DNA from: Candidatus Pacearchaeota archaeon CG06_land_8_20_14_3_00_35_12
GTDB lineage: Archaea; Nanobdellota; Nanobdellia; Pacearchaeales; PEVX01
Assembly: GCA_002780285.1 (NCBI GenBank)
Contig: PEVX01000017.1
Coordinates: 1-37,146, forward strand
Length of the DNA: 37,146 nucleotides
Direction of reading: 5' to 3'
Every line of letters begins with the position of its first letter. Within the stretch, counting starts at the first letter, position 1. Position numbers and translations under genes: made by a program. The notes under the pieces were generated by a model. It was given only the letters and a program-made list of their open reading frames with translations, was not told where the DNA came from and ran no database searches. Shown piece after piece: positions 1 through 37,146 of this stretch.

Positions 1-674
1 ATCTCTATGATGTCTACCACATTTATATTTTTAAGCAAAAAAATTCTTCTCAAAAGAGCAAAAAATTCACGGTTAGTAAATCCTGCCGGTTCTGGGCAAC
101 TCACGCCAGGGGCAAATGCTGGATCAATTATATCAACATCTATGCTAATATAGATCTTTTCAAAATTTCTTGAAAATTCCATAATCAAATCTCCTAAGGT
201 GCTTAAATCTGGAAGATTTGCCATATAAAAAGCGCGAATTTTATTTTTCCTGATGAATTCTTCCTCTTCAATCTCAACATTTCTAAGCCCGACAAGAATT
301 ATTCTCTCTGAAGACACTATTTTTTCATCTATGAGCTTGCGAAGCCAGTCTTCATGAGTCTGTTCTTTCATTGAAGGCATTAAATCTGCATGGGCATCAA
401 AAACAACCATACCAGAATTTTTGTTTTTTTGGAAAAATGCTTTTGCAGAGGCATAAGAAACAGAATGATCGCCGCCAACAATTATTGTTTTTTCTTCGAA
501 TCTAACTTTACTGATTATTTCTTTATTTGAATATTCAATATTGCTATTATCAACTGGAACGTTAATGAAATTAAAAGATTTTTTTTTAATTAAATTTTCA
601 AATTCATCGGGGGTTTTTTCACAGCCAGAGGTTCTGCCAAGTCCGCTGATAAAAGGAATTTTATAAATCTTCAT
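1..674 (-). CDS. Ureohydrolase (arginase/agmatinase family), 3' end cut by window edge
   Basis: The ORF track misses this gene because its stop lies beyond base 1. Translating the minus strand from the ATG at 674 gives an unbroken frame of about 224 residues starting MKIYKIPFISGLGRTSGCEK. The ureohydrolase metal-binding signatures are all present in order: GGDHS, DAHAD, and SIDVDIIDPAFAPG. In this family these bind a binuclear manganese centre that hydrolyses a guanidino group to release urea (arginase, agmatinase) or formamide (formiminoglutamase). Substrate cannot be told from the visible part. The ATG overlaps the TGA of the M16 peptidase gene (ATGA), so the two are probably translationally coupled in the tyrS-M16-ureohydrolase run. 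Family assignment is secure; the exact substrate is open. Confidence 0.9.
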   Translation of the reverse strand, partial: MKIYKIPFISGLGRTSGCEKTPDEFENLIKKKSFNFINVPVDNSNIEYSNKEIISKVRFEEKTIIVGGDHSVSYASAKAFFQKNKNSGMVVFDAHADLMPSMKEQTHEDWLRKLIDEKIVSSERIILVGLRNVEIEEEEFIRKNKIRAFYMANLPDLSTLGDLIMEFSRNFEKIYISIDVDIIDPAFAPGVSCPEPAGFTNREFFALLRRIFLLKNINVVDIIE

Positions 675-1870
675 TTTGGAAGCAGGGCTGAAAAAGAGTA
701 TTTTTTAATTTGTCTTGGAATTTTTCTTACTTCTTCTAAATCAACTTCTGAAATTCTTTTAATGTAATTATAATATTCCTCTGCCCCGTTGGCAATTTCC
801 TCATAAATTAACTCTTTTGCAACAATCTCGCTTTTTTCTCTTGAAAGTTCAAAAGAGCCTATCAGTTTTTCTTTTGTTTCAGCAAGCTCTTTTTTAGAAA
901 TTGTCTTAAGACTATTTATTTCTTTTAAAATTAAGGATTTTATGAGTTTTACTTTATCTGGAGAGGTTCCAGCATAAATTATTTCCATCCCATATCTTGT
1001 GCCAGAATCATATAATCCATCAATATGATATGCAAGTCCTCTTTTTTCTCTTACTTCCTGATAAAGCCGTGAAGACATTCCTTGAATAAGAATAGAATCA
1101 AAGATTTCAGCAGAATATCTTGATTTTTCAATTGCAGTTGGCATATGAAAACCAAAAGCGATTTGGGCTTGATCAATATTTGGCCTTTTTTCTATTGATT
1201 CTGCAGAAATTTTATTAATGTGTGGCTGAAATAAGACGGCATTATTATTTTTAAAAACAAATTTTTTATTTATAATTTCCTCTGCCTCTTTAATAGATGC
1301 ATTTCCAACTACAGAAATGATTAAATTTTTGGGCATGTATGATAAATGCCTTGCTTCAAGCGTTTCTTTATTTATGCGATTAAGCGTTTCAATATTGCCA
1401 ATCATTGGTGCACCAAATGGTGAAGCATAAAGCAAATTAATTAATTTTTTAAGAACATATAGCTGGGGCAAATCATGCTGCATTTTTATTTCTTCAAAAA
1501 TAATCTTTCTTTCTTTTTCTATATCTTCTAAAGAAAAGCTAGGATTCTGAATCATTTCTGAAATAACTTCAATTCCAAGTTCAAGATATTTTGAAGGAAG
1601 CTTCACATAAAAAGTTGTAAGGTCTTGTTCTGTAGAACCGTTTCTTGAGCCGCCAGTTTTTTCAATGATTTCATCAATTTCCTGACTCGTTCTTTTTTTT
1701 GTATTCCTAAATATCATATGCTCTAAAAAATGAGTTATTCCTTTTTCCTGGGCCTTTTCATTAGCTGCGCCCTGTTTTATTGCTGCAAAAATCGCTACAA
1801 GAGGCTGATTTCTCTCTTCAGATAAAAGGGTTATTCCATTTTTCAAGATTCTTTTGTTGAATTCTATCAT
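671..1870 (-). CDS. M16 family zinc metallopeptidase (pitrilysin-like, M16B type)
   Basis: This is a 399-residue protein with the inverted zinc motif HxxEH (HFLEH, residues 47-51) and a downstream glutamate region (EKERKIIFEEIK, about 118-128) at the spacing used for the third zinc ligand. The second half contains the R-x-x-x-G-x-x-Y pattern (EVREKRGLAYHIDGLYD) typical of the C-terminal M16 domain. Length fits the short processing-protease-like M16B group, which degrades or processes peptides as a dimer. No signal peptide is seen, so it is probably cytoplasmic. It lies 19 bases after tyrS and overlaps the ureohydrolase start by four bases, suggesting one transcript. The substrate is unknown. 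Confidence 0.9.
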   Translation of the reverse strand: MIEFNKRILKNGITLLSEERNQPLVAIFAAIKQGAANEKAQEKGITHFLEHMIFRNTKKRTSQEIDEIIEKTGGSRNGSTEQDLTTFYVKLPSKYLELGIEVISEMIQNPSFSLEDIEKERKIIFEEIKMQHDLPQLYVLKKLINLLYASPFGAPMIGNIETLNRINKETLEARHLSYMPKNLIISVVGNASIKEAEEIINKKFVFKNNNAVLFQPHINKISAESIEKRPNIDQAQIAFGFHMPTAIEKSRYSAEIFDSILIQGMSSRLYQEVREKRGLAYHIDGLYDSGTRYGMEIIYAGTSPDKVKLIKSLILKEINSLKTISKKELAETKEKLIGSFELSREKSEIVAKELIYEEIANGAEEYYNYIKRISEVDLEEVRKIPRQIKKYSFSALLPK

Positions 1871-1889
1871 TTTAAAGAAAAATCTAAAA

Positions 1890-2960
1890 TTAACGAGTTA
1901 TTGCGTATTGTTTAACTGTTTCATAAAGCTTTTTTGCCCTTGTGTTCTTTTTGAAATAATCTCTCACAGGATTAATCATTTCATTGAGATAAAAAGCTGT
2001 TGCATTTTTTAAATCAAGAGGATGAACATCTCCTTTTAGATATTTTTTTTCTAATTCATTGTAACTAAGTTCAATATTTCCTCCGAATTTTTGGGGTCTT
2101 TCTAGTTTTATTGAAGGATATCTTTTGAAGATAAGATTTTTCAGATAGTCAAATATTGGGTTTCCTTCAACTATTTTTGGTAAGCAAAAAGCTGAAGAGA
2201 TTTTTCTTTTGATTTCTTCTTCTGAATCGTGCATATAAATACATGTTTCGGGCTTGCTTTTTGACATCTTGCTTGCCAAAATAGTCGCTTCCTCATCATC
2301 ACTTTTTTTAATTCCCTGAAGACCAAGAATCATATGGTGATGAACAAGAACGGGTTTTTTCCATTTTAATTTTTCTGCGACTTCTCTTGCAAGTATATTT
2401 GCTCTGCGTTGATCAAGACCGAGCTGACAAATATCTACATCAAGATGAAAAACATCTGTAACCTGCATAGATGGATAAAAAAGTTGGGCCGTGCTTTGAA
2501 TTTCACCCTCTTGACGACCCATTATTGTAGTGGCTCTCATACTTCTTTTTATGGTAGTTTCTTTTGCAACTTTCAATACTTTATCCCAATAATCTAAATC
2601 ATCCATAATTTGACTAGCCCAAACAATTTCAACCTTAGAAGTATCAACACCGCAGGCTTTCCAGACTTCAATAAAATATTCTCCAGCAGTTCTTATCCTT
2701 TCCATATCTCCGCCAAGTTTATTGTTGATAAAAGCAAAATAATCAGCCAGATATAATTTGAATTTAATTCCTGCCTTTAACATATTTTTAAGATTTTCTG
2801 CTCTAAGCAAGCCAAAAGGTATGTGCGCAAGTCCTGAAGGCTCAAAGCCATCATATGCTATGGGCTTGCTTTTTGTTTCAAGAACAGTTCTTAATTCCTC
2901 TTCTGTTATTATCTCTTCACCAACTTCTTTTATCAATCTCAATCTTGTTTCAACATCCAT
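1890..2960 (-). CDS. tyrS: Tyrosyl-tRNA synthetase
   Basis: This 356-residue class I aminoacyl-tRNA synthetase charges tRNA-Tyr with tyrosine. The N-terminal catalytic core has the HIGH-equivalent HIPFG (45-49) preceded by YDGFEPSG, the tyrosine-pocket-type segment QVTDVFHLDVDICQLGLDQR (about 165-184), and a KMSKS loop (230-234). KMSKS rather than KMSAS-like favours Tyr over Trp. The sequence looks more like the archaeal/eukaryotic YDGFEPSG...HIxxG form than the short Methanocaldococcus type. The start is set by a TATA element about 25 bases upstream (2983-2991), giving a nearly leaderless mRNA. It is the first gene of the minus-strand run. Confidence 0.95.
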   Translation of the reverse strand: MDVETRLRLIKEVGEEIITEEELRTVLETKSKPIAYDGFEPSGLAHIPFGLLRAENLKNMLKAGIKFKLYLADYFAFINNKLGGDMERIRTAGEYFIEVWKACGVDTSKVEIVWASQIMDDLDYWDKVLKVAKETTIKRSMRATTIMGRQEGEIQSTAQLFYPSMQVTDVFHLDVDICQLGLDQRRANILAREVAEKLKWKKPVLVHHHMILGLQGIKKSDDEEATILASKMSKSKPETCIYMHDSEEEIKRKISSAFCLPKIVEGNPIFDYLKNLIFKRYPSIKLERPQKFGGNIELSYNELEKKYLKGDVHPLDLKNATAFYLNEMINPVRDYFKKNTRAKKLYETVKQYAITR

Positions 2961-2982
2961 ATTTTTTCAAATGGGAGAAATT

Positions 2983-2991
2983 ACTTAAATC
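2983..2991. promoter_or_regulatory. Shared divergent TATA element
   Basis: The only TATA-like element in the 50-base gap between tyrS (minus) and the OB-fold gene (plus) is ACTTAAATC. Read on either strand it resembles an archaeal TATA box (CTTAAA / TTTAAG). It lies 20-28 bases from the plus ATG at 3011 and 23-31 bases from the minus ATG at 2960. One TBP site may therefore serve both genes, each with a leaderless transcript. Confidence 0.5.
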
Positions 2992-3010
2992 TTTCTGCCC
3001 ATAAGATCTT

Positions 3011-3346
3011 ATGAATCTGCTGAAAATAGCATTTTTGGCAACAGTTATAGGAATACTTATTTTAGCAATTTTATCTCAGAATTTAGAGCCAAAAAGCATC
3101 TCAATTTCAAAAATAGACTTGAAAATGCTTGATAATTATGTTAAGATAAGCGCCTCAATAAAAGAAGTGATTAAAACAGACAGCATTACAATTCTGACAA
3201 TTAAAGATTTAGCAGATAATTCTGAAATAACTGCAATCATGGATAAAGGAGATGTATTGAAGGGAGAAAATGTTGAAATTATTGGCCGAGTGATTGAATA
3301 TAATGAAAGTCTTGAAATTGAGATCGAAAAATTAAAAATAATTTAA
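3011..3346 (+). CDS. Membrane-anchored OB-fold protein
   Basis: This is a 111-residue protein with one N-terminal hydrophobic segment (about residues 5-22, LKIAFLATVIGILILAIL) followed by a soluble domain. The domain has the alternating strand pattern of an OB fold, ending in GDVLKGENVEIIGRVIEYNESLEIEIEKL, which resembles tRNA_anti/nucleic-acid-binding OB domains. The anchor suggests it sits at the membrane, most likely with the OB domain outside. The following membrane-protein gene starts one base after the stop, so the two are co-transcribed. Ligand and role are unknown; the OB assignment rests on pattern only. Confidence 0.6.
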   Translation: MNLLKIAFLATVIGILILAILSQNLEPKSISISKIDLKMLDNYVKISASIKEVIKTDSITILTIKDLADNSEITAIMDKGDVLKGENVEIIGRVIEYNESLEIEIEKLKII

Positions 3347-3347
3347 A

Positions 3348-4544
3348 ATGATTCTTTCAATTCTTATTGCCCTTAGCTTTGGAATTCTTGCTGGAATTTT
3401 AACAGGCCTCGCTCCAGGAATTCATATAAATCTTGTGGCATTATTTTTATTTATAATATCCACGACACTTTTGAAGTTTACGACACCAATTATTCTTGTG
3501 GTCTTTATTATTGCAATGACAATTACACATACCTTTTTTGATTTCCTTCCATCAATATTTCTTGGAGCGCCTGATGAATCTACAGCTTTATCTGTTTTGC
3601 CAGGACACAGCATGTTGCTTGAAGGAAAGGGATATGAAGCGATAAGAATTACTACTTTTGGAAGCTTAATTGGCGTATTTTTAATTCTGGCAATAAGTCC
3701 TTTTTTTGTTTTAGTTTTACCATGGTTTTATGATATTACTAAAAAAATAATGTTCTTTATTTTAATTGGTGCTTCTGCATTTCTCATATTAAATGAAGAA
3801 AAAGGAAAAAAGTTTGGAGCTTTTTTAATTTTCATGCTTGCAGGGATTATTGGAATTTTCAGTTTGAATTTTTATGTGGTTAAACAGGCTCTTTTTCCGA
3901 TGCTTACTGGCTTATTTGGAGCAAGCATGCTTGTAGGAAGTATTAACAAAAAAGTAAATCTCCCAAAACAGAGTCTGACTTTTGAAAAAATAGAGAAAAA
4001 AGAAATTGTAAAGGCTACGTTTTCAAGTATAATTGCAGCACCATTGTGTTCTTTCTTGCCAGGAATTGGCGCGGCACAAGCTGCAGTTATTGGAAGTCAA
4101 TTTTACAAAATAAAACAAAAAACATTTCTCTTAATGCTTGGAATAATTGGAACACTGGTTGCAGGGCTTAATTTTGTTGCTCTTTATGCAATTGGAAAAC
4201 CCCGAAGTGGGGTTTCTGTCATTGTTGGAAAATTGCTTGAGATAAATCTGAGTCAATTAATTTTGTTGCTTATCATAATGCTTGTTTCGGGGGTTATAGC
4301 AACGTTTCTTGTATTAAGAATTTCCAAGAAATTCATATTTTTCATTGAAAAAATAAATTATCCCAAACTTTGCTTCTGGATTTTAGTTCTACTTTGTTTT
4401 TTAACGATAGCAATAAGTGGGGGGTTTGGGCTTTTGATTCTTGCGACAGCAACATCTCTTGGAATCTTGACAAATCAGATGGGAATAAAGAAAATGCACC
4501 TGATGGGTTGCTTATTATTGCCGATAATTTTGTTTTATATTTAG
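3348..4544 (+). CDS. TctA/DUF112-like archaeal polytopic membrane protein (COG1784 type)
   Basis: This 398-residue protein has about ten hydrophobic segments. It shows the two-fold repeat signature of the TctA family: GILAGILTGLAPGIHINL near the N terminus, with FLGAPDE shortly after, and a second copy PLCSFLPGIGAAQAAVIGSQ at about residues 230-250. Bacterial TctA is the large membrane subunit of tripartite tricarboxylate transporters. The archaeal COG1784 branch is found without the TctB/TctC partners, as here, so its substrate is unknown. It forms an operon with the upstream OB-fold gene. The stop overlaps the convergent PolD large-subunit stop by four bases. Confidence 0.8.
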   Translation: MILSILIALSFGILAGILTGLAPGIHINLVALFLFIISTTLLKFTTPIILVVFIIAMTITHTFFDFLPSIFLGAPDESTALSVLPGHSMLLEGKGYEAIRITTFGSLIGVFLILAISPFFVLVLPWFYDITKKIMFFILIGASAFLILNEEKGKKFGAFLIFMLAGIIGIFSLNFYVVKQALFPMLTGLFGASMLVGSINKKVNLPKQSLTFEKIEKKEIVKATFSSIIAAPLCSFLPGIGAAQAAVIGSQFYKIKQKTFLLMLGIIGTLVAGLNFVALYAIGKPRSGVSVIVGKLLEINLSQLILLLIIMLVSGVIATFLVLRISKKFIFFIEKINYPKLCFWILVLLCFLTIAISGGFGLLILATATSLGILTNQMGIKKMHLMGCLLLPIILFYI

Positions 4545-7500
4545 AACCACTTCTGTATAGCTTGTTGTTTTTCAAGCTCTTTTCCAAAGATGCTTTCAAT
4601 ATATCTTTTTGTAATCTCTAAAGATTGTCTAACATATGCTGGAACATTATATTTTTGTGCAAGCTGAATTGCTGGTTCAAGATATTTGACAATCGTTCCT
4701 TCAGAGATTGTAAAAACGATATGCCCCCCACAATTATTGCAGACTCCAGATAAAGGCGGACGACGATATTTAGTATTGCATTTAACACAACGAAATTGCT
4801 GCATTGAAAATTTTCTGAGATTTCCCCTTATATCTCTGATTAAATGTCTTTCAATAACAAGTCTTGCAACATCAGCTTCATCAACAGCGCGAATTCTTTC
4901 GCAAAGCAACATTTGTTCCTGAACTTTTTCCTGCATTGTGGCTAAAGTTTTGTAAACAGAGCATGTTATGCCTTCATTGATGTCATTTGTATCAAATAAG
5001 AAGTTTAAATTTACAAATGCGCTATTCTCGTTAACAAGCCGATCCTTTATCTTTTCTATTTTAATAGAAGAGGGGGATTGAAAATTTTCTGCAGCATTAT
5101 AAAAAGCCAAGGGAAATTCGGAAACTGTTTCTATATCAAAAATCATATCGTCGACTTCTCCCGGATGAATTCTTGCATTCAAGATTAGAGGAGCATCTTG
5201 GGTTCCTCCGCGATGTGCTGGCAGGAAAGAACGAGAAAAATTAAGAAGAGCATCAAGCAGAAACATTATTGCCGCTTCATCACCATCACAATCTCTTCTC
5301 ATCGCTGCATGGACATATGGAGATGCTAGAATCGCCTGGAGCTTGCTAAATCCAATAATTCTTCCTACAACTCCTGCAGAATTATGTGGAGCAATGCAAA
5401 GCAGTAAATGTCCTACAAGATCTTGTTTTGATTTTATATTAAAAAAAGGTTTTAGATCATAAAATCTAACTAATAAATTATCAATAAAATTTGCAACATT
5501 TATAAGCACAGTGTCTGCAGTTTCATCAAGAGTTTTTATTGGAGAAGGCAAAACAATGTCGTGGGGTTTAATTTCTAAGATTTGATCTACATTTTCAAGA
5601 TTTTTCCCATGTATGTCTTTTGTATAACCCATTTCTTTTAATTTTTCAATATCAGTTCCTATTTCTTTTGGCTTGAAATGAGTTAATGGCAATTCTGTAC
5701 AGTCATATCTTATTGTTCCATCTTTATTTACAGTCAAGCCAAACATCGCACGGATTATTCCTTTCGCAATGTGTTCTGGAATATGGTCTGCAGATGTTGT
5801 TCCTCTGACACCCTTAATCAATGGTGGAAGTTCTTGTTTCTGAATCTTCAATTTTTCCATAGCTTTATCTAAAAGATGATTGATATTGATTCGTCTTGTT
5901 AGATATGATTGAACCTTTCCATGAGAAGAACAACTTGACTCAAAAGATTTTTTATCACAAAGAGGACAATAATACATCTTTTTTGTCTGATTGCCGCAAT
6001 TTTCACATTTAAATGTGATTGTTTCACTTTTACAATTATCACACCAATAAATTGGAAAATCTGCTTTTACAAATTCTACATTTGAAGCTTCATTAACGCT
6101 TCTAAGGCGTCCGCCTTCTTCACCAACAGGAAAAATAACATTTGGAGAGCCAGTTAATTTTCTCAATTTTGCTTTTTCAGGTCTGCCCATTCTTGCACCA
6201 ATAAAGGTGCCGGCTTTATCTTTTATTTCAAAGGCTGATAATTTATTTATGAATTTAAGAAGGTCTTCTCCTCGTTCCTTCATCTCAACTTTTAAAAGAC
6301 AATCATTGATTGCTTCTGTATTATTTTGTTTAAGCTCAAGATTTATTCCTAAATTCAAAAGCAAGGCCCTGCTTTTTTGCTCATTAAGGACAACATTTTC
6401 AGTTGTAACTGAATGTTCAATTCCAAGCAGTTCTAAAGCTCTTTTCCCTTCTGCAAATTCTGGAATTTGTGTTTTTGAGAAAGGAAAGATGATTTTATTT
6501 TCAAATCTGGCTTTTTTAAGCCAAGAAATTAATGAATAAAATTGAGGAAAAGTAATCTGATTCCAAAAGAAAATAAACTTGGGATAAAGAGGAATTTTAA
6601 AATTTTCACTAAATGTAATTGCTTCATCAAGGTTCATTTCTTTAATTAGATTAAAATTTATTTTCTGATGATCCTGAATGCTCTCTTTCAATAATTGAAT
6701 CCAAACCTCTTCTGTGAATCCCTGAGGCATTAATGCACTATTCCTATTTAAAAAATCACCATAACTGATTAAAATATCTCCAAGGTAAATGATTTCTTTT
6801 ATTTGTTTATTAATTGCTTGTGCTTTTTCAAAATCATCAAGTTGTATAACACTATCATCTTCAAGTTTAACTATTGGTCCGTCTATAGTTGAACAAGCAC
6901 TCACAGCTGCTGATTTTCCAGGACGCTCTGTTCTTATTTGTGTTCCAATCCCAATAAATCCATTTAGAGCGACCATTGTCGCAGGATGAATAGAAACTGC
7001 ACTAAATCCCGAAATTCTAGATCTGCCATATCTTAAACGAAATCCTCCTGGACGAGAAGGATATGCCAAAACAGGACGGCCTGCGACAATATCTTTCATG
7101 AAAACAGCTGAAGCTGAAGGCTTGGATTTAACTTCTTTTTTTTGGCATTTCAAAATATCATTCATGAAATCCCAGCATTCTAATTTAATTCCTTTTTCTT
7201 TTAAATTATTTATATTTTTCAAAACTTTTGGCGCTTTTTGCAATAAACCATCTGCAAGAACAATGCAAAAACCATTCCTCAGGCGATTTGTTTCTATTCT
7301 TGGTAAGTCCATGTGATTTGAAACCTCTCTTTCTTCAGAAGGCTCGCCAGTAATTTGTACAGGCAAATTTCTTACAAGAATATCTATTTCTTTCTCACTT
7401 GGCAAGTATTGTAGATTTGTGATTCTTTCATGATAATCATTAATCTCTGTTACAGCTCTCTTTATTTCTTGTTCTGTTGCATCATATTTTGCATATCCAA

Positions 7501-8026
7501 ATCTTTGTCTTAAAAAATCCGCAAGCAGGACAGATAATGCTGCGGCTGTCGCTCCAGATGATCTTATTGGTCCAGAATAATAAATAGCAAAATAATCTTC
7601 CCCTTTTGCTGTTTTTTTCAAAGCAAGTTGAGTAAATCCTTCAAGTGGGGAAGATATGACTCCTAAAGTCAGATAAGCTAAACCAATTCTTATTCCCGCA
7701 TCAATTGCTTCAAGCTGATCTCTGAATTTGCAGAATTTTTCCAGGGCAGTTTCTTCAGCAATTTTAATGGCAACCGCAAAATCTAAACTGCCAAATTCTT
7801 TTTCTAATTCTCTTATTCTTTTTTCAATTCCTGAATTAAGAGTTTGGGGATATTTTACAGAAACAAGCCCAGTAACACGTTCTGCAAGGCTCATTGCAAG
7901 AGGAATTTCTACGATTGAATTTGGGTCAAGCCCTCTTGCCCTTGCTGCACCAGCAATATCATATAATATTCTTGTTTTTCTCTCAATTTCTAAAAAATAT
8001 TGTTGCATTTTATTCGTTAAAATCAA
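4541..8026 (-). CDS. polC: DNA polymerase II (PolD) large subunit DP2
   Basis: This is the catalytic subunit of the archaeal replicative polymerase PolD, 1161 residues and with no intein. Visible landmarks are the N-terminal DP2 region, a central zinc cluster (CDNC...CENC...CPLC), the active-site segment RRDCDGDEAAI near residue 910 followed by LLDALLNFSRSFLP, and a C-terminal zinc ribbon (CVKC...CNNC). The extreme C terminus QQAIQKWF fits the PCNA-interacting consensus QxxIxxWF. The listed start (MILTNKMQQYF) overlaps the small-subunit stop by 17 bases. An internal ATG at 8008 lies just after that stop and is equally plausible. It is the last gene of the orc1-DP1-DP2 run. Confidence 0.97.
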   Translation of the reverse strand: MILTNKMQQYFLEIERKTRILYDIAGAARARGLDPNSIVEIPLAMSLAERVTGLVSVKYPQTLNSGIEKRIRELEKEFGSLDFAVAIKIAEETALEKFCKFRDQLEAIDAGIRIGLAYLTLGVISSPLEGFTQLALKKTAKGEDYFAIYYSGPIRSSGATAAALSVLLADFLRQRFGYAKYDATEQEIKRAVTEINDYHERITNLQYLPSEKEIDILVRNLPVQITGEPSEEREVSNHMDLPRIETNRLRNGFCIVLADGLLQKAPKVLKNINNLKEKGIKLECWDFMNDILKCQKKEVKSKPSASAVFMKDIVAGRPVLAYPSRPGGFRLRYGRSRISGFSAVSIHPATMVALNGFIGIGTQIRTERPGKSAAVSACSTIDGPIVKLEDDSVIQLDDFEKAQAINKQIKEIIYLGDILISYGDFLNRNSALMPQGFTEEVWIQLLKESIQDHQKINFNLIKEMNLDEAITFSENFKIPLYPKFIFFWNQITFPQFYSLISWLKKARFENKIIFPFSKTQIPEFAEGKRALELLGIEHSVTTENVVLNEQKSRALLLNLGINLELKQNNTEAINDCLLKVEMKERGEDLLKFINKLSAFEIKDKAGTFIGARMGRPEKAKLRKLTGSPNVIFPVGEEGGRLRSVNEASNVEFVKADFPIYWCDNCKSETITFKCENCGNQTKKMYYCPLCDKKSFESSCSSHGKVQSYLTRRININHLLDKAMEKLKIQKQELPPLIKGVRGTTSADHIPEHIAKGIIRAMFGLTVNKDGTIRYDCTELPLTHFKPKEIGTDIEKLKEMGYTKDIHGKNLENVDQILEIKPHDIVLPSPIKTLDETADTVLINVANFIDNLLVRFYDLKPFFNIKSKQDLVGHLLLCIAPHNSAGVVGRIIGFSKLQAILASPYVHAAMRRDCDGDEAAIMFLLDALLNFSRSFLPAHRGGTQDAPLILNARIHPGEVDDMIFDIETVSEFPLAFYNAAENFQSPSSIKIEKIKDRLVNENSAFVNLNFLFDTNDINEGITCSVYKTLATMQEKVQEQMLLCERIRAVDEADVARLVIERHLIRDIRGNLRKFSMQQFRCVKCNTKYRRPPLSGVCNNCGGHIVFTISEGTIVKYLEPAIQLAQKYNVPAYVRQSLEITKRYIESIFGKELEKQQAIQKWF

Positions 8027-9608
8027 TTATGTTAATTTTGTTTGTTTTCAAATTCATGATTGGCACCTTGCAGGTATCGGGTTCATGTCCAACCTTTTCT
8101 TGAAATGCTGTTTTTGATTGCCAACAAGAACAACAAATCGTTGTAATTTTATTATGGCTTGAAATCGCACTTTTATGCATGTGCGCAGACACCAGGATAT
8201 CCGGAGCTTCTGTTAAGAGCAATGGATCAATTTCACTTGGAAAATAGAGGGTTGAAGTGTGCATTGGAGCGAGATGCCTCTTTTTCAATAAAAATTGTAC
8301 AATTAGATCTGGTTTTTTGAAAGCTCCTGAAAGTCTGAGATGTTCTATATCCCCAGCATAATGGTCAAAAGAATAACCATGATACATTAAAACAGAAAAA
8401 CCCTTGCAACTATTTGAATTTCCAATAGTCACAGTTGCAGGGTTGCTTAATAAAATGAGATTGTCTATGTCTTGCAAAGCTTCTGCAAATCTTTTATCTA
8501 AAAATGGTTGAGGCTCTGCAATCCTCACGGCATCGTGATTCCCCGGACAGAGAAAAATAATAATATCTTTACGAATTTTAGAGAGGAGTTCGGCAGCCTT
8601 GGCATATTGTTCTCTAATGTCTTTGATTATAAGTTCGTCTTCCTGGCCAGGATATATCCCAATTCCATCTACGACATCACCAACAACAAAAAGATATTTC
8701 ACTTTCTTAGCCATTTCTCTTTGCTGTTCATCTCCAAGTTCACAATTTAGCCATTTTATAAATTTCAACAATGGCTCTTCAAGGAATTTTAATGAGCCAA
8801 TGTGTAAATCCGCAATAAATGCTGCAGATTCTTCTTTTTCAACCTTGCCTGGCAAAGAATTCATTATATCTGGATAAAAAAAATCGTTTGCAAAGATAAT
8901 CTCTGAGTTTCCTGTTCCTGTAACTGCAATAATTTCATCAGGAACTAGTTCCTTTGCTTTTTCGTAAACTTCTTCTTTGTTCTTATGTATTAGAACAGAA
9001 ACTTTTCCAGTAATATCTTCTACTTGTAGAATTATATTTTTATTTTTTGTTGTTTTTTTATCAAAAACCAGCCCGATTATAGAAACACTCTGTTTTAATT
9101 TAGAAATTTTGTTTATTGATGTCAGATTAGTAAGACTTGTGTTTTCTTGAAGAAAACCTTTAAGAATATTATAACGACTTCTAAAATAATTAACAAAATC
9201 TTGCACTTCAATCTTTTTAGTTGGAAGATTCCAATTTTTTACAACCTTAAATGTTTTCAATTTAGAGGCGGTTTTAAGAATTGATTCTTTTTCTTTTAGT
9301 TCTTTTTTAATTTCAAGTTCTTTGGGTTTAATATGGAGATTATTCATGCTTAAAAGAGAAATAAAATTCTGAATTGCTATTTTCTTTGTATTATCTGCAG
9401 ACCTTTCTAAATTTTTAAGAGAAATGTTTATTCTGTCAAAATGCGTCATAAGAAAATCTTTTGAAAGAATCTTTTCTTTTGTTTCAAGAGCTTTAATAAT
9501 TTCAACCAAATCTAAAATTAATATGTCATCGGTCTGATTAAGAACATTAAGCATATCTGATTTTATCAAAAATCCATTCCTTAAAAAATTTAGGATTGTT
9601 TCTTTCAT
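8010..9608 (-). CDS. polB: DNA polymerase II (PolD) small subunit DP1, 3'-5' exonuclease
   Basis: This 532-residue protein is the proofreading and scaffold subunit of PolD. A helical N-terminal region is followed by an OB-fold (KQSVSIIGLVFDKKTTKNKN..., about 170-245). A calcineurin-like phosphoesterase domain follows with intact metal motifs: ADLHIG, GDVVDGIG, CPGNHD, YHGYSFDH and SAHMHK. These are the residues expected of an Mre11-like 3'-5' exonuclease. It starts 18 bases after the orc1 stop and runs into the DP2 start, so all three genes should be co-transcribed. Confidence 0.95.
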   Translation of the reverse strand: MKETILNFLRNGFLIKSDMLNVLNQTDDILILDLVEIIKALETKEKILSKDFLMTHFDRINISLKNLERSADNTKKIAIQNFISLLSMNNLHIKPKELEIKKELKEKESILKTASKLKTFKVVKNWNLPTKKIEVQDFVNYFRSRYNILKGFLQENTSLTNLTSINKISKLKQSVSIIGLVFDKKTTKNKNIILQVEDITGKVSVLIHKNKEEVYEKAKELVPDEIIAVTGTGNSEIIFANDFFYPDIMNSLPGKVEKEESAAFIADLHIGSLKFLEEPLLKFIKWLNCELGDEQQREMAKKVKYLFVVGDVVDGIGIYPGQEDELIIKDIREQYAKAAELLSKIRKDIIIFLCPGNHDAVRIAEPQPFLDKRFAEALQDIDNLILLSNPATVTIGNSNSCKGFSVLMYHGYSFDHYAGDIEHLRLSGAFKKPDLIVQFLLKKRHLAPMHTSTLYFPSEIDPLLLTEAPDILVSAHMHKSAISSHNKITTICCSCWQSKTAFQEKVGHEPDTCKVPIMNLKTNKINIIDFNE

Positions 9609-9626
9609 TTTATATCAATCAATGAA

Positions 9627-10835
9627 TCAAGATTTTAAGGCAAGAGTCTCCTCAAGAATCGCCTTAACCTTTGGAATAAGATTCTGAGGAATGGCGAGAC
9701 TTATTTCTTTAGTCCTGCCATATCTCCCCTTAGATATCACTGTTGAATTTATCAGTCCAAACATTGCCCATTCTTCAATAATATCTCCTACTCTTCTCTG
9801 AGTTAATACTTCTGTGTTTACTTTTTGGCAAAGCTGGGAATATGTATTGTATATCTCGCTTGTAGAAATTTTTTTATTTCCATCTTTTAATAAATCAAGG
9901 ATTGTAAGCAAAGTTATCTGAAATTGCTTTGGCTCTGTTTGAACAACATCTAAAATTTTATCCCGTTCAATCTCATTATTCGCTTTATCAACATAATGCA
10001 TAGAAACTTTTTTTTGACCTTCTCTTTCTGCCAATTCTCCAGAAATTCTTAATAAATCTAACGCACGTCTTGCATCTCCATGCTCTAAGGCAGCAAGAGC
10101 TGCAGCTTTTTCAAGAACGCCTTCTTCAAGTGCTCCTTTTTTAAAAGCTTCTTTTGCTCTTTCTCTAAGGATATCTTGTAATTGAATTCCATTATAGGGC
10201 GGAAAAGTAATCTCTTCCTCGCCAAGCGAGCTTCTAACGCGAGGATCTAAATTATCTAAAAAAGTAAGATCATTACTGATCCCAATAATTACTATTTGCG
10301 TTTTCTCAAGTTCAGAATTTAATCTTGTTAAATTATATAAGAATTGATCTCCAATTCTCTTTACAGCCTCATCAATTTCATCTAAAATTAAAAGAATTAA
10401 TTGCTTTTTTTGTTCAATCAAATCTATAAACCGATTATAGACTTGATTTGTAGGAAGTCCTGTTGTGGGAACTTCTCCACCCAATTTTCTTATTAACTCA
10501 GCAAGAATTCTATATTCAGTATCAGAGATTTTCCTTAATTTACAATTAAGATATTCTATTGCAAGAGGAACTTTAAACTCTTTACTTTTCCGGAGGAGTT
10601 CATCTCTGATATAGAGAATGCTTAATGTTTTTCCTGTTCCAGTTTTTCCATAAACAAAAAGATTAGAACTCCTTTCCATTTTTAAAGCAGGAGCAAGAAT
10701 AGAGGCAATCTTCTTTATTTGCTCATCTCTATGAGGTATTGTTTCGGGAGTATAGTTTGTCTGAAGCTTAGATTTATCCTTAAAAATTTCCCCTTTAGAG
10801 AAAGCATCAAAAATTTTATCTAGTTTTATTGCCAT
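9627..10835 (-). CDS. cdc6: Orc1/Cdc6 replication initiator
   Basis: This 402-residue AAA+ initiator binds origin (ORB) elements and loads the MCM helicase. It shows Walker A GKTGTGKT (63-70), Walker B LLILDEID (148-155), a sensor-like IIGISNDLTFLDNLDPR with the box VII arginine, and a C-terminal winged helix (about 310-400). Length matches archaeal Orc1/Cdc6. It reads away from the 519-base gap 10836-11354, which holds ORB-like sites, so it probably autoregulates and initiates there. A minus-strand TATA (CTTTATAAA, 10901-10909) would give a leader of about 40 bases. PolD genes follow directly. Confidence 0.95.
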   Translation of the reverse strand: MAIKLDKIFDAFSKGEIFKDKSKLQTNYTPETIPHRDEQIKKIASILAPALKMERSSNLFVYGKTGTGKTLSILYIRDELLRKSKEFKVPLAIEYLNCKLRKISDTEYRILAELIRKLGGEVPTTGLPTNQVYNRFIDLIEQKKQLILLILDEIDEAVKRIGDQFLYNLTRLNSELEKTQIVIIGISNDLTFLDNLDPRVRSSLGEEEITFPPYNGIQLQDILRERAKEAFKKGALEEGVLEKAAALAALEHGDARRALDLLRISGELAEREGQKKVSMHYVDKANNEIERDKILDVVQTEPKQFQITLLTILDLLKDGNKKISTSEIYNTYSQLCQKVNTEVLTQRRVGDIIEEWAMFGLINSTVISKGRYGRTKEISLAIPQNLIPKVKAILEETLALKS

Positions 10836-10944
10836 TTTCCTCTTTTTTCCCTGTTTTCTTACTTACTTTCTTTCCTTCTTTTTAAAAAAGGTTGTCCTCT
10901 TTTTATAAAGATTATTCAATCAGAAAATAATGATACAGACCTAT

Positions 10945-10958
10945 ATTTCCAATGGAAC
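10945..10958 (-). promoter_or_regulatory. Partial (mini) ORB-like initiator site
   Basis: The plus strand reads ATTTCCAATGGAAC. The minus strand (TTCCATTGGAAAT) shares the TCCATTGGAAA core with the stronger element at 11142-11169 but lacks a clear G-string. It lies on the orc1 side of the A/T tract in opposite orientation, as expected for an origin pair. Confidence 0.5.
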
Positions 10959-11034
10959 TAATTTTTAATTGAAACAGAGTTTAAAAATTAATCTTATTTG
11001 AAAAGAGATGTCTTTAAATGATTAGTTATAATGC

Positions 11035-11093
11035 TTATTATTATAATATAATTAATATATAATATATAATATATAATATAAATATTTAAAAAA
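11035..11093. repeat. Pure A/T tract with AATATAT tandem units (probable unwinding element)
   Basis: Fifty-nine consecutive bases carry no G or C. They include three consecutive AATATAT units and further near copies. The tract is bracketed by the two ORB-like elements, about 80 bases from one and 50 from the other, which is the classic position of a duplex-unwinding element. Confidence 0.65.
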
Positions 11094-11141
11094 CAAAAAT
11101 ATAATATCGACGAGAAAAAACCCAAAGCTTTTAAAAATCTT

Positions 11142-11169
11142 TCTCCATTGGAAACAAGAGGGTGACCCC
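11142..11169 (+). promoter_or_regulatory. ORB-like origin recognition box
   Basis: TCTCCATTGGAAACAAGAGG followed by GTGACCCC. The core TCCAnTGGAAACnAA followed by a G-rich string matches my recollection of the archaeal ORB consensus bound by Orc1/Cdc6. The match is by eye, not by a scored search. Confidence 0.7.
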
Positions 11170-11324
11170 TTTTCCGATAGAAAAGCTTATTTCTATATTC
11201 TCCTTTTCTCTCTTAAATTTAAGAAAAAAGGTTAAAAATCCATTAAAATACCTCCTCATTGAATTCTTTTCTTACCTTTTCTCTTTCTTTTTCCTTATAG
11301 TTATACTATTAGAGAATAGAAAAA

Positions 11325-11333
11325 TTTATAAAT
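11325..11333 (+). promoter_or_regulatory. TATA box of PRC-barrel gene
   Basis: TTTATAAAT ends 21 bases before the ATG at 11355. This spacing predicts a leaderless transcript and supports that ATG over the out-of-frame ATG at 11348. Confidence 0.65.
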
Positions 11334-11354
11334 AAATTATTTATCTAATGAAGC

Positions 11355-11615
11355 ATGGCAATCGAAAAAAAACCTTCCAAAGAAATCATTGGAAAGAATA
11401 TTGTAACCAAAGAAGGGAAAAGATTAGGGGTCGTCAAAGACATTATCTTTGAAACCAGAACAGGGGAGCTTCTTCAGATTGTAGTTATGACTCCTACAGA
11501 ATTTGCATTATCTCTCAATATTGAAAAAACCCAGAAAAAAGAACTATTAATTCCTTATAATTCAGTTCTAGCCATTGGTGATTTTGTAGTTGTTTCTGAG
11601 GAAGACCTAATTTAA
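11355..11615 (+). CDS. PRC-barrel domain protein
   Basis: This 86-residue protein is essentially one PRC-barrel: IIGKNIVTKEGKRLGVVKDI opens the domain, then a strand pair VVMTPTEF and the closing LIPYNSVLAIGDFVVVSEED. Stand-alone PRC-barrel proteins are frequent in archaea, where small versions have been linked to cell division (CdpB-type) and RNA metabolism. Which applies here cannot be told. It has its own TATA box, is leaderless, and is followed 21 bases later by an unknown gene probably on the same transcript. Its place beside the predicted origin and orc1 is notable but not proof of a replication role. Confidence 0.85.
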   Translation: MAIEKKPSKEIIGKNIVTKEGKRLGVVKDIIFETRTGELLQIVVMTPTEFALSLNIEKTQKKELLIPYNSVLAIGDFVVVSEEDLI

Positions 11616-11636
11616 TTTTGAATTTCCTTAACTAAA

Positions 11637-12068
11637 ATGTTGAAGATAATTGATCTCTTTTTTTCTAAAATCTCTGCTGAAAGATTTAAAGAGTTTGCCA
11701 GTTTCCAAGGAGAGACCCATATAAACTCCGATATTCAGATAAAAGAATTGGAGAAAAGAGATATTGAAAGTCAAAAAGACAAAAAAATTCTTGAAATCTT
11801 TTTTACTTTTGACGTAGTCTATCATCCTAATCTGGCTAAGTTAAATATTGAAGGAAAAATTATTGCTGGAGCTGAGAAAGAGGAGGCAGAGAATATCTTT
11901 AAAGAATGGAAAAAATCCAAAAAAATAGAAGATCTGCGAGTCCTTAACACAATTCTGCATAAATGCAACCTTAAGGCGCTTCAATTAGAAGAAGAATTAA
12001 AATTGCCTTCTCATATCCCTCTTCCAACACTTACTCCAAAAGTTATTGAAGAGAAGAAGAGATCTTAG
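11637..12068 (+). CDS. Conserved-looking protein of unknown function (possible SecB-like fold)
   Basis: I do not recognise this 143-residue protein with certainty. After a short N-terminal helix there is a strand-rich region (THINSDIQIKELEKRDI; KILEIFFTFDVVYHPNLAKLNIEGKI). A long helix follows (DLRVLNTILHKCNLKALQLEEEL), then a proline-rich tail LPSHIPLPTLTPKV. Strands, long helix and a Leu-Pro tail resemble SecB-like chaperones, but this is pattern matching only. It follows the PRC-barrel gene by 21 bases. Its last 26 bases overlap the convergent NUDIX gene. Confidence 0.6.
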   Translation: MLKIIDLFFSKISAERFKEFASFQGETHINSDIQIKELEKRDIESQKDKKILEIFFTFDVVYHPNLAKLNIEGKIIAGAEKEEAENIFKEWKKSKKIEDLRVLNTILHKCNLKALQLEEELKLPSHIPLPTLTPKVIEEKKRS

Positions 12069-12489
12069 AGAATAATTTTTTCTGATCTGGCCAGCTTATT
12101 TTCTTCAAAGCATTCTTTCTATCAAACCAAGCATAATTAAAATGTTCTTTTTTATCGATTCTTATTTTAGGATTGAATACTTTAACAATAAAAATTTTAT
12201 TTTCTGCACCAGAATAGTTTTCTTTATCTTTTTTGTATTCTTTTTGGTAATTAAATGAATGAATAATCCTTGTTTTTTTGGCAATATAATCCCCGGGTTT
12301 TTTTCCAATCTCCTCTTTTATTTCTCTTTTTAATGTTTTTATCTCATTTTCTCCTTGTCTTCTCCCGCCCTTTATCCATTCCCAACCTTTCCAATTCTGC
12401 TTTCTTTTCAGCAGGAGAAATTTTCTTCTATCTCTGTCTTCAATATAGACAATTGCAGCAATTCCTTTTCTTATACTGCTCTTTTTCAT
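12043..12489 (-). CDS. NUDIX hydrolase
   Basis: This 148-residue protein carries a complete Nudix box G-x5-E-x7-REIKEEIGK (residues 41-63), the Mg-binding signature for hydrolysing nucleoside diphosphates linked to another moiety. The N-terminal strand IAAIVYI and the segment WEWIKGGRRQGE are typical. The many lysines (KKDKENYSG) fit an AT-rich genome. It is convergent with, and overlaps by 26 bases, the upstream unknown gene. The tRNA-Ser gene lies 47 bases before its start on the same strand, separated by a strong hairpin. Substrate is unknown. Confidence 0.9.
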   Translation of the reverse strand: MKKSSIRKGIAAIVYIEDRDRRKFLLLKRKQNWKGWEWIKGGRRQGENEIKTLKREIKEEIGKKPGDYIAKKTRIIHSFNYQKEYKKDKENYSGAENKIFIVKVFNPKIRIDKKEHFNYAWFDRKNALKKISWPDQKKLFSKISSSLQ

Positions 12490-12510
12490 TTTAATTTCAT
12501 CTTTCTTTCC

Positions 12511-12535
12511 AGGCTTTCTTTTTTAAAGAAAGCCT
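12511..12535. terminator. Perfect 11-bp hairpin 3' of tRNA-Ser
   Basis: AGGCTTTCTTT, a TTT loop, then AAAGAAAGCCT form a perfect inverted repeat immediately after the 3' end of tRNA-Ser (minus strand) and before the NUDIX gene. It may be a terminator, a processing signal or a barrier between the tRNA and the NUDIX gene. Archaeal termination usually needs only T-tracts, so terminator is a guess. Confidence 0.4.
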
Positions 12536-12536
12536 A

Positions 12537-12619
12537 CGCCGGGAACAGGATTCGAACCTATAAGTCCTTGCGGACATCGGTTTTCGGGACCGACCCAATA
12601 ACCACTCTGGCATCCCGGC
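12537..12619 (-). tRNA. tRNA-Ser(CGA)
   Basis: On the minus strand acceptor GCCGGGA pairs with TCCCGGC, followed by discriminator G. The anticodon arm is TCGGT-CCCGAAA-ACCGA, giving anticodon CGA (codon UCG). A long variable arm (GTCC-GCAA-GGAC) and G73 fit serine. The T arm contains GGTTCGAATCC. No CCA is encoded and no intron is seen. A minus-strand TATA-like stretch (ATTTAAAA, near 12640-12650) overlaps the end of the phosphoesterase gene. Confidence 0.93.
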
Positions 12620-12645
12620 ATAAAATAAAGAGGTAGAAAGAGGTT

Positions 12646-13368
12646 TTAAATATTTTTCAACTTGCTGAACTTATAAACTTTGTCTGCAACAATAAAAACT
12701 TCAAAGTTCCTAAGATTTTGCTTCAAGTAAGGTGAGAGAACCCTTTCTTTTTTTATATCAGAGCCCTCAATAATTGGAAGAAAAGAAGGCATGACTACAA
12801 GTTTGTTGCTTTTGAATTTTCCAAGCAGAAAGCATTTGTAAAGTTCGCTCTTTGCTCCTTCCCGCAAAGAGACTGCAGGATGTTCATGAGCTATAATTAA
12901 GATTTTTGCTTTTGAGGTTTCAGGATTTATCAAGACTTTTTGCCCGTGCAGGATACAAATATCGCCCATACAATAAAAATCAATAATCTTCAAACCTTTT
13001 CTTTTTGCAATTGGCTCAAGAATTGTATCATGATTTCCTTTGATTAAGATGATTTCTTTGCATTTTTCCTGCAAAATATCTAAAATCTTTGATGTTTCAT
13101 TCCATTCTTGCCTTGAAATTTCTCCAAACTCATGTTTTAAGTCGCCGTTTATTATAATTTTGCTAATCTTTTGTTTTTTTAATTCAATTTCTTTGAAAAT
13201 TTTGTTCAAGTCATTTGATGTCTCTTGAAATTGATGCCTTGGAACAAGAACGCCTTGGGCGTTCAGGCATTCTTCATAGCCGAGATGCAAGTCTGCAATA
13301 ATCAAGATTTTTTCCTTGCTAAGCCACAAAGATTTTCCAATTATTTCAATGTCTTGATATATTTTCAT
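12646..13368 (-). CDS. Lhr-associated metallophosphoesterase (COG1407 type)
   Basis: This 240-residue calcineurin-like phosphoesterase has metal motifs ADLHLGYE, NGDLKHEFG, KGNHDTIL and AHEHPAV in the usual order. The domain occupies almost the whole protein. The archaeal COG1407 family is commonly encoded beside Lhr helicase, and here its ATG overlaps the helicase TGA by four bases (ATGA), so the two are translationally coupled. This suggests a joint nuclease/helicase function in DNA or RNA repair or processing. The physiological substrate is unknown. Confidence 0.88.
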   Translation of the reverse strand: MKIYQDIEIIGKSLWLSKEKILIIADLHLGYEECLNAQGVLVPRHQFQETSNDLNKIFKEIELKKQKISKIIINGDLKHEFGEISRQEWNETSKILDILQEKCKEIILIKGNHDTILEPIAKRKGLKIIDFYCMGDICILHGQKVLINPETSKAKILIIAHEHPAVSLREGAKSELYKCFLLGKFKSNKLVVMPSFLPIIEGSDIKKERVLSPYLKQNLRNFEVFIVADKVYKFSKLKNI

Positions 13369-16037
13369 TTTTCCTTCCGCAAAAACCCCTGGTCTTTGGA
13401 GTCCTGAAAATCTTCAGATTTTCTTGATTCTCCTATTTTTTCCAGAATTGCTTTATGCATTCTCTGCAAAAATGCAATTTTGTCTTCCATTTTCATTAAA
13501 TCTGCATGGCCTTGAATAATTAAGTTCAAACAAAATGGGCTTGGCAAACTTGTGTGGATTGTTTCAATTTTAATTTTGTTTTCTTTGATGCCCCTTAAGA
13601 TAAGTTTTGCGTTTTCAATATCCATTACATCTTCCAAAACTTCTCGCTTTGTTTCTTTTAGGATTGGAAAGTTTTCAGAGGTTTTTCTTGCTGCTGCAAG
13701 AAGAAAGCCAGAACTCATCTGCTGTTTGCCTACAGATTTTGTTCTTCCTTTGTAATTTCGCAGAATCATCAGGCTTCTTGAAGCACAATGCCTGAAATGG
13801 CGCTTGAACATTTCTGTTTTTTCAATAGCTGGTTCTAAAACTTCTCTAAGATTTTTTTCATTCAGCATATTCAGTGCCTTCTCAACAGGAAGTTTATCTA
13901 ATGAAGCAAGAAAAAAACCATTATCTGAAATTCCTATTTCCAAATCTCTTGCCTGAATCTGTCCAACAAGGTATGCAAGCGCTCTTGACAATGCATCATT
14001 GACTCTTCTGCCGAACAAGCTATGAAAAACAACATAATGTTTTCCCCTATCATTAAAATGCTCTATTAGCAAGCGATTGAGATGAGGTATTCTCGCATAT
14101 TTGAATTGCTCACGAAAATAATCATAGATTGAATTTGCAGAGGGCTCATCAACATATAAATAATTTTGAATAAACTCCTTAATTTCTTTTGGAGTTCTTT
14201 TCACCTGAAACTTTTCATTCATAAGCTTTCGAAATTTTTGGATTGAAATCGCCAAATCAAATGAAAGAGGCAGCATTTCTGAGAACCAGCTGGGAATTGT
14301 TGGGGGTCTGCTGACAGAACCTTTGACATAAGCATTCATTCCTCTCGTATAAAGAAACTCATATCTGCTTCCACCTAGCACAAAAACATCCCTTGGCTTC
14401 ATGCGTTCAAGAAATCCCTCATCAATCGCGCCTATTTTCATTCCTGATGGCTGTAAAATGACATTGACAAAACTTTCATCAGGAATTGTTCCTATGTTTG
14501 TCATGTAAATAACCCGTGCCATCTTTCCGCGCTTGCCAATTTCTCGGGTTATCGGATCAAACCATATTTTTGCATAAACATTTCTTGCTTCTAAGGCATA
14601 TTCTCCGGATAAATAAGAAATTACAGAATCAAAATCTTCGCGAGAAAGAGAATTATAACAAAAACTTTTTTTGATAATGTTGAATAAAGCATCAACATTC
14701 CATTTTTGACAGATTGCCATGCCGTAAATGTGCTGTGACAAAACATCAAGACAATTTTTCGGAATCTGAATCTTGTCAATCTTCCTTTCTTTAGCATCTT
14801 TCATTAAAACAGAGCATTCTACCAGGTCATCTTGATCTAAAACAATCATTCTTCCTTCTGCTGTCTCGTGAAGCTTGTGTCCTGCCCTGCCTATCCTTTG
14901 TAATGCCCTTGCAATTGATTTAGGTGAGCCAAGCAGGATAATCAGGTCAATATAGCCGATATCAATTCCAAGTTCAAGACTTGTTGAGGTAACAACAACC
15001 TTCAACTTGCCTTCACGCAAACGCTGTTCAATATTAAATCGCATTTCCTTGCTTAAAGAAGAATGATGAGCGCCAATATCTTCTGTGTATTGCTGGGGAA
15101 ACATCTCTTTTAAATGATGAATTACTCTTTCTGTCGCGCTCCGTGTGTTTGTGAAAATGACCGTAGTTTTATGCTCCTGAATTAATTTGTCAATTAACTT
15201 GTAAAAACTTGAATGCATAATTGCCGCCTCTGATTCTATGATGTCCGGAACAGGGCAGAGAACCTGAATATTCAACTTTTTAGTGAATTGAACATCTGCA
15301 ATAAGACAATCACTATTTTCAAATTTCTTACTTTCTAGAGAATATTCGCAACCGACAAGATATTTTGCAATTTCATCTAAAGGAGAGATGGTTGCTGAAA
15401 GTCCAATACGAACAGGAGGAATCTTGCTTGCTTCCTGCAAACGTTCTACTGATAAAGAAAGATGAACCCCGCGCTTGTTGCAGGCAAGAGCATGAATCTC
15501 ATCAATAATTAAGAATTCAACAGCCCTGAGCCGTCCTATGAACTTTGTGCTGCTGAGAACAATCGCCAGAGATTCAGGAGTAGTGATCAGAATATGTGGA
15601 GGATGTTTCAACATTTTTGTTTTTTCTTGCGAAGTTGTATCCCCCGTTCTTACTCCAACACGAATTTTCTGAAGTTTGATTCCTTTTTTATCTGCGATTT
15701 CTTCAATTTCTTTCAAAGGATTCAGAAGATTGACTGCAATATCATTGTTAAGTGCTTTAAGTGGGGAAATGTAGACTGCATAAACCTTATTTTCAAGCTC
15801 TTGCTTTTCTGCAAGACTTACAAGATAGTTTAGAATAGATAGGAAAGCTGTTAATGTTTTAGTTCCTCCAGTAGGTGCACTGATTAAAATGTTCTTTCTT
15901 TCATAAATAGGCATCACTCCAAACAACTGAGGCAAACTAAATTCCTTAAACTTGGAGAAAAACCATTCTTTGACAAGAGGATGCAACACAATTTTCAGTT
16001 CCTCAGGATTTCGTGGAGATGTTATTTGATGAATCAT
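13365..16037 (-). CDS. lhr: Lhr-type superfamily 2 helicase with variant P-loop
   Basis: This 890-residue ATP-dependent helicase belongs to the large-helicase-related family. Motif II is DEIH, motif III SATI and motif VI QRIGRAGH; all are intact. They are followed by the winged-helix and Lhr-core region (ILQPSGMKIGAIDEGFLERM...), giving the 850-950 residue length usual for archaeal Lhr. Motif I is unusual: APTGGTKT (54-61) where APTG[ST]GKT is expected, replacing the glycine before the catalytic lysine by threonine. It is the first gene of the Lhr-phosphoesterase operon, with a minus-strand TATA (GGTATAAAG, about 16058-16066). Confidence 0.92.
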   Translation of the reverse strand: MIHQITSPRNPEELKIVLHPLVKEWFFSKFKEFSLPQLFGVMPIYERKNILISAPTGGTKTLTAFLSILNYLVSLAEKQELENKVYAVYISPLKALNNDIAVNLLNPLKEIEEIADKKGIKLQKIRVGVRTGDTTSQEKTKMLKHPPHILITTPESLAIVLSSTKFIGRLRAVEFLIIDEIHALACNKRGVHLSLSVERLQEASKIPPVRIGLSATISPLDEIAKYLVGCEYSLESKKFENSDCLIADVQFTKKLNIQVLCPVPDIIESEAAIMHSSFYKLIDKLIQEHKTTVIFTNTRSATERVIHHLKEMFPQQYTEDIGAHHSSLSKEMRFNIEQRLREGKLKVVVTSTSLELGIDIGYIDLIILLGSPKSIARALQRIGRAGHKLHETAEGRMIVLDQDDLVECSVLMKDAKERKIDKIQIPKNCLDVLSQHIYGMAICQKWNVDALFNIIKKSFCYNSLSREDFDSVISYLSGEYALEARNVYAKIWFDPITREIGKRGKMARVIYMTNIGTIPDESFVNVILQPSGMKIGAIDEGFLERMKPRDVFVLGGSRYEFLYTRGMNAYVKGSVSRPPTIPSWFSEMLPLSFDLAISIQKFRKLMNEKFQVKRTPKEIKEFIQNYLYVDEPSANSIYDYFREQFKYARIPHLNRLLIEHFNDRGKHYVVFHSLFGRRVNDALSRALAYLVGQIQARDLEIGISDNGFFLASLDKLPVEKALNMLNEKNLREVLEPAIEKTEMFKRHFRHCASRSLMILRNYKGRTKSVGKQQMSSGFLLAAARKTSENFPILKETKREVLEDVMDIENAKLILRGIKENKIKIETIHTSLPSPFCLNLIIQGHADLMKMEDKIAFLQRMHKAILEKIGESRKSEDFQDSKDQGFLRKEK

Positions 16038-16057
16038 TTTTTCAATGTTTTGTTTAA

Positions 16058-16082
16058 TTCTTTATACCGAATACTTTTTAAA
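16058..16082. promoter_or_regulatory. Divergent promoters of lhr and winged-helix gene, with TTATACCGAATA motif
   Basis: The 78-base gap holds a minus-strand TATA (GGTATAAAG) 21-29 bases from the lhr ATG and a plus-strand TATA-like CTTTTTAAAT (16074-16083). The 12-mer TTATACCGAATA (16062-16073) spans between them and recurs exactly at 17167-17178. Confidence 0.5.
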
Positions 16083-16115
16083 TGTAACTTATTTTCCTTA
16101 TCTTCTGATTGAAAA

Positions 16116-16382
16116 ATGAAAATTTCAAAGCAAAAAGAGGATAAAATAAGCGAACAAATTTTGCTTTTTTTATTTTCCCAATCACCTAAGGCAATTTTTA
16201 CAGCCCACATTGCTAGAGAACTTGCTCGCGATGAGGAATTTATCAAGAAATTATTGCTTGAACTTGAGAAAAAAGAGCTTGCTGTTCAGATAAAAAAGAA
16301 CAATGAGGGCGTCGATTATTCAAGAAGAATGCGCTGGAGATTAAGCACTAAGGCTTATGATGCATATAAAAAACTGCAATAA
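16116..16382 (+). CDS. Small winged-helix/HTH DNA-binding protein
   Basis: This 88-residue, lysine-rich protein reads as one winged helix: helix 1 (DKISEQILLFLFSQ), AIFTAHIARELARDEEFIKKLLLELEKKELAVQIKK as the helix-turn-helix, then a basic wing (SRRMRWRLS). It is probably a DNA-binding regulator or chromatin-like protein. It is divergent from lhr, leaving a 78-base shared promoter, so regulation of lhr or of itself is possible. The next gene follows after 48 bases with its own TATA-like box. Family name unknown. Confidence 0.7.
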   Translation: MKISKQKEDKISEQILLFLFSQSPKAIFTAHIARELARDEEFIKKLLLELEKKELAVQIKKNNEGVDYSRRMRWRLSTKAYDAYKKLQ

Positions 16383-16430
16383 TCTATTTAAACGAAAAAA
16401 AGTTAGTTGAAAAACCAAAAAAGAAAGAAA

Positions 16431-17117
16431 ATGACAGAAGAAGACGCAATACGCGAAGCATTTTCGCGCATAAAACAAGATATCCTTGAATTAAAACAAG
16501 AAATTAGCCTATTAAAACAGGAAATTTATGCTATAAAACAAGATAAGCTTGAAAACCCAACAGATCTCCAACAAATAGCCATAACTGAAGAAAGACCCCA
16601 ACACATAAATCAAGGAGATAAGCCTTATCTCTTAAGTTCCATAGGAAATGATGGGGTTCCAACAGACAAACAGACAGACAACAAACAGACCAACAGACAG
16701 GTTTCTGAAGCATATTTTAAGCTGAATAACTATGCTCCTGAAAAGCAATTTACCGACGATAAACAAGACAATATGTGCCAAAAAGACAACCTAATGGCCT
16801 TGGTTTCAGGGTTAAAAGAAGAATTAAGGCAGAGCTTCCTTAAACTGACAAAACAAGAGTTTCTAGTGTTCTCAGTCATTTATGGCCTTGATGATCAGGG
16901 AGTTCAAGTTACATATCCCGTCGTCGCTGAGAAAACAAAGCTTTCTGAGAGCTCAATACGAGATTATATTCTGAGGATTATGGGAAAAGGCATACCTTTA
17001 GAGAAGCAGAAAATCAACAATAAACAAGTCATAATTAAAGTAAAACCAGAGCTTAGGAACCTTACAACCTTAGATTCTTTGATAAAATTAAGAGAATTTG
17101 GCTTAGATAAGCCTTAG
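16431..17117 (+). CDS. Coiled-coil / polar-linker / HTH protein A
   Basis: The ORF track starts at a TTG (16407); the ATG at 16431 fits better, giving 228 residues. Residues 10-38 form a heptad coiled coil (IKQDILELKQEISLLKQEIY), so it should oligomerise. Residues 40-125 are a polar, low-complexity linker containing TDKQTDNKQTNRQ, encoded by four AACAGAC repeats. Residues 138-215 form a helix-turn-helix (LTKQEFLVFSVIYGL...VVAEKTKLSESSIRDYILRI) with a basic C-terminal wing. I do not know the family. The architecture matches the protein at 17524-18141, which faces it across a T-rich gap. A TATA-like CTATTTAAAC lies at 16384-16393. Confidence 0.7.
   Translation: MTEEDAIREAFSRIKQDILELKQEISLLKQEIYAIKQDKLENPTDLQQIAITEERPQHINQGDKPYLLSSIGNDGVPTDKQTDNKQTNRQVSEAYFKLNNYAPEKQFTDDKQDNMCQKDNLMALVSGLKEELRQSFLKLTKQEFLVFSVIYGLDDQGVQVTYPVVAEKTKLSESSIRDYILRIMGKGIPLEKQKINNKQVIIKVKPELRNLTTLDSLIKLREFGLDKP
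16661..16698 (+). repeat. Four AACAGAC repeats inside coding linker
   Basis: AACAGAC occurs at 16661, 16669, 16684 and 16692, spaced 8, 15 and 8 bases. The spacings are not multiples of three except 15, so the repeat is regular in DNA and changes reading frame in the protein. It lies in the linker of HTH protein A, the same place as the palindrome array in the partner gene. Confidence 0.6.
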
Positions 17118-17523
17118 AAAGCCCTTTTTTTAATCATTTACTATATAAAACAGTCTCATCTTTACGTTATACCGAATATCTTTTAAGAACTATTGATTAT
17201 TGATTTTTTTGCCTTTTTAAGCCTTAATTAACCTATTTTTTGCATTTCTTTTGATGAATTTTAAAGCTTTTTCTCACACTTTTACTTCAACTCTTTCTTT
17301 TTCCCCTCAAACAGTCTTTTTTCTATTTTCTGGCCTTTTACCCCTTTTTCTCTATTTTTTTAATTTTCAGGTCTTTTTAGCCATATCTAATAACTCTCAC
17401 TTTTTCTTTTTCCAGGCTTTTTAGAATTGTTAAAGCGAACCTTTCATAATATTTTTTGCCTTTAAATTCATTAAAGCGAACCTTTACACCCTCACTTTTC
17501 TATTTTTTACCTATTTTTCTAGA
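17118..17523. other. 406-base T-rich convergent intergenic region
   Basis: There is no credible gene between the stops of the two HTH proteins. The plus strand is strongly pyrimidine-rich with many T5-T8 runs. It starts with a T-tract just after the protein A stop (CCCTTTTTTTAA), which probably terminates that gene. It contains the second copy of TTATACCGAATA (17167-17178) followed by a TATA-like CTTTTAAG, and repeated GCC/GGC-TTTTTA-GCC-like blocks at about 17211, 17333, 17371 and 17414. Two copies of a 15-mer lie at its right end. It could be a multiple terminator, an untranslated RNA or a decayed gene. Confidence 0.5.
17430..17485 (+). repeat. Direct repeat TTAAAGCGAACCTTT, two copies 41 bases apart
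   Basis: Exact 15-base copies at 17430-17444 and 17471-17485. Related forms occur at 19314-19325 (AAGCGAACGTTT) and, inverted, at 19256-19270 (CTTTAAAGTTCGCC). All are intergenic within the island. Confidence 0.65.
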
Positions 17524-18141
17524 CTATTTCTTCATGCTTTTACCTGTTTTTAAGTTCGTTTTAATAGTCTTTAATATCATGGACTTCATTTCATCTGAAA
17601 TGAATATTCGCTTCTTGCCATTTTTCTCAACCATTTCTTCAACTAATCCTTCACTTTTCTGTCTTATGCTGTTTATCTGGCCACGAATAGTTGCTTTATC
17701 TTTTCCCATCAAAGAAGCAACATCTTCATAGCTCAATTTCATGTTTGTATTCAGAAGCACCCAGACAATAGATCTCTCCATTGAAGATAAATTTCTCATT
17801 ACCCCTGTTTGAACAGCTGTTTGAACAGCTGTTTGAACACCTTGAACAGCTGTTTGTTTATGAACAGCTGTTTGTTCATGTTTAAACGGCTGTTTAAAAC
17901 CACGAGTTCCAAACAAAGAAATAAAACTTTTAAGCTCTTCAAATTCAGATTCTACCGTCGACAAACGTTCTCTGAGCTCTTCAATATCTTCAGTATGCCC
18001 CAAAGTGCGATTATTTAGATGGCGGATCCATTCTGCTGTTTTTTTTAAGTCATCTTTAACAGCAGAAAAAGAGTTTTTTATGCCATCTTTGAGCTCATCA
18101 AGGTCGTCATCTCTCTTTTTTCCAAAAAACAACCAGGCCAT
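17524..18141 (-). CDS. Coiled-coil / QTAV-repeat linker / HTH protein B
   Basis: This 205-residue protein has a short hydrophobic N-terminal MAWLFFG and a long amphipathic coiled coil (about 12-78). Its linker (82-114) is built of QTAV-type repeats (KQTAVQGVQTAVQTAVQ). A C-terminal HTH (120-175: MERSIVWVLLNTN...YEDVASLMGKDKATIRGQINSIR) ends in a basic tail. I do not know the family. It should form oligomers that bind DNA through the HTH. The linker is encoded by palindromic AACAGCTGTT units and an identical unit lies in its upstream region, hinting that the protein binds its own gene. A TATA (TATATAAA, 18163-18170) gives a leaderless mRNA. Confidence 0.75.
   Translation of the reverse strand: MAWLFFGKKRDDDLDELKDGIKNSFSAVKDDLKKTAEWIRHLNNRTLGHTEDIEELRERLSTVESEFEELKSFISLFGTRGFKQPFKHEQTAVHKQTAVQGVQTAVQTAVQTGVMRNLSSMERSIVWVLLNTNMKLSYEDVASLMGKDKATIRGQINSIRQKSEGLVEEMVEKNGKKRIFISDEMKSMILKTIKTNLKTGKSMKK
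17812..17894. repeat. Array of AACAGCTGTT palindromes inside HTH gene B
   Basis: Perfect palindromes AACAGCTGTT occur at 17812, 17824, 17845 and 17863, with a one-mismatch copy AACGGCTGTT at 17885. The first four are in the same codon phase (coding QTAV). The fifth is shifted by 22 bases and read in another frame (KQPF), so the DNA motif rather than the peptide is conserved. The first three copies share the 15-mer TTGAACAGCTGTTTG with the intergenic copy at 18232-18246; the fourth differs only at its first base. Confidence 0.85.
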
Positions 18142-18234
18142 AATATTTTATTCTTAACAGCGTATATAAATCTTTTTATTTTCACAAGAATTAAAAACTT
18201 CAAGCACCCATTATTAGCTGTAAAAAAGGGATTG

Positions 18235-18287
18235 AACAGCTGTTTGGAATTGCATTTTACCGACGAAAAAGCACTTAAACAGGTGTT
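18235..18287. promoter_or_regulatory. Intergenic palindromes matching the HTH gene B array
   Basis: The 198-base gap between HTH gene B (minus) and the 89-residue gene (plus) has a perfect AACAGCTGTT at 18235-18244 and a one-mismatch AACAGGTGTT at 18278-18287. They are about 65-115 bases upstream of the gene B TATA and 20-75 bases upstream of the plus-strand TATA (GCTTAAAAC, 18309-18317). They are candidate operators for a self-binding regulator. Between them lies TTTACCGACGA, also found inside HTH gene A. Confidence 0.55.
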
Positions 18288-18339
18288 TAAACAGCCTTTT
18301 TTGATATGCTTAAAACTTTCAAGCAGGGCTTTAGTTAAA

Positions 18340-18609
18340 ATGGACAAAAAACTACGAGAAAAGCTGCGTTATTTTCATGGCATTTCTAATACTGATAACT
18401 TGCCTCCAGCACCACCCCTTCCAAAATCACCAGTAGATGCAACTTTTCTTTATAGAGCGCCTCGCATAGTTGAGATTGAAGGAAAGATCTACGAAACAGC
18501 TTATGATTATTACATTAGAAAAAGAGATAATGGAGAAGAGATACTTATAACTCAAAAAGCACCATTTCTAAATTATATTGGCTTGGTTCAGAAAATAGAG
18601 AATGCTTAA
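18340..18609 (+). CDS. Small protein of unknown function (89 aa)
   Basis: The ORF track starts earlier (18232), but that extension runs through the palindrome sites. The ATG at 18340 lies 23 bases after a TATA-like GCTTAAAAC, which favours a leaderless 89-residue product. The protein starts with a basic helix (MDKKLREKLRYFHG), a proline-rich segment (LPPAPPLPKSP), then a strand-rich part with APRIVEIEGKIYETAYDYYI. I recognise no family. It is divergent from HTH gene B and may be under the same palindromic operators. Confidence 0.55.
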   Translation: MDKKLREKLRYFHGISNTDNLPPAPPLPKSPVDATFLYRAPRIVEIEGKIYETAYDYYIRKRDNGEEILITQKAPFLNYIGLVQKIENA

Positions 18610-18693
18610 ATCTTTTAGGCGATGCTTGAAACTTGCGAGCGAGAATAATAATGCTTAAATATCTTAATTCTTAAAGGTTTTAAGCAAGGAAGA

Positions 18694-19056
18694 ATGACAT
18701 ATCTTACTAAAAATAATGCTGGTTTGTTAAAAAGAGGAGATTTTCTTAGGGTATTTTATGATTGTGGTGGAAGGAGAATAGATATTCATAAACAATTCAT
18801 CAAAGTTTTTGGTGTAGACTTAGAAAAAGGTAAGGTATATGGAACAAAGCCTTTTTATAGGGGATGCAAACCTAAAAAATACAGAGTCGGCTATTCTATT
18901 GATGATTATGTTGGGGGCCATGCTTTGATTATTCCAGCAGCTAAAGCAAGAGAAAGAAGACTACAAGGAAAAGTAGTTCCTGGATGGAGAATTATCAGAA
19001 AGAATGGAGAAATAACAGGCTATCAACTTGTTTGTGCGCCTTATGGGTGTAATTGA
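18694..19056 (+). CDS. Small protein of unknown function (120 aa)
   Basis: This is a 120-residue basic protein with many Gly/Arg/Lys and several aromatics (YRGCKPKKYRVGYSIDDYVGGHA; KVVPGWRIIRKNGEITGYQL), probably a compact beta-rich domain. No membrane segment, signal peptide or known motif is seen. Four cysteines (C24, C58, C114, C119) are not in a clear zinc pattern. A TATA-like GCTTAAATATC at 18653-18663 predicts a short leader. It follows the 89-residue gene by 84 bases. Function is unknown. Confidence 0.55.
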   Translation: MTYLTKNNAGLLKRGDFLRVFYDCGGRRIDIHKQFIKVFGVDLEKGKVYGTKPFYRGCKPKKYRVGYSIDDYVGGHALIIPAAKARERRLQGKVVPGWRIIRKNGEITGYQLVCAPYGCN

Positions 19057-19063
19057 TTAAAAC

Positions 19064-19093
19064 TTTTAAGCGGCGCTCAAAGGTTTTAAGCGG
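19064..19093 (+). promoter_or_regulatory. Paired TTTTAAGCGG elements, probable promoter of G+C-rich RNA
   Basis: TTTTAAGCGG occurs at 19064-19073 and again at 19084-19093, exactly 20 bases apart. TATA-like TTTTAA at 19084-19089 is centred about 25 bases before the abrupt start of the G+C-rich block at 19111, the right spacing for an archaeal TATA box. Confidence 0.4.
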
Positions 19094-19110
19094 TTGAATT
19101 AGTTCAATTT

Positions 19111-19212
19111 TGAGGCAAGGGCAGACGTCAGGGCCCTTGAAGCGCTTGATGGGAGGCGTGGGGGTTTGGGGAAATTTGATTGACGCGAGCCAGCAGGCGA
19201 GCGGCATGAGGC
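19111..19212 (+). ncRNA. Candidate structured non-coding RNA (G+C-rich block)
   Basis: About 102 bases contain roughly 63 percent G+C by my count, in a region otherwise near one third. No convincing ORF covers it. It begins with a hairpin CAAGGGC (19116-19122) / GCCCTTG (19133-19139) whose loop contains GACGTC, followed by AAGCGCTT and a G-rich run, then a GCC-AGCA-GGC hairpin. In AT-rich archaea such islands usually are RNA genes. It does not match tRNA, RNase P, SRP or C/D-box motifs that I could check by eye. Strand is inferred from the TATA-like element upstream. Confidence 0.5.
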
Positions 19213-19322
19213 AAAACCTTTAAGCGACCTAGAAAATAGCCTTAAAGGTAAAAAAGCCTTTAAAGTTCGCCTAAGATATAATAAAAGTAGTTCTAAATAG
19301 GTTTAAAATATGTAAGCGAACG

Positions 19323-19331
19323 TTTTTATAC
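19323..19331 (+). promoter_or_regulatory. TATA box of HNH gene
   Basis: TTTTTATAC ends 20 bases before the ATG at 19352, predicting a leaderless transcript. It is directly preceded by the island motif AAGCGAACG. Confidence 0.5.
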
Positions 19332-19351
19332 TCGAACTTGCTTAAAACATT

Positions 19352-19798
19352 ATGGCAGTCATCAAATGTGCAAAATGCGGAAAAATGGCTGAGCATCACG
19401 CCAAGGGTTTATGTGATCATTGCTATAAACATCAATGGGCACCTACAAAAATCATAACCTGCAAACATTGTGGCAAACAGAAAATTCATCATGCTTTTGG
19501 ATTATGTAAAAATTGCCATCTTAAGATTCATCATTATGACAAAGTTAAGGCATTCAATTATCGAAAATGGCATAACCTCTCCATAGAAAGTTATAGGAAG
19601 GTAACAAAATCATGTGCAGCCTGTGGATTTGACAAGGTTGTTGATTTACATCATCTAGATGGCAACCACAAAAACAGCTCAGAATCAAATTTAATTGGTT
19701 TGTGTCCTAATCATCATAAAATGTGGCATATTGAAAAATTCAGGGCAGAAATTGAAGCGCTTTTGAAACAAAAATTAAATGCTGAGAGGTCAGAATAA
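19352..19798 (+). CDS. HNH endonuclease with duplicated zinc knuckle
   Basis: This is a 148-residue protein. Two near-identical N-terminal units, C-x2-C-GK-x4-HHA-x-GLC-x2-C (residues 6-24 and 37-55), are probably zinc-binding DNA contacts. The C-terminal half is an HNH domain with C-x2-C (88-91), DLHHLDGNH (99-106), N113 in ESNLIGLC, and C118-x2-HH with H126. All catalytic and zinc positions seem intact, so it should be an active nicking or cleaving DNase. Free-standing HNH genes of this size are often homing or phage-type nucleases. It lies downstream of the candidate G+C-rich RNA and among island genes, consistent with mobility. Confidence 0.88.
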   Translation: MAVIKCAKCGKMAEHHAKGLCDHCYKHQWAPTKIITCKHCGKQKIHHAFGLCKNCHLKIHHYDKVKAFNYRKWHNLSIESYRKVTKSCAACGFDKVVDLHHLDGNHKNSSESNLIGLCPNHHKMWHIEKFRAEIEALLKQKLNAERSE

Positions 19799-19809
19799 TT
19801 TTATTATAA

Positions 19810-20400
19810 TTATCTCAACCCAACAATTGCAAGAAAAACCGCTTCTTTTTCATTGATTATCTGATCTGAAAACTTTCCATGTTTTCGGTAGTTTTTCGCA
19901 ACTTTCATGAAACTTTCTAAGGCAATTTTTGCATGCCATGCCGCAGCACAAAGTTTTGCTTGATCCTTATACCAAGTTTCAGTGCGATTTCTCCCCCAAT
20001 CCCATCTTAACCTTAATGCATTTCTTAATGTTCTTTTGAAATAATAGTCAAAATCAAGAGATTCAAGATACTTTAATCTATCAGAATGAATCTTTACCCT
20101 GAATTCTTCAAGTCCCCTTTTATTTGCATAATTTTCTGGTTTGAAGTCTTCTTCAGGAATTTTTTCTTTTCCAATAAGTTGAGCCATTAAATCAAGGCAG
20201 TTAATGATATATCCCTGAATTTCACTGTACATTTTGAAAGAATGATGGTAAACCCTATAAAGCCCATCAATTTCTCCCCATTTCATAATTCCCTTGTCTG
20301 CATTATATCTTTCTAGGATTTTTGGAAAATTCTTTTTCATAACTTCAAGAGTTAAATGAATTTTTTCTTCTCTTTCTCTGATGTGCTCTTCTAAACTCAT
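19810..20400 (-). CDS. Helical protein of unknown function (196 aa)
   Basis: This 196-residue protein is predicted almost wholly alpha-helical, with many charged residues and a tryptophan/arginine-rich centre (LRNALRLRWDWGRNRTETWYKDQ). No signal peptide, membrane segment or motif that I know is present. It faces the HNH gene tail to tail with an 11-base gap and is divergent from xerA, with which it shares a 71-base promoter region containing an inverted repeat. A minus-strand TATA-like TTTTTATAA lies around 20421-20429. Function is unknown. Confidence 0.6.
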   Translation of the reverse strand: MSLEEHIREREEKIHLTLEVMKKNFPKILERYNADKGIMKWGEIDGLYRVYHHSFKMYSEIQGYIINCLDLMAQLIGKEKIPEEDFKPENYANKRGLEEFRVKIHSDRLKYLESLDFDYYFKRTLRNALRLRWDWGRNRTETWYKDQAKLCAAAWHAKIALESFMKVAKNYRKHGKFSDQIINEKEAVFLAIVGLR

Positions 20401-20425
20401 ATTATGTTGAGTCTTTTCAATTATA

Positions 20426-20445
20426 AAAATCTTAAGAAAGATTTT
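20426..20445. promoter_or_regulatory. Inverted repeat over divergent xerA promoter
   Basis: AAAATCTT-AAGA-AAGATTTT is a perfect 8-bp inverted repeat between xerA (plus) and the 196-residue gene (minus). It touches the TATA boxes of both (TTTAAATA at 20443-20450 plus; TTTTTATAA minus). It is a possible operator. Confidence 0.4.
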
Positions 20446-20471
20446 AAATAGGAGTTTGCTTTAATTAGGAT

Positions 20472-21287
20472 ATGATAGACCTTGAAAAATTAAAAACTGA
20501 GATGAAATTGAGAGGATTTACAGATAAAACCATTTCAACATATTTATTTTTCAATGAAAAATTTCTGAATTTTATTGGGAAACAAGAAGCAGAGATAGTT
20601 GGTGATGATATCAAGAAATATTTTGCTTCATTAATGGACAAAAAATCAAGAAACACCATGATGATTGCATATTCTGCATTAAAGTTTTATTATGACGAGA
20701 TCTTGAAAAAAAGCATTTTTCCAGACATTAAATTACCTAAAAAAGAACAGACAATGCCAAATGTCCTTACAAAAGATGAACTCAAAAAACTCATTGATTC
20801 AAGCCAAACAAGAAAAAGTAAATTTATCATTTCATTTCTGTATGCAACAGGCATGAGGGTTTCTGAACTTGTCAATCTGAAAAAAGAAGACATAAATTTA
20901 CAGGAAAAGGTTGGATGGGTTAGAAGAGGAAAAGGCAAGAAAGATAGATTATTTATTATTCCTGAAAAGCTCGTTCCAGAAATTCAATTCTTTATTGACA
21001 ATTCAAAAACACCCTTCCTTTTTTCTAGCAGTAATAAAGATGAGCATTTAACTGCAAGAAATATTCAAAAAATTTTAAAAACAACTGCAAAAATTGCAGG
21101 AATAAGTAAAAAAGTTTCCCCACATACGCTGCGTCATTCATTTGGGACTCATTTGCTTGATTCTGGTGTCGATATTCGCAGAATACAGGAACTATTGGGT
21201 CATTCAAGTCTTCAAACCACACAGATTTACACACATATTTCAACAGAAGAAATTAAAAAAATAAAAAGCCCTTTTGAAGAATTGTAA
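20472..21287 (+). CDS. xerA: Tyrosine recombinase XerA
   Basis: This 271-residue recombinase is the length of archaeal XerA, which resolves chromosome dimers at dif. An N-terminal SAM-like core-binding domain (1-85) precedes the catalytic domain. The catalytic set is visible: R in TGMRVSEL, K in RRGKGKKDR, H-x-x-R in HTLRHSFGTHLL, H in LLGHSS and the nucleophile Y in TQIYTH. Having one compact Xer in a core-gene context favours the housekeeping role over a phage integrase, though it borders the accessory island. The TATA at 20443-20450 gives a leaderless transcript. I found no convincing dif site. Confidence 0.92.
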   Translation: MIDLEKLKTEMKLRGFTDKTISTYLFFNEKFLNFIGKQEAEIVGDDIKKYFASLMDKKSRNTMMIAYSALKFYYDEILKKSIFPDIKLPKKEQTMPNVLTKDELKKLIDSSQTRKSKFIISFLYATGMRVSELVNLKKEDINLQEKVGWVRRGKGKKDRLFIIPEKLVPEIQFFIDNSKTPFLFSSSNKDEHLTARNIQKILKTTAKIAGISKKVSPHTLRHSFGTHLLDSGVDIRRIQELLGHSSLQTTQIYTHISTEEIKKIKSPFEEL

Positions 21288-21342
21288 AAAGATTTAAATA
21301 TGATGCGGGAATTTTTAATTAATAATCAACCTTGTAAGGAAA

Positions 21343-21762
21343 ATGACTGATAAAAATGCGATTGGTAAAAAAAACGAGGGAAATATCGCTTTGGTAGGCT
21401 TTGGAAGTCTTGAGCCGATGGAACTAGATATTATAAGCAAAATTGCAGGAGCTTATGCAGGGAAACTCCAAGAAAGAGGAAATTATGTATCAATGCGGCT
21501 TGTTTTACATTCTCATAAACATGCCCAGTCCTTTATCCATGAACTTAAAGCAGAAGCATATATGAAAAAAGGAAAAGGTGCTACTTCTGGGAAAGAAATA
21601 ATCTTGTCTGCAAGCATAACAGATAGAAATCTGTTTTCAGCGCTTTCAGAGGTAATGGAAATGCTGTTGCATGAGGCAGAACATAAGTTGAGGACATCAG
21701 AAGATGTTGGAAAAGATATGTTAAGAAATCAGAAAAAAAACAAACGACGCCTCGAAGAATAA
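21343..21762 (+). CDS. Unknown protein with ribosome-hibernation-factor-like (RaiA/HPF) pattern
   Basis: This is a 139-residue protein. From about residue 15 the pattern is strand (NIALVGFGSL), helix (MELDIISKIAGAYAGKLQERG), three strands (VSMRLVLHSH; FIHELKAEAYMK; KEIILSASI) and a long helix (RNLFSALSEVMEMLLHEAEHKLR). This is the beta-alpha-beta3-alpha order of RaiA/HPF proteins, which bind the ribosomal decoding site in dormancy. The NLFSALSEVMEMLL-type final helix is suggestive. The basic tail QKKNKRRLEE would suit RNA binding. Placement just before a ribosomal operon fits. It is a fold-level guess. Confidence 0.5.
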   Translation: MTDKNAIGKKNEGNIALVGFGSLEPMELDIISKIAGAYAGKLQERGNYVSMRLVLHSHKHAQSFIHELKAEAYMKKGKGATSGKEIILSASITDRNLFSALSEVMEMLLHEAEHKLRTSEDVGKDMLRNQKKNKRRLEE

Positions 21763-21813
21763 GCTTTAAATACTGTCTTTTTTTTAAATTTTAATCTTTT
21801 AAACTATTATATT

Positions 21814-21824
21814 GTTTAAATATC
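21814..21824 (+). promoter_or_regulatory. TATA box of the L21e ribosomal operon
   Basis: GTTTAAATATC ends 21 bases before the L21e ATG at 21846. A T-rich stretch at 21777-21786 just before it (GTCTTTTTTTTAAA) probably terminates the preceding gene. Confidence 0.55.
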
Positions 21825-21845
21825 AAAGGCGAAATAAGAAGAAAA

Positions 21846-22106
21846 ATGTTGAAACGGAAATCAATGAGGCAAAAGGGAAAGAATCCACTTTCTCATATTT
21901 TGCAGGAAATTAAAATTGGCGATTATGTAGCCTTAAAAGCAGAGCTAAGCCGGCAAGTTCCATTTCCGAAAAGAATGCAGGGAAAAACTGGGATAATTAC
22001 AGCAAAACGCGGAGAAGCATGTATTGTTAAAGTAAATGATGGAAACAAAGAAAAGACATATATCGTCCCCGCTATACATTTAAAAAAGCTGAAAATGTCA
22101 AAATAA
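21846..22106 (+). CDS. rpl21e: 50S ribosomal protein L21e
   Basis: This 86-residue protein has the L21e pattern: basic N terminus with the segment KNPLSHILQEIKIGDYVALK, QGKTGIITAKRGEACIVKV, and TYIVPAIHLKKLK. It is slightly shorter than the usual 95-100 residues. It is a component of the archaeal large subunit near 5S rRNA. It opens the operon, with a TATA 21 bases upstream, and is followed 19 bases later by rpoF, the arrangement common in archaea. Confidence 0.92.
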   Translation: MLKRKSMRQKGKNPLSHILQEIKIGDYVALKAELSRQVPFPKRMQGKTGIITAKRGEACIVKVNDGNKEKTYIVPAIHLKKLKMSK

Positions 22107-22125
22107 AATTCAAGAACATATCAAA

Positions 22126-22443
22126 ATGATAAAAAGTAAAGAACCAATAACCTTGGCAGAAGTCAGAGACATATGCAAGGATAAAGAAGAAAATGAGAAA
22201 GCAAAGCAAATTTTGAGCTATGCAAAACAATTTTCAAAATTAAAAACAGAAGATGCACTTAAGCTCAAAAAAGAGCTTCAAGAACTTGGAATAGCAAAAC
22301 TTAGAGCTCTTCACATCGTTAAGATTATAGATGTTATGCCTGAAGATGCAGATGATGTAAGAAAAATCTTTGTGGATGATATCAGTCTAAATCAAGATGA
22401 AATCTCAAAAATACTTGAAACCGTTAAGAAATATAACGAATAA
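22126..22443 (+). CDS. rpoF: RNA polymerase subunit F (Rpb4)
   Basis: This 105-residue protein has N-terminal PITLAEVRDICKD and a C-terminal helical HRDC-like part with LGIAKLRALHIVKIIDVMPEDADDVRKIF, matching archaeal Rpo4/RpoF. With RpoE it forms the polymerase stalk; RpoE is not in this window. Position between L21e and DUF655 is the conserved archaeal order and supports the call. The next gene starts five bases after the stop. Confidence 0.92.
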   Translation: MIKSKEPITLAEVRDICKDKEENEKAKQILSYAKQFSKLKTEDALKLKKELQELGIAKLRALHIVKIIDVMPEDADDVRKIFVDDISLNQDEISKILETVKKYNE

Positions 22444-22448
22444 AGAAA

Positions 22449-22991
22449 ATGATGAAAGAAAAAGAAGAAAAAGCCATAGTATTGGATTTCCTACACCACG
22501 GATATCCTCTGGAGGGGAAAATGCTTCCAGTAGCTCAGGCTCTCGGAACCACATATTTCACTCTTTTACAACTTGTTCCCCGTTATGGTGTTACATTAGA
22601 ACTTAAAGAAGAAGTTTATATTGGAGCTGGAAAACGTGACAAAATTCATTATATTCTCGGAAGGCTTCCAAGGGAAAAATTAACAGAAACTGCCAAGATG
22701 CAGCTTTCAGAATTTGTTGAAAAGATTGTTCCAGAACAAGAGAAAAAGTTTGTTGAATTTTTCAACTCATCTCAGCCGATAAATACAAGATTGCATCAAT
22801 TAGAACTTTTGCCAGGCTTTGGAAAAAAACACACTCAAGCAATAATTGAAGAAAGAAAAATCAAACCTTTTATTTCATTCGAAGACATTAAACAAAGAAT
22901 TAAAAATCTTCCAGACCCAAAAAAAGCAATAGAAAAAAGAATATTGCAGGAACTTGAAGAAGAAGAAAAATATCATCTTTTCGTAGATTAA
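22449..22991 (+). CDS. DUF655 predicted RNA-binding protein (COG1491 type)
   Basis: This 180-residue protein is the conserved archaeal neighbour of L21e and RpoF. The N-terminal part (IVLDFLHHGYP..., ALGTTYFTLLQLVPR) has the OB-like pattern of DUF655, and the C-terminal part has helix-hairpin-helix motifs (LELLPGFGKKHTQAIIEERK; PFISFEDIKQRI). It probably binds RNA during translation or ribosome assembly, but no activity is known. In many archaea it is followed by ksgA; here S13 follows directly with a one-base gap. Confidence 0.9.
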   Translation: MMKEKEEKAIVLDFLHHGYPLEGKMLPVAQALGTTYFTLLQLVPRYGVTLELKEEVYIGAGKRDKIHYILGRLPREKLTETAKMQLSEFVEKIVPEQEKKFVEFFNSSQPINTRLHQLELLPGFGKKHTQAIIEERKIKPFISFEDIKQRIKNLPDPKKAIEKRILQELEEEEKYHLFVD

Positions 22992-22992
22992 A

Positions 22993-23568
22993 ATGGCAGC
23001 AGAACAAGAAAAAAAGCCAGAAATTGAAATAGAAAAAAAATCAAAATCTATTGGAAAAGGAAAAAAGCCACGCGAATTCAAAGAAAAAGAATTAGAAATA
23101 GATTCTTCATCCTTAATTAGAATTTTAGGAACAGATATTCCTGGAGAAATGAATGTTTATACTGGCCTTACAAGAATAAAAGGCATTTCCTGGAGTTTTT
23201 CAAATGCCGTTTGCAATATGCTTGCATTGAATAAGATGAAAAAAATATCCACCCTAAGCCAAAAGGAAATTGACGATATTATTTCATTAATTAAAAAACC
23301 AAACTTTCCAATTTGGATGATGAATAGAAGAAAAGATCTTGAAACAGGAGATAATAAACATTTAATTACAACAGATTTAGATTTGCAGAAAGAATTTGAT
23401 ATTAGAAGACTGAAAAATTTGAAGACTTACAGAGGATGGAGGCATGCTCTAGGACAGCCAGTAAGAGGGCAGAGAACAAGAAGTCATTTCAGAACAGGAA
23501 GAGCGGTTGGAGTTCAAAAAACAAAAGCTGTAAAGGCTGCTTTAGCAGAAAAAGAAGAAAAAAAATAA
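22993..23568 (+). CDS. rps13: 30S ribosomal protein S13 with N-terminal extension
   Basis: This is a 191-residue protein. Residues about 38-185 are archaeal S13: LIRILGTDIPG, LTRIKGISWSFSNAVC and the basic C-terminal GQPVRGQRTRSHFRTGR. It lies at the head of the subunit, contacting tRNA and the S19 side. The first 35 residues are an added lysine/glutamate-rich tail (EQEKKPEIEIEKKSKSIGKG) not needed for the fold. An internal start might remove it, but no better ATG is seen. It leads the S13-S4-S11-RpoD order. Confidence 0.95.
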   Translation: MAAEQEKKPEIEIEKKSKSIGKGKKPREFKEKELEIDSSSLIRILGTDIPGEMNVYTGLTRIKGISWSFSNAVCNMLALNKMKKISTLSQKEIDDIISLIKKPNFPIWMMNRRKDLETGDNKHLITTDLDLQKEFDIRRLKNLKTYRGWRHALGQPVRGQRTRSHFRTGRAVGVQKTKAVKAALAEKEEKK

Positions 23569-23576
23569 ACTAAAAA

Positions 23577-24023
23577 ATGAGAAGACAACATAAAAAATAC
23601 CGAAAACCAAAGAACTCTTTTGACAAAGAGAGAATTGAAGAAGAAAAAAAGATAGTTCAGAAATATGGTTTGAAAAACAAAAGAGAGATTTGGAAAGCTG
23701 ATGCTTTTATTGATAAAATTAGAAAAACCGCAAAAAAACTTTTAACAGCAGAAGCAGAAAAACAAGAAGCTTTTCTTGAAAAAATAATAAAATTAGGACT
23801 CACAGGAAAAAATTCAAAAATTGATGATATTTTAAGTTTGAAAAAGGAAGATATTCTTGAAAGAAGACTTCAAACAATTGTTTTCAAAAAAGGTCTTGCT
23901 AAAACTCCAAATCATGCACGTCAATTGATAACCCATAAACACGTTGCTGTTGAAAACAGTTTAGTAAATATTCCATCTTTCATTGTCCCTATTTATCTGG
24001 AAGATAAAATAAGATTAAAATAA
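23577..24023 (+). CDS. rps4: 30S ribosomal protein S4 (short form)
   Basis: This 148-residue protein has an N-terminal RRQHKKYRKPKNSFDKERI and GLKNKREIWKADA, and a C-terminal S4 RNA-binding domain (ERRLQTIVFKKGLAKTPNHARQLITHKHVAV). Archaeal S4 is usually nearer 170-180 residues, so it is reduced, mainly at the C terminus after the S4 domain. It is a primary 16S rRNA binder. It lies eight bases after S13 and one base before S11. Confidence 0.94.
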   Translation: MRRQHKKYRKPKNSFDKERIEEEKKIVQKYGLKNKREIWKADAFIDKIRKTAKKLLTAEAEKQEAFLEKIIKLGLTGKNSKIDDILSLKKEDILERRLQTIVFKKGLAKTPNHARQLITHKHVAVENSLVNIPSFIVPIYLEDKIRLK

Positions 24024-24024
24024 A

Positions 24025-24480
24025 ATGGCAGAAGAAAATCAAAATAATATTGAAATAAAGGAAAGCAGAGAACCTGCACAAGAAAAGAAAAGAGAAAGAT
24101 TTGTCAGCAATGCCGGCATCGCTTATATCTTTTCTAGCTATAATAATACAATTGTGCATATAACTGATTTATCAGGACATACAATTGTCAGAATTACTGG
24201 CGGACAAATAACAAAACATGATAGATTAAAAGCAAACCCCACAGTTGCAATGTTTGCAGCAAAAAAAGCCGCAGAAGCGGCTAAAGAGCAAGGAATAAAT
24301 AGTCTGTATGTTAGAGTAAAAGCAAAAGGCGGGCTTCAAGTAACGCCTGGTCCTGGCGCCCGCGCAGCAATTAAAAGTCTTTCAAAAGAAGGAATTAAAG
24401 TAATAAATATAATTGAAACAACTCCTTTCGCAAGAGGGGGTTCAAAATTAAAAGGGGGTAAAAGAGGAAGACGTGTATAA
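24025..24480 (+). CDS. rps11: 30S ribosomal protein S11
   Basis: This 151-residue protein shows the S11 signatures YIFSSYNNTIVHITDLSGHT, KAKGGLQVTPGPGARAAIKSL and the basic C-terminal tail GGSKLKGGKRGRRV. The first about 25 residues (EENQNNIEIKESREPAQEKK) are a charged extension. It is a platform protein near the mRNA exit and E site. It overlaps nothing and is followed 14 bases later by rpoD. Confidence 0.96.
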   Translation: MAEENQNNIEIKESREPAQEKKRERFVSNAGIAYIFSSYNNTIVHITDLSGHTIVRITGGQITKHDRLKANPTVAMFAAKKAAEAAKEQGINSLYVRVKAKGGLQVTPGPGARAAIKSLSKEGIKVINIIETTPFARGGSKLKGGKRGRRV

Positions 24481-24494
24481 ATAAAATTTAAAAA

Positions 24495-25280
24495 ATGGTT
24501 AAAATACTTGTTTTATCAAAAGGAAAAAATGCAAATGAACTCTCTTTTATAATCAAAGGAGCAACAAATCATTATGTAAACTCTCTGAGAAGAAGCATCT
24601 TAGAAATTCCAATTCTTGCAATAGATATTGTTGAATTTTTGAAAAATGATTCAGCACTTTATGATGAAGTTATTGCACACAGGCTCGGGCTTGTTCCTCT
24701 GAAAACGGATAAAAGTTTTACTTTGCCAGAAGAATGTAATTGTGATGGTAAAGGATGTATTAAATGCAATGCTGCATTGAAACTTTCTGCAAAAGGCCCA
24801 GGCACAGTTTTTTCAAAAGATCTAAAATCAAAAGCTGTTGAAATAGTATATGATGATATCCCAATTGTCTTGCTTGAAAAAGGGCAGGAACTTGAACTAA
24901 TCGCCACAGCCAGAGTTGGAAAAGCAATTGAACATGCAAAATTTTCTCCAGGTCTTGCCTGGTTCAGAGCATATCCCATAATTGAACTAAATAAAAATAA
25001 AATTTGTGATGAATGCATTCCAAATCTCCCCGAAAATATCTTAGATTTTGAAGATAAAAAAATTCTTTTAGAAGAACTTTCAAAAATCAAACTTTGCAAA
25101 AATTGTTCTGAATTATTGAAAAAAGGAAAAGAAATTACTCTTTCACCAAGCGAAACAGATTTCATTTTCACGATAGAGAGCTGGGGGCAGATTCCTGCAA
25201 AAGAAATTTTCATTGAAGCATGCAAAGTTCTTGAAGAAAACTTAGAACTTACTTCAAAAGAACTCGAAAAAGCAAAATAA
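24495..25280 (+). CDS. rpoD: RNA polymerase subunit D (Rpb3/Rpo3)
   Basis: This 261-residue alpha-like assembly subunit has the N-terminal dimerisation part NHYVNSLRRSILEIPILAID and YDEVIAHRLGLVPL, then a zinc-type loop CNCDGKGCIKC, and FSPGLAWFRAYP. The later domain has two cysteine pairs, CDEC and CKNC, about 35 residues apart, where some archaea carry a ferredoxin-like Fe-S domain. RpoD pairs with RpoL to nucleate the polymerase. It lies in the conserved S11-RpoD-L18e context. Confidence 0.95.
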   Translation: MVKILVLSKGKNANELSFIIKGATNHYVNSLRRSILEIPILAIDIVEFLKNDSALYDEVIAHRLGLVPLKTDKSFTLPEECNCDGKGCIKCNAALKLSAKGPGTVFSKDLKSKAVEIVYDDIPIVLLEKGQELELIATARVGKAIEHAKFSPGLAWFRAYPIIELNKNKICDECIPNLPENILDFEDKKILLEELSKIKLCKNCSELLKKGKEITLSPSETDFIFTIESWGQIPAKEIFIEACKVLEENLELTSKELEKAK

Positions 25281-25290
25281 GTTTGAAAGA

Positions 25291-25299
25291 TTTATAAAT
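25291..25299 (+). promoter_or_regulatory. TATA box of tRNA-Leu
   Basis: TTTATAAAT ends 26 bases before the tRNA at 25326, so the tRNA (and probably L18e-L13-S9-RpoN behind it) has its own promoter. Confidence 0.6.
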
Positions 25300-25325
25300 A
25301 ACTTAAAAGCTTTTTATGATTGTTT

Positions 25326-25409
25326 GCGGGAGTGCCGGAGTGGCCAAACGGGCTAGCTTAAGGAGCTAGTAGCTTAGTGCTTACACAGGTTCGAATCCTG
25401 TCTCCCGCA
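25326..25409 (+). tRNA. tRNA-Leu, anticodon reads AAG
   Basis: GCGGGAG pairs with CTCCCGC, with discriminator A. The D arm is CCG/CGG. The anticodon stem is CTAGC/GCTAG with loop TTAAGGA, giving anticodon AAG (25360-25362). A long variable arm identifies a class II tRNA; the T arm contains CAGGTTCGAATCCTG. Stem and D-arm spacing match the intron-containing tRNA-Leu at 27113, supporting Leu and the loop placement. A34 is unexpected in archaea, which use GAG. No intron or CCA is encoded. Confidence 0.85.
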
Positions 25410-25443
25410 TTTACTATCAAACATTAAAAAACAACGGAGAAAA

Positions 25444-25809
25444 ATGATAAACAAAACAAGGATGAGCAGAAGAATAGAGATGAAAACAGATCCTAAACTG
25501 AGAAATCTCATAATTTTGCTTAAAAAACAGAAAAAAGCATTTTGGCTACGTATAGCTCAGCTTCTAGCAAGGCCAAAAAGCAAAACTGCAGAAGTAAATT
25601 TTGAAAAATTAAACAAAATGACCTCAGCAAATGAAACAGTAATTGTTCCAGGAAAACTTTTAGGAACCGGCAAATTAGAACACCCTCTTACAATCGCAGT
25701 GTTTAGTGTTTCAAACAAGGCGAAAAATGAAAAAAATGCTAAACTAATCAGCATTGAACAACTTTTAAAAAATAATCTCCAAGGGAAAAACATTAAAATT
25801 ATAATTTAA
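25444..25809 (+). CDS. rpl18e: 50S ribosomal protein L18e
   Basis: This 121-residue protein (bacterial L15 counterpart fold) has KLRNLIILLKKQKKAFWLRIAQLLARPKSKTAEVNFEKLNK, then VIVPGKLLGTGKL and LTIAVFSVS. It opens the L18e-L13-S9-RpoN run, 34 bases after tRNA-Leu. A GGAG shortly before the ATG may act as ribosome binding site, since this gene is probably internal to the tRNA transcript. Confidence 0.95.
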   Translation: MINKTRMSRRIEMKTDPKLRNLIILLKKQKKAFWLRIAQLLARPKSKTAEVNFEKLNKMTSANETVIVPGKLLGTGKLEHPLTIAVFSVSNKAKNEKNAKLISIEQLLKNNLQGKNIKIII

Positions 25810-25810
25810 C

Positions 25811-26218
25811 ATGGCAGAACAAATAGTTATTGATGCAGAGAATGGAACAATTGGAAGAATTGCCGCCTTTGCTGCAAAGCAGGCTCTCCAAGGAAATAAA
25901 ATTGCAATTGTCAATTGTAATGATGCAGTTATTTCAGGCAAAGAAAAATTTACTCTTGCAGAATACAATAAGAAATTTGCCCGTGGTAAAAGAAGACAGG
26001 TAGGTCCTTATTATACGAGAACCCCTTCAGGAATAATGAGGAGAACAGTTAGAGGAATGATTCCATACAAGCAGTATCGAGGAGAAAATGCATTCAAAAA
26101 TATAAGATGTTATGATGTAGTTCCTCAAGAATTTCAGTCTTCAAAAAAAATACAAATAAAATCAACAGTAATACAATCCTTAAGCCTAAAAAGGCTTTGC
26201 GAATTGATTGGAAAATGA
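25811..26218 (+). CDS. rpl13: 50S ribosomal protein L13
   Basis: This 135-residue protein has VIDAENGTIGRIAAFAAKQAL, IVNCNDAVISGKE, and GPYYTRTPSGIMRRTVRGMIPYK, the archaeal L13 pattern. It starts one base after the L18e stop, and its stop TGA overlaps the S9 ATG (ATGA), so translation should be coupled. Confidence 0.96.
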   Translation: MAEQIVIDAENGTIGRIAAFAAKQALQGNKIAIVNCNDAVISGKEKFTLAEYNKKFARGKRRQVGPYYTRTPSGIMRRTVRGMIPYKQYRGENAFKNIRCYDVVPQEFQSSKKIQIKSTVIQSLSLKRLCELIGK

Positions 26219-26652
26219 CTAAACAAAAAATCACAAAAATAGAAAGCAAAAACCTTGTTGTTTCAGGCAAAAGAAAAACAGCAATTGCAAAAGCAACAAT
26301 TAAACCAGGAACAGGAAAAATCTTGATAAATCATAGGCCCATTGCAGTCTTAGGATATTTCAAATATCTTTCAATTCAAGAACCTCTGAAAATCGCAGAA
26401 GATATTTTAAAAGAAAAATCCAACACCTATGATATTAACGTGATTGTTACTGGTGGAGGCGTTCAGAGCCAAACAGAAGCTTCAAGACTCGCAATTGCCC
26501 GAGCTCTCGTACAAGTAACAGGCAACGAAGAGCTTAAAAAAGCCTTTTTACATTATGATAGATCATTGCTCGTTGCCGATGTTCGAAGAAAAGAACAAAC
26601 AAAGCCAAATGATTCAAGGGCAAGAGCCTCAAGACAAAAATCCTACAGATAA
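26215..26652 (+). CDS. rps9: 30S ribosomal protein S9
   Basis: The ORF track begins at a TTG (26197). The ATG at 26215, overlapping the L13 stop, is more likely and gives 145 residues. It shows VVSGKRKTAIAKATIKPG, VTGGGVQSQTEASRLAIARALV and the basic C-terminal tail DSRARASRQKSYR, whose final Arg contacts P-site tRNA. rpoN follows three bases after the stop. Confidence 0.96.
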   Translation: MTKQKITKIESKNLVVSGKRKTAIAKATIKPGTGKILINHRPIAVLGYFKYLSIQEPLKIAEDILKEKSNTYDINVIVTGGGVQSQTEASRLAIARALVQVTGNEELKKAFLHYDRSLLVADVRRKEQTKPNDSRARASRQKSYR

Positions 26653-26655
26653 AAA

Positions 26656-26853
26656 ATGATAATTCCAGTTAGATGTTTTACATGCGGAAAACCCATAGCT
26701 CAGCTCTGGGAAAAATTCAAAGAAAGAGTTAAGAAAGGAGAAGATCCTGCAAAAGTTCTTGATGAATTGGGTTTGAAAAGATATTGCTGCCGTGCAGTAT
26801 TTTTAGGACACGTAGATTTGTTAGGAATGGTTTCAAAATTCAAGAAATTCTAA
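26656..26853 (+). CDS. rpoN: RNA polymerase subunit N (Rpb10)
   Basis: This 65-residue zinc-binding polymerase subunit has [19 protein letters not shown] (CxxC) and RYCCR (CC), the zinc site that nucleates the D-L-N assembly. The length is normal. It is the last gene of the ribosomal run; the usual rpoK, enolase and S2 genes do not follow here, and a structured intergenic region comes next. Confidence 0.96.
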
Positions 26854-26880
26854 TCCTGCTTAAAATAATAAGCGAAGACA

Positions 26881-26985
26881 GCTTTTATGTTTCCCTTCTT
26901 TCGAAAGTACCACATAAAACGCAAACAGCTTAACTTCTCTGATCTGACGGGAAGAGGTGTTTCCTGTTTACATTGACCGTCTTCA
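26881..26985 (+). ncRNA. Candidate structured RNA between rpoN and tRNA-Leu(CAA)
   Basis: The 259-base gap has no ORF of note. TTTTATGT (26883-26890) pairs with ACATAAAA (26912-26919), enclosing CTTTCGAAAG. GACGG (26946-26950) pairs with CCGTC (26977-26981), enclosing GGGAA/TTTCC. A TATA-like GCTTAAAATAATAAGC lies at about 26859-26874. Further right are AAGAAATC-AAAA-GATTTCTT (about 27057-27076) and CGAAAAC-ATTATG-GTTTTCG (about 27083-27102). Consecutive hairpins suggest an RNA gene or a structured tRNA leader. Boundaries are approximate. Confidence 0.4.
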
Positions 26986-27112
26986 AAAATTTCAAACTAT
27001 GAAGGTTTTTAAATCTTATTCTTATTAAGAAATTCATAAGAAACTTTGGTTTCCAGAAGAAATCAAAAGATTTCTTATGTCCCGAAAACATTATGGTTTT
27101 CGCGATTATTAT

Positions 27113-27242
27113 GCGGGGATGCCGGAGCGGTCAAACGGGCTAGCCTCAAGAGAGCCTTCTTTAGAGAAGAAGCCTCGGGAAGAAAAATCCTAAGAAAGCT
27201 AGTAGCTTAGTGCTTTCGCAGGTTCGAATCCTGTTCCCCGCA
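27113..27242 (+). tRNA. tRNA-Leu(CAA) with 46-base intron
   Basis: GCGGGGA pairs with TCCCCGC, with discriminator A. The anticodon stem CTAGC (27140-27144) pairs with GCTAG (27198-27202). The loop starts CTCAAG (anticodon CAA, 27147-27149) and is interrupted after position 37 by an intron at about 27151-27196, the canonical archaeal site cut by the splicing endonuclease. The class II variable arm matches the other tRNA-Leu. No CCA is encoded. A PIN-domain gene starts 22 bases downstream without an obvious terminator. Confidence 0.88.
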
Positions 27243-27264
27243 CTTCAAAAATAATAATGATAAA

Positions 27265-27780
27265 ATGAAACAAAGTAAAAGCCAGCAGATAAAAAATAAA
27301 GCTCGAAGAAGTTTGGGCATGAAAATGAATCAAAAATACGGGAATTATGTAGTTGATACCAGTGCAATTATCAACCAATTTTTAAGAAAATTAATTCATA
27401 AAGGGCTTCAGGGAAAAATAATGATTCCAAATGCTGTTATGGCAGAGTTGGAGAATCTTGCAAATAGAGGAAATGAGGCAGGCTTCAGAGGCTTGGATGA
27501 AGTTTCAAACCTTCATCAATTGAAAAAAACCCATAACTTTATAATCTTCTTTGAAGGTCTTCGCCCAACCGAACACCAAATCAAATTTGCAAAATCAGGA
27601 GAAATTGATGCGTTGATAAGAGAAATTGCAATTAAAAATCATGCAGCTCTAATTACTGCAGATTTAGTTCAAGCAAAAACCTCCCAAGCATACAATATCC
27701 CTGTTCTTTTTATGAAGCCGCGCCCGATTCAAGAAAAAAAGAAAAAATTCTTCTTTTTCAAATTTAAAAAAAGAAACTGA
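27265..27780 (+). CDS. Stand-alone PIN-domain protein (COG1855 N-terminal type)
   Basis: This 171-residue protein is a PIN nuclease domain with all four acidic positions visible: VVDTSAII, MAELENLA, GEIDALIREIA and ALITADLVQA. The sequence resembles the N-terminal PIN part of archaeal PIN-KH ATPases, but the ATPase and KH domains are absent. The tail is very basic and aromatic (KKKKFFFFKFKKRN), perhaps for RNA or membrane contact. It probably cleaves RNA. Co-transcription with the upstream tRNA-Leu is possible. No antitoxin gene is adjacent, arguing against a VapBC module. Confidence 0.85.
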   Translation: MKQSKSQQIKNKARRSLGMKMNQKYGNYVVDTSAIINQFLRKLIHKGLQGKIMIPNAVMAELENLANRGNEAGFRGLDEVSNLHQLKKTHNFIIFFEGLRPTEHQIKFAKSGEIDALIREIAIKNHAALITADLVQAKTSQAYNIPVLFMKPRPIQEKKKKFFFFKFKKRN

Positions 27781-27789
27781 TTTTAAAAA

Positions 27790-28686
27790 ATGACTGTAAA
27801 TGCCTCTCCAGAGTATATAGCTGCTGAAAAAGAGTATCTTTTTGCAAGAACAAATGAAGAAAAGATAGCTTGCCTTGAAAAAATGATTTCTTTTGTGCCA
27901 GGGCATAAGGGCGCTGAGAATTTAAGGGCAAATTTAAGGGCAAGAATTGCAAAATTAAAAAAAATTCAGGAGGAAAAAAGAAAAAAGAAGAGTGGTGGTT
28001 CTAGGGGGGTAAAACGTTCTGGAGATGCACAAATTACAATCATTGGATTTACAAATATTGGAAGAAGTTCTTTGCTTGCTGCATTGACAAATGCAACTCC
28101 AAAAATTGCAGAGTTTGAATATACTACGCTGCATCCAGAAATAGGAACCTTCGAATATGAGGGTTGCAAGATTCAAATGATAGAGCTTCCAGCGCTAACA
28201 GGAGATCTAGAAAGAGACTCTGAAAATCTTTCTATTGCAAGAACTTCAGATCTTATTTTAATCTTGGTTATTTCTAATGAAGATATTGACAGGATTTTTG
28301 AAGAGCTCAAACGAGTGAAGATTTCAACCCCAAGATTTGTTATTGCAAACAAATCAGACATTTATGCAAAAGCAACAAGGGCAGACTTGTTTATTTCCGT
28401 GAAAACCGGGCAAAATATAGAAAGATTAAAAAAAGAAATTTTTGAGAGATTGAATATTTTAAGAATTTATACAAAAGAGCCCGGGAAAAAACCGAGCGAA
28501 AGACCTCTCGTTTTGAAAAAAAGGGCAAATATTAAAACATTGGCAAAACATATAAGAGAAGATTTTGTAGATAGATTTGATTTTGCTTTAATATGGGGAC
28601 CAAGCGCAAAATTTCCAGGGCAAAAATTTGGCATAGATCATGAATTAAAAGATAGAGATGCTGTTGAAATTCATCTTAAAAAGTAA
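27790..28686 (+). CDS. DRG/OBG-like GTPase with TGS domain and degenerate G motifs
   Basis: This is a 298-residue protein. The N-terminal helical region ends in FVPGHKGAENLRANLRARIAKLKK as in archaeal ribosome-interacting GTPases. The G domain follows: G1 GFTNIGRSS (86-94), G2 YTTLHPEIG, G3 ELPALTG (132-138), and G4 NKSD (187-190). A C-terminal TGS domain covers about 225-297 (KHIREDFVDRFDFALIWGPSAKFPGQK). G1 has Arg for the invariant Lys and G3 has Glu for Asp, so GTP hydrolysis may be impaired. The family acts on ribosomes or translation. It starts nine bases after the PIN gene. Confidence 0.85.
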   Translation: MTVNASPEYIAAEKEYLFARTNEEKIACLEKMISFVPGHKGAENLRANLRARIAKLKKIQEEKRKKKSGGSRGVKRSGDAQITIIGFTNIGRSSLLAALTNATPKIAEFEYTTLHPEIGTFEYEGCKIQMIELPALTGDLERDSENLSIARTSDLILILVISNEDIDRIFEELKRVKISTPRFVIANKSDIYAKATRADLFISVKTGQNIERLKKEIFERLNILRIYTKEPGKKPSERPLVLKKRANIKTLAKHIREDFVDRFDFALIWGPSAKFPGQKFGIDHELKDRDAVEIHLKK

Positions 28687-28690
28687 TTGT

Positions 28691-28767
28691 GGGCCTGTAG
28701 CTCAGCCTGGAATCAGAGCAGAGGCATCCTAAGCCTAAGGTCACAGGTTCAAATCCTGTCAGGCCCG
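28691..28767 (+). tRNA. tRNA-Arg(CCT)
   Basis: GGGCCTG pairs with CAGGCCC, with discriminator G. The D arm is GCTC...GAGC. The anticodon loop is ATCCTAA with anticodon CCT (codon AGG). The T arm contains ACAGGTTCAAATCCTGT. The outermost anticodon-stem pair (G-A) is mismatched. A short T-tract follows the gene. No intron or CCA is encoded. Confidence 0.9.
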
Positions 28768-28820
28768 CTTTTTAATTTCTACAGAAAGTTTATTAAAACA
28801 ACTAAATTTCACTTTTCCAA

Positions 28821-28892
28821 GCGCTGGTGGTCCAATGGCTAAGACTTCAGCCTTCCAAGCTGATTATCCGGGTTCGAATCCCGGCCGGCGCA
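28821..28892 (+). tRNA. tRNA-Gly(TCC)
   Basis: GCGCTGG pairs with CCGGCGC (one G-T wobble), with discriminator A. The anticodon stem is TCAGC/GCTGA and the loop CTTCCAA, anticodon TCC (codon GGA). The T arm contains CGGGTTCGAATCCCG. It is followed at once by a T-tract terminator. No intron or CCA is encoded. Confidence 0.93.
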
Positions 28893-28918
28893 TTTTTTTG
28901 TTTTTTCGTTGCGAAAAA
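28893..28918 (+). terminator. T-tract terminator after tRNA-Gly
   Basis: T7-G-T6 follows tRNA-Gly directly. It merges with a 7-bp inverted repeat TTTTTCG/CGAAAAA (28902-28918). The secF TATA-like TATTTAAAT comes right after, about 20 bases before the secF ATG. Confidence 0.6.
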
Positions 28919-28948
28919 GTATTTAAATGACTAAAAGTTGCTTTTTTT

Positions 28949-29890
28949 ATGACTCCTGAAGAAATCAATAAATCGCCAAAAACAATGAATTTTGAAAATC
29001 AGAAAGCTATTAGAAAATATCAAATAACTCTTATAATTACCTTATGCATAGTTGCTCTTTCTTTAGCATATTTAGTTTATTTTCATGCTAAAACAGGCGA
29101 CATAATGTACAAAGATGTTAGCCTAACAGGTGGAGCAGTTTTCACTGTTTATACAGATAAACAAGTAGATAATCAGCAGCTTGAAGATGCAATAAGACAA
29201 TCTCTCCCCTCATTAGGAGAAAAAGATATTCTCATTAGAAGGATAACTGAAATCCAAACAGGCAAGCAACTCGCAATTTCTTTAGAAGCTAAAATTCAGA
29301 CAGAGGATGATGTAATCAAATTAAAACAGACATTAAGTGGTTTTCTTGGTTTTGAAATAAATGATGTTAATTCAAGTGCAGAATTTACAGGCTCTGCTCT
29401 TGGAAGCTCATTTTATAAGGAAATTTTGAATGCCTCTCTTCTTGCATTTATTTTTATGGCTATTGTTGTGTTTATACAATTTAAAAGTTTTATTCCAAGC
29501 TTTGCAGTGATTTTATGCGCTTTTACAGATATCGCAATTACCTTAGCAATTGTAAACATGATAGGTTTGCCGCTCTCAATTGGAGGGGTTTCAGCATTCC
29601 TCATGCTAATAGGTTACAGTGTTGATACAGATATCCTTTTGAATACACGGCTTTTAAAAAGACGAGAACCTGGAATCGAAGAGAGACATAAGAGTTCAAT
29701 AAAAACAGGGCTTACCGAAACTATCACATCTATCGCGTGTGTTTTAATAGGATATTTCATAGTTAGCTCTCCTATTTTAAAAGAAATTTTCCTTGTCCTT
29801 TCAATAGGTCTTTTTGTTGACTTATTTGGAACATGGCTTCAAAACTCTTCAATACTCAGATTATATTGCTATAAAAAGAACATAAACTAA
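28949..29890 (+). CDS. secF: Protein-export membrane protein SecF
   Basis: This 313-residue protein with six predicted membrane segments has the first external domain after TM1 with DVSLTGGAVFTVYTD and the RND-like core SAFLMLIGYSVDTDILLNTRLLKRR. With SecD it helps late steps of Sec-dependent export. The gene order secF-secD is the common archaeal one. A TATA-like TATTTAAAT about 20 bases before the ATG suggests a leaderless mRNA. SecD starts one base after the stop. Confidence 0.95.
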   Translation: MTPEEINKSPKTMNFENQKAIRKYQITLIITLCIVALSLAYLVYFHAKTGDIMYKDVSLTGGAVFTVYTDKQVDNQQLEDAIRQSLPSLGEKDILIRRITEIQTGKQLAISLEAKIQTEDDVIKLKQTLSGFLGFEINDVNSSAEFTGSALGSSFYKEILNASLLAFIFMAIVVFIQFKSFIPSFAVILCAFTDIAITLAIVNMIGLPLSIGGVSAFLMLIGYSVDTDILLNTRLLKRREPGIEERHKSSIKTGLTETITSIACVLIGYFIVSSPILKEIFLVLSIGLFVDLFGTWLQNSSILRLYCYKKNIN

Positions 29891-29891
29891 A

Positions 29892-31616
29892 ATGGCAAAA
29901 ATAACTTTCAAAATATGGCTTTTAATCATTTTCCTAATAGCATTTACTCTTGCAATTAATCCTTCTGGATTTTTTAAACAAGGAGTTCTTGTAAAGGATA
30001 TTGATCAAAATTCTTCAGCTTCTTTGTCAGGGCTTATGAAAGGAGAAATAATCACAGAAGTGAATGGAGAGAAAATCAAAAATATTGATGATTATAATTC
30101 AGCAATCAATAAACTTACAATAGCTGATGCTCAATTTATAATCAAAACAAGTGATAAAACTTTCATTTATAATGGCACAACTCTCGATTTCTCTTTAACG
30201 AATAAAACCGTTTCTTTTATAACAGGAAAAGCATATGAATCGGGATTAAGAGAAGGGATGAATGTTTCTTCAATAAATGGAGAGATTTTAAATGAAACAA
30301 ACTTTCAAGAAATTGAAAATAATGTAGAGTCAAAAATAAAGATAATCCTTAAAACTGAGAAAAATGAATATATTTTCCTCATATCAAAAAATCCAGGAAT
30401 TGTTGTTTCAAGCATTCCAAAAACAAACATTCGGACTGGACTTGACTTGCAGGGCGGTTCTCGTGCTTTAGTAAAACCAGAGGTTCCTCTAAGTGTCAAA
30501 GAATTAAATGATTTAGTTTCTGTAATTAATAACAGACTTAATGTTTATGGAATTACTGATATGAAGACAAGAGTAGTTTCTGATTTAAGCAAAAATAATT
30601 ATATTTTAATAGAGCTTGCAGGAGCAACTCCTTCTGAATTAAGAGATCTTGTAAGCAAACAGGGAAAATTCGAAGCAAAAATTGGGAATGAAACTGTTTT
30701 TATCGGAGGAAAAAATGATATTACCTTTGTTTGCAGAGGAGACGCTTCTTGCTCTGGAATTAGGGAATGTTATGCTACAAAAGAAGGATATTACTGTAAA
30801 TTTCTATTTGAAATCAGGTTATCAGAGGCAGCAGCCAAAAAACAAGCAGATGCTACTGCTAATTTAACAGAAAATGTTTCTTCTTCTGGCGAATCCTATC
30901 TGAGTGAACAGCTGGATTTATTCCTTGATGATAAAATTTATGATTCCTTGAATATAGCCTCTGATCTCAAGGGACAAGTTGCAACTCAAATTTCAATTAG
31001 TGGGCCAGGTGTTGGAGCTACGCAAAAAGAAGCATATGATAATGCGCAATTAAATATGAAAAAACTTCAAACAGTTTTAATTACCGGAAGCCTTCCATAT
31101 AAATTAGAAATTGTAAAGCTTGATAGTATTTCTCCTGCTCTTGGAAAAGAATTTGTGAATAATATCTTTTTTGTAATAATCGCTGCATGGATTGGAGTTT
31201 TTGTTGTTCTTTTCGTAAGGTACAGAAAATTTGCCCCTGTTTTGCTTGTAATGTTCATCTTAACAACTGAAATTTATCTTACTGTTGGAATGGCTGCATT
31301 CATTAAATGGAATCTTGATTTAGCAAGCATTGCAGGAATTATCGCAGCTATTGGAACAGGCGTAGATGATCAAGTAGTTATAATTGATGAAGGAAAGATA
31401 GGAAAAACCTACAGCTGGAAAGAACGCATTAAACGTTCTTTTGGAATAATTCTTGGAGCATGGGCAACAGTTTTTGTTGCAATGCTGCCTCTGGGATGGG
31501 CTGGAGCAGGACTATTCAAGGGTTTTGCCATAACAACAATTCTTGGAATAAGCGTTGGTGTTTTTGTAACTCGCCCAGCATTTTCTGATTTGTTAGAAAT
31601 GATTACAAAAGAATAA
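29892..31616 (+). CDS. secD: Protein-export membrane protein SecD with tandem PDZ-like repeats
   Basis: This is a 574-residue protein. TM1 (about 5-23) is followed by two PDZ-like repeats (NSSASLSGLMKGEIITEVNG at about 41-60 and AYESGLREGMNVSSINGEIL at about 114-133). GLDLQGGSRALVKPE opens the SecD P1 domain. Five more membrane segments contain IAAIGTGVDDQVVIIDEG. A small cysteine-containing insert (CRGDASCSGIRECYA) lies in the external domain. It works with SecF in protein export. The next gene follows after seven bases. Confidence 0.94.
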   Translation: MAKITFKIWLLIIFLIAFTLAINPSGFFKQGVLVKDIDQNSSASLSGLMKGEIITEVNGEKIKNIDDYNSAINKLTIADAQFIIKTSDKTFIYNGTTLDFSLTNKTVSFITGKAYESGLREGMNVSSINGEILNETNFQEIENNVESKIKIILKTEKNEYIFLISKNPGIVVSSIPKTNIRTGLDLQGGSRALVKPEVPLSVKELNDLVSVINNRLNVYGITDMKTRVVSDLSKNNYILIELAGATPSELRDLVSKQGKFEAKIGNETVFIGGKNDITFVCRGDASCSGIRECYATKEGYYCKFLFEIRLSEAAAKKQADATANLTENVSSSGESYLSEQLDLFLDDKIYDSLNIASDLKGQVATQISISGPGVGATQKEAYDNAQLNMKKLQTVLITGSLPYKLEIVKLDSISPALGKEFVNNIFFVIIAAWIGVFVVLFVRYRKFAPVLLVMFILTTEIYLTVGMAAFIKWNLDLASIAGIIAAIGTGVDDQVVIIDEGKIGKTYSWKERIKRSFGIILGAWATVFVAMLPLGWAGAGLFKGFAITTILGISVGVFVTRPAFSDLLEMITKE

Positions 31617-31623
31617 ATATAAA

Positions 31624-32067
31624 ATGTTACCTAAATGGCATTTTTTAGCAGCTCTCATATTGTCTATTATGCTTTGGCCAATTTTCAAACTTGGGGTTTT
31701 TGCCATAATCTTCATTGCAGTTTTTATTGATATTGATCACTATCTCACCTATGTTTTTTGGAAAAAAGATTTTAACCTTACTAATGCATATCATTTTTAC
31801 ATTAAAAGAGGAGCAACATATAGAAAAACTGGAAAAATAGATAAAAAATATTCTTTATGTATTTTTCATACAATTGAATTTTTATTATTATTTTCAATTT
31901 TAGCATTAATATTTAAATTTTTTCAAATATTATTTATTGGTTATGCTCTTCATTTTTTTCAGGATTTATTTAGTGAATTTTTTTGTTTTTTTAATGGTGG
32001 CAGAAAAAGTGTGAGAAAACTTTCATTGATTGGATATGTTTATCAATTAAGAAAAGGTACATTATAG
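31624..32067 (+). CDS. Small membrane protein with His/Asp motifs (hydrolase-like, DUF457-type?)
   Basis: This 147-residue protein has three or four hydrophobic segments. Conserved-looking polar motifs lie at membrane edges: KWHFLAAL, FIDIDHYLTYVFW, FHTIEFLLL and HFFQDLFSEFF. The DIDH...H...HxxQD arrangement resembles membrane-bound predicted metal-dependent hydrolases of the YdjM/DUF457 group, but the match is by pattern only. It sits between secD and a flippase gene, one base before the latter, so it may belong to the glycan cluster. Function uncertain. Confidence 0.55.
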   Translation: MLPKWHFLAALILSIMLWPIFKLGVFAIIFIAVFIDIDHYLTYVFWKKDFNLTNAYHFYIKRGATYRKTGKIDKKYSLCIFHTIEFLLLFSILALIFKFFQILFIGYALHFFQDLFSEFFCFFNGGRKSVRKLSLIGYVYQLRKGTL

Positions 32068-32068
32068 C

Positions 32069-33589
32069 ATGGCTAAAAATAAATATTCTGACAATTTAAG
32101 AAATCGCGCAGCTAGTAATAGTTTCTATACTATTCTCACAAGCATAATAAATAAAATTGGTGCTGTTATCTTTACAATAATTGTTGCACGAATCTTGCAA
32201 CCAACTCTTTTTGGAGTATATGGACTTGCAACAGCAACAGTTGCAATTTTTCTTTCTTTTGCAGATTTAGGCATAAACGCCTCTTTGATAAGATACTCTG
32301 CCTATGCTTTTGAAAAAAGCAAGCGAAAAGTAGCCTCTTATTTTCAATATCTCTTAAAAATAAAATCCCTTCTCATAATCATACTCTCAATTTTGCTAAT
32401 TATTCTTGCAAAACCAATATCTGAACTTGTTTTTCATAAAGCTATCTTGTTCTGGCCATTGATTTTATGTTCTTTGTATCTCATTACATCTTCATTTCTT
32501 GATTTTATCTGTTCAATTTTTTATAGTCTTGGCAAAGTGAGATATGTTGCAATTAGAGAGATTATTGCTCAGGTTGGGAGAATCCTGATTTTCTTGCTCT
32601 TGGCCTTTTTTCTGCTAAAATCCTTTCTAGTTATTGACGCCTTATTGGCGATATCCCTCGCTTTTTTATTTGCTGCCATTTTTTTAGTTTTTGTCTTATT
32701 TAAAAAATATCATTTTTTGTTTGAGCGAACTGGAAAATTAAATTCTGCTGAAAAAAGGGTTCTTTTTTCCTTCATATTTATTCTTGCAATTGGCGGAATT
32801 TTTGGAATTTTTAATAGTTCAGTAGATACCTTACTTCTCGGCATTTTCCTGCAAGATACTGCTAATATAGGACTCTATCGCTCTGCATTGTTGATTACCT
32901 CAAGCGCAGTGGGCATAATCGCGCTTGGAAATGTTTTTCTTCCAATATTTACTCAACTAAAAGGCATTCAACTTTCAAAATCTTTTGAAAAATTATTCAA
33001 TTATTGCATCATTCTTTCATTTCCAATCGCTTTTGGTATTGCAATGATTTCAACAGCTATAATGACTTTGATTTATGGCATAACTTACAGTTCCGCAGCA
33101 ATCCTCTTGTCAATAACTGCATTTACAATAATTCCGTCAACGCTTTCATCAATTTTTGGATTGCTTTTTTTTGCAAAAGGAAAACCGCTGAAACCAACCA
33201 TTATAGTAATAATTGCAACAGGAATAAACACTCTGCTAAATTTATTTTTAATAACTCTGTTGCTTAAACAAAGTGAATTCTTAGCTACAATAGGTGCAGC
33301 AATTGCAATTACAATCAATAGCTATCTTTCTTTAGTCTTTATGGCAATGTTGACTAAAAAAGAATTTAATATTAAGATTAAAAAAACCACTTTTGTTAAG
33401 GTTTTATTTTCATGCCTGATTATGGTTTTTATCTTATTTTTATTCTCTATATTTTTTAAACAAATTTCTCCTCTAAATTTGATATTAGAGATGATTCTTG
33501 GCCTAGCGACATATATTGGAATAATGCTTTTATTAAAAGGCATTAAAAAAGAAGATTTTGAATTAATTAAACGAATGATTAAAAAATGA
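32069..33589 (+). CDS. Wzx-like polysaccharide/lipid-linked oligosaccharide flippase
   Basis: This 506-residue protein has about 12-14 membrane segments. The N-terminal region (ASNSFYTILTSIINKIGAVIFTIIVARILQPTLFGVYGLATA) is the typical start of the polysaccharide_synt/MATE-like flippase family, which turns lipid-linked glycans across the membrane. The gene overlaps the Alg14-like gene by four bases (ATGA), tying it to the glycosyltransferase operon. Likely role: export of the lipid-linked glycan used for S-layer or protein glycosylation. The substrate is unknown. Confidence 0.88.
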   Translation: MAKNKYSDNLRNRAASNSFYTILTSIINKIGAVIFTIIVARILQPTLFGVYGLATATVAIFLSFADLGINASLIRYSAYAFEKSKRKVASYFQYLLKIKSLLIIILSILLIILAKPISELVFHKAILFWPLILCSLYLITSSFLDFICSIFYSLGKVRYVAIREIIAQVGRILIFLLLAFFLLKSFLVIDALLAISLAFLFAAIFLVFVLFKKYHFLFERTGKLNSAEKRVLFSFIFILAIGGIFGIFNSSVDTLLLGIFLQDTANIGLYRSALLITSSAVGIIALGNVFLPIFTQLKGIQLSKSFEKLFNYCIILSFPIAFGIAMISTAIMTLIYGITYSSAAILLSITAFTIIPSTLSSIFGLLFFAKGKPLKPTIIVIIATGINTLLNLFLITLLLKQSEFLATIGAAIAITINSYLSLVFMAMLTKKEFNIKIKKTTFVKVLFSCLIMVFILFLFSIFFKQISPLNLILEMILGLATYIGIMLLLKGIKKEDFELIKRMIKK

Positions 33590-34035
33590 AAATTTGCATA
33601 GCATCATCTGCAGGAGGACATTTATCTGAAAGCTTAAAGCTTCTGCCAATTTTGAAAGGGCACAATGTTTTTTTCTTTACTTTTCATTCAAAACACATTG
33701 GAAATTCTATCCTAGGACATAAAGTCTATTATACTGTTGATCCAAAACGCAACATAATAAAATTTTTCAATGTTTTTTCAGATAGTTTTAAGGTATTTGG
33801 GAGGGAAAATCCAGATTTAATTATCTCTACAGGAGCCAATGTGGCAGTTCCAATATCTCTTATCGGAAAATGTAATGGGAAGAAATTAATTCATATTGAA
33901 TGCGGAGCACAGGTTAATACTCCCTCTTTAACAGGAAGAGTCCTTTATCCATTTGCAGACCTTTTTATTGTTAGATGGAGAGCATTGCTTCAAAAATATG
34001 GAAAAAAAGCAATTTATGGGGGGTTGTCAATATGA
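33586..34035 (+). CDS. Alg14/PssD/EpsE-like glycosyltransferase subunit
   Basis: This 149-residue protein has the Alg14-type start KICIASSAGGHLSESLKLLP and NPDLIISTGANVAVPISLIGK, followed by IHIECGAQVNTPSLTGRVLYPFADLFIVRW. In this family the subunit is the membrane-recruiting half of a split GT-B enzyme, normally paired with Alg13, that adds a sugar (GlcNAc in eukaryotes) to a lipid-linked glycan. The catalytic partner follows with a four-base overlap. Both neighbours overlap it, implying tight coupling. Confidence 0.9.
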   Translation: MKICIASSAGGHLSESLKLLPILKGHNVFFFTFHSKHIGNSILGHKVYYTVDPKRNIIKFFNVFSDSFKVFGRENPDLIISTGANVAVPISLIGKCNGKKLIHIECGAQVNTPSLTGRVLYPFADLFIVRWRALLQKYGKKAIYGGLSI

Positions 34036-34511
34036 TCCTTGTAACAGTTGGAGCTTCTAGGCAATTTGATAGACTGATAGAATCAGTTGATAAATTAATT
34101 GCAGAAGGCATTATCAAAGAAAAAGTGATTATGCAGATAAATAATGGAAAATATATTCCTAAGAATGCTAAATGGTTCAGATTTAAAAAACAAGACAATT
34201 TAATTAAACTTGCAAAAAAAGCGAGGTTTTTGATTGTTCACGGCGGAATTGGAAGTGTGGGGCTTGCAATCTCATTACGAAAAAAAGCAATTGCTGTTCC
34301 AAGACTTAAAAAGTTCGATGAAGCGATAAATGATCATCAATTTCAAATCATAAAAGAATTTGCAAAGGAAAAAAAAATTATTCCCTCTTATGAAGTTGCT
34401 GATTTAAAGGAAGCTATTGGAAAAATAAAAACATTTAAACCAAATTTTACAAAAGAAGAAAATAAACTACGGGGATTAATACTGCAATTTATTGCTAAAA
34501 TGCAAAAATGA
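34032..34511 (+). CDS. Alg13/PssE/EpsF-like glycosyltransferase catalytic subunit
   Basis: The ORF track extends to 33975, but the ATG at 34032 overlaps the Alg14-like stop (ATGA) and gives the expected start MILVTVGASRQFDRLIE, 159 residues. Family features include the nucleotide-sugar binding half with FLIVHGGIGSVGLAISL and VPRLKKFDEAINDHQFQI. With the Alg14-like protein it forms a complete GT-B active site. The donor is probably a UDP-sugar. The GT2 gene overlaps its stop by four bases. Confidence 0.9.
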   Translation: MILVTVGASRQFDRLIESVDKLIAEGIIKEKVIMQINNGKYIPKNAKWFRFKKQDNLIKLAKKARFLIVHGGIGSVGLAISLRKKAIAVPRLKKFDEAINDHQFQIIKEFAKEKKIIPSYEVADLKEAIGKIKTFKPNFTKEENKLRGLILQFIAKMQK

Positions 34512-35227
34512 AACCAAAAATCTCAATTGTGATAGTAACCTTCAAAACAGATGACAAAGTGATGAATGCTTGCCTGAAAAGCATTTACTCTTCTTCGCTT
34601 AAATCAGTAGAATTGATAATTGTTAACAATAGCCCAAAAGAACTTTTACAAGGATTTAATCTTAAAAAAAGCACAAATCTTAGAATAATTCAAAATAACA
34701 AAAATTTGGGCTTTGGAAAAGCCAACAATCTGGGAATCAGGATTGCAAAAGGAAAATATATTCTTGTTTTAAATCCAGACATCATCCTCATGAAAAACAC
34801 CCTCTCTAAACTCTTCAATTTTATGGAAAAATTCAAAGATGCAAACATGGCGGGTTGTAAGCTTATTAATCCAATGACCAAAAAAATAGATGATTCTGCA
34901 AGAAAATTTCCAACTTTTGGCTCTCTTATTCTGAGAAGACTTGGTTTAAAAAAAGAAAAGGGTTATCCTCTAGCAACAATTAAGCAGCCATTAAAAGTTG
35001 ATTGGCTTTCCGGAGCATTTTTATTCATGCGTAAAAAATATTATTTTGATGAAAATTATTTTTTATATTTCGAGGATACTGATTTAAGCAGAAAAACTGG
35101 CAAGGTTTATTATTTGCCTCAAATAACAGCATTTCATCTCGGAAAAAGAATGAGCAGAAAAAATTTAAAATATTTATTGATACATTTAAGGAGCATGTTT
35201 TATTATTTTAAAAAATGGAAGACTTAA
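34508..35227 (+). CDS. Family 2 glycosyltransferase
   Basis: This is a 239-residue GT-A enzyme: ISIVIVTFKTDD at the N terminus, then VELIIVNNSPKE, NNKNLGFGKANNLGIRIAKG, and the DxD-like LVLNPDIILMKN. Acceptor-side motifs are VDWLSGAFLFMRKKYYFDENYFLYFEDTDLSRK. This resembles rhamnosyl/hexosyl transferases of surface polysaccharide clusters. No membrane segment is seen. It overlaps the Alg13-like gene by four bases and the methyltransferase by thirteen. Confidence 0.92.
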   Translation: MKPKISIVIVTFKTDDKVMNACLKSIYSSSLKSVELIIVNNSPKELLQGFNLKKSTNLRIIQNNKNLGFGKANNLGIRIAKGKYILVLNPDIILMKNTLSKLFNFMEKFKDANMAGCKLINPMTKKIDDSARKFPTFGSLILRRLGLKKEKGYPLATIKQPLKVDWLSGAFLFMRKKYYFDENYFLYFEDTDLSRKTGKVYYLPQITAFHLGKRMSRKNLKYLLIHLRSMFYYFKKWKT

Positions 35228-35922
35228 TTTTAAATCCAGACCCTTTTGGATCTCATAATCAGATAATAAAGAGAATAACCCCCAATTCGATTATCCTTGA
35301 TGTCGGTTGTTCAAATGGGGCAATTGGAGAATTTTTAATTAAAAATAAAAAATGCAGGGTTTATGGCGTAGAACTTCTTAAAAATTCAGCCAATATCGCT
35401 TTGAAAAAAGGCTATGCAAAAGTTCTTATTAAAAATTTGAATCAGATTGATAACCTGCCATTCCCCCCAAAATTTTTTGATTTTATAATCTGCGCTGACG
35501 TTCTAGAACATTTAGAAAATCCGCTTAAAATGCTTAAGATTCTGAAACCTCATCTGAAAAAAAAAGGATTCATAATTGCTTCAATTCCAAATATTGCCAA
35601 TTGGTATTCGCGTTTAAGATTATTATTTGGAAACTGGGAATATGGTGGAGCAGGATTATTTGATGAAACCCACCTGCGCTTTTTTAATTTAAAAACAGCA
35701 AAACAGCTTTTCATTGCTGCAGATTTTAAAATTAATGAAATTGATTATACTTCAAATCTAAATCCTCAAACATTTGCATTAATATTCGAACAGCAAAAAT
35801 CTAAATCTTCATATTCTGCTTTGAAAAAAAAGATAATCCCTCTCTTAAAACTAAGATATAATTTAATGAGAATTTATCCAAGGCTATTTGCAATACAATT
35901 CATAATTAAGGCCCAAAATTAA
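35215..35922 (+). CDS. SAM-dependent class I methyltransferase
   Basis: This 235-residue protein has the SAM-binding motif ILDVGCSNGAIGEFL (about 23-37), the acidic loop residue in YGVELLK, and post-I/IV motifs FDFIICADVLEHLENPLKMLKIL and GFIIASIPNIANW. The HLRFFN segment is typical of methyltransferases found in polysaccharide clusters. It probably methylates a sugar of the glycan or its carrier. Its start lies inside the GT2 gene end (13-base overlap). It is the last gene of the plus-strand glycan run. Confidence 0.9.
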   Translation: MEDLILNPDPFGSHNQIIKRITPNSIILDVGCSNGAIGEFLIKNKKCRVYGVELLKNSANIALKKGYAKVLIKNLNQIDNLPFPPKFFDFIICADVLEHLENPLKMLKILKPHLKKKGFIIASIPNIANWYSRLRLLFGNWEYGGAGLFDETHLRFFNLKTAKQLFIAADFKINEIDYTSNLNPQTFALIFEQQKSKSSYSALKKKIIPLLKLRYNLMRIYPRLFAIQFIIKAQN

Positions 35923-36912
35923 TTATAGAAAAGGTATGAGCACGATAAATGCAAGAATTGCTTCTGATATTAAAAGAGCATTAACCACATCTTTTTCATA
36001 AACTTTGTGACTTGGTTTTATTTTTTTTAAGAGCGCTATAAATACATGAGTTAAACTGTACATTTTTTTATAGGGCAATTCAAGACTATTGTCTTTCTTG
36101 GGTATTCCAAAGTTTTCAGCCTGAAACTTGATTCTAGCTTTTAGAAATCCTTCAATTATGAATGGGATGAAAAGAATTAGGGCTATTTTCTCCATATTTC
36201 CAAGAATTGCAAAACAGGAGATTAATGCGCCCATGCAGTAAGTTAGCGTATCTCCAGGAAAGACTTTTGAAGGATATTTATTGAAAACAAGAAAAGCAAG
36301 CAATGATGCGATAATTATTGCTGCAATCAAAGCAAGCCACACATTTCCATTTAAAAAAGCCACAATTCCCAAAGCTGCAAAAATAATTGAAGCAAATCCA
36401 GCTTCTAACCCATTGTATCCTGCAAGCAGATTAAATCCGTTTGTTGTGCCTACAATAGCTATTGGAATGATTACTAATGGATAAAGCAAGCCAAGTTCAA
36501 TGCCTGCCATATTACTAATCCCTGCATTAATTACAATCAACGGAATTGCTACAGGAATTGTTAACAAGATTTTTTGAATCTGTCTAATTCCTTTTTTCCA
36601 CCCCAATATATTATCTGTAAATCCAATTAATGCTGCGAAAAACATTGTTAATAATAATGCAAATGTTTCAATAAGATGAGTCATTGTTTGAAGAATAAAT
36701 GTTTTAAAGAAAACATACATAAGAATTGAAATTGTTATCCCAATAACAACCGCAATTCCTCCACCTTCTGCAACTATTGGTTTATTGTATTTATTCATAT
36801 CTCTGCCTTCAAGTTTATTTTTATGGGCAATGTTAATCCAAGATTTCGTGGCAATCAAAGTTACAAATACAGAAATTGCGATGCTCAAAATCAAGATTAT
36901 TATGTCAATCAT
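35923..36912 (-). CDS. MraY/GPT family sugar-1-phosphate transferase (UDP-GlcNAc:dolichyl-P type)
   Basis: The ORF track starts at 36975; the ATG at 36912, just after the upstream stop, starts MIDIIILILSIAIS and gives 329 residues with about ten membrane segments. Family features are RDMNKYNKPIVAEGGGIAVV (cytoplasmic loop 1), the DDxxD-like position occupied by GFTDNILGWKKGIRQIQK, NGFNLLAGYNGLEAG, and KVFPGDTLTYCMGALIS. This enzyme transfers sugar-1-phosphate from a nucleotide sugar to dolichyl phosphate and would start the glycan extended by the neighbouring transferases. It converges on the methyltransferase gene with no gap. Confidence 0.9.
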   Translation of the reverse strand: MIDIIILILSIAISVFVTLIATKSWINIAHKNKLEGRDMNKYNKPIVAEGGGIAVVIGITISILMYVFFKTFILQTMTHLIETFALLLTMFFAALIGFTDNILGWKKGIRQIQKILLTIPVAIPLIVINAGISNMAGIELGLLYPLVIIPIAIVGTTNGFNLLAGYNGLEAGFASIIFAALGIVAFLNGNVWLALIAAIIIASLLAFLVFNKYPSKVFPGDTLTYCMGALISCFAILGNMEKIALILFIPFIIEGFLKARIKFQAENFGIPKKDNSLELPYKKMYSLTHVFIALLKKIKPSHKVYEKDVVNALLISEAILAFIVLIPFL

Positions 36913-36913
36913 T

Positions 36914-37146
36914 TTACCAAAGTGCAAATGGAAGAGGACTTTCTTTTTGAAGATAATCTTCCCTGAGTTGTTCACTTATGCTGAAGTTTTCAGGATAATC
37001 TATTTTCCATATTTTTATTGGACCAAATACATTCGTATTATACATAACAAAATCCTCAATATTTAAATTATACATCGAATTTAATGAACTTATCAATGGG
37101 CTTTCTTCAGAATGAACCATTTTGAAATTAACAGATTCATTCATTA
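36914..37146 (-). CDS. C-terminal part of an unidentified protein, cut by right edge
   Basis: An open frame enters from the right edge and stops at 36914, one base before the sugar-phosphate transferase ATG, so the two are in one operon. The ATG at 37144 in the track may be internal. The visible 76 residues (ending FSISEQLREDYLQKESPLPFALW) show no motif that I recognise and no membrane segment. Whether it belongs to glycan synthesis cannot be judged. Confidence 0.45.
   Translation of the reverse strand, partial: MNESVNFKMVHSEESPLISSLNSMYNLNIEDFVMYNTNVFGPIKIWKIDYPENFSISEQLREDYLQKESPLPFALW

Follow-up and report, generated by a model that had tools for sequence, protein, structure and literature searches.

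The locus described here raises a simple question: why would the gene of a putative DNA-binding protein carry an array of DNA palindromes within its own coding sequence, and what might such an array be for? The gene, here called gene B, occupies positions 17524–18141 on the − strand of the window, that is, of the whole 37,146-nucleotide stretch of archaeal DNA that was analysed. An original prediction, made from the letters of the window, held that the protein binds these sites. Either looping autoregulation or a parS-like nucleoprotein cluster was proposed as the consequence, and repeat expansion from a mobile element was named as an alternative.

The palindromic array of gene B

Gene B encodes a protein of 205 amino acids with a coiled coil (residues 7–78), a disordered linker (80–112), and a winged helix-turn-helix (HTH) domain (about 115–205). 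An AlphaFold2 model based on 27 orthologues gave the same boundaries for the helix and the disordered stretch, followed by the winged HTH, with a mean pLDDT of 74 and values of about 90–96 across most of the HTH. Foldseek matched the model to AbfR2 (Lrs14-like; E 1.9e-4), MarR-type regulators, and the winged helix of ORC2. With respect to the MarR/Lrs14 families, the protein stayed below the curated cut-offs (20.3 bits vs 80 for NCBIfam Sta1 and 17.6 vs 90 for lrs14). A search of the window's own genome returned no paralogue of gene B. Among 378 genomes sampled from the class, an orthologue was present in most members of the same order, each with one copy. The comparisons below cover 81 orthologous loci, namely the window plus 80 loci from Pacearchaeota, Nanoarchaeota, or unassigned archaeal MAGs (one is labelled Aenigmarchaeum); most of the sequences come from metagenome assemblies, with start codons set mechanically. 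Many orthologues lie less than 3 kb from a contig end, as though assemblies break near the locus. More distant homologues (L255–L261) have a different C-terminal domain and upstream repeat arrays built from different words (TGTTAAGAT, GTTACTAAC, ACGTCGAC), with no obvious array in the linker.

Perfect copies of the palindrome AACAGCTGTT are located at 17812, 17824, 17845, and 17863 inside gene B and at 18235 upstream of it, and copies with one mismatch at 17885 (AACGGCTGTT) and 18278 (AACAGGTGTT), all as originally described. With up to one mismatch allowed, the window holds 10 matches compared with 1.8 expected from shuffling (highest of 100 shuffles, 5). The palindromes are thus confirmed as real and well above chance. 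The 15-mer TTGAACAGCTGTTTG, said to be shared by three coding copies and the intergenic one, was found unaltered at 17809, 17821, 17842, and 18232; the fourth coding copy, at 17863, departs from it once. Translation likewise agreed with the claim that the fifth coding copy uses another frame: the four perfect copies in the gene encode QTAV, whereas that at 17885 encodes KQPF. In the proposed comparison with the genomic background, five of the seven AACAGCTGTT copies in the 566-kb assembly clustered within 433 bp at the gene B locus; the reversed control word does not occur in the assembly (0 copies).

On comparison with the relatives, the repeated unit is better given as TGTTYAAACA, and AACAGCTGTT is where two neighbouring units join. 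On the + strand of the window, the unit occurs as TGTTTGAACA at 17806, 17818, and 17830 and as TGTTTAAACA at 18284. The intragenic iteron array in the linker-coding DNA, composed of TGTTTGAACA, AACAGCTGTT, and AACGGCTGTT sites, extends from 17806 to 17894. The upstream sites fall within 18229–18300 (AACAGCTGTT at 18235–18244, AACAGGTGTT at 18278–18287, and TGTTTAAACA at 18284–18293), and TGTTTAAACA is the most frequent upstream 10-mer in the relatives (46 of 81 loci). A likely TATA-type promoter of gene B is located at 18155–18180 on the − strand (AAAAAGATTTATATA on that strand); AAGATTTATA is among the most frequent words upstream of the orthologues. The stretch TTTTACCGACGAAAAAG at 18255–18271 belongs to a conserved CG[AT]CGATAA-type element of the gene B upstream region. 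This element, present in the window at 18257 and, within gene A, at 16750, reaches 1.86/kb upstream of gene B vs 0.018/kb in the flanks; it also occurs in distant homologues from other families.

Across the 81 loci, AACA[CG][CG]TGTT sites reach a density of 14.2/kb where the linker is encoded and 2.4/kb within 300 bp upstream of the gene, compared with 0.077/kb in the rest of the gene, 0.048/kb far upstream, and 0.008/kb downstream. Linker and upstream DNA therefore carry the sites about 300 to 1,800 times more densely than the downstream flank. Upstream, 58 such sites were counted vs 0.17 in shuffles; they are distributed over 39 of the 81 loci and lie mostly 50–225 bp ahead of the start codon of gene B. 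The broader half-site [CG]TGTTTA reaches 13.4/kb upstream vs 0.34/kb in the flanks, with at least two copies in 65 of 81 upstream regions. On three near-complete contigs, half-sites cluster most densely around gene B, where 600 bp contain 8, 7, and 13 of them, compared with at most 3 elsewhere.

That the DNA word rather than the peptide is conserved, as had been claimed, was borne out by the codons. In 214 cases of VQT, glutamine is invariably encoded by CAA (214/214) and valine almost always by GTT or GTC (211/214). In 23 cases of QVF, by contrast, glutamine is CAG in 22 and valine is GTG in all 23, although GTG accounts for 12% of valine codons in the background. Glutamine and threonine codons outside the gene B linker are near background levels. 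Because identical residues take opposite synonymous codons depending on the frame, and both choices spell one DNA word, we conclude that selection acts on the DNA. A codon-bias artefact as the origin of the palindromes is ruled out by the same frame dependence. Homologues that keep QTAV without palindromes had been named as a counter-test. When it was run, some loci were seen to keep QTxV in respelled form; their linkers spell TGTCCAAACA, which is also over-represented upstream of those genes. Within Pacearchaeota, linker and upstream spelling showed a moderate association (rho 0.44, P 1.6e-4), and C-type upstream words were found in 10 of 20 loci with C-type linkers vs 7 of 48.

A second DNA word and the recognition helix

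Homologues in other families of the class possess a different linker (FMNVQSFMNVQS, HERVQSFNRS), whose DNA forms a CGTTCA/TGAACG array with 6–11 half-sites per gene. CGTTCA reaches 59.9/kb in the linker, 0.83/kb upstream, and 0.11/kb in the flanks, and 12 loci of these families combine the linker array with almost no upstream sites. The peptides over the array (FMNVQS, HERVQSF) are wholly different, and the codons are again skewed: phenylalanine is TTC in 86% vs 26%, serine TCG in 36% vs 4%, and arginine CGT or CGC in 68% vs 6%.

The type of recognition helix goes along with the type of word, TIRGQ-like helices with TGTYYAAAC in 85 of 87 genes and TVRRH with CGTTCA in 13 of 13, in counts that ignore phylogeny and comprise few independent switches. 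Under the pattern used, recognisable words are few or absent in two orthologues; one exception, L093, carries GTTCAAACAGGCGTTCAAAC and may arguably be an artefact of the pattern. Both winged-helix types are represented in families f48 and f49, and there the linker word tracks the winged helix, not the N-terminal half. Two members of the same family (L217 and L231) agree to 42% in the N-terminal half and 32% in the winged helix, whereas two proteins of the same type from different families (L219 and L216) agree to 63% in the winged helix. Such a pairing of helix and word would be expected of a winged helix that recognises the array within the gene encoding it. Because the frame-opposite codons and the covariation of recognition helix and word both point to it, protein B very probably binds its own linker array and the upstream array, as the original prediction had supposed.

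The orc1/cdc6 neighbourhood and gene A

The window contains, in this order, DP2 (assigned by position and length), DP1, cdc6, an AT-rich region with sites resembling the Origin Recognition Box (ORB), several genes including one for an Lhr-type helicase, gene A, and gene B. The orc1/cdc6 gene (9627–10835, − strand) was recognised by TIGR02928 (E 1.7e-123) and Pfam Cdc6_C. Between it and a gene for a PRC-barrel protein lies a probable classical oriC (10836–11354) with 77% AT and ORB-like sites at 10956 (−) and 11144 (+). The PRC-barrel gene (11355–11615) is divergent from cdc6 and was found in 52 of 80 loci. In 10 genomes, the window's own included, cdc6 and gene B are 2–17 kb apart; in an eleventh cdc6 lies at a contig end, and a full-length cdc6 was not found in the twelfth genome searched. 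A cdc6 gene is present in 44 of the 80 loci, a set in which flanking sequence is often short. A gene for a Xer-like tyrosine recombinase (20472–21287) accompanies gene B in 43 of 80 loci. In L226, L245, and L246, which belong to other families, a tyrosine recombinase apparently abuts the gene B homologue; by eye, the upstream DNA of these three loci is devoid of sites and resembles the coding end of an integrase-like gene.

The region of gene B as the only origin was ruled out, since ORBs are also present upstream of cdc6. Because this ORB-bearing, AT-rich oriC is kilobases away, the gene B array need not be the site of initiation. A local GC-skew minimum lies near 18 kb of the window, but GC skew was set aside as origin evidence because the whole-contig profiles of three genomes disagreed: in one, gene B is close to the maximum, and in the other two the minimum is tens of kb away from it. 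In the literature searched (open-licence papers only), we found no description of origins in these lineages.

Gene A (16407–17117, + strand; the ATG at 16431 is the more likely start) encodes a coiled coil and an HTH with weak profile matches to HTH_36 and sigma-region families. It is present in all 80 of 80 orthologous loci and convergent to gene B every time. Its coding sequence includes TCCATAGGAAATGATGGGGTT at 16638–16658 on the + strand (peptide SIGNDGV), which is close to the published common archaeal ORB motif, TCCA[CG]T[TG]GAAA[TC][GA]AAGGGGT (PMC4164010). The linker peptide S[IT]GNxGV is encoded in the window by TCC-ATA-GGA-AAT-GAT-GGG-GTT, and the DNA of 78 loci reads TCCAnnGGAAA[TC]nnnGGGG[TC]T with rare departures. 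Synonymous sites within it are frozen, serine being TCC in 77 of 78 loci and GGA and GGG being kept in 78 of 78 each. Judged by this motif, the conserved linker DNA of gene A is an archaeal ORB. Two near-complete genomes (G138 and G108) each contain just two instances of the ORB-like pattern, one within gene A and the other upstream of cdc6; a third such genome yielded only a site near cdc6.

Straight after the gene A ORB, repeats of the ACAGAC/AACAGAC type cover 16661–16701 on the + strand. Their counterparts are (ACAG)n in most Pacearchaeota and (TTCA)n, (AGCA)n, (CTCA)n, or (GAGC)n in other families, i.e. the word varies by family and the period of 4 is kept. Lag-4 identity behind the ORB was 0.65 in the orthologues vs 0.43 (maximum 0.45) in synonymous recodings. 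The B/A intergenic region (17118–17523) has 73% AT and strand-specific GTGAG repeats (CTCACTTT at 17396 and 17491, CACACTTT at 17275). In the B/A intergenic regions of the orthologues, AAAGTGAG was counted 152 times in forward and 0 times in reverse orientation; these repeats also occur at the 3′ end of gene B, where they partly encode the C-terminal KVRV.

Function of the array and comparison with known systems

Taken together, the computations establish the array, its selection at the DNA level, the covariation of helix and word, the linkage to cdc6, and the ORB in gene A. The reading we regard as probable is that of an origin-linked, self-encoded iteron array. Protein B, a winged-helix protein with a coiled coil and probably oligomeric, would bind arrays with a TGTTYAAACA core in its own gene and upstream of it. 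The disordered linker, comparatively free to vary as protein, would leave room for DNA sites to be encoded in it. The array would belong to an origin-linked region together with the neighbouring orc1/cdc6 and with gene A, whose linker contains the ORB and the tetranucleotide repeats. A nucleoprotein complex formed in the proximity of the origin may then control how the cdc6 origin fires, unwinds, or segregates, besides regulating gene B. Physical binding by protein B, its oligomerisation, and its role in replication or segregation are what we infer here from sequence. An origin-linked role is best supported because of the cdc6/ORB setting and the single cluster per genome (three genomes tested). 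In this respect the original account was incomplete, as the orc1/cdc6 linkage, the ORB of gene A, and the persistence of the array without upstream copies had escaped it.

A wider reading, to which we give slightly less than even credence, is that in this DPANN class the origin and segregation apparatus is partly written into the convergent genes A and B, with linker array and winged helix of B travelling and diverging together as a replicator-like module. In such a module, site and reader would be linked in one gene, and the site specificity would have been switched from TGTYYAAAC to CGTTCA or the reverse.

A parS-like centromere and autoregulation are serious rivals to the origin-linked array. 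The former overlaps with it and is judged here as serving segregation only: protein B, acting in partition or chromosome organisation, would load on the array and might have as partner a ParA/MinD-type ATPase or SMC from elsewhere. The single dense cluster per genome near the origin, the coiled coil, and the weak similarity of 6 of 27 orthologues to Pfam HTH_ParB are consistent with this idea, and ParA-like ATPases and SMC are encoded in the genomes. However, no ParA/SegA gene was recognised beside gene B in the window, the PF13614 matches being elsewhere in the genomes; protein B lacks a detected ParB CTPase domain, and the sites are short half-site arrays. We consider segregation as the exclusive function unlikely. 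A literature search for parS within spo0J as a precedent gave only loosely related papers.

Slightly more doubtful is pure autoregulation, by which protein B, as repressor or activator, would act on its own promoter only, upstream and intragenic operators would loop or form a roadblock, and the position next to cdc6 would be incidental. The location of the upstream sites in 39 loci, the lack of a regulon-like scatter of sites across three genomes, and a winged helix like that of AbfR2/MarR regulators argue for it. Nevertheless, promoter control is unlikely as the sole function because the array persists in the 12 other-family loci in which upstream sites are nearly absent. The site-free upstream DNA of L226, L245, and L246 points in the same direction, and both the ORB of the neighbouring gene and the strict cdc6 linkage would be left unexplained. 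Looping autoregulation and a parS-like cluster, the two roles originally proposed, may both apply, and looping is unlikely to be the only role of the array.

Protein-level selection on QTxV as a functional motif, with the palindromes as a by-product of codon bias, could draw on the conserved VQTxVQTxVQT of the alignment but is highly improbable in view of the frame-dependent codons, the same word in non-coding upstream DNA, and the entirely different peptides over the arrays of other families. Equally improbable is the recent repeat expansion or mobile-element scar suggested at the outset: the 12-bp periodic units resemble tandem duplication and an integrase-like gene is nearby, but the array is conserved over 81 loci, in orthologues only about 43–59% identical to the window protein, recurs with another word in other families, and had no match among plasmid records.

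The origin-linked array would have consequences beyond this locus. An ORB in coding sequence would escape origin finders that scan only between genes, such as Ori-Finder 2. With predicted sites inside the gene of their own binder, and a word that covaries with the recognition helix across about 100 genomes, the locus is a direct system for protein–DNA specificity switching. The results also suggest that disordered linkers may serve as writing space for cis-acting DNA, and so open a question about compact genomes to testing.

Archaeal orc1/cdc6 origins comprise ORBs with a G-string beside cdc6 and an AT-rich region (PMC4010727, PMC4164010). The present locus resembles them in its adjacent orc1/cdc6, its consensus-matching ORBs (16638–16658; ORB-like at 10956 and 11144), and its AT-rich region, and differs in that one ORB lies within the coding sequence of gene A with tetranucleotide repeats behind it. 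At oriC3 of Sulfolobus, the gene of the winged-helix protein WhiP is located beside the cognate origin (PMC4010727, PMC4164010). The likeness to WhiP is one of layout; protein B combines a coiled coil with one predicted winged helix, and the putative sites lie within the gene that encodes it. In the UBP/ucm system of Sulfolobus, a second, non-Orc protein occupies an origin element, and UBP binds hundreds of genomic sites (PMC12141716). Protein B would similarly be a non-Orc binder at an origin, but its sites form one cluster per genome. In bacterial oriC, the DnaA-box is followed by short-period, strand-specific repeats, the DnaA-trio. The ORB of gene A with its short repeats is comparable by analogy only, as the period is 4 instead of 3 and the DNA is coding. 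The fold of its C-terminal domain and weak Sta1/Lrs14 profile matches relate protein B to Lrs14/AbfR2/MarR regulators, from which it is set apart by scores below the cut-offs, the long N-terminal coiled coil, and a linker that encodes DNA sites.

In the lambda O gene, an array of inverted-repeat binding sites is situated in the middle of the gene, and added iterons add residues to the protein (PMC7466680). As in lambda O/ori-lambda, gene B would be the gene of a DNA-binding protein with its predicted cognate iterons inside. Homology is not indicated, as protein B gave no match to lambda O in Pfam, NCBIfam, or PDB sequences; it consists of a coiled coil and a MarR/Lrs14-like winged helix, and an initiator role would follow only by analogy. 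Unlike lambda O, gene B resides on an archaeal chromosome and not in a phage, has an upstream array in addition, and is accompanied by a separate Orc1/Cdc6 and ORB system. In its layout, the gene B array may be viewed as a chromosomal, archaeal counterpart to lambda O/ori-lambda.
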